A DNA stretch of 64,000 nt from Leucobacter coleopterorum (GTDB lineage Bacteria > Actinomycetota > Actinomycetes > Actinomycetales > Microbacteriaceae). The position numbers and the translations under genes were made by a program. Shown in pieces: positions 1 to 64,000 of this stretch. The notes beneath the pieces were generated by a model, which was not told the DNA's origin, did not search any database, and was given only the letters and a program-made list of their open reading frames with translations. The DNA lies in contig NZ_CP049933.1 of the NCBI RefSeq assembly GCF_011382985.1, positions 2,046,001-2,110,000 of the forward strand, given 5' to 3'. Each line of letters begins with the position of its first letter. Position 1 is the stretch's first letter.

Positions 1-264
1 CTTCTTGTGATTCACAACCCAACCCTCGACACGGGCATCATGGTACGCGCGACGGTACCCCCACCTTGGATGGTTCCTCGCGAATGTGCGCAGCCAGTCA
101 CGCAGTGCCCGGTCTGGGTCTGCCAGAGTATCGCCACGGAGCGGTCTCCGCCACACGGAACGGGAATGCCCAGCCAATCGGCATGCCATGCGTTCACTAA
201 TCTGTAACGAGCGCATCAGATGTGTGATCGCGGCACGACGTCTACCCGGGCCTAGAAGTTTCCC
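1..264 (-). CDS. IS3-family transposase OrfB, 5' part only (cut by window edge)
   Basis: This is the -1 frame continuation of orfA. It reads LLGPGRRRAAITHLMRSLQI, then on through WLRTFARNHPRWGYRR to VVNHKK at the edge. That pattern (RR.A..HL...L.ISERMACRL..., then HPRWGYRR) is the start of the IS3 OrfB integrase, before the DDE catalytic core, which would lie outside the window. There is no separate strong start, so it is probably made only as the OrfAB fusion. No disabling change is visible in the part present. Confidence 0.75.
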
Positions 265-536
265 TCAGCCAGCTCCTTCAGCGCGGCCTTCTCAAGCTCG
301 GCCTCAGCAAGGAGGCGCTTCAGAGTGGCGTTTTGTTTCTCGAGTTCTTTCAACCGTTTTGCATCGTCGGCTTTCATGCCTCCGTACTGGTTCCGCCACC
401 GGTAATAGGTTTGCTCGGTGATCCCAAGTTCACGGCAGACATCAGTGGCAGTATTACCCTCGCCCAGGAGCCGGTCTGCGTGTCCGAGTTTTCTGACGAT
501 CTGTTCCGGGGTATGACACTTTCGTTTGTTACTCAT
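252..536 (-). CDS. IS3-family transposase OrfA (helix-turn-helix protein)
   Basis: OrfA binds the element ends and, through frameshifting, forms the N-terminus of the OrfAB transposase. The protein starts MSNKRKCHTPEQ, has a helix-turn-helix around residues 10-45 (DVCRELGITEQTYYRWRNQYGG) and then a leucine-zipper-like stretch (KRLKELEKQNATLKRLLAEA) to its end. About 94 residues is normal for this family. The ATG at 536 was chosen over upstream ATGs at 548 and 587 because homologues begin at this point. The last codons overlap a GGGAAAC heptamer in the correct phase for -1 slippage into orfB. Confidence 0.85.
   Translation of the reverse strand: MSNKRKCHTPEQIVRKLGHADRLLGEGNTATDVCRELGITEQTYYRWRNQYGGMKADDAKRLKELEKQNATLKRLLAEAELEKAALKELAEGNF
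258..264 (-). promoter_or_regulatory. Candidate -1 programmed frameshift heptamer GGGAAAC
   Basis: On the minus strand the bases read G GGA AAC in the orfA frame, followed by TTC TAG (stop at 254-252). This fits the X XXY YYZ rule. Slipping back one base gives GGG AAA, then CTT CTA GGC, which is exactly the orfB frame. Programmed -1 slippage is the known way IS3 elements make OrfAB. Confidence 0.7.
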
Positions 537-609
537 GGTGTCATCCATTCTCCCCGCTACAACGAGGGTTCTGGACTCACTTGACAAACGGACCTACAAA
601 ACGGGGTCA

Positions 610-820
610 ACCCACCATTCCGAGCACCCCAATTACACCCACAAATACGAAGAGCCGCCAAAGCTCTTCCTCTCGCCAGGTAAGCCTTCAGGCCGGAAAC
701 TTGCATCGTTGGGGCTCATTGAGGCTGCCATCGTTGGGATACGATCCGGATCTCATCCTGTCGAATTAATTCAACGCGTCAAACGGTCGGGATCATTTCC
801 GAGTCGCCCTCCTCTCCACA
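610..820. other. Intergenic stretch between IS3 end and TrmH-family gene
   Basis: No convincing gene is seen. A 7-bp hairpin (GAAGAGC at 649-655, GCTCTTC at 663-669) lies downstream of the methyltransferase stop and may act as its terminator, but there is no clear T-run. A short AT palindrome GAATTAATTC lies near 764. Confidence 0.4.
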
Positions 821-1630
821 TTATTTCCGCTGCGAAAACGCCGTCTCGTACAGCAACACACTCGCCGCGGTCGCGAGGTTCAGCGACTCGGCAGCACCGT
901 AGATCGGCAGTTTGAGTGAGCGATCGGTGAGCGCACGGTCCTCCTCGCTCAGGCCATTCGCTTCGTTCCCAAACACCCAGGCGACAGGACCAGCCAGCAC
1001 ACCCTCAGCCCTGGCATCAAGCAGTTCGGCACCGCGCACGTCTGCCGCAAGTGTCACAAGCCCCGCCTGCCGCGCCGCCAGCGTCGCCTCTTCAAGCGTC
1101 GCCGCAACAACAACGGGCAGGTGAAAGAGTGAGCCCGTGGTCGAGCGCACAACCTTAGGGTGAAACGGGTCTATGCTCTCCCCCGCAAACACGACAGCAT
1201 CGGCACCAGCGGCGTCTGCAGCACGCAGCACCGTACCCGCGTTACCCGGATCCCGAACCTCGTGCAGAATCGCCACGAGCTTCGCACCCTCAAACGCCTC
1301 AGAGAGAGGGGTGTCCCAGGTGCGAGCCACCGCGAGCACACCCTGCGGGGTCACGGTCTCAGCCATTGCCGCCAGAACCTCAGGGGTCACCCGCTCAAGC
1401 TGCACGCCCGCGTCAGAAGCGAGGCGATCCAGCTCGTGCTGCCACGACTCGGTGCCCATCGTGACGAATACAACCTCTGCGAAACGCGGCCGATAAGCCA
1501 ACAACTCTCGCACCGCCTGTGGGCCCTCGACCAAAAAGCGCCCGGTCTCGCGCCGTTCCTTCTTGCGAGCGAGTGCCGCCACTCGTCTTACTCGCGGGGA
1601 CTTCGGATTACTGAGGATCGAATCGTTCAC
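821..1630 (-). CDS. TrmH/SpoU-family RNA 2'-O-methyltransferase
   Basis: It is predicted to methylate a ribose 2'-OH of rRNA or tRNA using S-adenosylmethionine. The 269-residue protein has an N-terminal substrate-binding region (VEGPQAVRELL near residue 35) and a C-terminal SPOUT knot. The knot shows the motifs VFGNEANGLS (about 219-228) and SLNLATAASVLLYE (about 250-263). The start is GTG. It is the last gene of the infC-rpmI-rplT cluster, where actinobacteria normally carry this TsnR-like gene before pheS. A hairpin separates it from rplT, so it may have its own promoter or depend on readthrough. The RNA target cannot be told from sequence. Confidence 0.88.
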   Translation of the reverse strand: MNDSILSNPKSPRVRRVAALARKKERRETGRFLVEGPQAVRELLAYRPRFAEVVFVTMGTESWQHELDRLASDAGVQLERVTPEVLAAMAETVTPQGVLAVARTWDTPLSEAFEGAKLVAILHEVRDPGNAGTVLRAADAAGADAVVFAGESIDPFHPKVVRSTTGSLFHLPVVVAATLEEATLAARQAGLVTLAADVRGAELLDARAEGVLAGPVAWVFGNEANGLSEEDRALTDRSLKLPIYGAAESLNLATAASVLLYETAFSQRK

Positions 1631-1665
1631 TTGCCAACCCTACCCGACAGGTCCTCAACGCAATA

Positions 1666-1698
1666 AACCCCCGGGTCGCCGAGGCGAAACCGGGGGTT
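1666..1698 (-). terminator. Hairpin terminator after rplT
   Basis: AACCCCCGG (1666-1674) pairs with CCGGGGGTT (1690-1698), and on the minus strand the stem is followed by TATTG. It lies just downstream of the rplT stop and upstream of the methyltransferase gene. Confidence 0.7.
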
Positions 1699-1715
1699 CA
1701 TTGAAAGCTCAACTC

Positions 1716-2102
1716 TTAGGCAGCAGCCTTCGGTGCAGAGGTGTCTGCGGGAAGAGCCTTCTTGGCTACCTCAACGAGTGCGGCGAACGCTGCGGGCTCG
1801 TTGGTCGCGAGCTCGGAGAGCATGCGACGGTCAACCTCAACCTCAGCAATGCTGAGACCCTGGATGAAGCGGTTGTAGGTAAGGCCGTTTGCACGGGCAC
1901 CAGCGTTGATGCGCTGGATCCACAGGCGACGGAAGTCACCCTTCTTCTTGCGACGGTCGTTGTACGAGTAGACGAGCGAGTGAATGACCTGCTCTTTTGC
2001 CTTGCGGTACAGGCGTGAACGCTGTCCGCGGTACCCCTCGGCACGCTCGAGGATTACGCGACGCTTCTTGTGGGCATTGACGGCCCGCTTGACTCTTGCC
2101 AT
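1716..2102 (-). CDS. rplT: 50S ribosomal protein L20
   Basis: L20 is an early-assembly protein that binds 23S rRNA. The 128-residue product starts [15 protein letters not shown] and keeps the conserved [15 protein letters not shown] and [16 protein letters not shown] segments, so it is intact. A short alanine-rich tail (SAPKAAA) extends beyond the usual L20 end, as is common in actinobacteria. It follows rpmI by 44 bases and belongs to the infC-rpmI-rplT operon, which in many bacteria is under feedback control by L20 or IF3. I do not see a recognisable L20-binding mimic here. Confidence 0.97.
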
Positions 2103-2146
2103 TTCAGTTTTTCCTTACGAAAAGTCTTGGGTATTGACGGGCCGGA

Positions 2147-2341
2147 TTAGTGACCGAGGAGCTTCATTGCCTGCTTGGCATCGCCCTTGGCGAGAACCTG
2201 ATCGGCATTGAGGCGACGCTTACGCCTCGAGGACTTGACCTCAAGATTGTGGCGCATGCCAGCCTGCTGCTTCATAAGCTTGCCGGAACCGGTGAGCTTG
2301 AAGCGCTTCTTGGCCCCTGAGTGGGTCTTCTGCTTGGGCAT
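2147..2341 (-). CDS. rpmI: 50S ribosomal protein L35
   Basis: This is a small basic protein of the large ribosomal subunit. The 64 residues, from MPKQKTHSGAKKRFK to AMKLLGH, match full-length L35. It lies 70 bases downstream of infC and 44 bases upstream of rplT on the same strand, the standard cluster order. A purine-rich AGGAGAA ribosome-binding site precedes the ATG. Nothing unusual is seen. Confidence 0.97.
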   Translation of the reverse strand: MPKQKTHSGAKKRFKLTGSGKLMKQQAGMRHNLEVKSSRRKRRLNADQVLAKGDAKQAMKLLGH

Positions 2342-2411
2342 CGATTTCTCCTTGTTGTGTGCGCGCCTTGCGGCTGCGTCGTGCGCGGTGCTGCGTGTGC
2401 AGCGGCCGCAG

Positions 2412-3026
2412 TTATTCGCTCGCTTTAGCGGAATCGGCTGCGTCAGCCGACTTATCTGCCTTACGAGTGGCCTTTTCTTCGGCGCGGCGAGCGTTCTGCT
2501 CGGCCTTGGCGTCGGACTTGTTCTTGAGCGGGGCGATGACCATCACCATGTTGCGTCCGTCAATGCGAGGGTTCGACTCGACGATGCCATACTCGGCGAT
2601 ATCTTCGGCGAACTGCTGCAGCAGACGGACACCCTGCTCGGGGCGCGACTGCTCGCGTCCACGGAACAGGATCATGGCCTTGACCTTGTCACCCTGAGCC
2701 AGGAAGCCAACAGCACGCTTCGTTTTGGTCTCATAGTCGTGCTTGTCGATCTTCAGACGGAAACGCACCTCTTTGAGGATGGTGTTCGCCTGGTTACGAC
2801 GAGCTTCTTTTGCTTTCTGGGCAGCCTCATACTTGAACTTACCGAAGTCCATGATCTTCGCCACGGGAGGCTTCGAGTTCGGGGCAACCTCTACGAGATC
2901 AAGATCCGCATCAGCCGCAAGGCGCAGCGCAGTCTCGATGGGCACCACGCCAACCTGCTCGCCGCTGGCTCCAACCAGACGTACTTCGCTAACGCGGATT
3001 TTGTCATTCGTACGGGGATCGCTGAT
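2412..3026 (-). CDS. infC: Translation initiation factor IF-3 (ATC start)
   Basis: IF-3 binds the 30S subunit, keeps subunits apart and proofreads start codons. The N-domain covers about residues 1-75 ([19 protein letters not shown]...), a linker helix leads to the C-domain ([26 protein letters not shown]), and a charged Lys/Glu/Ala tail fills about 167-204. I place the start at the ATC codon 3026-3024 because an AGGAG (3037-3033) sits six bases upstream and the conserved IF-3 sequence begins exactly there. No ATG or GTG with a good site fits. Rare AUN starts on infC let IF-3 repress its own translation, so the same control is likely here. The product is 204 residues. Confidence 0.95.
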
Positions 3027-3037
3027 CGCCTGCTCCT
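3024..3037 (-). promoter_or_regulatory. infC ribosome-binding site with non-canonical ATC start
   Basis: On the minus strand AGGAG (3037-3033) is followed by six bases and then ATC (3026-3024). The arrangement decides the infC start and implies IF-3-dependent autoregulation through start-codon discrimination. Confidence 0.8.
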
Positions 3038-3258
3038 CTGATCTCAAGTGTGGGCCGCTCCCTGGGGAACGGCGGACGGAGATCGGGACCACACAGGTGC
3101 AGTCCACACCCTTTAGCTGTCGCGTGAGCGACGGGGTGACAACTACCCGGTAACCTTAGAGGCGGTGCCGGGTGGGAGAATCTCCTCTTCCGCATCTCGC
3201 CAAATTGACGAGAACCTCATAAACCTTACCACAAGTGATTCACCAGAGACAGGACAGC
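3027..3258. other. infC leader / divergent promoter region
   Basis: This 230-base gap separates divergent infC and the DUF1844 gene and must hold both promoters. A small hairpin (GTCGC-TCAC-GCGAC) lies near 3118-3131. No known ribosomal-protein leader fold was recognised. An open frame here upstream of infC has no ribosome-binding site and was not annotated. Confidence 0.4.
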
Positions 3259-3638
3259 ATGAGCGACAACATCTCCACCCCCGTTTCCGAGACAGTCGGA
3301 TCCCCGAGGTTGACGCCGCACAAGCAACACGAGACATCGCCGACGTTGCCGCGGTTGAGGTCATCACCACGGCAGCGGTGCACCTGCTGAGTGCGGCCGC
3401 CGTGAAGGTAGGACTGGCCGATGACCCCGACTCACAGACCGACCTTGATGAAGCTCGTAAGCTCATTACTGCGCTCGCCGGGTTGATCACCGCCGCTGCC
3501 CCCGACATCAGCGACATGCACGCCCGCAGCCTGCGCGACGGCCTGCGCTCCGTGCAGCTCGCGTTCCGCGAGGCGTCGCCAATCCCCGACGCTATCGGTC
3601 AGGGACCCGGCGAGAAGTTCACGGGACCCGTGAACTAG
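3259..3638 (+). CDS. DUF1844 family protein (one-base frameshift near 3298)
   Basis: This is a conserved actinobacterial protein of unknown function, usually next to infC, as here. The ATG at 3259 has AGGACAGC upstream and reads MSDNISTPVSETVG. The conserved body then continues one frame back, reading IPEVDAAQATRDIADV, VEVITTAAVHLLSAAAVK and DLDEARKLITALAGL, to GPGEKFTGPVN. Adding one G at the GG of 3298-3299 gives a continuous 126-residue protein, which is normal for the family. The break is probably a sequence error. The domain body is confident; the function is unknown. Confidence 0.8.
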
Positions 3639-3655
3639 GTTCCGTTTCTCCACCA

Positions 3656-4402
3656 ATGACAGAGTCCCTCGCACCAGCGCAGGCTGAAGACCCGCAGAGC
3701 TCGCAACTACGGGCAGGCCTCGCCGACTCACTCGGGGTCGGGATCGGCATCTTCCCACTCGGGTTTGCGTTGGGGGTGCTTGTCATTCAGTCCGGGCTAC
3801 CGTGGTGGCTCGCGCCCGCGCTTTCGATTGGGATCTTCGCCGGTTCGGTTGAACTACTAATGGTAAGCATGCTCGCTGCGGCGACGCCGATCCTCACCAT
3901 CGCGGTCACCGTGCTTGCAGTCAATTTTCGCCACGTGTTTTACGCGCTGTCGTTTCCGATCCAGCGGGTGCGGCGGGGGTTGCCGCGTGCCTACTCCGTG
4001 TACGCGCTGATCGACGAGGCCTACGCGACCTACGTGTTGATGGCACCTGAAAGACTCAGTTCACGCCGCATCGTCACTGGCCAGTTGGCGATGCAGGCCT
4101 ACTGGGTGTCTGGCGGTCTCGTTGGGGTGTTAGTGGCCCGGACACTTCCCGAGCCAATCGAGGGCTTTGAGTTTGCCCTCGTTGCGCTGTTCGTTGTAAT
4201 GACACTCGATGCGATCCGGGGGCGGCGCGAGATCCCCTCGGCAGTGCTGGCCGGGCTCTCGATTGGTGTCGCGATCCTGATCGTTCCAGATCAGGCGTTG
4301 TTGGCAGCTCTCGCTGTATATGCAGTGTTGCTCACCCTGCGATTTGCCACGGGACGTCACCTGCACAGCGATGAGAGTTCGGGCAAGGTGACCAATGGCT
4401 GA
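3656..4402 (+). CDS. azlC: AzlC-family branched-chain amino acid exporter, large subunit
   Basis: AzlC with AzlD exports branched-chain amino acids and some analogues across the membrane. The 248-residue protein has about seven or eight hydrophobic helices and the family features GIGIFPLGFALGVLV, FAGSVELLMV and NFRHVFYALSF. Its stop overlaps the azlD start by eight bases, the typical azlCD arrangement. It begins 17 bases after the DUF1844 gene, so the three may share a transcript. Substrate specificity cannot be read from the sequence. Confidence 0.88.
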   Translation: MTESLAPAQAEDPQSSQLRAGLADSLGVGIGIFPLGFALGVLVIQSGLPWWLAPALSIGIFAGSVELLMVSMLAAATPILTIAVTVLAVNFRHVFYALSFPIQRVRRGLPRAYSVYALIDEAYATYVLMAPERLSSRRIVTGQLAMQAYWVSGGLVGVLVARTLPEPIEGFEFALVALFVVMTLDAIRGRREIPSAVLAGLSIGVAILIVPDQALLAALAVYAVLLTLRFATGRHLHSDESSGKVTNG

Positions 4403-4721
4403 CCCCGTTTACCTCATCATTGCGGTAGTGATCTCCGGTCTCATCACGTTGGCCCTTCGTACGCTGCCGTTCGCGATTCTGAAGCCGCTGCGAAAATCTC
4501 TCTTCGTGAAAGCTCTCGGCCGCTGGATGCCAGCCGGGATCCTGCTCATTCTCGCGGTGGTGGTGCTACGCGGCGAGATCCTGAGCCGCCCGGGAAACCT
4601 GTGGGCGATTGCCGCGGCGACAGCGGTCACGATTCTTGTGCACCTGCTCGCAAAGCGCCGCGCTCTGCTGAGCATCTCCGCGGGTACCGCCTGCTATGTG
4701 CTGCTGCTCAACGTGTTTTGA
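4395..4721 (+). CDS. azlD: AzlD-family branched-chain amino acid exporter, small subunit
   Basis: This is the small membrane partner of AzlC. The 108-residue protein has about four hydrophobic segments with the family motif TLALRTLPFAIL near residues 18-30, then WMPAGILLILAVVVL. It starts eight bases inside azlC, which implies coupled translation. Length and topology match the family. Confidence 0.86.
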   Translation: MADPVYLIIAVVISGLITLALRTLPFAILKPLRKSLFVKALGRWMPAGILLILAVVVLRGEILSRPGNLWAIAAATAVTILVHLLAKRRALLSISAGTACYVLLLNVF

Positions 4722-4744
4722 GCCACGGACACCTCAGCGAATCT

Positions 4745-5269
4745 CTACCGTTCACTGAAGCAAAATCTAGCTCGTTTCGCTCCCAGACGATCCCGTCGAG
4801 ATCTCACTTTTGCAGGTTTTTTCCGCGAAGAAACCTGCATTTTGCACTCTCGCAAGAAATATGGGTCGAGTCGCCTCAACCCGAGGCACAGCCATGAGGT
4901 CTGCAGTCGCAAAATCTCTTCGGAGAGCTGCCCTCGAAGATCGTCGTGTTCAGTAGTCAGTCTCAATGCAGAATCACTCCAGTTCTCAGCCGGGTACAAC
5001 CAGACCGGCTTCCCCACCAGCTCTGGTGGCTCCCAGTCGTATCTCGGCCACACATGAGTGTGCAGAAAAGCGTCAGTGTTTCCCAAAATCTCTATAGATT
5101 ACGCGACGAATGCCTTCGTGCAACCGAGTGCTTTTGTCAGAGCAAGCGCATACCCCGGCAGCCACTGCACGTCACCTATCACAGCGAAAGCGGCGTCTAG
5201 CTCCACAAGCACCGTTGGATTTCGACCTTCCAAAGCGGATTGAACCCGGTCTGATCGCCAGTCGTCCAT
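4745..5269 (-). pseudogene. HIT-family protein (diadenosine tetraphosphate hydrolase-like), decayed
   Basis: An ATG at 5269 opens a frame MDDWRSDRVQSALEG...GDVQWLPGYALALTK, the N-terminus of an actinobacterial HIT-like hydrolase. At codon 57 (5101-5099) there is an in-frame TAA. The same frame then resumes with IEILGNTDAFLHTHVWPRYDW and GKPVWLYPAENW, the HIT C-terminal part with the H-x-H motif (HTHVWP). About 45 residues normally lie between GYALLLTK and EILGNTD. Here only some ten unrelated codons remain, so the middle is lost. The tail beyond about 4904 no longer resembles the family. This differs from the one-base breaks elsewhere and looks like true decay. Confidence 0.7.
4811..4839. terminator. 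Hairpin between azlD and the HIT pseudogene
   Basis: TGCAGGTTT (4811-4819) pairs with AAACCTGCA (4831-4839), with an 11-base loop and ATTTTG after the stem on the plus strand. It could end azlCD transcription and suggests the original HIT gene stopped before this point. Confidence 0.5.
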
Positions 5270-5282
5270 TTAGAGCTTTCTC

Positions 5283-6175
5283 TCAGCCCACGGCGCGGGG
5301 CACGATCCTCATCGAGTCGACACGGTTCGCGATGACCTCGCTCGCGGCAAGGCGCTGTTGCAGGGACTCAAGCAACTCTCCGAGAGCCTCGCGATCCAGA
5401 CCCGGCGCGAGCAGCAAATGCACCTCGACCTCGGGCGCGAGCAGTCGCCCCTCAGGGTCACCCGGCATAAGCGCAATCGCTTCAATCCGCAAGTCTCCGC
5501 CGAGAGCCTCTGTGAATGCGCCTCGTACTTCAGCGTCAGCCCAAGCGGGCAGAGCGGGGTCACCCAGCGCCACTCCCCGGAGCGCCGTGCGGCGCACTCC
5601 GCACTCCAAGTCGGGTGATCCGGCATCGATCACCACAAGATCCGTTTCTTCCTGCGCTGCCGCGACCACAAGCTGCGGCCCGGGCACCGGGATCGGCCTG
5701 GCATCAGCGTTCCAACGATGCATTGCCTCGACCGAGCTAAAGGCCGGCATCACGCTGCGCCCGTCGGGCCCAGCCACAGTCACGATCGAAAGCTCTTGCG
5801 TTTTCTCGACGGTGCGCCCCTCGGGAGTCACTCCAATGTCTCCCGCCTCCGTCAGCAGCGGAACCAAGAAGCGCGAGGTTGAGATCGCGCGCAGCACTTC
5901 TTGCTGTCGATCGGCAAGCACCTCGAGGGCGGCACCCTGACCGCCGGGGCAGCGGCACGAAAGTCAGCCGCAGCAGAACGCAGCGAGGCGACTGCTGAGC
6001 TCAGAGCCTCCGGGGTAAGCCCGTCGTCATCAGCAAACGCCGTCTCGTGGTGGTCAAACGTGCGGCCTGCCCACGGGTACCCACCTGAGTCGACCTCACC
6101 GCCGGGTACCAGGCTGTCAGGGACCCCAGTCGACCGAGGCACATCACCCGTCGAGGGCAGCCGCTTAATCGCCAC
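5283..6175 (-). CDS. SseB family protein (one-base frameshift near 5940)
   Basis: SseB-domain proteins are conserved in actinobacteria and often sit beside hisA; their molecular role is unclear. The N-terminal part starts at GTG 6175, four bases after the hisA stop, and reads VAIKRLPSTGDVP...GYPWAGRTFD. The rest is in the next frame, from VLADRQQEVLRAISTSRFLVPLL to VDSMRIVPRAVG. Adding one C to the CCCC run (5946-5949) joins them into a 297-residue protein. The break is probably a sequence error. It is the last gene of the his cluster. Confidence 0.75.
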
Positions 6176-6179
6176 GGCG

Positions 6180-6926
6180 TTACCTGCCAGCGATGTCGAG
6201 CGCCGCGGGCAGCGTAAATGCCCCGTCGTAGAGCGCCTTTCCCACAATCGCACCTTCAACACCGAGCGGCACGATCTCACGCAGTGCGACAAGGTCGTCC
6301 AGGCTCGATACGCCGCCCGAGGCGACAACGGGACGGTCGGTGCGGGCACATACCTGCTTCAGCAGCTCAATGTTCGGACCACGCAGCGTGCCATCTTTGG
6401 TGACGTCGGTGACCACGTAGCGCGGGCAGCCCGCGTCTTCAAGGCGCTCAAGCACGTCCCAGAGGTTGCCACCCTCTTCCGTCCAGCCGCGCGCGGCCAG
6501 CGTCTCGCCGCGCACATCAAGCCCAACCGCGATCTGGTCACCGAAACGAGCAATCGCGGCACGAGTCCACTCGGGTTTCTCAAGCGCGGCAGTGCCGAGG
6601 TTCACTCGGCGAGCACCCATCTCGAGTGCTGCCTCAAGGCTGGCATCGTCGCGGATCCCACCAGAAAACTCAATATTGACGTGGCCAAACTTCTTCACGA
6701 TCTTGTGCGCGACCGCGACATTGCTGCCCCGCCCAAACGCAGCATCGAGATCGACCAGGTGGATCCACTCGGCGCCCTGCTCAACCCAGTCTGCGGCGGC
6801 ATCCACCGGGGTGCCATAGTGAGTCTCAGTGCCGGCCTCGCCCTGCGTGAGGCGAACGGCGGAGCCGTCGACCATGTCAATGGCGGGAAGCAACTGCAGC
6901 TTGGGGCCCTCGGTGAGCTCGCTCAT
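6180..6926 (-). CDS. hisA: Phosphoribosyl isomerase HisA/PriA
   Basis: It isomerises ProFAR to PRFAR in histidine synthesis. In actinobacteria lacking trpF the PriA form also does the TrpF step; whether trpF is missing here cannot be seen. The 248-residue TIM barrel starts [21 protein letters not shown] and carries the early Asp (AIDMV), GGIRDD, the second catalytic Asp ([14 protein letters not shown]) and [12 protein letters not shown]. The ATG at 6926 follows AAGGAGACCCAGTC, so it was preferred over an upstream ATG at 7007 that would overlap hisH. It lies between hisH and sseB in one operon. Confidence 0.95.
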
Positions 6927-6988
6927 GACTGGGTCTCCTTCGAGATAACGGGTTGAAGTGTCTTCTGGCAAAACAGGGTTCAGGATCG

Positions 6989-7627
6989 CTACAGCGTCGC
7001 GATCCAATTTCGCAGCAGTTGGATTCCGGCTTCCCCAGATTTCTCCGGGTGAAACTGAGTCGCCGAGAGCGGTCCATTTTCGACAGCGGCCACAAAGGGC
7101 TCACCGTGCTCGCTCCAGGTCACTCGCGGGCGAGTCGCCTCGTTGCGGCCTTCCAGCGACCAATCGGTTGCACCATTGCTGTGCACGAAATAGAACCGTT
7201 CATCGGCGATTCCGGCGAACAGGGCTGAGTCTTCGGGTGCACACACAGTATTCCAGCCCATGTGCGGGAGAACGGGAGATTTGAGTTCGCGCACGGTTCC
7301 GGGCCACTGCCCGAGCCCCTCTGTTTCGATGCCGCGCTCGATGCCACGCTCAAAGAGCACCTGCAGGCCAACGCAAATGCCGAGAACAGCGCGACCGCCT
7401 GCGAGCCTCTTATCGATCAGTTCATCACCTCGAACAGCCTGCAGTTGCTGCATGACCGCGTCAAAGGCACCAACACCCGGCACCAACAAACCATCGGCGC
7501 TCGCGACCGCTGCGGGGTCCCGGGACAGCTCAACGTCAGCGCCAGCGCGCGCCAGCGCTTTGACCGCCGAGTGCAGGTTGCCCGAGCCGTAGTCGAGCAC
7601 CACCACCCGCGCGCGGGATACGCTCAC
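6989..7627 (-). CDS. hisH: Imidazole glycerol phosphate synthase subunit HisH (glutaminase)
   Basis: HisH supplies ammonia from glutamine to HisF for IGP and AICAR formation. The 212-residue class I amidotransferase shows the nucleophile Cys85 in GICVGLQ and the His193/Glu195 pair in QFHPEKSG. The GTG start overlaps the hisB stop by four bases (GTGA), which implies coupled translation. The partner hisF is not in this window. Confidence 0.95.
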
Positions 7628-8241
7628 AGGGCACCCTTGGTCGAGGGTACGCCCGTAACGAGTGGATCAAGTGCCTTCGCCTGACGGAAGGCGCGGGCAA
7701 ACGCTTTAAACTCCGCCTCGGCAATGTGGTGCGGATCCCGACCCTCGACGAGTCGCAGGTGCACGGTGAGCCGGGCGTTTAGCGTGAGGGCTTCAAAGAA
7801 GTGACGCACCATCGAGCCAGTAAAGTGACCACCAATCAGGTGGTATTCAAAGCCCTCGGGCTCACCGGAGTGCACCAGATAGGGGCGCCCCGAAATATCA
7901 ACAACGGCCTGGGCGAGCGCCTCGTCCAATGGAACGAATGCGTCACCATAACGCGAGATACCGCGCTTGTCTCCCAAAGCCTCAAGAAGAGCCTGTCCGA
8001 GCAGGATCCCCGTGTCTTCCACGGTATGGTGCACGTCAATGTGAGTGTCACCCTGGGCCCGCACCGTGAGGTCGGTGAGCGAGTGGCGGGCAAACGCCGT
8101 CAGCATGTGATCGAAGAACGGCACGCCGGTCTGAATCTCAGACTTCCCCGTGCCATCAAGATCGAGAGTCAAACTGATCTGCGATTCGCTCGTTGAACGC
8201 TCAAGCGAGACGGTACGTGTAGCTGCGGTCATGCGCACCAT
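7624..8241 (-). CDS. hisB: Imidazoleglycerol-phosphate dehydratase
   Basis: This manganese enzyme dehydrates IGP to imidazole-acetol phosphate. The 205-residue monofunctional enzyme shows the metal-binding histidine motifs ([46 protein letters not shown]). It lacks the phosphatase domain found in enterobacterial HisB. The ATG at 8241 follows the ccdA stop directly; another ATG at 8232 is possible. It sits in the his operon between ccdA and hisH. Confidence 0.95.
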
Positions 8242-8242
8242 T

Positions 8243-9106
8243 CTATCCGGCTCTGTGGCTCATATTTTCCGCCCCGGGTTGGGCATCTGCGGCGCGAACC
8301 GCGCGTACACGGCGCTGAGTAATAGCGACCACCGCCCACACGGCGGCAAGCGCAAGGAAAATGAGGACAGGGATCCAGTCCGGCACGCCGGCAGTTCCAC
8401 GCATCACCGCGGCTTCGAGTCTTGCCTGGTCCGTTGCTCCAAGCACCCCGGAAACCGAGGAGGTTCCCTGCGTGAGCAGCAGAATCGCCCCAACCGCGAC
8501 AGTGAGGGCACCGCCGACAACGTTCGTCCAAGCGTTGCGCCAGCGTCCAATGCGTAGCTCCCTGGGCCGCAAGAGCCGCTTCACCCCCGGCACACGGTTC
8601 CAGACGAGCGCGAGCAGCAGCAACGGCAGCGTCATGCCCGCTGCAAACACCAACAGAACGAGTCCACCGAAAAGCGCATTGCCCCCAAAGGCCGCGAACG
8701 TCAGTGCAGCACCCAGCAGCGGACCAGCACACACACCCGCAAGCCCATAGACCGTTCCGAGGGCAAACACCGAGGCGATTGATGCACTTTCGGCGCCTCG
8801 CTGCTTGACAAGGCCCGGAACACGTAGCCCGAGCAACAACACCAGCCCAAACAGCATCACCAGAACCGAAGCCACCGTAACCAATGCAAAGCGGTGTTGG
8901 TTCACCCATGCACCGAGCGAACCCGCGAGCAGACCCAGCGGAACAAGAGCAGTGGCGAGCCCCAGAAAAAAGACTCCCGTGCGCGCGAGCAACACCCCCG
9001 GACTGGTGAAAGCGTATGCGAAGAAGGCGGGCAGCAGCATCACAGAGCAGGGGCTGAGCAGCGTCAATACACCGCCCAGAAATGCACCAAGCAGACTCAG
9101 GCTCAC
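8243..9106 (-). CDS. ccdA: CcdA/DsbD-like thiol-disulfide membrane transporter
   Basis: CcdA passes electrons from cytoplasmic thioredoxin across the membrane to extracytoplasmic thiol proteins. The 287-residue protein has six or more hydrophobic helices and the two expected buried cysteines: Cys20 in [11 protein letters not shown] and Cys126 in [14 protein letters not shown]-terminal TM ([18 protein letters not shown]) and a basic tail follow. Its GTG start overlaps the stop of the thioredoxin-fold gene, so the two probably form a redox pair. It lies between hisC and hisB, not near cytochrome c genes, so a role in general extracytoplasmic disulfide chemistry is the better guess. Confidence 0.82.
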
Positions 9107-9878
9107 TGCGCCTCGGCAGACGCCTGCTTCAAAAACTTACGAAACTCCTCGATCGGCTGAGCGCCCGCGATTGCTTGCCCGTTCGAGGCAAACATGGGAA
9201 CACTCGAGACGCCGTACTGTTGGGCCTTCGCCGTACTCTCATTGACCGCCTGTTTCAAATCCTCGCGGTCCATGTCCTTGGTGAACTTGGCGATGTCGGG
9301 CACACCCGCGGTTTTGGCGAATTCGATGAGTTGCGCCGGCGGTAAGTCAGGGTGTCCTGATTCTGGGCCGCGTCGTACACGGCCTTGACGAACTGGAAAT
9401 AGCACCCCTGCTCCCCTGCGGCACGGGCTGCCACTGCCGCTCGCACCGATTCTTCTCCAAAGAAGGCGACATCATGCATTTCAATGCGAACCTTGCCGGT
9501 GTCAACAAACTCGGTGACGATCTGATCGAAGGTATCCCGAGAGTAGACAGCGCAGAAGGGGCAGCGGAAGTCGACCCACTCACTCATCACAACGGGCGCA
9601 TCAATATCACCAATCGCCATCGGGTCGTTCTCTACGCGACGCTCAAGGCCAACGGTTGCCGCAGAGTCTGTGTCGTTCTCGACACTTGCGCTATCGTCGC
9701 CGCTTTCAGCGGTGTTCGAAGTGTTCCCAGCGTTGTCGCTGTTGCCCTGCCCCAGTTGCACAAACCCGAACATAAGTGCGGCCACCGCAGCTACGCCCAA
9801 TACGACGTTCAGGATGCGGAAACGCCGTAACGACCGCTCAAGTTCATGGCGTGACAAAGCTTCTGGGGGTAAAGACAT
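9103..9878 (-). CDS. Membrane-anchored DsbA-like thioredoxin-fold protein (one-base frameshift near 9344)
   Basis: This is predicted to be an extracytoplasmic thiol-disulfide oxidoreductase. There is one N-terminal TM (about residues 22-40), an acidic Ser/Asp/Asn linker, and a DsbA-type thioredoxin fold with active site CPFC (Cys106, Cys109) in WVDFRCPFCAVYS. The frame breaks after AAQNQDTLT and resumes as LPPAQLIEFAKTAG, with the cis-proline loop at GVSSVPMFASNG. Adding one base at the AA of 9344-9345 (TT on the coding strand) gives a 258-residue protein. The break is probably a sequence error. Its stop overlaps the ccdA start. Confidence 0.8.
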
Positions 9879-9947
9879 ACCCTCAAGGGTAACGGCTCAG
9901 TTACAGGACCGCACCTTATGGGCAACACGTGAAGCAGAAGGGGGTAG

Positions 9948-11031
9948 CTACCTAGCGCCGCCTGGACCAAGATCGGCAAGGGCATTAATCAGCACAGTCG
10001 TTTCAGCCTCGGTGCCTGCGGTCATACGCAGGTGTCCCTCGATGTGTAGATTGCGGATCAAGATACCCCGGGTTCGCAGCGCCTCAAACGTCGCGTCCGG
10101 GTTATCGAACCCACCCACAAGCAAGAAGTTCGCGCCAGAGGGGTGCACCCTGTACCCCATTTCAACAAGGGCAACCTCAAGACGATCACGTTGCGTGCGA
10201 ATATCATCCACCGTCGCGAGCATCGTTGCGGAGTGTCGAATCGCTGCCGTTGCCGCCGCCTGCGTAAGAGCAGAGAGGTGATAGGGCAAGCGCACAAGAC
10301 GGAGCGCATCAACAACAGCCGAATCAGCTGCCAAATACCCCAAACGCACACCAGCAAACGCAAACGCCTTACTCATAGTGCGAGAGACGAGCAGCCTGGG
10401 CCGACCCGGCAGCAGGGAAACTGCACTCTCGCGTTCAGCGTCGAATTCCTGATAGGCCTCGTCAACGATGAGAATGCCGTCAAAAGCATCGTAGGCAGCG
10501 AGAATCACTTCAGGCTCAAGAGGGTGCCCGTCGGGTTATTCGGTCCACACAGAATCGCAATGTCCGGGCGGTACTCTTCGAGCGCGGCAACTACCCCCTC
10601 TGGAGTAAGCGCATAGTCAGCCGGACGCGCAACGGGAATCCAGGCCGTGTCCGTGCCCGATGCAAGCAGCGGGTACATCGAGTAGGTCGGCGTGAAACTC
10701 AGCAGCGAACGGCCAGGGCCACCAAATGCCTGCAAGATCTGCTGCAGCACCTCGTTAGAACCGTTTGCAGCCCAGAGATTGTCGCTCGTCAGCCCCGCCC
10801 GAGGTAACCCGCCAGCGACTCGCGCAGCTCCAGAAATTCACGATCCGGATATCGATTGACACTTCGAACCGCCGCTTCGAGTGACTGCACAATGTCTGCG
10901 ACCACGTCATCTGGGATCGGATGCGTGTTCTCGTTCACATTCAAGCTCACAGGAACCGGATCTTGCGGGGCTCCATAGGGCTCCAGGCCAACAAGATTGC
11001 TGCGAAGGGGAAGATCACTCAACTTGGTCAC
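9948..11031 (-). CDS. hisC: Histidinol-phosphate aminotransferase (two one-base frameshifts)
   Basis: This PLP enzyme converts imidazole-acetol phosphate to histidinol phosphate. Three pieces in shifting frames make one HisC: MTKLSDLPLRSNLVGLEPYG...AGYLGRG; then LTSDNLWAANGSNEVLQQIL...CGPNNPTGTLL; then EPEVILAAYDAFDGILIVDEAYQEF, the PLP lysine in SRTMSKAFAFAGVRLGY, and a normal C-terminus. Missing G residues at the CCCC of 10793-10796 and near 10517 account for both breaks. Repaired length is 361 residues, typical of the family. Because breaks like these occur across the window, I treat the gene as intact. Confidence 0.85.
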
Positions 11032-11061
11032 CTGACCAGTCTACGGGCTGAGAACGAGCAG

Positions 11062-11508
11062 CTAGGCTGCTGAATCAGCCTCAAGTTCATTCGCTGAGAT
11101 CACATTCTTATTGTCGGAATAACGCAGGGGCACCGCCAAAGCCTGCCCAGCCTCTACATTAGACCCGCGGAGCTGGTTCAACTGGACGATCTCCGCGATA
11201 AGATCTCGCGGATCAACCTTCGGATCAAGCTCAGAAGCAAGGCTCCAAAGCGACTCACCCGGTTGGGCAACAACGTAATGAAACTGCTGCTTGTTCGAAG
11301 CAGAGTCAGTAGCAAAGGCTTGCGGGGAAAGAAGGGTGGCCGCGAACACCAGAAGCCCCGCCAGCACGAGCGCAATGAGCCCGCCCACAACCACACGCCC
11401 CCGGCGAGTCAATCGCAGACGCGCGGTGTCGCGTGCTTCCACAGCGTATGCATCATTCGCGTCATTCATGCGAGTGCCAGCCTGTCCAGCAACCGTTCGT
11501 GCGCTCAT
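11062..11508 (-). CDS. LysM-domain membrane protein next to lexA (possible SOS-induced division inhibitor)
   Basis: The 148-residue protein has a TM segment (about residues 38-60, VVVGGLIALVLAGLLVFAA) and an extracytoplasmic LysM domain (YVVAQPGESLWSLASELDPKV... to ...LAVPLRY). LysM binds peptidoglycan. It is divergent from lexA and faces the cluster of LexA-like operators, the same arrangement as YneA-type division inhibitors in Firmicutes and comparable actinobacterial genes. The role in delaying division after DNA damage is inferred from this context. It ends only 30 bases before hisC, so damage-induced readthrough into the his operon is possible. Confidence 0.75.
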   Translation of the reverse strand: MSARTVAGQAGTRMNDANDAYAVEARDTARLRLTRRGRVVVGGLIALVLAGLLVFAATLLSPQAFATDSASNKQQFHYVVAQPGESLWSLASELDPKVDPRDLIAEIVQLNQLRGSNVEAGQALAVPLRYSDNKNVISANELEADSAA

Positions 11509-11547
11509 GGTGTCTTCCTTTCGCTTATGTTCGAACGGGAACCCATG

Positions 11548-11563
11548 TCGAACATCTGTTTCG
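11548..11563. promoter_or_regulatory. LexA-like SOS box
   Basis: TCGAAC-ATCT-GTTTCG closely matches the Gram-positive LexA consensus TCGAAC-N4-GTTCGA. It lies between divergent lexA and the LysM gene. Confidence 0.7.
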
Positions 11564-11576
11564 AATATATCTTCGA
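11561..11576. promoter_or_regulatory. LexA-like SOS box, overlapping the previous one
   Basis: TCGAAT-ATAT-CTTCGA is a 16-base dyad with TCGA at both outer ends. It overlaps the preceding box by three bases and may be a second operator half. Confidence 0.5.
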
Positions 11577-11599
11577 TGTTTCGAAATTACAAGCTTTTG

Positions 11600-11615
11600 T
11601 CGAACATATCTTTCG
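11600..11615. promoter_or_regulatory. LexA-like SOS box
   Basis: TCGAAC-ATAT-CTTTCG has a perfect left half-site and the usual AT-rich spacer. It lies in the lexA/LysM intergenic region. Confidence 0.6.
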
Positions 11616-11632
11616 GTGAATTCTCGCGACAC

Positions 11633-11648
11633 TCGAACATATGTTTGC
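11633..11648. promoter_or_regulatory. LexA-like SOS box
   Basis: TCGAAC-ATAT-GTTTGC has a perfect left half and a good right half. It is the box of the cluster closest to lexA. Confidence 0.65.
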
Positions 11649-11803
11649 CAGGCTTCAATCGAAGCCGCTAGGGTTTCGAACAACGACTTCACCCAACACC
11701 CGACCACTGACATTCACGGATTCGCCGCAACTTTCGAATCCACGACAAGTCAGTTCCCGTGTTACGCGAGGCCAGGTTCTGTAGACAAAGGAAAGGACGA
11801 GCG

Positions 11804-12469
11804 ATGAGCACCGCAGCCACGCCCCGCCCAGCAAAATCCCTCACGGAGAAGCAGCAGGCGATTCTCGAGTTCATTGCTCGCTCCGTCGAGAGTCGCGGCT
11901 ACCCGCCCAGCATGCGCGAAATTGGTGATGCCGTTGGCCTCTCGTCACTATCAAGCGTGACGCACCAGCTGAGCCGCCTCGAACTTGCGGGCTTCATTCG
12001 ACGTGACCCCAATCGCCCCAGAGCCCTCGAAATCCTGATTGAGCTCGCTGAAACCAGCAGCGCCATCACTGACTCCCCGCAGATGCAGCCCGAAGACACC
12101 GCCTACGTGCCACTTGTTGGCCAGATCGCGGCCGGAGTGCCAATCACAGCAGACCAGCAAGTAGAGGAGCTCGTACCCCTACCCAGGCAGCTTGTTGGAG
12201 ACGGGCAGCTCTTTATGCTCCGGGTTGTGGGCGACTCGATGATTGATGCCGCAATCTGCGACGGTGACTTCGTCGTCATCCGCCAACAACGCGAAGCCGA
12301 GAACGGCGACATCGTCGCCGCCATGCTCGACGGAGAAGCAACAGTAAAGGTCTTCCGTCGCCGTGACGGCCACACCTGGCTACTCCCCCGCAATAGCGCA
12401 TTCGAGCCAATCCTTGGTGATCACGCGGAGGTACTCGGCAAGGTCGTTGCGGTGTTCCGCTCCGTCTAA
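11804..12469 (+). CDS. lexA: LexA repressor
   Basis: LexA is the SOS master repressor, cleaved when RecA filaments form. The 221-residue protein has a winged helix at about residues 14-75 ([20 protein letters not shown]), the self-cleavage site Ala110-Gly111 (QIAAGVPIT), and the catalytic Ser145 (VVGDSMIDA) and Lys182 (EATVKVFRR). The ATG at 11804 has AAAGGACGA upstream; earlier in-frame ATGs lack a site. At least four LexA-like operators lie upstream, consistent with autoregulation, and recA further along carries one too. Confidence 0.97.
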
Positions 12470-12482
12470 AGATCCCTGCCAC

Positions 12483-12517
12483 AATGCAGCTCTCCGGACA
12501 CTCTGGAGAGCTGCATT
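12483..12517 (+). terminator. Strong intrinsic terminator after lexA
   Basis: A 13-bp perfect stem (12483-12495 with 12505-12517) with a nine-base loop is followed by a T-run on the plus strand. It separates lexA from lipB. Confidence 0.9.
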
Positions 12518-12563
12518 TTTCCTCGATTTTTATTATTGTACTGAGTCCATTTAAACTCTGACT

Positions 12564-13262
12564 GTGACCAGTGAACTGACGACCACATCTCCCCTTGGCG
12601 CACCACACGTCTCCCGGGCCGCCATCAATCTCATGTGCGCTGGTTTTTCTCCGAGCTTCGTCCCATACGAGCGGGGGCTTGAACTCCAAGAGGGCGCCGT
12701 CGCAAAGCTTTCAAGTCCGACACCAGACGGCACACTCATCGTTCTTGAACACGAAGCTGTCTACACGGCGGGCCGTCGATCCCGACCCGAGGAGTTCCCC
12801 ACCGATGGCACACCCGTGGTGCCCGTGGATCGCGGCGGGAAAGTGACCTGGCACGGCCCGGGGCAGCTTGTGGCATATCCCGTTGTGCGGTTGAGGAATC
12901 GTTTTGCGCTCGTGGATTTTGTGCGCGTTCTTGAACAGGTCATCATCGACGTCGCTGGTGGCTTTGGTGTCGAGGGCGTCATCATCGACGGGCGCACGGG
13001 GGTGTGGGCTAGGCCCGCGGGTCTCCCCGCTGAGAAGTTTGCGCAGATTGGCATTCGAGTGAGCGAGGGAATCGTCACCCACGGTCTGGCCATAAACTGC
13101 AGCAACTCCCTCGCACCGTTCAAGTCGTTTGTGCCCTGCGGCATCACAGACGCCGGCGTCACGACCCTGAGTCGTTTGGCAGGGCGCACAATCGCACCAA
13201 ACGAGGTAGCGCCAACGCTTGCTGTACGCCTCACAGCCGCCCTTACGGAGGTCACACAGTGA
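12564..13262 (+). CDS. lipB: Octanoyltransferase LipB
   Basis: LipB moves octanoate from acyl carrier protein to lipoyl domains of oxoacid dehydrogenases and the glycine cleavage system. The 232-residue protein has the acyl-binding loop [13 protein letters not shown] (about 94-106), Lys158 in AEKFAQIG and the acyl-enzyme Cys192 in VPCGI. The GTG start at 12564 gives a short N-terminal extension before the conserved fold. The stop overlaps the lipA GTG by four bases, so lipB-lipA is a coupled pair. Confidence 0.93.
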
Positions 13263-14266
13263 GCGCAAGAAATCTCGGGTCACCATTCGCAGAAGGCCGC
13301 AAGCTTCTGCGCATCGAGGTGCGCAATGCTGAGACTCCAATCGAGCGGAAACCCGAGTGGATCAAGACCCGCGCCCGCCTGGGCCCCGAATACCAAAATC
13401 TGCAGGCGCTTGTGAAGCGAGAGGGTCTCAACACGGTGTGCCAGGAGGCAGGTTGCCCCAACATCTACGAGTGCTGGGAAGACCGCGAGGCGACCTTTTT
13501 GATTGGGGGTTCCATTTGCACGAGGCGGTGCGATTTCTGCCTGATCACTTCGGGCAAGCCACTAGCTCTCGACACAGACGAGCCGCGTCGCGTCGCCGAG
13601 TCCGTGCGCACAATGGGCCTTCGCTACGCCACGATTACCGGAGTCACTCGAGATGATTTACCCGACACGGGTGCCTGGCTGTACGCCGAAACGATCCGTC
13701 AGATCCACAAGCGCAACCCGGGTTCGGGCGTTGAGGTTCTCGCCGATGACCTTGGCGGACGCCCGGAGGATCTCGCCCAGGTATTTGAAACGGCACCGCA
13801 GGTATTCGCGCACAACCTCGAAACGGTCCCGCGTATCTTTAAGCGCATCCGCCCTGGCTTCCGCTACGACCGGTCTCTCAACGTCATTCGACAAGCACGA
13901 GACGCGGGCATGATCACCAAGTCAAATCTGATTCTCGGCATGGGCGAGGATCGCCGCGAAATCACTGACGCCATGCAGGAACTGCTTGATTCCGGGTGCG
14001 ACATTCTGACTCTAACGCAGTATCTGCGTCCGTCGAAGTTGCACCACCCCATAGACAGGTGGGTGCGTCCACAGGAGTTCACCGAGCTGAGACTGGAAGC
14101 CGAAGAGATGGGTTTTGCTGCAGTACTCGCAGGCCCACTCGTGCGCTCATCGTACCGAGCGGGCCGACTCTGGGCGCAAGCAATGACGGCGAAGAGGCGT
14201 GAGATCCCAGAGTCGCTTCAACATCTCACAGACTCACCTGCCGGATTAGCCGCGCAAGCAATGTGA
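13259..14266 (+). CDS. lipA: Lipoyl synthase
   Basis: This radical SAM enzyme inserts two sulfurs into octanoyl groups to make lipoate. The 335-residue protein shows the auxiliary cluster cysteines Cys61, Cys66 and Cys72 ([12 protein letters not shown]) and the radical SAM triad Cys87, Cys91 and Cys94 (CTRRCDFC). The late RSSYRAG motif carries the conserved serine ([11 protein letters not shown]). The GTG start sits inside the lipB stop. It converges on metF with only seven bases between stops and no visible terminator. Confidence 0.95.
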
Positions 14267-14273
14267 TCTGATG

Positions 14274-15179
14274 CTAGCCCACCGGGCTCGGTGTCAGCAG
14301 GTTGAGCTCTCGCAGCACAGCGAGCACCTGTTCGTGGCGATTGAATGTGTAGAGGTGAATAGACGGCGCTCCACCCTCCAGCAGCTCCCTCGCCAGCGAT
14401 ACGGCATACTCAACACCGAGTTCTGGCGCGAACCCACCCTCGGCTTCCATTTCGTGTTCGAGTTCGGCGGGTGCCGGTTGACCCGCGAGCGAGGCAACCT
14501 TCCGCAGCTGTGCACTCGTGGACACCGGCATGAGTCCAGGGAGCACGGGGATGTGCAGTCCCGCAACACGCGCCTCAGCAACAAAGCTGAGGTAGTCGTC
14601 GGCTCGAAAGAACAGCTGCGTGATGGCGAACTGGGCACCCGCCTCTTGTTTAGCTATGAGCCAGTCGATGTCTTCAGAGCGAGATCTGGACTGGGGATGT
14701 CCGTTCGGGTAGGCAGCCACCACGGTTCTTCCGACGCTCGTGAGTGGCGGTCGGTCGGCCCGCACCTGCGAGATGATCTCTAAAAGCTCAACAGAGCTGG
14801 GAGAGCCAATGACACTCGGATCGTTCTCACTTGCACCGCGCGGCGGATCCCCACGCAGCGCGAGGAAGTCATGCACACCTGCATCCATGATTCCGTGGAT
14901 GGTCTGGCGAAGCGCCCCTCGAGACTCCCCCACCGTAGTGAGGTGCGCAAGCGGGAGCGCAGTCGTGTTATTGCGTAGATACTTCAGCAGGTCTAGCGAG
15001 GCGTCACGATTTGATCCGTTTGCGCCGTATGTCACCGAGATAAAGTCGGGATCGGCAGCAGATAAGTGTTGCACCGCGTGACCAAGCGCGAGGGCTGCCG
15101 CACCATTACGCGCGGGAAACACCTCGAACGAAAAGCGTGCGCGCGTCGGCGCGCTGCCAGTGAGTAACGTTGCATTCAT
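14274..15179 (-). CDS. metF: Methylenetetrahydrofolate reductase
   Basis: It reduces 5,10-methylene-THF to 5-methyl-THF, the methyl donor for methionine synthesis. The 301-residue TIM-barrel flavoprotein shows FSFEVFPARNG, SVTYGANGSNRD, the FAD-binding LALRGDPPRG and QLFFRADDY. Its ATG overlaps the stop of the core-MetE gene (ATGA), so metE, core-metE and metF form one translationally linked unit in which MetF supplies the substrate of MetE. Confidence 0.94.
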   Translation of the reverse strand: MNATLLTGSAPTRARFSFEVFPARNGAAALALGHAVQHLSAADPDFISVTYGANGSNRDASLDLLKYLRNNTTALPLAHLTTVGESRGALRQTIHGIMDAGVHDFLALRGDPPRGASENDPSVIGSPSSVELLEIISQVRADRPPLTSVGRTVVAAYPNGHPQSRSRSEDIDWLIAKQEAGAQFAITQLFFRADDYLSFVAEARVAGLHIPVLPGLMPVSTSAQLRKVASLAGQPAPAELEHEMEAEGGFAPELGVEYAVSLARELLEGGAPSIHLYTFNRHEQVLAVLRELNLLTPSPVG

Positions 15180-16383
15180 CGGATTGCCCCGTTCACCAGG
15201 GGTGCGCTGGGCGCTCCAACTGCGACGCCAGAAAGTTCTTCGGCAGCCAACTGGGTGCCGCGCACTCTGGCGGCAATTTTTGCGAAAGCTACATGACGCG
15301 CAAAGTCTGGCGATCCATGTCGCGGCTTCTCATCGATGAGATACGGCGAGAATCCACAGTCGTCCGTCGATCCAAGCAGCTCTGCCGGAATGAACCGGGC
15401 TGCCCGCACGAGATGATCCCGCACCTCTTCAGCCGTTTCAAGCTTCGGGCTCGTCGGATTTGTCACACCGATCAGCACCCGCGGAGCAGCGGCCTCCGCA
15501 GACAGAACACGAAGCTGTTTGCCGATGAGTCGCGCAACCCGATCGGGGTCGTGTTCGCTCGCCGACTGAACCAAAAAGTACCCGCCTCGATCTGAAAAAG
15601 CTCGGGGATCAGCTCAGCATAATCGACGTCCGCCGAGTGCGCCGAGTCGTTATCATTGCCCGGGCAGGTGTGCACTCCCACGGCCGACCGCTGTTCTGGT
15701 GTCAACTGATCAAGCACACGATTGATGAGGTCAATAAATCCACCCAGTGCATCAGGCCCCGCCCAGGGCGCCCGCACATCGCGGCGCAACGCAAGTCGCC
15801 CCTCTGTGAAGTCGATGCTCACCCGGGAAGCACCGGCCGAAAAGCATCGCCGTATGTCTTCGGCGCAGCCGCTGACGACGTCGTCAAGAAACTCTGATCG
15901 CGTATAGTCGCCGAGCCCGCCAGCAGGCACCATGAGCGACAGCATCGAGGGTGAGATGACAGCCTGCTTGAGCGGCAACGAAGTGAGCTGCCTCGCGACG
16001 CGCACATCATCAGCCGCCCACGCCCGAAAGACAAAAGGCCCTTCTGTAAGACTCGGAATCACACGGTGATGGCCGTCGGCAAATACGGCGAACACCGGCC
16101 CTTCATCAACTTCTTCTGTACCGAGAGGATAACTCGCAAAGCTCTGCCTGCGTTGTTCTCCGTCGCTCAGCACAGGAGATCCGGTCTCTTCCATGCGCTG
16201 CAGCGTGTCTCGCACAGCGAGGGCTTGCTCCGCTTCAAGCTCACTCTGAGGTGCTAGCCCGACTTCCGCGTCAAGCACAGCACGCTGCAGTCGCGCAGGC
16301 CTCGGTAGGCTACCCACCGGTTCCGTCGGCAGCGTGTGGCTTGGCCAGGAAGCCGGAGCTAGCGATTCAGCGAGCTGAGTCAT
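15176..16383 (-). CDS. Core MetE-like cobalamin-independent methionine synthase (one-base frameshift near 15582)
   Basis: It resembles the C-terminal catalytic half of MetE (COG0620, UROD/MetE-like barrel). The first part runs from MTQLAESLAPASW to ELIPELFQIEAG, with the zinc-ligand pattern His-x-Cys in GVHTCPGND. The next frame continues YFLVQSASEHDPDRV..., with the late zinc Cys in STDDCGFSPYLID. Adding one G at the GGG run (15581-15583) gives 402 residues. The ATG follows the metE stop with no gap. Short core-MetE proteins can use methylcobalamin or other donors; which one applies here is unknown. Confidence 0.75.
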
Positions 16384-18702
16384 TTATGCCTCACGCACCG
16401 CTTTGGCAGCCTGCACAAGGTTCGTCAAGCTTGCCACGGTTTCCTCGTACCCACGGGTCTTCAATCCACAGTCTGGATTGATCCAGAGCTGCTTGCCCGG
16501 AATTCGTTTCGCGGCGATGCGGATCAATTCAGACTGCTCGTCGATGCTCGGCACACGCGGTGAGTGGATGTCGTAGACACCAGGCCCGATGCCTCGAGAG
16601 TACCCGTGGTCACCCAGGGGCTCCACAACGTCCATGCGGCTGCGCGCCGCCTCGATGCTCGTGACATCAGCGTCGAGGCCGTCAACGGCGTCGATGATCT
16701 CGCCAAACTCGGAGTAACAGAGGTGTGTGTGGATCTGGACTTCGGGCGCAGCCCCTCCGGTCGCAAGCCGGAAAGATCCAACAGACCAGTCAAGGTAAGT
16801 TCCCTGGCGATTTGCATCAAGCGGCAGCAGCTCACGCAGCGCGGGCTCGTCTACCTGCACGATATTGATCCCGGCATCGACCAGATCATCAATCTCATCG
16901 CGGAGTGCGAGGGCGACCTGAGCCGCAGTGTCGCCGAGTGGCTGATCATCGCGAACGAACGACCAGGCAAGAATGGTCACGGGGCCTGTCAGCATACCCT
17001 TCACAGGCTGCTGCGTCAGCGACTGCGCGTAGGCCGACCACGCGACGGTCATCGGTGCGGGTCGCGAAACATCCCCCCACAGAATCGACGGACGCGTCGC
17101 ACGGGTACCGTAAGACTGCACCCACCCGTTTTCGGTGACAGCAAACCCGTCGAGCAACTCAGCGAAGTACTGCACCATGTCATTGCGTTCAGCCTCGCCG
17201 TGCACCAGCACGTCGAGCCCAATCTCTTCCTGCAGTTTGATCACTCGTGCGATCTCATCGCGCAGGAAGCCGTCGTATGCGTCCTGGTCGATCTCCCCGC
17301 GACCAAACGCGGCCCGCGCCTTTCGGATTTCTCCGGTCTGCGGGAAAGAACCAATTGTGGTGGTGGCAAGGTTCGGGATGCTCAGTCCCTCCTGGGCCTC
17401 ACGACGAGTGGCCTCGTCAGCGCGATTGCGATCCGCATCGGTCACAGCACCAACCCGACCACGCACACCTTCAACACGAACCCCGGGAGCGGCAGCACGA
17501 TCTGCCAGGGCGGCCTCGGTTGCAGCGAGCTCGGGTTCGATTACGGCGGCCCCTTCGGCGAGTCCGCGCGCGAGCACGGCGACCTGCTCAACCTTCTGAT
17601 CAGCGAAGGCAAGCCATGATTTCAGGCGCGCATCAAGTTTTGTTTCGTCGTTCACGTCGTGAGGCACGTGCTGCAGGTTGTTGGAGGTTCCCACAACCAC
17701 GCTGATACCCGCGTCTTTGAGCCCAGCAAGCTGCGAAAATGCGGCCCGCAGGTCGGTGCGCCAAATGTTGCGGCCGTCTACAACACCCGCAACAAACTGC
17801 TTCTCACCAAGCGCACGCGCGAGTTCTCCCGTAACGAGCGCCTGCTGCGGCAGCGATCCACGCACGAGGTCTGCCTGCACGGCCTCCACCGGGAGCGCAG
17901 CGAGTCGGGTAAGCCCCGCAGAAGAGTCACCGTAGGGGGCTGTCAGCAGAATCTGCGGGCGCGAGGACGCACCACCGAGAGCTGCGTAGGCCTTCTCAAC
18001 CAGCGCGAGTGCCTCTTCTCGCGACACCGAGAGCGAGTCAGAGACGAGCGCCGGCTCGTCTAGCTGCACCCAGCCTGCCCCGGCTGCGGCGAGCGCGCCC
18101 AGCAACTCGACATAAACCGCTACAACCTCGTCGAGGCGGCCAATGGGGCTAAACCCCTCTGCCGCGTCATCTGAAGCTTTTGCGAGCAAAAGATACGTCA
18201 CCGGGCCTACGAGCACAGGGCGCGATTCGATCCCCTGTGCTGCTGCCTCTGCGACCTGGGCCACGAGAGCCGCTGGGTTTGCCACAAACGACGTGCGCTC
18301 GTCGATCTCAGGAACACTGTAGTGGTAGTTCGTGTCGAACCACTTCGTCATCTCAAGCGGCTGGTGATCCTTATCGCCCCGTGCAAGCGCAAAGTACGTG
18401 ACCAGGTCGCTGCCCTGCACGTCATTGAAGCGGCTCGGGATCGCGCTCAGCGCGAGTGTCGCATCAAGCACCTGATCGTAGAAGCTAAAGCTCTCAGGCA
18501 CCGCCCCGCCCTTGGCAGGAAGCCCGAGTTCGACCAGGCGGGCACGAGTTGCAGCGCGCAGCTCACGCGCGGTAGCGGTGAGATCTGCCTCGGACGAGTT
18601 TCCTTTCCAGAAGGATTCGATAGCTCGCTTCAGCTCGCGTCGTCGCCCCAAACGGGGGTAACCGAGAATCGTGGCGGTGGGCAATGGCGTCTTCGCAGTC
18701 AT
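16384..18702 (-). CDS. metE: Cobalamin-independent methionine synthase
   Basis: It transfers a methyl group from 5-methyl-THF-polyglutamate to homocysteine. The 772-residue protein has the two-barrel MetE layout: an N-terminal half starting ATILGYPRLGRRRELKRA, and a C-terminal half with NLATTTIGSFPQTGEIR, zinc ligands in QIHTHLCYSEFGEI and the last zinc Cys in INPDCGLKTRGYEE. Length is normal. It directly precedes core-metE and metF. No SAM or cobalamin riboswitch was recognised upstream, but an AT-rich dyad lies about 100 bases before the ATG. Confidence 0.96.
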   Translation of the reverse strand: MTAKTPLPTATILGYPRLGRRRELKRAIESFWKGNSSEADLTATARELRAATRARLVELGLPAKGGAVPESFSFYDQVLDATLALSAIPSRFNDVQGSDLVTYFALARGDKDHQPLEMTKWFDTNYHYSVPEIDERTSFVANPAALVAQVAEAAAQGIESRPVLVGPVTYLLLAKASDDAAEGFSPIGRLDEVVAVYVELLGALAAAGAGWVQLDEPALVSDSLSVSREEALALVEKAYAALGGASSRPQILLTAPYGDSSAGLTRLAALPVEAVQADLVRGSLPQQALVTGELARALGEKQFVAGVVDGRNIWRTDLRAAFSQLAGLKDAGISVVVGTSNNLQHVPHDVNDETKLDARLKSWLAFADQKVEQVAVLARGLAEGAAVIEPELAATEAALADRAAAPGVRVEGVRGRVGAVTDADRNRADEATRREAQEGLSIPNLATTTIGSFPQTGEIRKARAAFGRGEIDQDAYDGFLRDEIARVIKLQEEIGLDVLVHGEAERNDMVQYFAELLDGFAVTENGWVQSYGTRATRPSILWGDVSRPAPMTVAWSAYAQSLTQQPVKGMLTGPVTILAWSFVRDDQPLGDTAAQVALALRDEIDDLVDAGINIVQVDEPALRELLPLDANRQGTYLDWSVGSFRLATGGAAPEVQIHTHLCYSEFGEIIDAVDGLDADVTSIEAARSRMDVVEPLGDHGYSRGIGPGVYDIHSPRVPSIDEQSELIRIAAKRIPGKQLWINPDCGLKTRGYEETVASLTNLVQAAKAVREA

Positions 18703-18802
18703 TCGAATCCTTGCGTATCGGGGCTAACGGTTTCGCCACGCGCTCTTTGCCTGGCTTCTCCAAGCTATCCGTCACCTCAGACATTCGACCCGAATATTTC
18801 AC

Positions 18803-18825
18803 TGTATGAATTACGAATTATTACA
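18803..18825. promoter_or_regulatory. Imperfect 23-bp dyad upstream of metE (candidate operator)
   Basis: The arms TGTATGAATT (18803-18812) and AATTATTACA (18816-18825) pair at eight of ten positions around a three-base centre. It lies in the AT-rich 204-base gap between hflX and metE, where the metE promoter must be. No regulator is assigned. Confidence 0.4.
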
Positions 18826-18906
18826 GAGGTCACACAGGCTGCATCTCACAAGCGTTCAAATTCAAGGTTTTCCGCTGCCACACAGAATCAACTTGCCTGC
18901 AAGCGT

Positions 18907-20450
18907 CTAGATGACGTGATCGCCGAGCTTAGCGAGCATCTCCGCCGTAACAAACGCATGCACGCGTGTGCCCTCTTCGATGTAGTCAATAGACAACACA
19001 CGATTGCGCTCGTGTAACTCAGCGACAAGCTCACCGCGATCGTAGGGCACCACAACTGTGACCTCCCGATCAGGAACGGGTAGTGTCGCGTCAATACGCT
19101 GCTTAAGCTCTTCGATCCCGTCGCCCGTTCGTGCCGAGACGAACACGGCGTCGGGAGCGAGCCCGTGCAGCACCAGTCGCTGCGAGTCATCGAGCAGGTC
19201 GACCTTGTTGAACACCACCAACTCTGGGATCGCTTGCCCGTCAACCTCGGCGATCACGTCACGCACTGTTCGCAGCTGAGCCGCGGGATCGGGGTGTGAA
19301 CCATCAACAACGTGCAGGATCACATCGGCATCTGCAACCTCTTCGAATGTCGATCGGAACGCCTCGACAAGTTGGTGCGGCAGATTACGCACAAACCCAA
19401 CGGTGTCGACGTAGGTAAAGCTACGACCATCATCGGTTTCGGCGTGACGCACCGCCGTGTCGAGCGTCGCGAAGAGCTGGTTCTGCACGAGTTCTTGCGT
19501 GCCGGTCAGCCTGTTCAGCAGACTCGATTTTCCTGCGTTGGTGTAGCCCGCAATCGCGACCGAGGGCACCTCGCCCCGCTTGCGATTCGCACGTTTCGCC
19601 TCGCGCGCGGGCGCAAATCCTTGAATCTGCTTGCGCAGCTTTGACATGCGGGTGTGAATCTTACGGCGATCCAGCTCCATCTTCGTCTCGCCGGGACCGC
19701 GCGACCCCATGCCAGCTCCCCTGAGCCAACCTGGCCACCGGCCTGACGAGACATCGACTCACCCCAGCCACGCAGTCGCGGCAGCAAATACTCGAGCTGG
19801 GCGAGCTCAACCTGCGCCTTGCCCTCGCGACTCTTCGCGTGCTGGCTGAAGATGTCGAGGATCACCGCGGTGCGATCAATCACCTTCACGTTGACGACGT
19901 CTTCCAGTGCACGACGCTGACTCGGCGCCAACTCTGTGTCGGCAATCACGGTGTCTGCTCCGACAGCGGCGACCAGATCGGCCAGCTCCTGAGCTTTGCC
20001 CTTGCCAAGGTAGGTCGCAGGATCAGGGTTCGCTCGGCGCTGCAGTAACCCGTCAAGCACCCGAGCCCCGGCTGTCTCGGCCAGCGCGGCTAGCTCGCGC
20101 AGCGAGTTCTCGGCGTCTTCGGTGGATTTCTGCGAGTAGATACCAATCAGCACAACATTCTCGAGTCGCAGTTGTCGGTATTCAACCTCAGTGACGTCTT
20201 CAAGTTCGGTGGACAGACCGACCACACGATTCAGCGAAGCGCGATCCTCACGATCCATGCGAATCGCATCAAGATCCCTCCCCAAAAAATCGTGGGATTC
20301 GTCACCGAGAGCCTGTGCACCGCTCGTCAGGTCGCGAATGACCGTGGCGGATGCGGCCTTGTCTGCGCGCGCAAGCACTCTATCGAGCGGATCTAAGCTT
20401 GCTGCGTGATCTTCGTCGTGGGCTGAGTCTTCTGAGAATTGCTTCGTCAT
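18907..20450 (-). CDS. hflX: Ribosome-associated GTPase HflX (one-base frameshift near 19720)
   Basis: HflX binds stalled ribosomes and splits them under stress. The N-terminal part (MTKQFSEDSAHDED...) has the HflX domain to RQAGGQVGSG. The next frame carries GAGMGSRGPGETKMELDRR and the G domain, with G1 in GYTNAGKSSLLNRLTG, DTVGFVRNLP and VFNKVDLL. Adding one G at 19718-19721 joins them into a 514-residue protein, typical of actinobacteria with their longer N-terminus. The break is most likely a sequence error. Confidence 0.88.
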
Positions 20451-20504
20451 CTGACCTCACAGTCTACGCGCACGAACCCTTCGCTGGGCTGGGATACTAG
20501 AACG

Positions 20505-21116
20505 GTGAACCAGCACTACTTTTCAGAGGCCCCACTTGGCGAATTCAAGCCGCGTGAAATCGATGTGCTGCTCGCGGGTGAAACCCGCTCTGTGGTGACC
20601 GCGGGTGGGGTCTTCAGCCCGGAACATCTGGATCGCGGCACCGAGATCCTGCTTCGCACACTCGCATCGGCCGGACAACCAGGATCGGGGCCCGCGCTCG
20701 ATATTGGATGCGGTTGGGGTCCGATCGCACTGCACACAGCCCTTGAGAGCCCTGAGCGCGAGGTATGGGCGATCGACGTGAACGAGCGGTCACGCGAACT
20801 CACGCGCCTGAATGCCGATCGGCTTGGCGCATCGGCGCTGCGGGTCGCAGCGCCCGAAGACGTTCCCTCGGAGCTACTATTCGATGAAATCATTTCGAAC
20901 CCACCGATCCGAGTTGGCAAAGAAGTGCTTCACGGGATCTTGCACCAGTGGCTCCCCAGGCTTGCACCAAAGGGGGTGGCCCACCTCGTGGTGGCCAAAC
21001 ACCTGGGCGCAGATTCTCTACAGCGTTGGATTGCTGCGGAGTTTACTGATCTCACCGTCGAGCGTGTGGCACGCGACAAGGGATTCAACGTGATTCGCGC
21101 GGCGCGGAAGGCTTAG
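20505..21116 (+). CDS. RsmC-like class I SAM-dependent methyltransferase
   Basis: It is predicted to methylate a guanine N2 of rRNA, as RsmC does; the target is inferred from the family only. The roughly 203-residue protein reads VNQHYFSEAPLGEFKP, has motif I DIGCGWGPIALH (about residues 64-75) and the catalytic NPPI motif in DEIISNPPIRVG. I chose the GTG at 20505, since the upstream in-frame start at 20439 would lie inside divergent hflX. It is the only plus-strand gene between lipA and the small gene at 63458, apart from HrpB, and converges on dapF with ten bases between stops. Confidence 0.83.
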   Translation: MNQHYFSEAPLGEFKPREIDVLLAGETRSVVTAGGVFSPEHLDRGTEILLRTLASAGQPGSGPALDIGCGWGPIALHTALESPEREVWAIDVNERSRELTRLNADRLGASALRVAAPEDVPSELLFDEIISNPPIRVGKEVLHGILHQWLPRLAPKGVAHLVVAKHLGADSLQRWIAAEFTDLTVERVARDKGFNVIRAARKA

Positions 21117-21126
21117 TCAAGGCCAG

Positions 21127-21998
21127 TTAAATTTCAATCGTGCCGCTGTATACGAGCTCGGCGGGGCCACTCAGCGAAACGTGCTCCCCTTCCTCCGTCG
21201 GAAACATCCGAACAGCCAAACGCCCACCGGGCACATCAACCCGCCAATGGTTCGGCATGCCTTCGCCACCCCAGTGCCGAAATGCTAGAGCAGCGGCCGC
21301 CACCCCAGTACCGCAGGAGAGCGTCTCGCCGACGCCCCGCTCGTGCACACGCATTTTGATGCGGGCCACTCCGTCTTTCAGGAGGGGTTCATCTGGCACA
21401 ACAAACTCGACGTTGGCGCCGTCTTCGGGGGCGGGATCAAGCGCGGGCGCTTTGGTGAGATCGAGCCCCATAAGCTCCCCCTCGTGAGCGAGGGCGGTTA
21501 CGACATGGGGGTTGCCAAGATTGATGCCAAGTCCCGGGCGCGCAACCTCAAGACCGCTCGCCGCAACCAGCGGTTCTCCCCCATTCGCCAACGCCCAAGG
21601 TCCACGGTGTATCCACTTACACCCGCAAGCACGTCTTTAACGCCGGACCGAGTGCCGATGGGAAGTGTGTCGCGGCGCTCGGAAGAAACGAGCCCCTCGG
21701 TCACGAGGTAGTGCGCGTACACACGCACACCATTGCCGCACATCTCAGCGGGTGTACCGTCGGCGTTCCAGTAGTCCATGAACCATTCCGCTTCAGGCTC
21801 CTCTGCAAGGATCGCGGCTCCTTCGGGAATCGCGCGCGACCGAACGGCGCGAATCACACCATCGGCTCCGACACCGAACCGTCTGTCGCAGAGCTGACGA
21901 ATTTGTTCGGGACTCAGCTCGATCTCACCCTCGGGGTCGGTGAAGAGCACAAAATCGTTACCGGTGCCGTGGCCCTTGGTGAATGAGAGAACCGTCAT
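21127..21998 (-). CDS. dapF: Diaminopimelate epimerase (one-base frameshift near 21595)
   Basis: It interconverts LL- and meso-diaminopimelate in lysine and peptidoglycan synthesis. The first part, [19 protein letters not shown], has the first catalytic Cys87 in [10 protein letters not shown]. The second part, in the next frame, reads [16 protein letters not shown] and has the other catalytic Cys in [12 protein letters not shown]. Adding one G at 21594-21596 gives a 290-residue protein of normal length. It sits in the usual place between miaA and hflX. Confidence 0.9.
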
Positions 21999-22027
21999 TC
22001 GTCTAGTCTATGGGGCGCCGACGAGTC

Positions 22028-22456
22028 TCAATCTTCAATGAGGCGTCGCCCCAGCACTCTGACATCAGCGATTTCATAGTTGAGGCGATCATAAAAGCTG
22101 AGCGCTTCGACGTTGTCGTTTCGCACCATCAACTGGGACTTGGGGCAGCCGAGCTCCTCCAACATGCCCTCAACCTCGCGCATGAGCGCGGCAGCGATTC
22201 CCCGTCCGCGATGGGTTGGTGCCGTAGCAAGGTAGTACGCCCAGCCGCGATGACCGTCGTAGCCCGCCATCACAGATCCGACGGTATCACCCGTCGAGTC
22301 GTCAACCGCGACCCGAAACAGTTCGGGCTGCACCCTGAGCTTACGCGCAATGTCTGCCCTCGGGTCATTCCAGGGTCGAGTCAGCCCGCAGGCCTCCCAG
22401 AGGGCGACTACGGCTTCGGTATCCGCGGGTTCGAACGCCCGGGTGTTGACACTCAC
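22028..22456 (-). CDS. GNAT-family N-acetyltransferase (YpeA-like)
   Basis: It transfers an acetyl group from acetyl-CoA to an unknown amine. The 142-residue protein has the acetyl-CoA loop [10 protein letters not shown] (about 83-92) and the C-terminal [14 protein letters not shown] typical of the YpeA branch. Its GTG start overlaps the miaA stop by four bases, so it is co-translated with miaA. The substrate cannot be read from the sequence. Confidence 0.85.
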
Positions 22457-23358
22457 GTAAGGTCCACCTCTTCAATGTTGGGCTCTGAGAGCCAGTCGAC
22501 ACCCGGGTACCGCTTAAACCAGCTCACCTGACGCCTCGCGTAGCGGCGCGTCAAGAGCTGGGTCTCCGCGATCGCGTCAGCCTCACTCATGGTGCCGGAG
22601 AGCTGAGCAAGCGCCTGCGCATAACCAATGGCTCGGCTCGCAGTCGGCCCCTGTTCGATGCCGCGCGGGATCAGCTCTCGCACCTCGTCGAGCAGCCCAT
22701 CGGCCCACATCTGCTTCACGCGAAGATCGAGTCGCTCGACGAGGGTTGCGCGCTCCACCGCGACACCCAAGAGCCGCGTGCCCTCACACCAAAGCTTTGG
22801 CGTCTCGGGCAACGTGGCACTGGCGTCACCGCCGAGCTTGGCGACCTCAAGCGCGCGGACCACACGTCGGGGATTACGCGCGTCTACCTCTTCAGCAACT
22901 CGCGGGTTCAGCTCGCGCAACTGTTCCAGGAGTGCACCGGTACCCTGTGCGGCGAGTTCGGCTTCGAGCTGCGCCCGCAGTTCGTTGTCTCGTGGCGGAA
23001 ACTTGAAGTCAAAGACAACGCTCGAGACGTACAGCCCTGAGCCGCCCACGAGGATCGCGTCGGCGCCTTTCTCAAGGGTCTCCGTGATGCGGGCGCGAGC
23101 CTCCGGCTGGTACCAGGCGACCGTCGCTTCTTCTGCGGGGTCACACACGTCAAAAAGGTGGTGCGGGATCCCTCGACGCTCATTGTCGGGCAGTTTCGCG
23201 GTGCCGATGTCCATGCCCCGGTAGAGCTGCATGGCGTCGGCGTTGACAATTTCAGCACTTCGACCTTTTGCTTTGATGGCCTCAGCGAGGTCAAGCGACA
23301 GCGCCGACTTTCCGGTTCCCGTTGCACCGACGATCCCCCATAGCCGGGGCGCGATCAT
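22453..23358 (-). CDS. miaA: tRNA dimethylallyltransferase
   Basis: MiaA prenylates A37 of tRNAs that read UNN codons; MiaB then methylthiolates it. The 301-residue protein starts [28 protein letters not shown], with the P-loop at about residues 9-17, then [19 protein letters not shown] and the C-terminal [17 protein letters not shown]. The ATG at 23358 overlaps the miaB stop; an upstream ATG at 23427 lies inside miaB. The pair miaB-miaA acts on the same nucleotide. Confidence 0.95.
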
Positions 23359-24889
23359 CGGGCGCGAATGGTTGGGAGCCCGAGATTTACCACTCCCGGG
23401 GTTACGCCCGGGGTCGGCACACCGCAACTCTCTGCCTGGCGCCGATCGTAGGCGTCACCTGCGCGCGTGCGGCGCACGGCGTACACACCGGGCACCTCGT
23501 CTGCGACAACGAAGAAGGATCCAGCAGAAGTTACCTGAACCGTCACGACATCACCCGGGCGCGGCACCTCGGCACCCTCGGGCAACGCAAAGTGTACGAG
23601 CCTGTTGTCTTCCGCACGCCCGGAGAGCCGATGGGTGGCCGAGTCTTTGCGCCCCTCACTGACTGATACGAGCACCTTGACTTGCTGGCCAATCTGCGCC
23701 TCGTTCTCTTCGAGGGAGAGCCGTTCTTGCAGGGCCATGAGGCGCTCATAGCGTTCCTGCACGACCTTCTTGGGCACCTGGTTATCCATTGTCGCAGCGG
23801 GTGTGCCCGGCCTGATCGAATACTGGAAGGTAAACGCACTCGCAAAACGCGAGTTTTCAACGACACGCATGGTGTCTTCGAAATCTTCGTCGGTCTCGCC
23901 GGGGAACCCGACGATGATGTCGGTGGTGATAGCCGCGTTCGGAATCAGCTGGCGAACCTCGTCAAGAATGCCAAGGAACTTCTTGGAACGGTAGGAGCGC
24001 TTCATCGCCTTCAGGATCGAGTCTGATCCCGATTGAAGCGGCATGTGCAACGAGGGCATCACGTTGGGGTCTCCGCCATCGCCTCAATCACATCGGTGGT
24101 GAAGGCGGCGGGGTGCGGACTGGTGAATCGCACACGCTCAAGACCCTCGATTTCACCCATCGCCCGCAGCAGCTTACTAAAAGCATGGCGGTCACCGAAC
24201 TCCACACCGTAGGTGTTGACGTTCTGCCCAAGCAGCGTGATCTCGATCGCGCCGTCGTCTACGAGAGCTTGCACTTCGGCGAGCACATCACCGGGCCTGC
24301 GATCCTTTTCCTTGCCACGCAGCGCGGGGACGATGCAGAACGTGCAGGTGTTGTTGCACCCGACAGAAATCGAGACCCAGCCGCTCGAAGCAGAGTCACG
24401 CTTGGTCGGAAGAGTCGACGGAAACACCTCGAGCGATTCAAGAATCTCAACTTGAGCTTCTTGGTTGTGTCGAGCTCGCTCAAGCAGGGCAGGCAGCGAC
24501 CCCATATTGTGGGTGCCAAAGACCACGTCAACCCAGGGTGCTTTCTCCACGATGACGCCCTGGTCTTTCTGAGCGAGGCAGCCCCCAACGGCGATCTGCA
24601 TGTCTGTGCGCTCACGTTTGATGCTTGCAAGTTGCCCCAGGTTGCCGTAAAGCTTGTTTGCCGCGTTCTCTCGCACCGCACAGGTGTTGATCACAATCAC
24701 ATCGGCCTGCTCAGCATCATCTGCCGCAATGTAACCGGCCGCTTCCAGCGAACCGGAGAGCCGTTCGGAGTCGTGCACGTTCATCTGGCACCCCAGAGTG
24801 CGCACCGTATAGCTACGGGGGCTGCCGTCTGCCCGCAGGGCAGCGGGCGAAGGATCAATCACTGTGGGGTCAGCGGATGCGAGACTCAT
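23355..24889 (-). CDS. miaB: tRNA-2-methylthio-N6-dimethylallyladenosine synthase (one-base frameshift near 24067)
   Basis: This radical SAM methylthiotransferase finishes ms2i6A37. The N-terminal UPF0004 cysteines are in [22 protein letters not shown] and VGGCLAQK; the radical SAM triad is in CNNTCTFC. The first part ends EAMAETP, and the next frame continues [21 protein letters not shown] to a C-terminal TRAM domain. Adding one C at 24066-24069 gives 511 residues. All catalytic residues are present, so the gene is probably intact in the cell. Confidence 0.9.
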
Positions 24890-24925
24890 GAGAACAAGTG
24901 TATTGCGCCGCGCGTGGAGATTTGC

Positions 24926-25741
24926 TCAGCGAAAGCGAACGCCACTGCCGGTCCCTCCCGCACCGTCGAGTGCTTCCCGTACGGCACGGGTCGCGGGCTC
25001 CCCTGACCATCCCCGACGCGCGAGAAACCCGAGCAATCGACGCTCTGCCGTCACACGATCAAGATCTTGCATGCGACGCGCTCGCTCCTCGGCGGTGGCA
25101 CGCAACAGCGCAAACTCTTCATCGTCATCAAGTTCGTCCAGAGTGGCCTCAATAACGTTGTCCGGAAGCCTGCGTGCCTTTAGCTTCACCCGAATTTGCG
25201 AGCGACTCGCTCGTTTGGAATCGCGCAGCTTCTCTGTGACGGCCCGCGCAAGACCCGCATCGTCAAGGTACAGGTTCTGCTCGAACTCGCCAATGACAAC
25301 TTCAACTTCGGCTGTCTCGTACCCAGCACGCAGCAGTTCTTCTTGCAACTCTCCACTCGACTTAGCTTTGCGTGCCAACATTTTGACCGCCTGCTCAGAG
25401 ATATCTGGAAGAGACTCTTCCGTCGCCGGTTGCGCAACAGACTCGTCATCTTCGCCTGCGGGGTCAGCAACGACTCCAGCCCAGGGTCCAGAGACAAGCA
25501 CCGATTCATCAATCCGTGCCCGAGTCGGTTCAGGCATCGTTGGAGTGTCAGCTTCGCTACCAGCAGGCTGCTCAGCGTTGTTCCAAGCAACGGGAGAGTC
25601 GGCTATGCCATCCGTTGCAGATACCTTCCACTCCCGCTGTCGAAGCAGGGAGCGCAATTCGATCACCTCAGCCAGATTCTTGCGATCCGGCTTCGAAACT
25701 GCCGGCTCCTCACTCGGAGCCGGCAGAAACCGCACAGCCAT
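24926..25741 (-). CDS. recX: Regulatory protein RecX
   Basis: RecX binds RecA filaments and modulates recombinase and coprotease activity. The 271-residue protein has a long acidic, low-complexity N-terminal part (to about residue 120). The helical RecX repeats follow (KMLARKAKSSGELQEELLRAGYE, DDAGLARAVTEKLRDSKRASRSQIRVKL, RRLLGFLARRGWSGEPATRAVREAL). It starts five bases after recA, so the two are co-transcribed and probably coupled. Confidence 0.92.
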   Translation of the reverse strand: MAVRFLPAPSEEPAVSKPDRKNLAEVIELRSLLRQREWKVSATDGIADSPVAWNNAEQPAGSEADTPTMPEPTRARIDESVLVSGPWAGVVADPAGEDDESVAQPATEESLPDISEQAVKMLARKAKSSGELQEELLRAGYETAEVEVVIGEFEQNLYLDDAGLARAVTEKLRDSKRASRSQIRVKLKARRLPDNVIEATLDELDDDEEFALLRATAEERARRMQDLDRVTAERRLLGFLARRGWSGEPATRAVREALDGAGGTGSGVRFR

Positions 25742-25746
25742 GATTG

Positions 25747-26826
25747 TTACGCGCTCGCTCGATTATCGTCAGCCGCAGGTAGCGAAGCTGACTTGGTTGC
25801 GTTTTGAGCTGCCTCAGGCTCAGCACCACGACCGTTCACACCCAGCTTGGTGAGAATCTTCTCTTCAAGCTCGGTCGCGATATCAGGGTGTTCGATGAGG
25901 AAACGTCGGGCATTCTCCATGCCCTGCCCCAGCTGGTCACCGTCGTAGGTAAACCAGGCACCGCTCTTCTTCACGAGGCCCTGCTCCACACCGTAATCGA
26001 TCAGCGAGCCCTCGCGTGAGATGCCAATACCGTAGAGGATGTCAAACTCCGCCTGCTTGAAGGGCGGTGCCATCTTGTTCTTCACGACCTTGACTCGAGT
26101 GCGGTTGCCAACCGCGTCGGTGCCATCTTTAAGGGTTTGAATGCGGCGAATGTCTAGACGTACCGAAGCGTAGAACTTCAGTGCTTTACCACCCGAGGTA
26201 GTTTCGGGGCTGCCAAAGAAGACGCCAATCTTTTCGCGCAGTTGGTTAATGAAGATGCAGGTGGTATTGGTGGCGTTCAAGCTGCCCGTGATCTTACGCA
26301 GAGCCTGGGACATCAAACGCGCTTGCAGACCAACGTGGCTATCGCCCATCTCGCCGTCGATCTCGGCCTTCGGCACGAGTGCTGCCACGGAGTCGATAAC
26401 TACCAGGTCAACCGAACCAGAACGAATCAACATGTCAGCGATCTCAAGCGCCTGCTCGCCCGTATCGGGCTGAGCAACCAGCAGTGAGTCGATGTCAACA
26501 CCCAGCTTTTTTGCGTATTCAGGATCGAGCGCGTGCTCGGCATCGATGAACGCTGCGATACCACCGAGTCGCTGCGCGTTCGCGATGGCGTGCAGCGTGA
26601 GTGTCGTTTTACCCGAGGATTCAGGTCCGTAAATCTCAATCACGCGGCCACGGGGCAAACCGCCAATACCGAGCGCAACGTCAAGCGCGACTGAACCAGT
26701 CGGAATCACCTCAACAGGAGCACGTTCAGCGCTGCCCATGCGCATAACGGCGCCCTTGCCAAAGTTTTTATCGATCTGAGCGAGTGCGGCTTCGAGCGCC
26801 TTTTCGCGATCTTTGGGTGCTGCCAT
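25747..26826 (-). CDS. recA: Recombinase RecA
   Basis: RecA forms filaments on single-stranded DNA, drives strand exchange and triggers LexA cleavage. The 359-residue protein has Walker [10 protein letters not shown] (67-75), Walker [15 protein letters not shown], the L2 region [21 protein letters not shown] and a normal acidic tail. An SOS-box dyad (27021-27036) lies about 195 bases upstream. Downstream recX follows at once. Confidence 0.98.
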
Positions 26827-27020
26827 GTTCTTGCTCCTTCAGTGTGCGCGGCGCCGCCGCTGGGTTGCTGCCTACCGACTGTCTTGACCCGGGAGGGCAG
26901 ACAAGGCGTTGGTGGCCATCTGTTTTTAACCCTAGAAGGAGCCACTGACATTCACGGCCAGGGGCGCAAATCTGTGGAAAAGGCCCAGACAAACTCACCT
27001 GTGGACGAAGTTAGCACCAT

Positions 27021-27036
27021 TCGAACACATCTTCGA
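27021..27036. promoter_or_regulatory. LexA-like SOS box upstream of recA
   Basis: TCGAAC-ACAT-CTTCGA is a symmetric dyad close to TCGAAC-N4-GTTCGA, in the gap between the DUF3046 gene and recA. It links recA to lexA in this window. Confidence 0.75.
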
Positions 27037-27068
27037 AAATCGTGCGGCGTGTCGCAGCCAAAACCACT

Positions 27069-27287
27069 TCAGTCTCGCCGCGGGTCCAGCAATCCGCGCC
27101 CATACCGCCGCTCGACAGGCACTTGCAGATCCTCGCAGAGTGCGCGCCACACGTCGCGCGCCTCAACACCCCGAGCGAGCGCCTCCTGCGCCGTTCCACC
27201 CAGCACCGCAAGCCAGTGATCCCGAACGAGCACCCGCGAGTAGTCGGTGCCAAACTCCTCAGCACAAGCACGCTGAAACTCACTCAT
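27069..27287 (-). CDS. DUF3046 family protein
   Basis: This small actinobacterial protein of unknown function is almost always found just upstream of recA, as here. The roughly 72-residue product reads MSEFQRACAEEFGTDYSR, then LARGVEARDVWRALCEDLQVP, matching the domain. The start at 27287 was preferred over 27308 because it aligns with the family. A terminator hairpin lies between it and clgR, so it probably has its own promoter. Confidence 0.85.
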   Translation of the reverse strand: MSEFQRACAEEFGTDYSRVLVRDHWLAVLGGTAQEALARGVEARDVWRALCEDLQVPVERRYGRGLLDPRRD

Positions 27288-27319
27288 GCGCAAAGCAGGA
27301 TCCTCCATCCAAGAACAGT

Positions 27320-27353
27320 GAAGCGCCCGACCCCAAGGGGAGTCGAGCGCTTC
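27320..27353 (-). terminator. Hairpin terminator after clgR
   Basis: GAAGCGCCCGAC (27320-27331) pairs with GTCGAGCGCTTC (27342-27353) apart from one mismatch, around a CCCAAGGGGA loop. It lies between clgR and the DUF3046 gene on the minus strand. Confidence 0.7.
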
Positions 27354-27384
27354 AACCGCGCACTACACGTGCACTCCATAAAGT

Positions 27385-27705
27385 CTATGAGACCAGTTCG
27401 GCAGCGTAACCCGACATGAGCTCCGCAGGAACAGTATCGGGAACCCGACCGGGCAAAGGCATCGAGAGCCCCTCAACTACCGCGAGACGCTCACTCACCT
27501 CACCCATAATGATCGAGAGCGGCGTATCCAGCGCATCAGCAACGGCTGCGAGAATCTCGCTCGATGCCTCTTTCTGGCCACGCTCAACTTCGCTCAGGTA
27601 CCCGAGCGCAACACTTGCCTCACCAGCGACCTGTCGCAGCGTACGTCCCTTTTGCAAGCGGAAGTCACGCAGTACATCGCCGATCTCTTGCCGCATCAGC
27701 ACCAT
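27385..27705 (-). CDS. clgR: ClgR-type helix-turn-helix transcriptional activator
   Basis: ClgR activates clp protease and other proteostasis genes in actinobacteria. The 106-residue protein starts [36 protein letters not shown]. Its Cro/C1-type helix-turn-helix (about residues 8-65) includes [17 protein letters not shown], a hallmark of ClgR. The ATG at 27705 matches family N-termini. It lies next to DUF3046-recA as in relatives, but is split from cinA by an ABC transporter. A partly symmetric GTTCG...GCGATAAC element at 27768-27785 could be an autoregulatory site; this is weak. Confidence 0.88.
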
Positions 27706-27840
27706 GTGAACCCTCCTTCGCTCGCATGACCCCCAGGCCATGCTTACACACTACCCGCCCACGACCCGTTCGTCGCGGCGATAACACCACCCAGTTTGAC
27801 TGGTGTCACTGGGAATAACCCAGAGACTATCGTGTCTATT

Positions 27841-27902
27841 CCTGAAACTTCCCTGAAGTTGAGTCAACTCGGCTCAACTATTACGAAATATTCAGGTTCA
27901 GG
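27841..27902. repeat. Nested inverted and direct repeats between clgR and the ABC transporter
   Basis: AGTTGAG (27857-27863) and CTCAACT (27873-27879) form a perfect dyad. It is flanked by two CCTGAA copies on the left and a tandem TTCAGG-TTCAGG on the right (27891-27902). It may end the ABC transporter transcript (stop at 27921) or act as an operator. Confidence 0.5.
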
Positions 27903-27920
27903 ACCCCAAAAACCGCCGAA

Positions 27921-28682
27921 TCACAACACTTTCGAGAGGAATTCCTGAGTTCGAGTTTGTTGCGGTGAACCGAATACTTGATCAGGGGCACCCTGCTCCA
28001 CAACAACTCCATCCGCCATGAACACAACACGGTCGCACACCTCGCGCGCAAACCCCATCTCATGCGTAACCAGCACCATGGTCATACCAGAGGCGGCGAG
28101 ATCACGAATGACCTGCAGCACCTCGCCCACCATCTCGGGATCCAGCGCCGATGTCGCCTCATCAAACAGCATGATCTGCGGCTCCATCGCAAGCGCGCGA
28201 GCAATCGCCACGCGCTGCTTTTGCCCACCAGAGAGCGAGGACGGCCTGGCATCGGCCTTCTCAGAGAGTCCAACCCGCTCAAGCAAAGCGAGAGCCGCCG
28301 CGCGAGCCTCAGCCTTGGTCTTGCGTCCAAGATCAACCGGCGCGAGCATTACGTTTTCAATCACCGTCATATTCGGAAACAGGTTGAAGTGCTGAAACAC
28401 CATGCCAACGTGCTGCCGCACCTTATTGATGTCAGTCTTGGGCGAGGTAATCTCAAATCCGCCCACGGTTACATGGCCTGCAGTTGCCTGCTCGAGACCG
28501 TTGAGGCACCGCAGGATCGTAGACTTACCCGACCCAGAGGGCCCGATCAGCGAGACCACTTCCCCCTCTGCCACCGCGAGGTCGATCCCGCGCAACACCT
28601 CGTTGCTGCCAAAAGACTTGCGCAGCCCCACAACCTCAATGATTGCGCTACCCGACTCACTCTTCACGGTATTCTCGTTCAC
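27921..28682 (-). CDS. Polar amino acid ABC transporter, ATP-binding subunit (GlnQ-like)
   Basis: It drives import of a polar amino acid, perhaps glutamine, with the fused partner just upstream. The 253-residue ATPase has Walker [10 protein letters not shown] (47-55), Q-loop VFQHFNLFP (about 95-103), signature LSGGQ (150-154), Walker B IMLFDE (170-175) and H-loop [10 protein letters not shown]. Its ATG overlaps the partner's stop. This two-gene transporter sits between cinA and clgR, where relatives usually have nothing. Confidence 0.93.
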
Positions 28683-30163
28683 TTGTTTACCCTCTTATCC
28701 ACCAGGTTGGCGAGCCAGGTCAGCAGCGTGATGACAACGAAGTACATCAGGCCAACAATGATCAGCATCTCGGTCGTGCGGAAGTTTGCCGCGTAGATCT
28801 GCTGAGCCTGGTAGAGCAGCTCAGCAAAGCCGATCGTGAGCAGCAACGAGGAGTCCTTCAGCGTGATCACAAGCTGGTTGATAATCGAGGGCATCGTAAT
28901 TTTGGTCGCCTGCGGCACCACCACACGCTGCATTGAGCGCCCCCAGCCGAGTCCCAGCGAGCGAGCGGCCTCCATCTGACCAGGATCCACGGCCTGCAGG
29001 CCGCCGCGAACGATCTCGGTGAGGTATGCGCCCGCGTTGAGAGACAGCGTTGCAACACCCGCCATAAATACGTCTCCCGGCGATCCGGTCAACTGCGGTA
29101 ACCCGAAGTAGAACAGGAATGCCCAAACAAGGATCGGCGTACCTCTAAAAATCGCCACGTACACGGTCGCGATGCCGCGCAAGATTCGCGACCCCGATAT
29201 CTTCATGAACCCAAAGATCAGGCCAAGCACCAAGGCAATGGCAAACGAGACAACAGTGATTGCGAGCGTGTTCCAGAGACCCTTCGACAGCGCGGGCCAA
29301 CTCTGCTGCAAGAGTTCGAAGATGTTTCCGTTCGAGCTGGCCTGCGTCTCTGGCGCGGCCAGGTAGCGATCCACAATCTTTTGGTAGCCACCGTCGGCTT
29401 TGAGGCGAGCCAGTCCGTCGTTGAAGGACGCGAGCAGTTCCGAATTTTTGCCCTTCGCCACCGCAAAGCCGTACTCGCCACCCGGAATCTTCTCGGTCAC
29501 AACCTTGAGCCCGTTACCCTGGGCGATCCCGTAGGCCAGCACTGGATAGTCGTCAAAAACAGCCACAGCCGACTTGTTCTTCACTGACTCGTACATCGTG
29601 GCCGACTGGTCAAGCGCCTTCACCTTGAAGTCGTACTTCGTGGCGAGCTTCTCAGCCTCAAGCAGCCCCTGGGTGCCCGATTTTGCTACGACAGTCTTAC
29701 CCTTGAGGTCTTCGTAGCCCTTGGTGTCGTTGTCGCTCGCGGCGACCGCCATCTGCACACCGGACTCGAAGTACGGCTCCGAGAAGTCAAAGATCTCTTT
29801 GCGCTCGTCGGTGATCGACATTCCGGCGATCACACCATCGGCCTGCCCCGCCTGCACAGCCGACAGAGCAGCCTGGAAACCAAGCGAGCGGATGTCTACT
29901 TTGAATCCCTCTTGCTTCGCGATCTCCTGGATCATGTCCATGTCGATACCAACGAGGTCGCCACTCTTTGTGTCACGGAATTCAAAGGGCGCAAAGGTTG
30001 TGTCGGTCGCGATGACGTAGGTAGGGTTGTCATCCGCGGTCTTGTGCGGGCCCGCGCTCAGCGGTGTGGCCGTTGCGGCGGCAGCCGTACCCAGCAGCAG
30101 CGTCGCAGCAAACGCGGCGGCTAGGCCAACTCGCAGACGGCGCCAGGGGTGTATCTTGGGCAC
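28679..30163 (-). CDS. Fused substrate-binding protein and permease of a polar amino acid ABC transporter
   Basis: It captures a polar amino acid outside the cell and forms the channel. The 494-residue protein has an N-terminal signal segment (about 10-32), an SBP_bac_3 domain (about 45-270; [36 protein letters not shown]) and a HisM-type permease (about 285-490). The permease has the EAA loop [22 protein letters not shown]. No lipobox Cys is seen, as the fused TM domain anchors it. Such fusions are known in actinobacteria and Firmicutes. The ligand is not certain. Confidence 0.9.
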
Positions 30164-30257
30164 TCGTTCTCCTCAGGAAGTGGGCCTCACCAGAGGCTTC
30201 CCCGGCGAGCGTATCTCGAAAAGAATATATGCTGATTGGCGGTGTTGACCAATCGTG

Positions 30258-30779
30258 TTATGTGAGCCGCCCAAGCACCAACTCAAGTGCGGCTATCACG
30301 GTTTCGTTGCGGATCGCAGCGCGATCACCCTTGAGTGAAAGTCGCACGGCCTCTGTGCCACTCGCATCGCTCACGCCCAGCCATACCGTGCCAGCGGATT
30401 GCTTTGTTTGCGGGTCAGGATCGGGTCCCGCAACGCCCGTCGTTGCGATTCCGATGTCTGCTGGTTCAAGGTCGTCCTCGCCCGGCACAGAGCACGCAAA
30501 CCTCACGCCTGCCGCCATCTGCCTCGCGACCTCGCCGTGCACGGGTCCCTGCTCGCGCAGCAGCGTGAAATCGACCCCCAGCAGCGAGTGCTTGAGGTAA
30601 GTGTCGTAGGCGACAACTCCCCCTGACACCACTCGCGAGGCACCCGGGATTCCCACGAGCGTGTCGACGAGCAGTCCACCGGTGAGGGACTCGGCGACGG
30701 CGATCCTCACCCCGCGTTCTTTGGCGGTCTCAACCAGTTGCTCCGCAAGGTTGGTTCGGGATCGCGCCGTCTTAGCCAT
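30258..30779 (-). CDS. cinA: CinA C-terminal domain protein (nicotinamide-nucleotide amidohydrolase, PncC-like)
   Basis: The CinA C-terminal domain deamidates NMN to NaMN in pyridine-nucleotide salvage. The roughly 173-residue protein shows VRIAVAESLTGGLLVDTLV (the AESLTGG signature), FACSVPGEDDLEPADIGIATTGVAGPDPDPQ and GTVWLGV. The N-terminal competence domain is absent, as usual when pgsA-cinA-recA are linked. The ATG at 30779 lies just inside the pgsA end. Confidence 0.9.
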   Translation of the reverse strand: MAKTARSRTNLAEQLVETAKERGVRIAVAESLTGGLLVDTLVGIPGASRVVSGGVVAYDTYLKHSLLGVDFTLLREQGPVHGEVARQMAAGVRFACSVPGEDDLEPADIGIATTGVAGPDPDPQTKQSAGTVWLGVSDASGTEAVRLSLKGDRAAIRNETVIAALELVLGRLT

Positions 30780-31371
30780 CCGTGCGCTCCTGGCACGCCC
30801 GTGCGCGAACAAAAGCGACGATGTAGTCGATGCCACTCGCGATGGTCAGCACAACGGCGATTGTCATCGTGATGATGTTGGCCCAGGTCGCGATGGGGGC
30901 CGCATCGCCCATGACGCTGGCGAGTGGCAGCAGCGCAAGCGTGATCGCGACTGACTGCGCGACCGTCTTCAACTTGCCCATCCAGGCTGCTGCGACGACC
31001 ACGTTGTGTGCGACCATCAAGCGGTGAACGGTGATCCCGATCTCTCTCACGAGCACAACGATGGTGATCCACCAGGGAAGCTCGTTGAGGATCGAGAGGC
31101 CCACGAGTGCGGCCCCGGTCAAGAACTTATCGGCGATGGGGTCGAGAAGTTTGCCGAGATCGGTAATGAGCCCACGGGAACGGGCGAGATGGCCATCCCA
31201 GGCATCTGTCGCGATCGCCAGCACAAAGAAAGCGGCGGCGGCCCAGCGCCAAGGGCCAAGCGCTCCCCCGTCTGCGAGCAGCATCCAGAGGAAAAACGGC
31301 GTAGCGACGATCCTCGCGCCGGTGATGATGTTCGGTGCGTTCCAGTTACTCACCCGAGCAGCCTCAGCCAT
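30772..31371 (-). CDS. pgsA: CDP-diacylglycerol--glycerol-3-phosphate 3-phosphatidyltransferase
   Basis: It makes phosphatidylglycerophosphate, the committed step to phosphatidylglycerol and cardiolipin. The 199-residue membrane enzyme carries the CDP-alcohol motif DG-x2-AR-x8-G-x3-D-x3-D in WDGHLARSRGLITDLGKLLDPIADK, with about five TM segments. Its ATG shares a base with the ftsK stop (TAATG), so translation is coupled to ftsK. Confidence 0.95.
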   Translation of the reverse strand: MAEAARVSNWNAPNIITGARIVATPFFLWMLLADGGALGPWRWAAAAFFVLAIATDAWDGHLARSRGLITDLGKLLDPIADKFLTGAALVGLSILNELPWWITIVVLVREIGITVHRLMVAHNVVVAAAWMGKLKTVAQSVAITLALLPLASVMGDAAPIATWANIITMTIAVVLTIASGIDYIVAFVRARACQERTDG

Positions 31372-34301
31372 TAGTCGCGACCCGTCAGCTGCCAGGCGTC
31401 TTCGTCGTCATCGCCGTCGTCGACCTCTTCGAGTGTGGCCTGGTACTTGGCGACGGGGTCGTCGTAGCGGTCGTCTCCGAAGCCGCTGTCGCTGAGTTCC
31501 TTGCCGCTCGCCCGGGCCTCTAGCGGATCCAGCACATCGGTCACGTTCTCGGCGCTCGCGAAGTCCTGTGGCTCGGCAGGAGGGGCCTGCGGAGTTGGCG
31601 TGACCGCCGGAGCCGCCGGGACAGCTGGAGCAGCTGGCGCAACGAAGACGGCTGCCTGCGGTGCCGATGCGGCAGAGGGCGCACCCTTGATCTTGCCGAG
31701 AACCTCTGCGAGCTGCTCAGGCGAGACGAGCACGTCTCGCGCTTTCGATCCTTCGGAGGGTCCCACGATGTCGCGGGACTCCATCAGATCCATGAGACGC
31801 CCGGCCTTTGCGAAGCCGACGCGCAGTTTGCGTTGCAGCATCGAGGTGGAGCCGAACTGCGAGGACACAACAAGCTCGATCGCGGCGAGCAGCACGTCGA
31901 GATCATCGCCGATGTCTTCGTCTATCTCCTTCTTCTCAGCGACCTGAGCAACGTCTGCTCGGTATTCGGGTTGCGCCTGAGCTTTGACGTGCGAGACCAC
32001 CTGGGCGATCTCGGACTCGTTAACCCAGGCACCCTGGACGCGCATCGGAGTGGATTCGCCGTTGAGTAGCATCAACCCGTCACCCTGACCGATCAGGCGT
32101 TCGGCACCAACCTCGTCGAGGATCACACGAGAGTCGGTGCCGGAGGCCACAGCAAAGGCGTAGCGGCTCGGCACGTTTGACTTGATGACGCCGGTCACAA
32201 CGTTGACGGACGGACGCTGGGTGGCCAGCACGAGGTGGATGCCTGCGGCACGAGCGAGCTGCGTGATGCGCTGAATCGAGTCTTCAACATCGCGCGGTGC
32301 CACCAGCATGAGGTCGGCGAGCTCATCGACGACCACAAGCAGGTACGGGTAGGGCTTCAGCACACGCTGGCTGCCCGCGGGCAACACAATCGACCCTGAG
32401 CGCACGGCGTCGTTGAAGTCGTCAATGTGGCGAAAGCCGAAACTCGCCAGATCGTCGTAGCGCATATCCATCTCTTTAACGACCCACTGGAGCGCTTCCG
32501 CTGCTTTCTTGGGGCTCGTGATGATGGGAGTAATGAGGTGCGGCACGCCCTGGTAGACCGTGAGTTCTACGCGCTTCGGGTCGACGAGCACCATTCGCAC
32601 CTCAGCGGGGGTCGCCCGCATCAGGATGCTCGTGATCATCGAGTTAATGAAGCTCGACTTACCAGAACCAGTGGCACCCGCCACGAGCAGGTGGGGCATC
32701 TTGGCGAGGTTCGCGACCACGAACCCACCCTTCACGTCTTTGCCGACACCAATAGTCATGGGGTGTTTGCTGCGCAGGGCACGGTTGGATCGCAGTACGT
32801 CGCCAAGTGCAACGTTCTCGCGATCTTTGTTCGGGATCTCAATGCCGATGGCACTCTTGCCCGGAATCGGCGAGAGAATGCGCACCTCGTTTGAGGCGAC
32901 AGCGTACGAGAGGTTCTTCGACAGTGCCGTGACCTTCTCAACCTTCACACCTGGGCCAAGCTCGACCTCGTACTGCGTGACCGTCGGGCCACGCGAGAAG
33001 CCGGTGACTCGAGCGTCAACCTTAAACTCTTCGAACACACGCGCCACCGCGGCCATAATGGTCGTGTTTGCCTCGGTTTGCACCTTCGGAACATCGCCGG
33101 ACGCAAGGGTCGACTGGTCGGGCAAGTGGTATTCCGCCTGAACCGGCGCGTGCGGCGGCGCGACAGCGAAGGGAGTCGTGGGGGCGGCGTCGACAACGGT
33201 GGGTTCGTCTTGCTCGGGCTCACCCCAGGAGTCATCGCTGAGGCCGGATGCGGGCGCCACTGCCGCGGCCTGCACCGCGGTCTCCGCTTGGTCGAGGTCG
33301 TCAAACAGGCCAGTAGGAAAGACTGATGTTTCTGGCTCGGCCTCAAGGGCCGAATCAAACGCACCATCGGCTGCCTTGTCGCTACCCTCCAGAAGTTCGT
33401 CGAGCACATTAGGGGCTTCAGAGTAGTCAGGGTCTTCCTCGCGGCCCGATGAGTTGCGGCGCCACCATGGCAGCGATCCGCTTTCGCCGTCGCCCTCGAC
33501 CTCTTCCAGATCGAAAAGTGCATCGTCTTTGCGGGACTTGCGCGCCTTCTTTGTGGGCTGCTGCACCGCCTCGGATTCTTGAGCCTCCGCAGCGGCATCG
33601 CTCACACCAAAGAGGAACGCATACGCCTCTCGCAGACGACGCACGATGCGACCGGGAGGTGTCTTTGTGACAATCAGCACAGAAAACAGCAGCAGCAGGA
33701 ACAGTACCGGTGCCGCAACCCAAATGGTCATCGTGAGCAGTGGTGTGCCGACCATCCAACCGAGCAGGCCGCCCGCCTCTGCGAGCGCGGGCATGCCAGC
33801 CTGCGGTTTTGGCTGCCCGCCATAAACGTGAGAGATACCTGCGATGCTAGTGATCACGAGGAAGAGTCCGATTGCGATGCGGCGGTTGTCATTCACGCTC
33901 GATGGATGGTTAAACAGCCACATCGCAAACCCAACCATGATGATCGGCAAGCCAAAGGCGACTCGACCAAACAGGCCGCCGAATGTCCAGGCATCGAGTT
34001 GCACCGCGATCGGCTGCCCGATCATGAACCACTCGACAATTGCACCGATAACGGCGAGCAGCACAAGCAGCATCGGAATGCCATCGCGGCGGTCTTCAGG
34101 TGCGAGCGGCTCGGTTCGGAAAGCGCGGGCTGCGCCTCCCACCGCGTGAGCGAGACCGTTCCAGGAGCGCACTAGCACACCCTCGGTGGGTTCAGCTTCT
34201 ACTAGCACCTTCGTTTTTGCGGTCGCCCGAGTACCCGAGCTGCGGGAACCCGGAGCTGCGGGCTTCCCCGATTTTCCGCGCGAAGAAGCTTTGGTTGCCA
34301 T
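31371..34301 (-). CDS. ftsK: DNA translocase FtsK/SpoIIIE with extended C-terminal tail
   Basis: FtsK moves chromosome ends through the closing septum. The 976-residue protein has a basic N-terminus, about four TM segments (roughly 75-225), a long acidic linker, and the alpha/beta motor with Walker A ATGSGKSS (about residue 544) and Walker [13 protein letters not shown]. The gamma winged-helix domain ([26 protein letters not shown]) follows. After it comes about 107 residues of Ala/Pro-rich then acidic sequence ([23 protein letters not shown]). Most FtsK proteins end soon after gamma, so this tail is unusual. Confidence 0.96.
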
Positions 34302-34375
34302 GCGTACAAAGGTACATCCCCCACTGACACTGACACCTCACGCAGGCGGCGCGCCCAATATCGCTGCATCTCGCC

Positions 34376-34431
34376 CGTGTGCACGCAGATTGTGGTTAAG
34401 CGCTCAGTTAGGAACAATCTGCGTGCACACG
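34376..34431. repeat. Perfect 18-bp inverted repeat with 20-base loop
   Basis: The left arm 34376-34393 starts CGTGTGCACGCAGATTGT and the right arm 34414-34431 is its exact complement. The loop (34394-34413) contains a near-palindromic AAGCGCTC. There is no T-run, so a simple terminator is unlikely. Confidence 0.85.
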
Positions 34432-34516
34432 ACGAGAACGGCTTCGTCGACGCCTATGGATCACCTTCGCTCACAGCCACTACAGTTTTGCAATTCTGAC
34501 CGATCGTGGGGTTTGC

Positions 34517-34525
34517 TGTGGATAA
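34517..34525 (-). promoter_or_regulatory. Single perfect DnaA box
   Basis: TTATCCACA on the minus strand matches the DnaA consensus exactly. It is alone, so this is not an origin. Confidence 0.45.
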
Positions 34526-35003
34526 CGCATTCAGGGCGCCCTCTTGAGCGAAACACTCGTAATACATGACCAGAAATCTGACTCCCCTTGCCCCGAACTT
34601 ACAAGGCTCGGCTTTCACAGTGTCCACGGGGATTCAGCATGGACCTACACCCCAATCTGTGCGGCATCAGCGCTTCATCCGCCCGCACCACGGAGTAAGA
34701 ACGTTGCGAGTGTAGGTTCCAAAAAACGAGTTCGACCAAGACAGAGCTCAACGCTTGGCAAGCGACTATGCCCCCCCTTCTTCGTGCGGGCGAGGCGTTC
34801 AGTCACACCACCGCACTACTCCTGCTGAAAGTACCAGTGCACACGCATGCCGAGGTACACGTCACGGCCCCGGTTCCCTTGGGTCCTGCTCGCGGCAAAA
34901 ATGTACTGGGTCACAGATCACGCCAGGCGTTCAAGCCGCTTGAGGGCGTCTCAAAGCGGCACTCAAGACGCAGTTCATGCGGCAGGCGTCGCGCGTCACG
35001 TCC

Positions 35004-35034
35004 GCGTGAGGCGCGGGTCACACGCGCCTCACGC
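35004..35034 (-). terminator. Terminator hairpin after the FemX-MurJ-FemX operon
   Basis: GCGTGAGGCGCG (35004-35015) pairs perfectly with CGCGCCTCACGC (35023-35034), loop GGTCACA. It lies just past the stop at 35040 on the minus strand. Confidence 0.75.
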
Positions 35035-35039
35035 GCACG

Positions 35040-36064
35040 TCAACGACGCCGCAGGCCGCGCACGACCTTCTTCACGAGCGGGAGGCCCTCAGTCCAGACC
35101 GAATAGCCGGGGCCCGGGCGGTCCCACGAGCCCGCGAGCAGGTTCTCGTGCGAGGCCCAGCCCTTCTTGAACGTGGTCACGCCGTCGTTGATCAGACCAC
35201 CAAAGTCGTAGCGCTCGATCCCGAGCTTCTTCATCTCGCAGATCGCGTGCCACTTCAGTGCGTAGTTCGCGCGCAGGCGCTGGCCGGTCTCGTTCATGCC
35301 CCCGTAGAGCTCGAACGCGGTACGCGAGGACTTCGCCAGGAACAGGAACGCAACCGGCTTGCCATCGACATAGCTCGCCCACACAGGCGCGTCCTTTCCG
35401 AGCATCGAAAACGCGTCATGGTAGTAAGAATCCTCGTGCAGCCCGAAATCGGCGCGCTCGCTGGTCTCGCGATACACATCGAGGCACTCGTCGAGCTGCG
35501 CGGCGGTGGTGACGGCGCGGATCTCGAGGCTCTCCTCACGGCCAGACTTGCGCACGTACTGGCGGTGCTTCTTGCTCATGTCGCGAATCAGGTCGTCTTC
35601 AGACAGACGCAGGTCGAGGATCAGCGTGCGCGCGGGCAACACGGGCGTTTTTGTCTCACGCCAGCCGGATCCCAGCTCAAACTGGCCGGCATCCTCATCA
35701 GGCTCGATTGACACTGCGACGGCCTTACGCGAGCCACGCACATACTCGGCCACTGCGTCGGCGACCTCGGTGGGAGCTGGTGAAGCGGCGGGAAGATCAG
35801 GATCCTGGGCCGACCGCGCGAGCACCGGCCCGCGGGGCGCGTACACGAACCCCCAAGCGGCCCGGGCAACGCACGGGTCAGCAGCTGGCACGCACCCACG
35901 ACCGCACCGGAAGCATCAGTAACAAGCACACGCTCCGCGCTCCAGCGGTGAGCCGACTTCAGGTCACCCCATCCCCAGAGCTGCAGCGGATGCCCGCCAA
36001 GCTCTTTGACGGTCGAATCCCAAACGGCACGATCAGTGCACGGGCTTACGGTGAGGGAGCTCAA
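35040..36064 (-). CDS. FemABX-family aminoacyltransferase, first copy (one-base frameshift near 35852)
   Basis: FemX proteins add amino acids from aminoacyl-tRNA to lipid II, building the peptidoglycan cross-bridge. The N-terminal part starts at TTG 36064, inside the murJ stop and after GGAAGGAA, and reads SSLTVSPCTDRAVWDSTV. In the next frame the protein continues FVYAPRGPVLARSA, with the double GNAT fold (KHRQYVRKSGREE, ALKWHAICEMKKLGIERYDFGG). Adding one G at 35850-35854 gives 341 residues. The amino acid added cannot be predicted. Confidence 0.82.
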
Positions 36065-37677
36065 GAACGATTCCTTCCGAGTTTGCTGGACACGAAATTG
36101 GTGAGTTCAGCAAGTTCTGGTGATTTGAGTAGGCGAAGGCCAACTATGTAGACAATGGCAACCAAAGCAGCATCTACCGCCGCAAATACCAATGCAAGAA
36201 CGATTCCGTAATTAGGCAAAAGCTGCCCGATCAGTACGGTCAACAGGAGGCCCACCACAAGAGCGGGAATCGCCGCGATGACGTATCGAGAAAAGCTCGC
36301 AAGTATGCGTGTGGCGTCGATAAAACCGATTTTACGGCGCAACAGCACAACGGCCAGCACGGCCTGCAAAATAATGCTGAACCCAAAAACGACGCCGTAT
36401 GCAGGGCCGATCAGATCCTTTGGCAGCACCACCAAGCAGAGCGTTAGCGCAACAAGCAAAACGATCTGCACAGTCGTAAAAAAGAAAGGCGTGCGCGTGT
36501 CAGAGAGCGCGTAGAAAGAGCGTTGCACAACGAACAAGAAGCTGTACGCGGCAAGCCCCACCATGTAACACTGCAACACGATCGCAAACTGCTCGACAAG
36601 CTGCGGACTACTCCCGAGGCTAAACACGTAGCTAATAAAGGGTGCGGCAGAGAAAATGGCGACAGCAGCGAGCACCATGACAAGCGAAATCTGTCGGGCT
36701 GATGCGGAGAAGTCGGCACGGAACGCCGCAAGGCGACCGCTCTGGCCGGACTCGGCGAGTCTCGTAAAGTAGGCCGTACCCAATGAGACCGCAATCACCG
36801 AGTGCGGCAGCATGAAGATCAGCCAAGCATTTTGCATTGCAGCAGCAGACGCTCCATCACCCGTTGCAAGATTAATGACACGCTGGGTGATCAACCCACC
36901 AAGCTGCATAACGGTGATTGTCGCAAGGCTCCACCCTGCAATTTTCCCCGTGTGAGAAAGCCCGGTACCGCGCCATCTGAAGTCAGGCCGAAATCGAATG
37001 CCGACCCGGCGCCAGGAGGCAAAGAGCACGACGGCTTGCGCAATTACTCCGAGCGTCGCGCTGCCCGCAAGCACAGCGATCATGATCGGCGTCCAGTCCT
37101 CTGGAGTTCGGGTCCCGTCCCTATCCGACCCAAACATGATCACAAACACGACGATGCCCACTATGGCGACCACGTTATTCAATACCGGCGCCCAAGTAAA
37201 TGGACCAAAGACACTGCGCGCGTTCAGCACCTCACCGAGAACTGTATAGAGCCCATAGAAAACGATCTGTGGAAGACACCAGTACGCGAATGCAATAGCG
37301 AGGGCCCGCTGTGGGTCTCCCCAACCAGGTGTGAGTAACTCCATGATCCAAGGAGCCACCGCCATCACAATCGCAGTACCGGCGGCAAGCGCCACTAACA
37401 CCAGAGTGAGAATCTTATTGATGTAACCGGCACCACCGTCGGCACCTTTGGCCGCTTTCACGATTTGCGGCACCAGCACAGCGTTGATCATGCCGCCGGC
37501 CATGATCATATAAAGCGTATTGGGAAGCAAGTTTCCGTTTGCAAACGCATCCGCCGATTTCGACTCGACCATGCCGATCGCAAACACAAGAAGCATTGCC
37601 TTGGCAAACCCAAGCACCCGCGACACCATCGTTCCCGATGCCATCACCGCGCTTGAGCGCATCAAACTAGCTGCCAT
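36061..37677 (-). CDS. murJ: MurJ/MviN-family lipid II flippase
   Basis: It flips lipid II or a similar lipid-linked sugar across the membrane. The 538-residue protein has about 14 TM segments and MurJ features (SGTMVSRVLGFAKAML, NLLPNTLYMIMAGGMINAVLVPQIVKA, RSFYALSDTRTPF). It starts ATG 37677, sharing one base with the stop of the second femX, and overlaps the first femX at its end. Actinobacteria usually have a large MurJ near the origin, so this may be a second copy. Its composition looks slightly more AT-rich than its neighbours. Confidence 0.88.
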   Translation of the reverse strand: MAASLMRSSAVMASGTMVSRVLGFAKAMLLVFAIGMVESKSADAFANGNLLPNTLYMIMAGGMINAVLVPQIVKAAKGADGGAGYINKILTLVLVALAAGTAIVMAVAPWIMELLTPGWGDPQRALAIAFAYWCLPQIVFYGLYTVLGEVLNARSVFGPFTWAPVLNNVVAIVGIVVFVIMFGSDRDGTRTPEDWTPIMIAVLAGSATLGVIAQAVVLFASWRRVGIRFRPDFRWRGTGLSHTGKIAGWSLATITVMQLGGLITQRVINLATGDGASAAAMQNAWLIFMLPHSVIAVSLGTAYFTRLAESGQSGRLAAFRADFSASARQISLVMVLAAVAIFSAAPFISYVFSLGSSPQLVEQFAIVLQCYMVGLAAYSFLFVVQRSFYALSDTRTPFFFTTVQIVLLVALTLCLVVLPKDLIGPAYGVVFGFSIILQAVLAVVLLRRKIGFIDATRILASFSRYVIAAIPALVVGLLLTVLIGQLLPNYGIVLALVFAAVDAALVAIVYIVGLRLLKSPELAELTNFVSSKLGRNRS

Positions 37678-38783
37678 TAGTAGTAGGGATCCTTCCGCAC
37701 AGCGAGCGACCATCTTCTCATGAGTCGGTCGCCGAGCTTTACCCAGAAACTGTAGGCGCGACGATTGAGAGGCAGCTCAAAGGCGCCAACGTAGTCGGTA
37801 ATCTCGGGTGCGAAGGAGCGCTTAAACTGCCCCACACCGTGCAAGGGATGCGATTTGTCATCGGCACGATCGGCGGGCGGCGCACCACAAAAGTCGTGCA
37901 CAACTGCGCCGCGCTCGTTCGCCCAGCGAATCACTTCCCACTGCAGCGCGTGCGAGGCCCCGTAGGCGTTCTTCGCTCGCACCGAGGCGCCATCTTTGTA
38001 GGTGGTCTTCGCACCGAGCGCCATCGCAAACGCGCCCGCAACAAGCTCGGGTGAGCCGTCAGCACCGACAGCATGCGCAAAGAACATCTGCCCAGTGCCC
38101 TCGCGCTTAAAGGTCTGCCAAAACTCGCGGTAGTACTGCTCACTGCGCAGTACAAAGCGCCCCTCGGCGGTCTCGCGCAGCAGCTTATACAGCGCAGCAC
38201 AGTTCTCGTCGCTCGCCATGACGCGGGTCACCGCGATACCGTCGCGCCCCGCGCGATTGATTGCGTTGCGGGCCTTCTTGCCAAGACGGGCAAACACCTC
38301 GTCTTCGGTACCCGACACGTCCATCAGCACGGTCGAGGGGTTCGGGATCACGCGCACCGTCTCCACGTACCCGTCCTGCTGAATTGCAGCCGCAGCATCA
38401 AGCCCGAGCCGGGGCTCGATCTTCAACAGAAACGCACCGCATGATCTCGCAAACGAAGCCACCGCAGCAGAAACCTCAAGCACCGCGGCAGCGTCCTCAC
38501 CTGCGGGCCCAGCGGGCAGGTGCCACCACTCCCCCAGAAACGGCACCCGCTTCGCGAGCACCGAGACGGCAATCGCTGGGCGATCCGGCCGGGTCACCAC
38601 CAGCCGATACTGCCGATAGCGCCCTTCCTTCTGCTTGACGTCGAGGTAGCAGCTACCGCCCCAGACCTCGCCACCACCGGGATTGGCAGCGACAAGAGCA
38701 TCCCAATCGGCGTATTCCCGATCGGTTGCGAGACGCGCAGCGACCTCGCCGCCGCCCGCAGTACGCGCGACGACGCGAGACAC
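37677..38783 (-). CDS. FemABX-family aminoacyltransferase, second copy
   Basis: This is a second lipid II aminoacyltransferase candidate, 368 residues and unbroken. It has a two-GNAT layout with GEVWGGSCYLDVKQKEGRYRQY, ARLGKKARNAINRAGRDGIAV and the C-terminal GASHALQWEVIRWANERGAVVHDFCGAPP. It is clearly a paralogue of the protein at 35040-36064 and not a duplicate. The GTG start follows the RNase J stop by three bases. With murJ between the two copies, the group probably builds and exports bridged lipid II. Confidence 0.86.
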   Translation of the reverse strand: MSRVVARTAGGGEVAARLATDREYADWDALVAANPGGGEVWGGSCYLDVKQKEGRYRQYRLVVTRPDRPAIAVSVLAKRVPFLGEWWHLPAGPAGEDAAAVLEVSAAVASFARSCGAFLLKIEPRLGLDAAAAIQQDGYVETVRVIPNPSTVLMDVSGTEDEVFARLGKKARNAINRAGRDGIAVTRVMASDENCAALYKLLRETAEGRFVLRSEQYYREFWQTFKREGTGQMFFAHAVGADGSPELVAGAFAMALGAKTTYKDGASVRAKNAYGASHALQWEVIRWANERGAVVHDFCGAPPADRADDKSHPLHGVGQFKRSFAPEITDYVGAFELPLNRRAYSFWVKLGDRLMRRWSLAVRKDPYY

Positions 38784-38786
38784 GAG

Positions 38787-40463
38787 CTACACCACCACCA
38801 CGACTGGAACGATCATCGCCTTGCGACGCAGCTTCGTTCCGACCCAGCGACCGACTGTGCGACGCACGATCTGCTGCAGCTGATGGTGATCCTTCATACC
38901 CTCCTTCATGGCCTGCTGCAGCGCATCGGCGATCTGGGGCTTGATCGAGTCGAAGACGTGCTGGTCCTCAGCTACACCCTTGGCGTGAATCTCGGGGCCC
39001 GACACGATCTGCGCGAGGCTGGTCTCAACCACGGTGATCACCGAGATGAACCCTTCTTCCGCCAGCGTGCGGCGATCCCGCAGGTCATCGTCGGTCACTC
39101 GTCCGACGCTCTTACCGTCGACATAAATGAAGTCGATGTCGATCTGGCCGACCGCGCGCGCGACGCCGTTCGAGAGATCAACCACCGTGCCATTTTCGGC
39201 GATGACAGTGCGGTTCTGCGGCACACCCGTCTCAATCGCGAGTGCGGCGTTTGCCACGAGCATGCGGTATTCGCCGTGGATCGGCATCACGTTCTTCGGT
39301 TTCACGATGTTGTAGCAGTAGAGCAGTTCGCCCGCGGCGGCGTGACCCGAAACGTGCACCTTGGCATTGCCCTTGTGCACGACGTTGGCACCGAGCTTCA
39401 TCAGTCCATCGATAATGCGGTAAATCGAGGTCTCGTTACCGGGGATTGAGCTGGAGGCCAGAATGACCGTGTCACCCTCGCCGACCTCAACCTGGTGCTC
39501 CTGATTGACCATGCGACTGAGCACAGCCATAGGCTCACCCTGCGAACCGGTGGACATGTAGACGATGCGGTGATCCGGAATGTCACCGCTCTTCTTCAGG
39601 TCAACGATCACGCCGTCTGGCACGTTGAGGTAGCCAAGATCGGAAGCGATTTTCATGTTGCGCACCATCGAGCGGCCGAGCAGCACGACACGGCGGCCGT
39701 TGGCGTGCGCGGCGTCGAGCACCTGCTGCACGCGGTGCACGTGGCTCGAGAAGCTTGCGACCACAACCTTGCCGCGGGTCTTTGCGATGACCTGTTCGAT
39801 CACGGGTCCGATGTTCTTCTCGGAGGGCGTGAACCCGGGCACGTCAGCGTTGGTCGAGTCGGTCATGAAGAGGTCAACACCCTCTTCACCGAGGCGGGCG
39901 AACGCGCGCAGATCGGTGATGCGGCCGTCGAGCGGCAGCTGATCCATCTTGAAATCACCCGTGCCAATAACAAGGCCGGCCTCGGTGCGGATCGCAACCG
40001 CGAGCGCATCGGGAATCGAGTGATTGACCGCCACGAACTCAAGATCGAAGGGCCCGTAATTGACGCGGTCCCCTTCTGCGACCTCACGAGTCTTCGGGGT
40101 GATGCGGTGTTCCTTGAGCTTGGCCGAGATGAACGCCAGCGTCAGCTTGGAGCCGACCAACGGGATGTCTTCACGCTTCTTCAGCAGATAGGGGACGCCA
40201 CCAATGTGATCCTCGTGGCCGTGCGTCAGCACGATCGCGACGATGTCGCCGAGGCGATCCTCGATCTTGGTGATATCGGGCAGGATCAAATCCACACCCG
40301 GGTGCTGCACCTCTGGGAAGAGCACACCACAATCGACGATCAGCAGTTTGCCGTCGATTTCGTAAACGGTCATGTTTCGACCGACCTCACCGAGACCACC
40401 CAGCGGTGTGATGCGCAGGGTGCCTTTCTCGAGTGCGGGCGGAGCGTAAGGCGGATTGGGCAC
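38787..40463 (-). CDS. rnj: Ribonuclease J
   Basis: RNase J is a 5'-3' exonuclease and endonuclease for mRNA decay and rRNA maturation. The 558-residue protein has the metallo-beta-lactamase motif HGHEDH (81-86), TDSTNAD, the beta-CASP domain (VVASFSSHVHRVQQVLDAA) and HVSGHAAAGELL. The C-terminus ends PVVVVV. It follows dapA by 14 bases, the usual actinobacterial order. Confidence 0.95.
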   Translation of the reverse strand: MPNPPYAPPALEKGTLRITPLGGLGEVGRNMTVYEIDGKLLIVDCGVLFPEVQHPGVDLILPDITKIEDRLGDIVAIVLTHGHEDHIGGVPYLLKKREDIPLVGSKLTLAFISAKLKEHRITPKTREVAEGDRVNYGPFDLEFVAVNHSIPDALAVAIRTEAGLVIGTGDFKMDQLPLDGRITDLRAFARLGEEGVDLFMTDSTNADVPGFTPSEKNIGPVIEQVIAKTRGKVVVASFSSHVHRVQQVLDAAHANGRRVVLLGRSMVRNMKIASDLGYLNVPDGVIVDLKKSGDIPDHRIVYMSTGSQGEPMAVLSRMVNQEHQVEVGEGDTVILASSSIPGNETSIYRIIDGLMKLGANVVHKGNAKVHVSGHAAAGELLYCYNIVKPKNVMPIHGEYRMLVANAALAIETGVPQNRTVIAENGTVVDLSNGVARAVGQIDIDFIYVDGKSVGRVTDDDLRDRRTLAEEGFISVITVVETSLAQIVSGPEIHAKGVAEDQHVFDSIKPQIADALQQAMKEGMKDHHQLQQIVRRTVGRWVGTKLRRKAMIVPVVVVV

Positions 40464-40477
40464 TGGGCCTCCTGTTG

Positions 40478-41470
40478 TTAGCGAGTGGTGCCTGCGATTT
40501 TGGGCAGGGCACCGCCGGCAGCCGCGTTGCGGTCCGGCCTGAAGTTTGAAAGATCGATGCCGAGTACATCTGCGTTTGGCAGGCTGCTGACGAGCGACAA
40601 CTCATCTTCAATGAGAGCGGCTTCCCACTCTTCCGGTCCAACCAGCGGCAAACGCACACGCGGGCTGCCAATGCGCCCAAGGCCGTGCAAAATGTACTTC
40701 GCAGCAACCGTGCCGGGCACGTGCGTCATGACGGCGCGCACGAGCGGCTCGAGGCTCTGGTGAGCATCGCGTGCGGTATGCAGGTCGCCAGCGTTCACCG
40801 CGTCAACAATCACGCGGTACGGAGCCGCAGCGATATTCGCGGTAACGCCAATGAGTCCCGTCGCACCAATTGCGAGATGCGGCAGCACGTTGGCATCGTC
40901 ACCCGAGAAGTACATGAGGTCAGTCTGGTTCAGCACGCGGCTGACCTCACTGAAGTCACCCTTTGCATCTTTCACCGCGAGAATGTTCGGGTGTTTTGCG
41001 AGGCGCAAGATCGTTTCGTACTTGATCGGAACGCCTGTGCGACCCGGGATGTCGTACAGAATGACAGGCAAGTCGGTAGCGTCGGCCACCATGCGGAAGT
41101 GCGTGAGCAGACCGGCCTGGGTTGGCTTGTTGTAGTAGGGCGTGACGATCATGACACCGTCTGCCCCGGCCTTTTCACTGGCCTTGTAAAGCTCGATGGC
41201 GTGTGCGGTCTCGTTAGATCCGCCACCCGTAATCACCTTCGCGCGCCCACCGGACACCGACTTTGCGACCTCAACGAGCTTGATCTTCTCGGGGTCGGTG
41301 AGTGTGCTCGTCTCGCCGGTCGTGCCGGTCACGACGATGCCGTCGGCACCACTCACGATGCAGTTATCGATGTGCTGTTCAACAGCGACCCAGTCGACTT
41401 CGCCGTCCGCCTGGAACGGAGTAACGAGCGCAACGAGGACCTGTCCGAAGGGATTTTCTACGTTTGCCAC
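40478..41470 (-). CDS. dapA: 4-hydroxy-tetrahydrodipicolinate synthase
   Basis: It condenses pyruvate with aspartate semialdehyde, the first step to lysine and diaminopimelate. The 330-residue TIM-barrel aldolase has the TTGE motif (50-53), Tyr139 (ILYDIPGRTG) and the Schiff-base Lys167 (NILAVKDAKGDF). dapB lies four genes upstream and dapF about 20 kb away. It starts shortly after dfrA on the same strand. Confidence 0.96.
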   Translation of the reverse strand: MANVENPFGQVLVALVTPFQADGEVDWVAVEQHIDNCIVSGADGIVVTGTTGETSTLTDPEKIKLVEVAKSVSGGRAKVITGGGSNETAHAIELYKASEKAGADGVMIVTPYYNKPTQAGLLTHFRMVADATDLPVILYDIPGRTGVPIKYETILRLAKHPNILAVKDAKGDFSEVSRVLNQTDLMYFSGDDANVLPHLAIGATGLIGVTANIAAAPYRVIVDAVNAGDLHTARDAHQSLEPLVRAVMTHVPGTVAAKYILHGLGRIGSPRVRLPLVGPEEWEAALIEDELSLVSSLPNADVLGIDLSNFRPDRNAAAGGALPKIAGTTR

Positions 41471-41479
41471 CGTACTAGG

Positions 41480-42043
41480 CTACCGGACATTACTGCGCTC
41501 GCCGCCAGAACCCCGCCGATTGCCCGTGTGTGGATCAGGCGAAGATCGGTCGCGTACCCAGCGCTCGAAGCAATAGCCGAGCCCTGAAGCCGCTGTGAGC
41601 GGGGTTCCCGGATCCTGCAACCGCCAGGCCGGGTCACCCTCAAACTCGGGCGCAAACGTGTCGGCATCGGGCACGTCGAGCTCGATCCGCGTCACCACGA
41701 GTTCATCGGCAAGCGGCAGGGCCTCGCGGTAAAGCTGTCCCCCACCCATGATCCAGGCGTCTTCACTGGCGTAGTCAATCGCGGCGGCGAGGGAGGCCAC
41801 CACGGTCGCGCCCTCCGCCACGTAGTCGGGATCACGCGTCACCACAATGTTCACGCGCCCCGGCAGCGGCCGAAACCGCTCGGGCAGCGACTCCCAGGTG
41901 CGGCGCCCCATAATCACAGGGGCACCCAGCGTCACACGCTTGAAGTGAGCCAGGTCTTCGGGCAGGTGCCACGGCATCACGCCGTCTCGCCCGATTGCAC
42001 GGCCACGGGCTTCGGCCCAGATCATGCCGAGGCGATGCGTCAT
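41480..42043 (-). CDS. dfrA: Dihydrofolate reductase
   Basis: It regenerates tetrahydrofolate after thymidylate synthesis. The 187-residue protein has the DHFR features [45 protein letters not shown] and [19 protein letters not shown] 20-25-residue polar tail ([18 protein letters not shown]) goes beyond the fold. Its start overlaps the thyA stop, so the pair is coupled. Confidence 0.95.
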
Positions 42044-42843
42044 ACAGCCACCGGCGCCTTAATTCCGGGGTGGTGCTCGTAGCCAACAACTTCAAAATCG
42101 TCGAGAGTGTAATCGAAGATCGAGTCCGCCTTGCGAAGTTTAAGTTGCGGGTACGGGAAGGGATCCCGAGCCAGCTGCCGCTCAACCTGCTCGACGTGGT
42201 TGTCGTAGATGTGGCAGTCACCACCGGTCCACACGAATTCCCCCGGCTCAAGCCCGGTCTGCTGCGCGATCATAAGGGTGAGCAGCGCGTAGCTTGCGAT
42301 GTTGAAGGGCACACCGAGAAACATGTCGGCCGAGCGCTGGTACAACTGGCACGAGAGCTTGCCATCGGCAACGTAGAACTGGAAAAACGCGTGGCACGGC
42401 GCGAGCGCCATCTGGTCGAGTTCTGCAACGTTCCAGGCTGAAACAATCAGACGACGCGAATCCGGGTTCACCCGGATCTGCTCGACCACCTGCGAAATCT
42501 GGTCAATGCTCTCACCGTTAGGAGTTGGCCAGGATCGCCACTGTACCCCGTATACGGGCCCGAGGTCACCATCGGCGTTCGCCCACTCGTCCCAGATCGT
42601 CACGTCGTTCTCACGGAGAAATCCGACGTTGCCCTCGCCGCGCAAGAACCACAGTAGCTCAACCGCGACGGACTTAAAGTGTACGCGCTTTGTCGTGATC
42701 AGCGGGAAAGACTCGGCGAGATCAAAACGGATCTGTCGCCCAAACAGGCTACGGGTGCCGGTGCCGGTGCGGTCCGACTTTGGGGTGCCGGTCTCCAGCA
42801 CTTCGCGCAACAGGTTTTCATAGGGAGTCAGGATCGCAGTCAC
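42040..42843 (-). CDS. thyA: Thymidylate synthase
   Basis: It methylates dUMP to dTMP with methylene-THF, giving DHF for DfrA. The 267-residue protein has the catalytic Cys150 in [12 protein letters not shown], then [26 protein letters not shown] and the C-terminal PGIKAPVAV. It overlaps dfrA. A terminator lies between it and the APC permease gene upstream. Confidence 0.97.
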
Positions 42844-42872
42844 CCCGCAAGTGTACCTCCGATGCGATCAAA

Positions 42873-42905
42873 AACGGCCTGGACCCCACCGGGATCCAGG
42901 CCGTT
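42873..42905 (-). terminator. Intrinsic terminator after the APC permease gene
   Basis: AACGGCCTGGA (42873-42883) pairs perfectly with TCCAGGCCGTT (42895-42905). On the minus strand the stem is followed by a T-run (TTTTTGATC). Confidence 0.88.
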
Positions 42906-42923
42906 CTCTGTCAGCAGACGCGA

Positions 42924-44519
42924 CTAGTTGAGTCCGTCATCAAACACGTCGACGGCGGAGGTATCGTCACTCGCGTCTGCCCGCGAGAGCACACGCCCGT
43001 GGAAGAAGTCAGGCTGCGCCTTCGCCTGAACAAACATCAGCACGACGCCAAGCCCGAGCACAACAACACCAATGATGCCTACAAGACCGATGCCTGCGAT
43101 GTTGCTGCCCGATCCGAAGTCGGGATCCATGCTGTCGATGGTGGTCTGCACGAACACTACAAGCAATAGGATGCCACCAATCGCGGGAAGCACGATCTTC
43201 GAGATCATGGAGCTGAGTCCTTCGCGGCGCGCTGTCTTGCGGAAGTACCACGGGCTCGCGAGAGCCGTAATGCCGTAGTAGAAGCACACCATCATGCCGA
43301 GCGCGGTGATCGTGTCCCAGAGCACGTCCTCGCTAATGAAGCGCATGACCGCGTAGAAAACTGAAGCAACAATCGAAGACCACAACAGTGCCACGTAGGG
43401 CGACTTGTACTTCGGGTGGATGCGCTTGATCGAAGAGGGCAGCGCCTTGTAGTGCGACATCGCGAGCAGCGTGCGTGCGGGAGAGATGGCGGTCGAGTTG
43501 ATCGAGGCCAGTGCGCTCACAAGAATCGCGAGCGACAGCAGAATCGCAGCCGGCCCCATGACGGGGTGCGCGAGAGCTGCAAACACGTTCTCGGCAATGT
43601 CTGGGTTGTTGAGGCCCGTACCGGTATCGCCGAGGCCGGAGTAAGCAACCGTCGCCGCGGCGGTGCCGACGTAGAGCACAACGAGGATCGCGACAAGAAT
43701 CATCGCGGCTTTACTCTCGGTCGAGAGACGACCCTTCGATGGTTTGGTCTCTTCGCCCATGGTCAGCACGGTGTCCCAGCCCCAGTAAACAAAGATCGAT
43801 ACGGCAATGCCCGCTGCAAAGGCGCTGAAACTATCCACCTCAAGCGGGTTAAACCACGAAAGGTCGGGCATTTGACCGGCAGCATTATTGGGATCAGCCG
43901 CACCGATAAACATGGCAGCGATGAACCACACCAGCACGGCCATCTGGAAGACAACGGTGATGTACTGGAACACTTTGGTAGAGGTCATGCCCCGAAACGA
44001 AATGAACGTGGCGATCGCCATGAACGCGAGACACACCGCGATGTTGATGAACTTGTTGCCCGCAATCTCAGCGATAGAAGGGTCATCAAACAAGATACCA
44101 AGCGATTGGAAGAGAAACTCTACCGCGATGCCGGCGAGGTTTGAGAGCACCAGCACGGTCGCGGCGATGAGGCCCCAGCCCGCCATCCATCCAATCCACG
44201 GGCCGAAAGCGCGGGTGGCCCAGGTGAACGACGTACCCGAATCGGGCATGGCCGAATTCAGCGCGCGATATCCCAGCGCTACCAGCAGCATGGGAATGAA
44301 GCCCATGAGAAAAATTGCGGGGGTTTGATGCCCGACTTCGCTGGCTGCGGGACCGATCGCGGCAGTCAGGGTGTACGCCGGGGCACAGGTCGAGATCCCG
44401 ATGACGAGTGCACCAAGCACACCAACAGTTCCGGAGGGAAGCCCTTTCTTACTGATCCCGGTGACTGAATCGAGTGTTCGAGTCTCCGGTGCGGGGGCAT
44501 TCAGGTCGTATTTGGCCAC
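42924..44519 (-). CDS. APC-family amino acid permease
   Basis: It is a secondary transporter for amino acids or amines. The roughly 531-residue protein has about 12 TM segments and APC features: GVLGALVIGISTCAPAYTLTAAIGP near the start, PDSGTSFTWATRAFGPWIGWMAGW and WGWDTVLTMGEETKPSKG. I place the start at GTG 44519 (VAKYDLNAP), though an in-frame ATG at 44555 is possible; neither has a strong ribosome-binding site. It is a single-gene unit with its own terminator. The substrate is unknown. Confidence 0.85.
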   Translation of the reverse strand: MAKYDLNAPAPETRTLDSVTGISKKGLPSGTVGVLGALVIGISTCAPAYTLTAAIGPAASEVGHQTPAIFLMGFIPMLLVALGYRALNSAMPDSGTSFTWATRAFGPWIGWMAGWGLIAATVLVLSNLAGIAVEFLFQSLGILFDDPSIAEIAGNKFINIAVCLAFMAIATFISFRGMTSTKVFQYITVVFQMAVLVWFIAAMFIGAADPNNAAGQMPDLSWFNPLEVDSFSAFAAGIAVSIFVYWGWDTVLTMGEETKPSKGRLSTESKAAMILVAILVVLYVGTAAATVAYSGLGDTGTGLNNPDIAENVFAALAHPVMGPAAILLSLAILVSALASINSTAISPARTLLAMSHYKALPSSIKRIHPKYKSPYVALLWSSIVASVFYAVMRFISEDVLWDTITALGMMVCFYYGITALASPWYFRKTARREGLSSMISKIVLPAIGGILLLVVFVQTTIDSMDPDFGSGSNIAGIGLVGIIGVVVLGLGVVLMFVQAKAQPDFFHGRVLSRADASDDTSAVDVFDDGLN

Positions 44520-44660
44520 GTGACATCCGTGCTTTCTGGCGCGTTGAGCGCTCATTGCTCTAAGGAGAAATGATCATTCCACGGGGTCATGGGGCCCCGA
44601 CGCTTTCTCCCCGCGGACGATTGTAAGCAGAACCTGCGAAAATGCCTAATTTACGTGAGA

Positions 44661-45128
44661 TTACCTTCGGATTTCGTTGCGTTCCAGCGAGATCGCCTGT
44701 CGTATGGCCCCTCGAGCCCGTTTTCGGTCGCCACAAGCGTCATACACGATTCCAAGCCGCATCCAAGCCTGCCAAGAGCCGGGATCAGCCTCGGCTTCTG
44801 CCTGATATCGCGGAAAAGCCGCGTCGGCTTGTTCCCGGTCGGGTCGCCCGGTCGGCGAAACGTCAACCCGCTCGTCGGGCATGAGCCCCGCTTGCTCGAG
44901 GCGATCCGCAAGCCTGGTGGCCTGCCTGCCAAACATGATCTCACGCAGGAGCGCCCAGACCCCAATGATCGGCAGTATGAGCATGGCTACACCCATGACA
45001 ATCGGGATCGCTTGTCCCGAGGCTAGCAGCGCCATCGCACGGATGCCAACAAACCCGAAGTACAGCACCAGCAACACGCTGATGGTGACGACGCCAAGGA
45101 TGGCGCGTGATCGTGCTCCCATACTCAC
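44661..45128 (-). CDS. Membrane protein with TPR-like C-terminus
   Basis: The 155-residue protein has two N-terminal TM segments (about 10-30 and 42-62). Its cytosolic part ends in a single TPR-like helix pair (PGSWQAWMRLGIVYDACGDRKRARGAIRQAISLE). The function is unknown. Its start overlaps the dapB stop (GTGA), so it is translated with dapB; whether that is functional is unclear. An ATG six bases further in is an alternative start. Confidence 0.7.
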   Translation of the reverse strand: MSMGARSRAILGVVTISVLLVLYFGFVGIRAMALLASGQAIPIVMGVAMLILPIIGVWALLREIMFGRQATRLADRLEQAGLMPDERVDVSPTGRPDREQADAAFPRYQAEAEADPGSWQAWMRLGIVYDACGDRKRARGAIRQAISLERNEIRR

Positions 45129-45877
45129 AGGCCCCTCTGGTTTGCGAGAATGCCGTCGAGGCCAAGCACACTCTCTAGCCCCACGGTCAGGCCGCTGGCC
45201 GCCTGAAGCGCAGCAAGGGCAGCCACAATGCCCGCACGGTAGGCCTCGTCTGAGTGCGTGTCGTGGGAAATCGAGAGCACCTCGCCCGGCCCGCCGAGGC
45301 GGACCTCTTGCTTCGCGACAACTCCCGAGAGGCGGAGACTATGCACCGGGATACCCGCGACAAGTTCGCCACGGGCTGGCTGCTCGGCGAACGGGGCCGC
45401 GACGGGCTTACCATCGCGTGCCGCAGCCATAAGCTCAGCGGTGCGCACAGCGGTTCCCGACGGGGAGTCAACCTTGGCCGGGTGGTGTGCCTCGATAATC
45501 TCGATCGAGTCATAGAGCGGTGCCGCAATCTGCGAGAGCACAGTGCCAAGCACTGAACCAAGCGAAAAGTTTGGCACTACGATAACGGCGGCGTCCAATC
45601 CAGCAATGCGTTCACGCAGCGGGCCAAGCTTCGCCTCTGACCAGCCGCTTGTGCCCACCAGCACTCGCTGACCGCGACTCAGGGCTCGCTCTACAATCGC
45701 GGGAGAGGCGTCTGGGTGACTCACGTCAACAAGAATCTGGGCTTCTGCGCCCTCTTCGGCATCCGAGCGGCTCGAGAGTTTTGCAACCAGTTCGTAAGCG
45801 GGATCGGCTTCGACGATTTCGCAGACGAGGCGGCCCAAGCGTCCGGTCGCACCGGCCACAGCAACTTTGACAGTCAT
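45125..45877 (-). CDS. dapB: 4-hydroxy-tetrahydrodipicolinate reductase
   Basis: It reduces the DapA product in lysine/DAP synthesis. The 250-residue protein starts MTVKVAVAGATGRLGRLVCEIV (Rossmann motif), has LVGTSGWSE, NFSLGSVLG and the substrate motif EAHHPAKVDSPSGTA. The ATG at 45877 is the point where homologues begin. It lies ten bases after the M16 peptidase gene. Confidence 0.95.
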   Translation of the reverse strand: MTVKVAVAGATGRLGRLVCEIVEADPAYELVAKLSSRSDAEEGAEAQILVDVSHPDASPAIVERALSRGQRVLVGTSGWSEAKLGPLRERIAGLDAAVIVVPNFSLGSVLGTVLSQIAAPLYDSIEIIEAHHPAKVDSPSGTAVRTAELMAAARDGKPVAAPFAEQPARGELVAGIPVHSLRLSGVVAKQEVRLGGPGEVLSISHDTHSDEAYRAGIVAALAALQAASGLTVGLESVLGLDGILANQRGL

Positions 45878-45887
45878 GGAACTCAAA

Positions 45888-47263
45888 CTACTCCGTTGCG
45901 CTGAGGGTCGAGCGCGAGGTGTCCCCCACCGCAACGACCGTGGTCGGGGCAGCTGCCAGCTCGGCGGCGATGGAGCGAATGTCTTCCGCCGTCACCGCGC
46001 GGAAGCGCTCCAGTGAGGTGTCGAGGTCGAACAGCTCACCGCTGCCGAGTTCGGATCGGGCAAGGCGCCCCATGCGCGTATCGGAATCTTCAAGGGCGAG
46101 GGCAGTCGAGCCCGCGATCTGCCCGAGGGCGCGCTCGTGTTCCTCTTCGGTAATGCCGCTGTCAGCGATCTTCTGCAGCTCGATGCGGCTCAGCTCGACC
46201 ACCTCGGCGGCCTTCTCGGGGGCCGTACCGGCGTACATGCCAAACAATCCAGCATCGGAGTAGCTCGCACCAAAGGAATAGGCGGTGTAGGCGAGCCCAC
46301 GCTTCTCGCGGATCTCTTGGAAGAGTCGGCTCGACATGCCGCCGCCGAGCACCGCGTTCATGATGCCAAAGGCGAAGCGACGAGGATCACCCGAGCGCAG
46401 CCCCGGTGTGCCGATCATGAGGTTGATCTGCTCACTCGGGCGCTCAGTGACAGCTACGCGCGCCGTTTCAGAGGTGCGGCGCGGAATGGTGGTTACATCC
46501 GTGCGCTGCTCGCGCCGCACGGGGGCCGCAGCACGGTCAGTGTGCCAGCGCTCCTCAGGCGAGAGGTTGAGAGCTGTGAGCACCTGCTCCAGCAGTTTGT
46601 CGTGGTCAACAGCGCCCGCCGCAGTCACAACCAGCGTCGAGGGGTCGTACTGGTCACGGTAGTGCCGATCCACATCGCCGCGCTGCGCCTGGTGAATGGT
46701 CTCGGGGTTGCCCCCGATCGGCCGCCCCAGCGGGTGATCCCCATGACCTCTTCAAAGAAGCGCTCGTTTGCGACGTCGGTAAGGTCGTCTGCCGCCATGG
46801 CGATCTCCTCAAGGATCACACCCCGCTCGTTCTCAAACTCCTCAGGATCGAGTACCGAGTTCGCCACCATGTCTGCAAGCACCGTCACCGCACCGTCGAG
46901 GTCGGCGTCGCGCACCTTCGCGTAGTAGCAGGTGTATTCCTTCGCCGTGAGCGCGTTGTGTTCGGCGCCAATGCGGTCAAAGCTTGTCGCGATCGAGTAG
47001 GCGTCGCGAGTCGGCGTGCCTTTGAAGAGCAGGTGCTCGAGAAAGTGTGTTGAGCCTAAACTGCCCGGCGCATCGCCGCGCTCGCTCTGCTCGTCACGCG
47101 ATCCCACGCCCACCCAGAACCCAATCGCCGTGCTGCGCGCCCCGGGCATGAACTCAGTGAGCACGCGCAAGCCGCTCGGGTGCACCGTGCGGCGAACCAG
47201 ACCCCCGCTGAGATCAACAGCGAGTTCTGACAGGTCAAGAGGAAGGGCAATAGGTTCAAGCAT
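45888..47263 (-). CDS. M16-family zinc peptidase (one-base frameshift near 46740)
   Basis: It is a mitochondrial-processing-peptidase-like zinc protease; its substrate is unknown. The N-terminal half has the inverted zinc motif HFLEH (THFLEHLLFKGT) and the distal Glu in ENERGVILEEIAMA. It reads FFEEVMG, after which the next frame continues DHPLGRPIGGNPETIHQA. Adding one G at 46739-46742 joins the halves into 458 residues, normal for the family. The gene lies between pnp and dapB, as in many actinobacteria. Confidence 0.87.
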
Positions 47264-47349
47264 CCTCTCAGCCTATTCGATCCACGCTGGCATCGCCCCG
47301 CTTGCCCAGTCATGCTGCGCGTAGTTGCAGTTCTCGGCAACCCTCTTCT

Positions 47350-47416
47350 GAAATCGGGTGTAGCCATATTGCTAGTTGAGTGACTCGCAACCAGCAATAT
47401 GACTACACCCGATTTC
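47350..47416. repeat. 24-bp near-perfect inverted repeat with 19-base loop
   Basis: The left arm (47350-47373, starting GAAATCGGGTGTAG) and right arm (47393-47416) match at 23 of 24 positions. The loop 47374-47392 is itself self-complementary (GTTG...CAAC around GAGTGACTC). It lies upstream of the M16 gene, with no T-run. Confidence 0.85.
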
Positions 47417-47480
47417 GAGGCGAGACCGGGCCGCGAAGGCATCGGGCCGTGGAAGAACCGGTCCACGGAGCTGCCGCGGG

Positions 47481-47526
47481 CACACTAATGCCCGCCACCC
47501 CTTACAGGGTGGCGGGCATTAGTGTG
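47481..47526. terminator. Perfect 20-bp hairpin at the end of pnp
   Basis: 47481-47500 pairs exactly with 47507-47526 around the loop CTTACA, nine bases past the pnp stop. There is no T-run. A stable 3' hairpin of this kind can end transcription or block 3' exonucleases. Confidence 0.8.
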
Positions 47527-47534
47527 CGCGAAAC

Positions 47535-49787
47535 TTACTCCGCAGCGGCCTCTGCAGGGGCAGCCTCGGCAGCGCCTTCCTCGAGCACGGGCTCGAGTGA
47601 GAGCTTGCCACGATCGTCGACCTTCGTGATCTTCACGAGGATCTTCTGACCGATCGAGAGCACATCATCAACACTGTCGATCCGCTTACCGCCGGCGAGC
47701 TTGCGCACCTCAGAGATGTGCAGCAGGCCGTCCTTGCCGGGCAGCAGCGAGACGAACGCGCCGAAGGCGGCGTTCTTCACGACGGTACCGAGGTACTGCT
47801 CGCCGATCTCGGGGTTCTGCGGGTTCGCGATGGCATTCACCTGCGCTCGGGCGGCCTCGGCCGATGGACCGTCAACCGCACCGATGTACACGGTGCCATC
47901 GTCGTCGATCGAGATGTCAGCACCAGTGGTGTCCTGGATACCGTTGATCGTCTTGCCCTTGGGCCCAATCAGCTCGCCGATCTTGTCGACAGGGATCTTC
48001 ACGCTGATGACGCGAGGCGCGGTGGGTGCCATCTCGTCAGGCGTGTCGATTGCCTGATTGAGCACACCAAGGATCGTGGTGCGAGCTTCCTTCGCCTGCG
48101 TCAGAGCGCCCGCAAGCACATCTGACGGGATGCCATCGAGCTTGGTGTCGAGCTGCAGCGCGGTGATGAACTCAGAGGTACCTGCGACCTTGAAGTCCAT
48201 ATCGCCGAGTGCGTCCTCTGCACCGAGGATGTCGGTGAGGGTCGCGTAGCGCGTCTCACCGTCGACCTGATCACTCACGAGACCCATCGCGATACCTGCA
48301 ACGGCGGCGCGCAGAGGCACACCAGCGTTGAGCAGCGACAGCGTCGAAGCGCAGACGGAACCCATCGAGGTTGAGCCGTTTGAGCTCAGCGCTTCGGAGA
48401 CCTGACGGATGGCGTAGGGGAACTCCTCGCGGGCCGGCAGAACCGGAACCAGCGCGCGCTCCGCGAGGAAGCCGTGGCCGATCTCGCGGCGCTTCGGGCT
48501 GCCAACACGGCCGGTCTCACCGGTCGAGTAGGGCGGGAAGTTGTAGTGGTGCATGTAACGCTTGCTGGTCGTGGGCGACAGCGAGTCGATCTGCTGCTCC
48601 ATCTTCAGCATGTTCAGCGTGGTGACACCCATGATCTGGGTCTCGCCGCGCTGGAAGATAGCGGAACCGTGCACGCGCGGGATCACCTGAACCTCGGCAT
48701 CGAGCGCACGAATGTCGCGCAGACCGCGGCCGTCGATGCGGGCGCCCTCTGCGAGAATACGGCCGCGCACGATCTTCTTGGTGACGGACTTGTAGGCACC
48801 CGAGACCTGGCCCTCAGCGGAAGCATCGAGTGCCCCAGCTTCGACCTTCGCAGCGATGGCATCCTTGACGCGAGCCTTCAGCGCGTCGTCGGCGTCCTGC
48901 CGCTCCTGCTTGTCAGCAATCTGGTAAATGCTAGCAAGCTCAGCCTCGGCGATCTCGGCAACAGCGGCGTACAACTCGTCGGTGTACGGCAGGAAGACCG
49001 GGTACTCCTGGATCTCCTTTGCCGACTGCGCGGCGAGCTGCTCCTGAGCCTTCACGAGCTGCGACAGGAACGGCTTTGCAGCCTCGAGGCCCTGAGCCAC
49101 AACGGCCTCGTCGGGCTTCGTAGCGCCTGCCTTGATGAGGTTCCAGGAATCCTCAGTGGCCTCGGCCTCGACCATCATGATCGCGACGTCTTCCTTGCCA
49201 TTCTTGTCGACGACAACACGGCCTGCAACCATCAGGTCAAACACGGCGTCAGCGAGCTGCGCCTCATTCGGGAACGCGACCCACTGGTCGCCGATGAGCG
49301 CAAGGCGCACGCCAGCGATGGGGCCGGAGAACGGCAGACCCGAGATCTGGGTTGACGCGCTCGCCGCATTGATTGCGAGTGCGTCGTAGAACTCGCCCGG
49401 AGCGATCGACAACACGGTCACAACGATCTGCACCTCGTTGCGGAGGCCGTCGACGAACGACGGGCGCAGTGGGCGGTCGATCAGACGGCAGACGAGGATG
49501 GCCTCGGTCGAGGGGCGACCCTCACGGCGGAAGAAGGAACCGGGGATCTTACCCGCGGCGTATGAGCGCTCTTCGACATCGACAGTCAGCGGGAAGAAGT
49601 CGAAGTGATCCTTCGGGTTCTTCGACGCGCTGGTGGCCGAGAGAAGCATCGTCTCTTCGTCGAGGTACGCGGCAACGGCACCCTGTGCCTGCTGCGCGAG
49701 ACGGCCGGTTTCAAAACGGATGGTGCGCTTGCCAAACTTGCCGTTGTCGAGCACGGCCTCCGCAAACTTGATTTCAGGACCCTCCAC
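47535..49787 (-). CDS. pnp: Polynucleotide phosphorylase
   Basis: PNPase degrades RNA 3'-5' with phosphate and can add tails. The 750-residue protein has two RNase PH domains (about 10-240 and 330-570; [58 protein letters not shown]), then a KH domain ([25 protein letters not shown]) and an S1 domain ([18 protein letters not shown]). It is complete. The rpsO gene that usually lies just upstream is not in the 227-base gap before it. Confidence 0.97.
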
Positions 49788-49952
49788 GGGATCTCCTTAC
49801 GTACGTGAGCGCGTGGCAGACAGCCTAGGACGCTGCGGCAACCGCAGGCGCTGATCAACAGTAGAAGACCACCCTCGCCGTTACCCGTAGGCAGAGAGGG
49901 ATCCACCACCGAAGACCAGCCCGCCAGCCGACGAGCTCTGTTCTTCGTTGAT

Positions 49953-50005
49953 GCGGGCAGACGCCCGCTTGTTCAGGATAGCACCGCCCTCTACTGGACG
50001 GGCGG
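49953..50005 (-). terminator. Two hairpins after the SLH protease gene
   Basis: GCGGGC/GCCCGC (49953-49958 with 49963-49968) and CCGCCC/GGGCGG (49984-49989 with 50000-50005) lie between the protease stop and pnp. They probably form its terminator. No rpsO or other gene is seen in 49788-50014. Confidence 0.5.
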
Positions 50006-50014
50006 ATCCTCACC

Positions 50015-52356
50015 TCACAGCTTTGATGAGCGCTGCATAAACGCCGCCATCACCGCGCGACTGGTCATGTTTTTAGGCTGGTACTCGAGGCCTTGACTGG
50101 TCGCTGTTCCGGTTGTGATCTTCTTCGAGTACATCCAGGTGATCTGCCTGTAGAACTGCTGCTTCGTTGAGACGTCCTTAAACGGCGACTTCGCGGGCGG
50201 AGTGTACTTTGCACCATTCACCCGATAGATAAAGGCTGCCATCGCTTCGCGAGTGAGCGAGTCGCTCGGCAAGAATTTGACCGTGCCGTTGCTCTGCCTC
50301 GTGCCGGTCGAGATGCCTCTCTCCCACATCCAGTAGATCTCTTTGTAAAATTGGTGGCTCGTCGGCACGTCTACGAAGGGTAGTTTTCCCTTTGAGCCAG
50401 GCTTGTAACCGCTCGGTGCCTCGCTCCTGAACAGGAAGGCCGCAATGGCGCCGCGTGTCACGTTCTCCATGGGCCCGTAGACCGCGGACCCGTTAATCTG
50501 CCGAGTTCCAGTTGAAGTTTTGGTGTCGTGCATCCACTGGATCGGACCTGCGAACTTGTGGGTCGCGGGCACATCGGTAAACGAGGTGTAGAAGTCGACA
50601 CGCACAACTGCGGAGGCACTCGTCTCGGATTCCACCGTGACTCGCGCGCGTCCCCCGTACGGCTGCAGAGATTCGCCTCTGCTAAGAGAATACCCGTCAG
50701 CCTTCGAAATCACGATGCTTCCTCGGTCGTACTGCTTGAGTATCCTGACGCCGCGCTGGCTCGGATCCATGTAGTTCGCACCCGAATCTTGACCAGTTCC
50801 GCTGCGGTACTCGACATAAAATGGTTCGCTGTTGCCCGACTGCTGCACTTGAATACCGCGGAGCCCCGATCCCGTGCTGAGCGCCTGAATGGTAAAACGC
50901 TGCGTTTTTCCAGCAGCCTGCGTAGCCTTCGGGATGGCAGATGGTGAGAGCAACTCAATGTCGGCCTTCTGACTGATCGGCAGCGAAGGCACTGTTGGCC
51001 CGAGGTCTGGGCGGTAGTACCCCATGACGCTCCATGAATCACGGTATTCGTCGTCCGTGCAGAGCTGACCCGATGGCCGGTTCTGTGGGTCAAAGAGCCA
51101 CACGTTTGAAAGCGCCGCATCGTACGCGTTTGCGTCGCACGAGCGCGATCCGCTGTGATCGAGTCCAAAGTTGTGACCAAATTCGTGAGCGACAATACCG
51201 ACGGCGTCTCTGAACGAGGTGCCTGCATACCGAGCCCCCAGATTGACGTAAATCTCGCCGCCACCGTGCAGTGTGTAGATGTCTCCCCACCCGGCCGCTG
51301 CGCCCGGGCCGCAATTCTTGTCAACGAGCACCACCAGATGTCGCGCGTTCTCGTAGTGGTCCACTCCCGGAAACTCGTCTCGCGCTGCCTCCCATGCGGC
51401 GTTCGGGTCACATACGTCCATACCAGCGGACGGCAGTTGCTTCACCGCGTTTACGGTAATACCCGTGATGAGCCCCTCCGATTCTTTCTTCCAGTAGTTC
51501 GAAGTCAGCGTCATCAGGTTGCGCACCGCTGATTCCTGCGAGACTTTCGCACTCGTAATCAGCACAACGTCGGCCGAGTGCTGCATAGCCCCTGGACCCT
51601 TTGATTGCGGCGGGGCCGGCGTAATTTCGGCCTCCTTCGCGTCAAAAGTTTCACCAGCGGCAACTGTCGCTGTTGCCGCGGCCTCAGTGACCACCGCAGG
51701 GTCTGGGGCCTCGCGGGCAGTCGCCGAACTATCCGTAACAATCTCTTGCATAGCCTGCTGAGCAGCTTCCCCGAGGCTCACCGTTCCGGTAAACGTTTCA
51801 CCCCCAGATATCTCTTCTCCCAAAGAGTTCGGATTAAGGGGAAGTATCGTGCCCTTTGTCGTTTCAAGCTTGACCTGATCTGGCAGCATGGCTACAGCAC
51901 CTCCGGAGGCAGTTACTGCTACCGAGCCTTGAGCAGGCTCACTCGGGGCGACACGCAATACCCCGAGACGGTGAGTGATTCAACTGGCGTTGCAGCCTGC
52001 GCATTCGTCGGCTTTGAGGCGGGCTTCTTCGCCTCAGCCTTAGGCTTTGGCTTTGACGTGGGAGGCACCTCCGGTTGCGGGGCTTCAGTCCTTGGGGTCT
52101 CGTTTCCCGGTGTTGGGTTTTCTGCCTCTCCCCCGTTGGGAGCTTCGGGATCGACACCCTCACCGGTTTCGTCATCCGTTTCTGAACCAGACTCCGTTTC
52201 AACCCCCGGTGCATCGCCGGTCTCGTTCTGGTCTTGCGAATTCGTCGTGGGCGCAGCTGGATCGTCGGTCGCCCCATTGTCAGCAAAGGCGGGTTGCGCA
52301 CCCGCCAGAACAATCGGAATTGCGATCGCCAACGAAACCATCTTTTTCCACGACAT
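50015..52356 (-). CDS. Secreted zinc metalloprotease with SLH domains (one-base frameshift near 51962)
   Basis: It is predicted to be exported and held at the cell surface. The N-terminus MSWKKMVSLAIAIPIVLAGA has a signal peptide cleaved after AFA (residue 25). An acidic Thr/Pro/Glu linker runs to about residue 120. The central domain has the HExxHxxGxxH zinc motif in HEFGHNFGLDH (about residue 390), as in M11/reprolysin-like proteases. Three SLH repeats end the protein (starting FTDVPATHKF, FVDVPTSHQF and FKDVSTKQQF, about 595-776). Adding one G at 51961-51964 joins the frames into 780 residues. Targets are unknown. Confidence 0.82.
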
Positions 52357-52366
52357 CGTGGTCCCC

Positions 52367-52409
52367 TTTTACCTACAATTACTCCCCTGGTATTGCTTGG
52401 TAGGTAAAA
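52367..52409 (-). promoter_or_regulatory. 10-bp inverted repeat in the leader of the SLH protease gene
   Basis: TTTTACCTAC (52367-52376) and GTAGGTAAAA (52400-52409) are exact complements ten bases upstream of the ATG. On the mRNA the near arm runs into the GGGGA ribosome-binding site. It could be an operator or a translation-blocking hairpin. Confidence 0.5.
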
Positions 52410-52504
52410 ACTACACACGGGGGCTTGCAGAAAAAAGGGGGTAGCGCTGTGAGTACTAAATTTGGTAACCCACTCCAATCGACCACCCTTTTGGGTGAGC
52501 GAAG

Positions 52505-54097
52505 CTACTGAACGTCGATATCGATGGTGCTGATCTTCTCAGCCCCAATCGCAACACGCAAGGCTTCAATCAGCGACTCGTCAACGGGCGAATCGACTGA
52601 TAACACGGAGAGAGCCGTGCCCTTCTTTTCATCGCGAGCGATCTGCAGACCGGCAATATTCACACCAGCCTCACCCAATAGGTTGCCATAGCTCGCAACG
52701 ATGCCGGGGCGATCCGTGTAGCTGAACACAATCAAGTGCTCAGGAATCGGCAGCTCAACCTCGTAGCCGTTAACCTCAACGATCTTTTCGACCTGCTTAG
52801 GTCCGGTGAGGGTACCCGACACCGAAATGGGGGTGCCATCGGTCAGTGAACCACGCAGTGTGATGACGTTGCGGTAGCTCTCTGAAACCCCGTCGACGCT
52901 AAACCGCACCTCAATGTTGCGCTGTTCCGCGAGCAGTGGTGCGTTGACATACGACACAGGGTCGCTGACGATCTTAGAAAACAGCCCCTTAAGCGCCGCA
53001 AGACGCAGTGCCTCAACGTTGCGCCCGGCGAGCTCACCGTGCACCTCAATGTCGAGGGAAGCAATGGGACCGTCTGCGAGCCCGGCAAAAACTTGGCCGA
53101 GCTTTTCGGTAAGGGGCAGGCCCGGGCGCACATACTCGTCGATGACACCACCGGCGACGTTTACCGCGTCGGGCACCAGGTCGCCGGCAAGCGCAAGGCG
53201 CACCGACTTCGCGACCGACACTCCGGCCTTCTCCTGCGCTTCTTCAGTCGAGGCGCCAAGGTGAGGGGTCACGTTGACGTTTGGGAGCCCAGTAAGTGAG
53301 GTATCGGTGGGTGGTTCCTGCATAAACACGTCGAGCGCAGCACCAGCAATCTCACCAGCGTTGAGCGCCGCAATGAGTGCTTCCTCGTCGATGAGGCCAC
53401 CGCGGGCAACGTTCACAACGTACGCCGTCGACTTCATCGCTTTGAGCTGCTCTGCACCAATCATGCCCAGCGTCTCGGGGGTACGAGGCATGTGAATCGT
53501 CAAGAAGTCAACGCGCTCAATGAGCTCTTCGAGCGACACGAGTTGCACACCAAGCTGCTGGGCGCGCGCTGCTGTGACGTAAGGATCAAAAGCGATGAGC
53601 TCAACGCCGAAGCCGCGCAGGCGCTCAGCAATGAGCGCACCAATGCGTCCGAGTCCGATGATACCGACGGTCTTTTCGTACAGTTCGATACCGGTGAATG
53701 AGGAGCGCTTCCACTGCCCTGCTGACAGCGAGGAGTGCGCACGCGGCAAGTGGCGAGCGAGGCCAAGAATGTGGGCAACGGTCAGCTCTGCAGCGCTGAT
53801 GATGTTGGAGGTCGGCGCGTTCACGACCATTACGCCAGCCTGCGTCGCGGACTTGATGTCAACGTTATCGAGACCGACTCCAGCGCGAGCAACAACTTTG
53901 AGCTTCGGCGCCCAACTCAGTGCCTCAGCGTCAATCTGGGTGGCGGATCGCACAAGCACCGCGTCTGCGGTCGCGAGCCCAGAGCGCAGAGCGTCGCGGT
54001 CGGTGCCATCTACGTACACCACCTCGAAGTCGGGGCCGAGAGCGGCAATCGTAGCGGGTGAGAGTTGTTCAGCGATCAGCACGATTGGCGCAGGCAT
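52505..54097 (-). CDS. serA: D-3-phosphoglycerate dehydrogenase
   Basis: It oxidises 3-phosphoglycerate in the first step of serine synthesis. The 530-residue long-form SerA has an NAD-binding domain with VGIIGLGRIGALIAERLRGFG, VNVARGGLIDEEAL and the catalytic His in NVTPHLGASTEEAQ. An intervening domain and a C-terminal ACT domain for serine feedback (HLIVFSYTDRPGIVASYGNLLGEAGVNIAG) follow. The ATG at 54097 follows GAAGGAACC. Confidence 0.96.
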   Translation of the reverse strand: MPAPIVLIAEQLSPATIAALGPDFEVVYVDGTDRDALRSGLATADAVLVRSATQIDAEALSWAPKLKVVARAGVGLDNVDIKSATQAGVMVVNAPTSNIISAAELTVAHILGLARHLPRAHSSLSAGQWKRSSFTGIELYEKTVGIIGLGRIGALIAERLRGFGVELIAFDPYVTAARAQQLGVQLVSLEELIERVDFLTIHMPRTPETLGMIGAEQLKAMKSTAYVVNVARGGLIDEEALIAALNAGEIAGAALDVFMQEPPTDTSLTGLPNVNVTPHLGASTEEAQEKAGVSVAKSVRLALAGDLVPDAVNVAGGVIDEYVRPGLPLTEKLGQVFAGLADGPIASLDIEVHGELAGRNVEALRLAALKGLFSKIVSDPVSYVNAPLLAEQRNIEVRFSVDGVSESYRNVITLRGSLTDGTPISVSGTLTGPKQVEKIVEVNGYEVELPIPEHLIVFSYTDRPGIVASYGNLLGEAGVNIAGLQIARDEKKGTALSVLSVDSPVDESLIEALRVAIGAEKISTIDIDVQ

Positions 54098-54190
54098 CAG
54101 GCGGTTCCTTCGGGGATAAACGACAGAAACAATGCGCACCCGGGGCGCGCGGATTTCCAGTCTAGTGGCGCGAGACCGGCCTCCCGAACG

Positions 54191-54511
54191 CTACGCGAAA
54201 TATAACGACTCGGGAATGAGGTGCATCACGTCGATCTGCAACACAGCAACGACCGTGATTCCCACCGCGAGCAGCAGGATCCGCATCCCCGCTTTGCGCT
54301 TTCTGCCGAGAATCAGCGCAAGCGAGAGAAGCACCACTGGCATAACAATGCCCGCAATCAGCCAGATCCAACCGACAGCACTCAGTCCCGATCCGAGCGC
54401 AGTGGCCAGGCCAGACATACCTATCAGGTTGCCAATCGCTGCCGTGGCCGCGTACAGGTACAGCACCGCAAGCAAAACGCCGACCACCCAGGCCGAAACT
54501 ACCTTCACCAT
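54191..54511 (-). CDS. Hypothetical small membrane protein
   Basis: I do not recognise this 106-residue protein. It has about three TM segments (roughly 5-25, 35-62 and 75-95), a lysine/arginine loop (LGRKRKAGMR) and no catalytic motif. It begins four bases after the neighbour at 54515-54979, so the two are probably expressed together ahead of serA. Confidence 0.6.
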   Translation of the reverse strand: MVKVVSAWVVGVLLAVLYLYAATAAIGNLIGMSGLATALGSGLSAVGWIWLIAGIVMPVVLLSLALILGRKRKAGMRILLLAVGITVVAVLQIDVMHLIPESLYFA

Positions 54512-54514
54512 GAC

Positions 54515-54979
54515 CTAGCTCCCCCTCGCAATAAGCATCGGCAACGGCATCAGCACAATCGCTCCAATAAACAAAAACAGCACCAACCGCCTTGTGCGCC
54601 CACCTCGACTAAACAGCAGAGAAAGACCAAACCAGAGCACCGGAGCAAGCGGCGCAGCCCAGAAAACGATCTGCTGCAACACTCCGCCAATTGTGCCACT
54701 GCCGGCCGCTGCCATGGCGTTCACGGACGCATATGCCTGCGCGATAATGAACCACCCCCAGACGTACAGTAGGTACAACCCACCAAACACACCGAGCGTT
54801 ACGAGGGCACCGTTACTGAGCCCGGGCGCGGCGGGTTCAGCATCCGAGGCGACCTGAGTCACCTGTCCTTCTGGCGCGACAGTGTCTTCCTCGGCGGAAA
54901 CTATCGGCTCCTCACCTTCGACCTTCCAACCGCTCGCAAGCGTGCTGTCACGTGCCGCTTGTTCCTTCTTTTTCCGCAT
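54515..54979 (-). CDS. Hypothetical membrane protein with acidic N-terminus
   Basis: This 154-residue protein is not recognised. It has a basic start (MRKKKEQAARDS), an acidic stretch to about residue 52 and three TM segments (about 55-80, 95-118 and 128-150). It is divergent from the HrpB helicase gene and followed by another small membrane protein. No function is proposed. Confidence 0.6.
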   Translation of the reverse strand: MRKKKEQAARDSTLASGWKVEGEEPIVSAEEDTVAPEGQVTQVASDAEPAAPGLSNGALVTLGVFGGLYLLYVWGWFIIAQAYASVNAMAAAGSGTIGGVLQQIVFWAAPLAPVLWFGLSLLFSRGGRTRRLVLFLFIGAIVLMPLPMLIARGS

Positions 54980-55046
54980 TCGTTAACCCTATAGCCGTGG
55001 TGCTTTGAGCATCCGGTGAACGGGTGGCCACCCTAGACTTGGCAGA

Positions 55047-57634
55047 GTGACTACGCCCGTCTTCAACATCAACACCATTGGAGTAGGACTTCCCGTCGCG
55101 GAGCATCGGGACGAGCTCGAAACGGCCGCGAAGTTTGGCGTGATGGTCCTGACCGCACCACCGGGAACCGGCAAGACAACCTTTGTGCCTCCACTGGTCG
55201 CAAATATGGTTCGTGACCGCGGCACGACGCTCCTTACGCAGCCTCGGCGCGTCGCGGTGCGTGCCGCAGCGAACCGAATCGCGATGCTTGACGGCTTTGC
55301 AGTTGGCGACTCCGTCGGCTTCACCGTGCGCGGCGAACGCCACATGTCACGCCGCACTCGACTTGAAGTTCTCACGCCGGGTGTGCTGCTGCGTCGTCTG
55401 CTCACTGATCCAAGCTTGGACGGAATCAGCGCTGTCATTCTTGACGAGGTGCACGAGCGCTCGGTCGACAGTGACCTGTTACTTGGCATGATGGCGGAGG
55501 TCCGCACTCTGCGCGAAGACCTGCTTGTGGTCGCAATGTCGGCAACACTCAACGCGTCACGGGTTGCAGAAATACTGGGGGGAGACGCTGGAACCGCACC
55601 GATCGTCGCCATCCCTCGACGCTGCACCCGCTTCGCGCGGATTTTGCACCCTTCTCAGGAACTCGCCTCGATGATCGTGGTGTCACGCGGGATTACCTCG
55701 ATCATGTCGCCACCGTGACACTGGAGGCACAGCAGGCCGAATCCAGCGACGCGCTGGTGTTTGTGCCCGGGGCTCGCGAGGTTGATGAGCTTGTGCGGCG
55801 ACTGAGCACTCGTGCACACGCGTCGCTCGAAGTTCTTCCGCTGCACGGCAGGGTATCTGCTCGGGATCAGGATCGCGCTGTGCGCGGACGTGGTCCGAAT
55901 GATCCACCAAGGATTGTGGTCAGCACATCACTGGCCGAAAGTTCGCTCACCGTGCCGGGAGTGCGTCTAGTGGTCGATTCCGGACTCTCCCGAGAGCTAC
56001 GTCGCGACCGAGCGCGCGGCATGACCGGTCTCGTTACCGTCAGTGCGTCACGGGCAAGTGCGGAGCAGCGCGCTGGTCGAGCCGCGCGCCAGGGACCCGG
56101 TCGAGTCGTGCGCGCCTATTCAGAGGCTGACTTCGCACGAATGCCCTCCGAGTCTGCGCCAGAGATCGCTTCGGCCGATCTCACAGATACCGCGCTACTC
56201 CTCGCTGCCTGGGGAACGCCCGCTGGTGTCGGTCTGGCGTTCCCTTCACCTCCCCCAACTGCGGCCATGTGTGAGGCCGTCGCAGAACTGCGTGCGCTTC
56301 AGCTGATCGATAACGCAGGTCGCCCAACAGCTCAGGGAGTCCGAATTGCACAGCTCCCAGTGGGTGTGCGCGACGCACGCGCTCTCCTCTCGGGAACGGT
56401 GGAGCTTGGCAACGCTCGAACCGCCGCTGAAGTCGTCGCCGCAATCTCAGATGGTCACCGTGAAGCCAGCGCCGACCTGCCTCGTCTGATGCGGCAGCTG
56501 CGTGACGGCCGATCTTCGGATGCCAAACGCTGGCAGCGAGAAAGCCGCCGACTCGAACGGATTGCGCAGAGCGAGATCGTTGCAGCTAGCCTCAATCATG
56601 GCGGCTCCGACCCCACAAATTCAAACACCACAACAGGAGACACTGCAAGTGGTATCGTGTCGGCTCTCGGCCGCCCAGAGTGGATCGCACGTCGTGTGAG
56701 CGAGAGATCCCGCGCCTACCTTTTGGCGAGCGGCACCCGGGCGGCCGTTCCCGAGGGTAGCGGGCTGCTCCACAGCGAGTGGCTTGCCGTGTGCGAAGTG
56801 CAGCGCGCCGAGGGAAAAGTCGCCGATGGCACGGGTGCCGTGATCCGACTGGCCGCACCCCTCACCGAGGCCGACGCCCTACGAATTGGTGACGCGCTTG
56901 TGGCTCGCACACGAGCTGCCCGAGTCGAGAACGGTCGGGTGCGGGTCACAGAAGAGCGGTGGGTCGGTAAGATTTTGATCTCGGCCACGCCGGTCGCCTC
57001 CACAGATGCCGATACCGGACTAGCACTTGCAACCCACCTGCGAGAGGCCGGGCTGCAGACCCTCAACTGGTCGGAGTCAGCTGTGAGACTGCGGACTCGA
57101 ATCGCACTACTGCGCCGAGAACTCGGTGACCCTTGGCCACGGATGGACGATGCAGCACTGCTCGACAGCATCGACAGCTGGCTCGGCTCAGACCTCGAGC
57201 GTATGGGCGTGGGCTCCTCACTGCACCGAATTGATGTGGCGGCGGCGCTGCGCAGGCTTCTCCCCTGGCCAGAAGCTTCTCACCTCGACGAGCTTGTACC
57301 CGAGCGACTTACCGCGCCCTCGGGTTCAACAGTGCGAATCGACTATCCGGATCCGGCTGATCCGACAGCCCCGCCCGTTGTCTCGGTGAAACTTCAAGAA
57401 TTGTTCGGTCTCGCGCAAACGCCGCGACTCGTCGGTGGTCGCGTGCCGGTGCTGGTGCACCTGCTCTCTCCGGCGCGCCGCCCCCTCGCTGTGACCGATG
57501 ATCTCGCATCGTTCTGGAACGGCCCTTACCAACAGGTGCGCCGCGAAATGCGTGGCCGCTACCCAAAACACCCCTGGCCCGAGGATCCATGGACGGCTCC
57601 AGCGACCGCCCGCACCAAGCGACCCAGCCCATAA
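55047..57634 (+). CDS. hrpB: HrpB-like ATP-dependent DExH helicase (one-base frameshift near 55614)
   Basis: It is a DEAH/DExH RNA helicase of the HrpB group; its target RNA is unknown. Walker A is APPGTGKTT (37-45), the DEVH box is at 133-136 (ILDEVHERSVDSD) and SATL follows. The frame changes after IVAIP and continues STLHPLRADFAPFSG. Later come FVPGAREVDELVRR and motif VI RAGRAARQGPGRVVRAYSE, then the HrpB C-terminal domain (WVGKILISATPV, YQQVRREMRGRYPKHPWPEDP). Adding one C at 55613-55615 gives 862 residues. It starts at GTG. Confidence 0.88.
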
Positions 57635-57643
57635 GACATCAAG

Positions 57644-57690
57644 AACCCGCAGGACATCAGTTTCGGGAGAGAACTGCTGGTCTGCGGGTT
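57644..57690 (+). terminator. Hairpin after hrpB
   Basis: Arms 57644-57662 and 57672-57690 pair at 16 of 19 positions (outer AACCCGCAG with CTGCGGGTT), followed by ATTG. It lies ten bases past the hrpB stop. Confidence 0.65.
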
Positions 57691-57744
57691 ATTGCTGGCC
57701 AACTGGCGACGACTGACCACCTGCGTAGGGCTAGACAGAAAAAC

Positions 57745-57772
57745 GGGGCGCGCGGAATAGCCCGCACGCCCC
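57745..57772 (-). terminator. Intrinsic terminator after ilvC
   Basis: GGGGCGCGCGG and CCCGCACGCCCC (57745-57755 with 57761-57772) form a GC stem followed by GTTTTTCTG on the minus strand. Confidence 0.85.
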
Positions 57773-57790
57773 GCCTTTACAAACTAGCGA

Positions 57791-59391
<1,601 letters not shown>

Positions 59392-59393
59392 TT

Positions 59394-61196
59394 TTACTCT
59401 TCCTCCCACTCGGGTGCATGCTCAAGCGCATACTGAATATCGCTGTTGGAGGTGCCTTGGCGAACCATCGGCCACACCATCGCGTCAGAGCTCACGACGA
59501 AGTCAATCACCACGGGGCGGTCATTCGTCTCAAGCGCGAGCCTAATCGCGTCGTCGACCTGATCCTCGCGCTCCACACGAATAGCGAGGCAGCCGTACGC
59601 TTCCCCCAGCTTCACAAAGTCGGGGATCCGCTCGCTGCCGTGACCGGTGTTCAGCTCAGTGTTCGAGTAGCGACCGTCGTAAATGAGCGTCTGCCACTGC
59701 CGCACCATGCCGAGTGACGAGTTGTTAATGATGGCTACCTTGATGGGGATGTTGTTCACCATGCAGGTTGCCAGCTCTTGATTTGTCATCTGGAAGCAGC
59801 CGTCGCCGTCAATGGCCCAGACCGCGCGATCTGGCTCGGCAACCTTGGCCCCCATGGCAGCGGGCACGGAGTAACCCATGGTGCCCGCACCGCCAGAGTT
59901 CAACCAGGCGTTTGGGCGCTCGTACTTGATGAACTGCGCCGCCCACATCTGGTGCTGGCCGACACCAGCGACGTACACGCCTTCGGGCCCGGTGATCTCA
60001 CCGATGCGCTGAATGATGTGCTGCGGTGAAAGCAGACCGTCGGTCGTCTCTTTGTAGCCGAGCGGGAACTTCTCCTGAAGCATTCGCAGGCGCTCCCACC
60101 ACTCAGAGATGTCAGCGCATTCTCGACTCAGTTTGCAGGTGGAAACAGCCGCAATGAGATCTGAGATGACCTCGGCCGCATCACCAACGATCGGCACATC
60201 GGCCGCGCGGATCTTGCCGATTTCAGCGGGATCAATATCCGCGTGGATCACTTTTGCATCGGGGGCAAACTGCGCCGCCTTACCCGTCACACGATCGTCA
60301 AAACGAGCACCGAGAGTAATCAGCAGATCGGACTCCTGCAGTGCGAGCACCGCGGGAACCGTGCCGTGCATGCCTGGCATGCCGAGGTGCTGCGGGTGCG
60401 AGTCGGGGAAGACGCCACGAGCCATAAGGGTCGTCACGACGGGAGCCCCGACCAGCTCAGCGAGCTGCAACAGTTCAGCCGAGGCACCGGCGCGTCCGAC
60501 GCCACCGCCAACGTAAAACACGGGTCGTTCGGCCTGCGCGATCAGATCCGCAGCCGCCTGAATCTGCTTGCTGTTGGCCTTAGTAATTGGGCGGTAACCC
60601 GCGAGATCGACCCGCGGATCCCACACGAAATCGACAAGGCCCTCCTGAGCATCTTTCGTGATGTCCACGAGCACGGGTCCGGGGCGACCGGTCGAAGCGA
60701 GGTGGTATGCCGCGGCAATAGCGCCGGGCACGTCCTCTGGCTTCTTCACGAGGAAAGAGTGTTTCGTGATCGGCATCGTGATGCCAATAATGTCGGCTTC
60801 TTGAAACGCGTCGGATCCCATGAGGTGCGAGAACACCTGACCGGTGATCGCGAGCATCGGCACTGAGTCCATGTAGGCATCCGCGATTGCGGTGACAAGG
60901 TTGGTCGCGCCGGGGCCGGAGGTCGCGATACACACACCAACCTCTCCCTTGGCCGAGGCGAACCCCTCAGCAGCGTGACCGCCTCCCTGCTCGTGACGAA
61001 CAAGGATGTGACGCAGTTCAGCGGCGTCCATCAGCGCGTCGTACAGCGGAAGGACTGCTCCACCAGGGAGCCCGAAGACGTCACGCACGCCAAGCGCTTC
61101 AAGGCTGCGAACGACGGCCTGCGCTCCGGTCATCCGTTCGCCGCCGGAATAATCCGGGTCTGGTTGATGTGGCACTGCACTCGATTCCGAGGTCAT
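59394..61196 (-). CDS. ilvB: Acetolactate synthase large (catalytic) subunit
   Basis: This ThDP enzyme makes acetolactate and acetohydroxybutyrate. The 600-residue protein has the catalytic Glu in [16 protein letters not shown], a central FAD/DHS domain ([16 protein letters not shown]) and the ThDP motif [29 protein letters not shown]. It follows ilvD by 82 bases and is coupled to ilvN. No leader peptide for attenuation was seen in that gap. Confidence 0.97.
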
Positions 61197-61278
61197 GTCT
61201 TGCTTTCTCGATTGAAGGTGTCATGCAATACAAGCGCAGCGCGTCTCAGCTCAGAAGTGGCGGAGTCGCGAACGCGCA

Positions 61279-62971
61279 CTAACCCGTAATTGCGCCTTCA
61301 GAGGCGGAATGCACGAGCTTGGTGTACTTCGCAAGTACGCCACGCGTGTATCGCGGGGAAGCGGGGCCCAGTTTTCTCGTCGGGCCTCAAGCTCGGCGGG
61401 ATCCACCAGCAAGTCGAGCGTTTGTGCGGCGATATCAACCCGAATCAGGTCACCGTCGCGCACCAAAGCAACAGGACCTCCGTCCGATGCCTCCGGTGCA
61501 ATGTGGCCGATACACAGTCCGGTTGTGCCGCCTGAGAATCGCCCGTCCGTCAATAATAGTACATCTTTTCCGAGACCCGCGCCCTTGATCGCACCGGTTA
61601 TCGCGAGCATCTCGCGCATGCCGGGGCCACCTTTGGGCCCTTCGTAGCGAATGACGACGATATCGCCCTTGCCAATCTTGCCCTCGGTGAGCGCATCCAT
61701 CGCTGCGCGCTCACGCTCAAAGACGCGCGCTGGGCCCTCGAATACCTCTGCGTCAAAGCCCGCGGTCTTCACTACTGCCCGTCTGGGGCAAGCGAGCCGT
61801 GCAGAATTGTGAGGCCACCCGTCGCGTGGATCGGATCGTCAAGGTTGTGAATCACCTTGCCGTCAACCGGGTCGGGGTTCAGCTCGGCCAGGTTCTCGGC
61901 CATCGTCTTACCCGTAACGGTCAGAACGTCGCCGTGCAACAGACCTGCGTCGAGCAGGGCTTTGAGGATCACCGGGACACCGCCATGGCGGTCGATATCG
62001 GCCATCACGTACTTACCGAACGGCTTCATGTCGGCGAGGTGCGGCACCTTTGCGCCAATGCGGTTGAAGTCTTCGAGCGTCAGATCGACCTCGGCCTCGC
62101 GCGCAATTGCAAGCAGGTGCAGCACCGCATTCGTCGATCCACCGTAGGCCATGAGTAGCGTGATGGCGTTTTCGAACGCTTTTTTAGTGAGGATGTCGCG
62201 CGCCGTGATACCAAGGCGCAGCATGTTCACCACGGCCTCACCCGAGCGGTGCGCGAAGTAGTCGCGACGACGGTCAGCGCTGGGCGGAGCCGCAGATCCG
62301 GGAAGGCTCATGCCGAGAGCCTCTGCAATCGAGGCCATCGTGTTGGCGGTATACATGCCGCCGCAGGCACCCTCGCCGGGAGCGATCGAGCACTCGATGC
62401 GCTTCAGGTCTTCCTCACTCATAGTGCCCGCTTTGCACGCACCAACGGCCTCAAAGGCATCGATGATGGTGACTTCCTTCTCCGTGCCGTCAGTAAGCTT
62501 CACCCAGCCCGGAGCGATTGACCCCGCGTAGAGAAACACCGAAGCAAGATCCAGACGCGCAGCCGCCATCAGCATGCCCGGCAGCGACTTGTCGCAACCG
62601 GCGAGCAGAATCGAGCCGTCGAGGCGCTCTGCCATCATGACGGTCTCGACAGAGTCAGCAATGACCTCGCGTGAGACGAGCGAGAAATGCATGCCCTCGT
62701 GGCCCATCGAGATGCCGTCAGAAACCGAGACCGTGCCAAACTGCAGCGGGTAGCCACCACCCGAGTGCACGCCTTCCTTTGCACCCTGAGCGAGCCGGTC
62801 GAGACTCAGGTTGCAGGGGGTGATCTCGTTCCATGAGCTGGCGATGCCAATCTGGGGCTTATCCCAGTCTTCATCTCCCATGCCCACTGCACGAAGCATG
62901 CCGCGCGCTGCGGCCTTCTCGATTCCATCGGTGACGTCGCGACTACGCGGCTTGATGTCAGTCTGTGCCAT
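61279..62971 (-). CDS. ilvD: Dihydroxy-acid dehydratase (two one-base frameshifts)
   Basis: This iron-sulfur enzyme makes the 2-oxo acid precursors of valine and isoleucine. The first part runs [16 protein letters not shown] to GSLAPDG and has cluster cysteines in [10 protein letters not shown] and [14 protein letters not shown]. The next frame continues [21 protein letters not shown] to ENWAPLP. A second shift restores [25 protein letters not shown] and the proper TAG at 61281-61279. Adding one base at 61778-61780 and one at 61355-61358 gives 564 residues, the family length. Read literally, the gene would end at 61772. Confidence 0.9.
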
Positions 62972-63021
62972 TGTTCTATTCTATGCACAGACGTATTCCG
63001 TACACGTGCTGAAACGACAAC

Positions 63022-63050
63022 GGCACCGGCAAGCTGTGCTCACCGGTGCC
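63022..63050 (-). terminator. Hairpin after the 79-residue membrane protein gene
   Basis: GGCACCGG (63022-63029) pairs with CCGGTGCC (63043-63050) just past the stop at 63070 on the minus strand. It also sits upstream of ilvD. Confidence 0.55.
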
Positions 63051-63069
63051 GAACGCAATGCTTAATTCG

Positions 63070-63309
63070 CTACTTGCCCGTTGCGGGAAGGATAGCGAAC
63101 GGGATGATAAATCCCACGATGGTCGCTGCAAGACCACCGCAGAAAGTCCAGAGTTCAGCGGCGCCCAAGCTCGGCTGAATGCCGTAAGCCATCAGGATGA
63201 AGCCACCGAGCATGAGCACAACAGACAGCACAAACAGCACACCGGTGATCGCACCAACGGCTCCTTGCGAGCTCTCTTCGAACAGCGTCTCGGTCTTCTG
63301 CTTCGCCAT
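63070..63309 (-). CDS. Hypothetical two-TM membrane protein
   Basis: This 79-residue protein is not recognised. It has a charged start (MAKQKTETLFEESSQG) and two TM segments (about 20-43 and 52-74). An AAGGAGAAT ribosome-binding site precedes the ATG, so expression is likely. It lies upstream of ilvD and is divergent from the small gene at 63458. Confidence 0.65.
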   Translation of the reverse strand: MAKQKTETLFEESSQGAVGAITGVLFVLSVVLMLGGFILMAYGIQPSLGAAELWTFCGGLAATIVGFIIPFAILPATGK

Positions 63310-63457
63310 GCCGATTCTCCTTTGTAGCTTGTGGGCTCAAAGTACAAGAGCCGCTGCGTTTGTCGCGCTGTGACAAACTCCTTCTGTAATCGTATCGCAT
63401 GCGTAACGCCCTGACGTTAGGCTTAGCTTTGCACTGTTCAGCCCGCAAGGAGGAGCC

Positions 63458-63655
63458 ATGGCGATCGGCAAGTATGTGACAAACCCCGGAGTTATCGGGG
63501 CCGCGTTTGGCGCGCTTAGCACCTCGAAGCGCACCCAGCACATGCCGAAAGATTGGCGCCGCTACGTTGTGTGGGGCGTGTGGGCGGCTGGTCTTGCGCT
63601 GGCGATCGCTGGGGTTGCCATGCAGGGCGCTGAAGATGAGGACCTTTCCAGGCGC
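63458..63655 (+). CDS. Hypothetical 66-residue single-TM protein
   Basis: The product MAIGKYVTNPGVIGAAFGAL has a TM segment at about residues 38-57 (VVWGVWAAGLALAIAGVAM) and an acidic end (GAEDEDLSRR). A strong AAGGAGGAGCC site precedes the ATG, which supports a real gene. Its function is unknown. It lies 78 bases upstream of nhaA on the same strand. Confidence 0.6.
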
Positions 63656-63665
63656 TAGACGACTA

Positions 63666-63733
63666 CACTGGAACGCGGTGAGTCGGGAAGCCTGGTCGAC
63701 ATCCTTTGAGTCGACCCAATCTGGAGACATTTC
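63666..63733 (+). promoter_or_regulatory. Structured leader upstream of nhaA (possible ion-sensing riboswitch)
   Basis: GGTCGAC (63694-63700) pairs with GTCGACC (63710-63716) over a nine-base loop, preceded by the purine-rich segment GCGGTGAGTCGGGAAGCC (63675-63692). CTGGAGAC before the ATG could be the ribosome-binding site, close enough to the stem to be controlled by it. Known nhaA-associated leader RNAs respond to monovalent cations. Membership of such a class is only inferred. Confidence 0.4.
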
Positions 63734-64000
63734 ATGACTACTCCCGCTACCCCAAGCCGCAGATCAACCCTGTCCCTCTTTAGCAAACGAGAAGCGGCAA
63801 GAGTAAGTCGGCTTCTTCGAGCCGATGTTGTCGGCGGCGTGATTGTCATGGTCGCGGCGTTTCTCGGCTTCGTTGCAGCAAACTCCCCCCTTGCAGACAA
63901 CTATTTCTCACTGCGCGACACAAAGATCGGCCCCGATTCGCTCAGCCTGCACCTCAGTGTTGGGCACTGGGCCTCCGACGGGCTCCTCGCGGTGTTCTTT
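63734..64000 (+). CDS. nhaA: Na+/H+ antiporter NhaA, N-terminal part (cut by window edge)
   Basis: NhaA exchanges sodium or lithium for protons to keep pH and sodium in balance. The visible 89 residues start MTTPATPSRRSTLSLFSKRE. Then come VVGGVIVMVAAFLGFVAANSP (first TM), YFSLRDTKIG and the NhaA signature WASDGLLAVFF at the edge. The ATG at 63734 follows CTGGAGAC. The remaining TM segments and the two key aspartates lie outside the window. Confidence 0.88.
   Translation, partial: MTTPATPSRRSTLSLFSKREAARVSRLLRADVVGGVIVMVAAFLGFVAANSPLADNYFSLRDTKIGPDSLSLHLSVGHWASDGLLAVFF

What the first reader, a model, noticed from the sequence alone, without database searches (positions are those of the whole stretch)
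35040..38783. FemX-MurJ-FemX module for bridged lipid II
Two different FemABX aminoacyltransferases flank a MurJ-type flippase with overlapping stops and starts. Building the cross-bridge and flipping the product by one co-translated set is a tidy idea. MurJ in actinobacteria is usually elsewhere, so this one may be specific for the modified lipid.
Basis: partly seen in the sequence, partly recalled or inferred. Interest (0 to 1): 0.55.

Follow-up and report, generated by a model that had tools for sequence, protein, structure and literature searches.

The report
Swappable lipid II flippase in operon
In Leucobacter bacteria the only recognised transporter that carries cell-wall building blocks across the membrane sits beside genes that probably decorate those blocks, and its gene has repeatedly been swapped between close relatives while its neighbours stayed the same.

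Summary
The module is real: femX-murJ-femX, coupled by overlapping stops and starts, between rnj and ftsK in a Leucobacter genome. The second femX is split by a frame change; 10 of 44 mapped window genes are split against a close relative, so this is probably sequencing error. So it is the housekeeping flippase, moved beside femX. The surprise is exchange. In 5 of 15 sister pairs MurJ is 63-70% identical while RNase J is 98-99% and FtsK 88-95%. Between the window organism and its closest relative both FemX are 95-96% and MurJ 69%; DNA identity falls inside murJ and recovers at femXb. AU tests on MurJ reject all five pairs. Some species carry a different femX set, or a second MurJ lineage, in the same place. 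Exchange is well supported, most firmly in three pairs; its cause (phage or toxin pressure, or a neutral hotspot) and the residue FemX adds (perhaps threonine, reported in Leucobacter walls) are inferred.

The parts
37677..38783 (-). femXa: FemABX-family transferase, 368 aa, GTG start 3 bases after the rnj stop
   Evidence: Pfam FemAB 92.1 bits; solved relatives by sequence are FemABX enzymes such as 6snr, 1lrz, 4ii9
36061..37677 (-). murJ: lipid II flippase, 538 aa from the ATG overlapping the femXa stop; the only MurJ found in the genome
   Evidence: TIGR01695 equivalog 253.1 bits, cut-off 235.55 (on the 550-aa ORF); AlphaFold2 model (mean pLDDT 80.3) matches solved MurJ, best hit TM 0.81
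35040..36064 (-). femXb: second FemABX transferase; here in two frames (35040-35891 and 35621-36064), one 341-aa ORF in relative G051
36170..37560 (-). divergent core of murJ (approximate edges): DNA identity to G051 falls from about 90% to 51-75% here and is 84-96% in femXb
38787..40463 (-). rnj (RNase J), conserved upstream neighbour
   Evidence: gene order
31371..34301 (-). ftsK, conserved downstream neighbour
   Evidence: gene order
40478..42843 (-). dapA (40478-41470), folA (41480-42043), thyA (42040-42843): conserved block upstream of the module

Best explanation
The three genes are the Leucobacter form of an operon rnj-femX-murJ-femX next to ftsK. Shown by sequence: MurJ is the only recognisable lipid II flippase of this genome, it does not lie at the origin site usual in the family, and its coding core has repeatedly been replaced by divergent alleles at a fixed chromosomal place (in one sister pair the femX genes differ too). 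Inferred: the FemX enzymes add one or more amino acids from aminoacyl-tRNA to the peptide of lipid II on the inner face. MurJ then flips all lipid II, decorated or not. Coupled translation keeps the branching enzymes and the flippase in step. Exchange, most simply by homologous recombination, is tolerated because any MurJ of the main lineage, and even a second MurJ lineage, can flip this lipid II; the alleles are kept diverse either by agents that attack MurJ or because the place is a recombination hotspot.
For: Only MurJ; Amj in 0 of 54. Own origin site without murJ. Place: 51 of 51 loci L063-L113 have murJ by trxB/pcnA, while MurJ lies with rnj in 45 of 46 Leucobacter loci read. Exchange: identity tables, sharp edges in DNA identity, fourfold-site difference 60% in murJ against 26-31% in thyA, dapA, rnj and both femX and 45% in ftsK for G000/G051, trees, 15 of 26 strong MurJ splits conflict with the locus reference against 0-5 for seven other genes, AU rejection of five sister pairs with G009+G010 accepted, MurJ second lowest of 46 and lowest of 37 neighbourhood genes for G000/G051 and G003/G004. 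Different femX set: G006/G022. Second MurJ lineage in place: G011, G039, G047, G048.
Against: Background recombination is high: in a 23-taxon test RNase J conflicts with the dcw reference as often as MurJ (6 of 11 each; FtsK 4 of 15), MraY conflicts with the locus reference in 3 of 6 strong splits (MurJ 6 of 11) and has the same normalised RF as MurJ, 0.70. In the Leifsonia-like control with murJ at the origin a milder version occurs: two pairs have TrxB 98-99% and MurJ 75-78%. For G003/G004 the fourfold-site difference of murJ (39%) is not above its flanks (30-47%), so there exchange rests on topology. G005/G050 and G019/G020 have other neighbourhood genes as divergent as MurJ, MurD of G005/G050 is 77%, and G019+G020 has only 45% bootstrap support in the flank tree. 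FemX products were not tested; group B is not the wall type in which FemX enzymes are usually studied (recalled). Other genera have FemX with MurJ at the origin, so linkage is not needed for FemX function.
Confidence: 0.75

Rival explanations
1. One reading: an extra MurJ dedicated to FemX-modified lipid II, beside a housekeeping murJ.
For: Tight coupling with two femX genes; six of 54 Leucobacter do have two full-length MurJ.
Against: Only one MurJ found in this genome and no Amj. In the six genomes with two, the extra copy (L043, L045, L047, L049, L051, L053) has no FemX profile hit in its stretch of 15.7-20 kb.
Confidence: 0.06
2. murJ is not exchanged but evolves very fast in some lineages (positive selection without transfer).
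For: For G003/G004 silent-site divergence in murJ is not above the flanks.
Against: G004 MurJ is closer to G030 and G018 (71.5, 69.4%) than G003 MurJ is (59.1, 57.5%), and G003 MurJ is 96.5% identical to G017: acceleration in G004 would not bring it closer to others. Edges of the divergent stretch are sharp; AU tests reject sisterhood.
Confidence: 0.05
3. Exchange is neutral: the rnj-ftsK interval is a recombination or insertion hotspot and murJ merely lies in it.
For: Wadjet jetB/jetC genes lie downstream of femXb in four genomes (G001, G015, G032, G053); module types vary; background incongruence of other genes.
Against: In the closest pairs (G000/G051, G003/G004) murJ is divergent, but not femXa, femXb or M23, rnj or ftsK on either side.
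Confidence: 0.4
4. The FemX proteins do not touch lipid II but use another acceptor, so the grouping with murJ reflects only co-regulation of envelope genes.
For: Neither FemX reaches the NCBIfam FemX equivalog cut-off (42 and 22.1 bits against 500); the acetyltransferase-type PF13480 also matches; an M23 peptidase stands where femXb would be in several relatives, and four Leucobacter loci (G036, G037, G040, G042) have no FemX hit.
Against: Solved relatives by sequence are FemABX enzymes, the best named lipid II:glycine glycyltransferase; Leucobacter walls contain threonine, an extra amino acid that a FemX could add (PMC4804768, PMC4511665, passages read).
Confidence: 0.2

Closest known systems
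MurJ lipid II flippase (TIGR01695, PF03023; solved MurJ structures such as 7wax, 6cc4)
   Same: Equivalog score above cut-off, full-length fold match, TM 0.81 to 7wax
   Different: Genomic place (between femX genes, not at the origin) and repeated allele exchange between close species
FemABX aminoacyl transferases (6snr lipid II:glycine glycyltransferase, 1lrz, 4ii9 FemX)
   Same: Pfam FemAB above cut-off for both; FemXa matches solved FemABX by sequence
   Different: Far below the FemX equivalog cut-off; in a genus with cross-link type B, diaminobutyrate walls (passages of two papers)
MurJ as target of phage single-gene lysis proteins (PMC10229422; PDB 9ukv, 9nu4, 9nu5, 9nu8)
   Same: Gives a known kind of pressure on MurJ (abstract read; entry titles)
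   Different: The abstract deals with phages of E. coli and Pseudomonas; no such agent was sought or found here for Leucobacter
Capsule and O-antigen loci, where the Wzx flippase varies with the glycan operon (recalled)
   Same: A MOP-family flippase exchanged as part of a cell-envelope cassette at a fixed site
   Different: Here the flippase is the lipid II one and can differ alone, with its neighbouring FemX genes left in place

Membership tests
MurJ | curated family score (TIGR01695, PF03023) | tested here: met
   253.1 bits against 235.55; 233.9 against 27.4
MurJ | MOP-type fold closest to MurJ rather than MATE or Wzx | tested here: met
   ranks 1-15 in Foldseek PDB are MurJ, MATE from rank 16; model pLDDT 80.3
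MurJ | lipid II flipping in vivo | not testable with these tools
   inferred from being the only candidate found in the genome
MurJ (second lineage, L043, L058, L059) | TIGR01695 cut-off | tested here: not met
   207.7, 209.6 and 222.4 bits against 235.55; PF03023 cut-off is met; only strong MurJ of G011, G039, G047, G048
FemABX | Pfam FemAB domain over cut-off | tested here: met
   92.1 and 67.2 bits, cut-off 24
FemX equivalog (NF047883, UDP-MurNAc-pentapeptide-lysine alanyltransferase) | curated score 500 | tested here: not met
   42 and 22.1 bits; intact femXb homologue of G051 35.1 bits
FemABX | aminoacyl-tRNA-dependent transfer to a peptidoglycan precursor | not testable with these tools
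   no assay; residue added is unknown
Amj alternate flippase | PF10997 | tested here: not met
   0 of 54 Leucobacter genomes; control rings in B. subtilis

The most novel reading that the evidence does not exclude
The lipid II flippase of Leucobacter is a diversifying, horizontally traded target: phage lysis proteins or antibacterial peptides that bind MurJ select for rare alleles, and the bacteria escape by swapping the murJ core (or the whole femX-murJ-femX cassette, or a second MurJ lineage) at a fixed place that also collects a defence system. An essential housekeeping transporter would then behave like a serotype or receptor gene.
Probability: 0.3. Interest if true: 0.85.

Novelty: new variant of a known kind. 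Interest (0 to 1): 0.6.

Why it matters
MurJ is essential in model bacteria (recalled) and is a target of phage lysis proteins. A genus in which close relatives carry 63-70% identical MurJ alleles in otherwise near-identical surroundings offers natural allele swaps: each can be tested for what MurJ variation does (substrate, inhibitor or phage escape). It also ties FemX, found in 10 of 60 family genomes, to the sole flippase in a genus with a threonine-containing type B wall; the paper searches listed none whose title or abstract start deals with the enzymes that build it.

Tried and rejected
Second MurJ at the origin: looked for and not found. Second genome hit as MurJ: rejected, it is a MatE protein. 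Amj: absent. Real pseudogene of femXb: less likely than sequencing error, because 10 of 44 mapped genes of the window are split against G051 and only 3 of 48 the other way; not settled. Extracytoplasmic arms-race signature: outer halves of MurJ vary more than inner halves in Leucobacter (ratio 1.48), but the ratio is higher in the origin-located MurJ of a Leifsonia-like genus (1.89), so this gives no support. Phage or plasmid carriers of this MurJ: only distant hits under 60% identity, 5 phage and 53 plasmid records. A Microbacterium control failed because the genus of G092 held one genome. Split conflicts against the dcw genes do not single out MurJ. Papers: five searches with MurJ terms and one with Leucobacter plus MurJ (0 papers) listed none whose title or abstract start describes murJ allele exchange; most papers of subscription journals are not held.
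Full report
What is there. On the minus strand the window holds rnj (38787-40463), femXa (37677-38783), murJ (36061-37677), femXb (35040-36064) and, after 738 bases, ftsK (31371-34301). femXa follows rnj by 3 bases, the femXa stop and the murJ ATG share one base, and the murJ stop shares two bases with a TTG start of femXb. One correction: the ORF at 35040-35891 is only the C-terminal part of femXb; the N-terminal part is in another frame (35621-36064). In the close relative G051 the same gene is one 341-aa ORF. Ten of 44 mapped genes of this window are split in this way against G051, against 3 of 48 in the reverse test, and the genome's completeness is given as 89.6%, so I read the break as sequencing error rather than a dead gene. 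A third FemX gene elsewhere in the genome (617179-618215) is also in two pieces.

Which organism. The genus group of the window (54 genomes) contains contigs of the same lengths as contigs of Leucobacter sp. OLIS6 (741206) and Leucobacter edaphi (718127), so the window is from Leucobacter, family Microbacteriaceae.

Is it the only MurJ? In the own genome Pfam MurJ finds this gene (233.5 bits) and a 38-bit partial match, which is a MatE protein (167 bits). Of 54 Leucobacter genomes, 53 have a match; six (G003, G008, G017, G018, G029, G030) have two full-length strong matches, and two fragmented assemblies (G043, G046) have two partial ones. Amj is found in 0 of 54. In 51 of 51 non-Leucobacter loci (L063-L113: 11 named ones, and 40 genomes of 39 genera taken) murJ lies by trxB and/or pcnA, the origin cluster. 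I also read four genomes chosen because they have two MurJ: three (G069, G071, G136) have one copy there, and G103 has neither copy there; in G099 the only MurJ lies beside rnj (below). The own origin cluster has thioredoxin, a thioredoxin-reductase-type protein and a poly(A)-polymerase-head protein (pcnA), but no MurJ profile hit. I read the MurJ context in 46 of 54 Leucobacter genomes: rnj is in the same locus in 45 of 46 (not in the stretch read for G047, where ftsK and femX are present).

How old is the linkage? A profile of 11 Leucobacter FemX finds members in only 10 of 60 family genomes, 9 of 59 genera. In G071 and G076 a FemX lies just after rnj while a MurJ is at the origin. In G099, another genus, FemX-MurJ-FemX lie in a row on one strand beside rnj, and this is its only MurJ match; I saw positions only. 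So femX beside rnj is found more widely than murJ in that place, which suggests that murJ joined femX (inference).

Module types. Between rnj and ftsK Leucobacter shows: femXa-murJ-femXb (window type, 26 genomes pass the score filters); femXa-murJ-M23 peptidase (G003, G004, G012, G017, G018, G030); femX-murJ with a second femX facing it (G006, G007, G008, G029); femXa followed by a reversed set of murJ and two femX (G011, G039, G048; similar in G047); murJ with M23 or alone and no FemX hit (G036, G037, G040, G042). The MurJ of G011, G039, G047 and G048 belongs to a second lineage, grouped (0.996) with the extra copies of the six two-MurJ genomes and with a MurJ lying between rnj and ftsK in another genus (G103), apart from the main Leucobacter clade (42 genomes, support 1.0) (FastTree, midpoint root; one origin-labelled row, L146, bears that label only from a 30% TrxB hit, and L073 was dropped as too short). 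Three second-lineage MurJ tested miss the TIGR01695 cut-off (207.7-222.4 against 235.55 bits), yet in G011, G039, G047 and G048 they are the only strong MurJ.

Exchange of murJ. The flank tree (RNase J, DapA, FtsK; 43 genomes) has 15 sister pairs, compared. In five (G000/G051, G003/G004, G006/G022, G005/G050, G019/G020) MurJ is 63-70% identical while RNase J is 98-99% and FtsK 88-95%; in six (G009/G010, G028/G044, G007/G008, G036/G037, G039/G048, G018/G030) MurJ is 88-97%; four (G014/G026, G016/G024, G040/G042, G027/G052) have MurJ 81, 67, 77 and 61% with more divergent flanks and are left undecided. For the window organism and G051 the FemX are 95-96%, MraY 98%, MurF 93%, MurD 91%, MurJ 69%. 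DNA identity falls from about 90% to 51-75% within murJ and is 84-96% in femXb, and fourfold sites differ by 60% in murJ against 26-31% in thyA, dapA, rnj and both femX and 45% in ftsK. MurJ is second lowest of 46 reciprocal best hits (median 95.7%; the lower one is a 109-residue match of a small ORF) and, for G003/G004, the lowest of 37 (median 95.2%). In the MurJ tree G003 joins G017 while G004 joins G018 and G030; in the flank tree G003 joins G004. AU tests on MurJ reject all five sister pairs (p from 1e-75 to 0.0024) and accept G009+G010. Of 26 strongly supported MurJ splits 15 conflict with the locus reference; for the others: ThyA 0 of 10, DapA 0 of 8, RNase J 3 of 16, FemXa 5 of 18, FemXb 2 of 10, M23 0 of 5, FtsK 3 of 26. 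Origin-placed MurJ in a Leifsonia-like genus (28 genomes) shows 2 of 11. In G006/G022 the femX genes differ in type as well, between conserved rnj (98%) and ftsK (92%).

Results against. Leucobacter genes recombine generally: on 23 genomes RNase J conflicts with dcw genes in 6 of 11 splits, as often as MurJ, FtsK in 4 of 15; MraY conflicts with the locus reference in 3 of 6 and has the same RF distance as MurJ (0.70). The Leifsonia-like control is not clean either: two pairs have TrxB 98-99% and MurJ 75-78%. What singles out Leucobacter MurJ is the depth of the difference in close pairs, not the mere presence of conflict. For G003/G004 silent sites in murJ are not more different than in the flanks, so there the case rests on topology. 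For G005/G050 and G019/G020 other nearby genes are equally divergent, and G019+G020 is weakly supported (45) in the flank tree. The firm cases are G000/G051, G003/G004 and G006/G022.

Function. Both FemX score as FemAB and FemXa finds solved FemABX enzymes, but both are far from the FemX equivalog. Leucobacter walls are described as cross-link type B with diaminobutyrate; threonine is listed in 5 of 6 taxa of a table in PMC4804768 (passages read) and in L. chironomi (PMC4511665, passages read). A FemX that adds threonine to lipid II before MurJ flips it would fit, but no call tests it, and I could not match wall composition to module type. MurJ is bound by phage lysis proteins (PMC10229422, abstract read; PDB entries 9ukv, 9nu4, 9nu5, 9nu8 by title), which makes an arms race conceivable; the pattern of variable sites neither supports nor excludes it. 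Because MurJ differs while its FemX neighbours do not, close tuning of MurJ to one FemX product is unlikely.

Verdict. An ordinary-looking tidy operon turns out to hold the sole recognised lipid II flippase of its genome, away from its family's usual place, and traded between species as an allele. The exchange is well supported; the selective reason and the FemX product are open.

Noticed in passing
L054:13420-17495; also L132, L145, L120, L061: Wadjet jetB and jetC genes lie downstream of femXb, before ftsK where it was read, in four Leucobacter genomes (G001, G032/OLIS6, G053, G015; the stretch of G015 ends before ftsK).
   Followed up: partly
L043, L045, L047 (murJ near 9100-10900), L049 (3635-5476): Extra second-lineage murJ in four Leucobacter within one conserved cluster; in L043 its neighbours are a cytosine/purine-type permease, a carbon-nitrogen hydrolase, a sodium:solute symporter and an arginase-family protein. 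No FemX profile hit there.
   Followed up: partly
G000:C1:617179-618215 (outside the window): A third FemX gene of the own genome, again split into two frames.
   Followed up: no
window 2415-62971, ten genes: Ten of 44 mapped genes are split into two or three frames against G051, so this assembly probably carries many indel errors; the given completeness of 89.6% fits.
   Followed up: yes
L152 (G103): A non-Leucobacter genus with a reversed second-lineage murJ between rnj and ftsK, but no FemX match in the genome at E 1e-20.
   Followed up: partly
L042:7734-9158 and homologues: M23 peptidase with a long N-terminal region beside murJ in the place where the window has femXb.
   Followed up: partly
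L157/L165 and L163/L165: In the Leifsonia-like control genus two pairs have TrxB 98-99% but MurJ only 75-78%, a milder hint of the same behaviour at the origin site.
   Followed up: no
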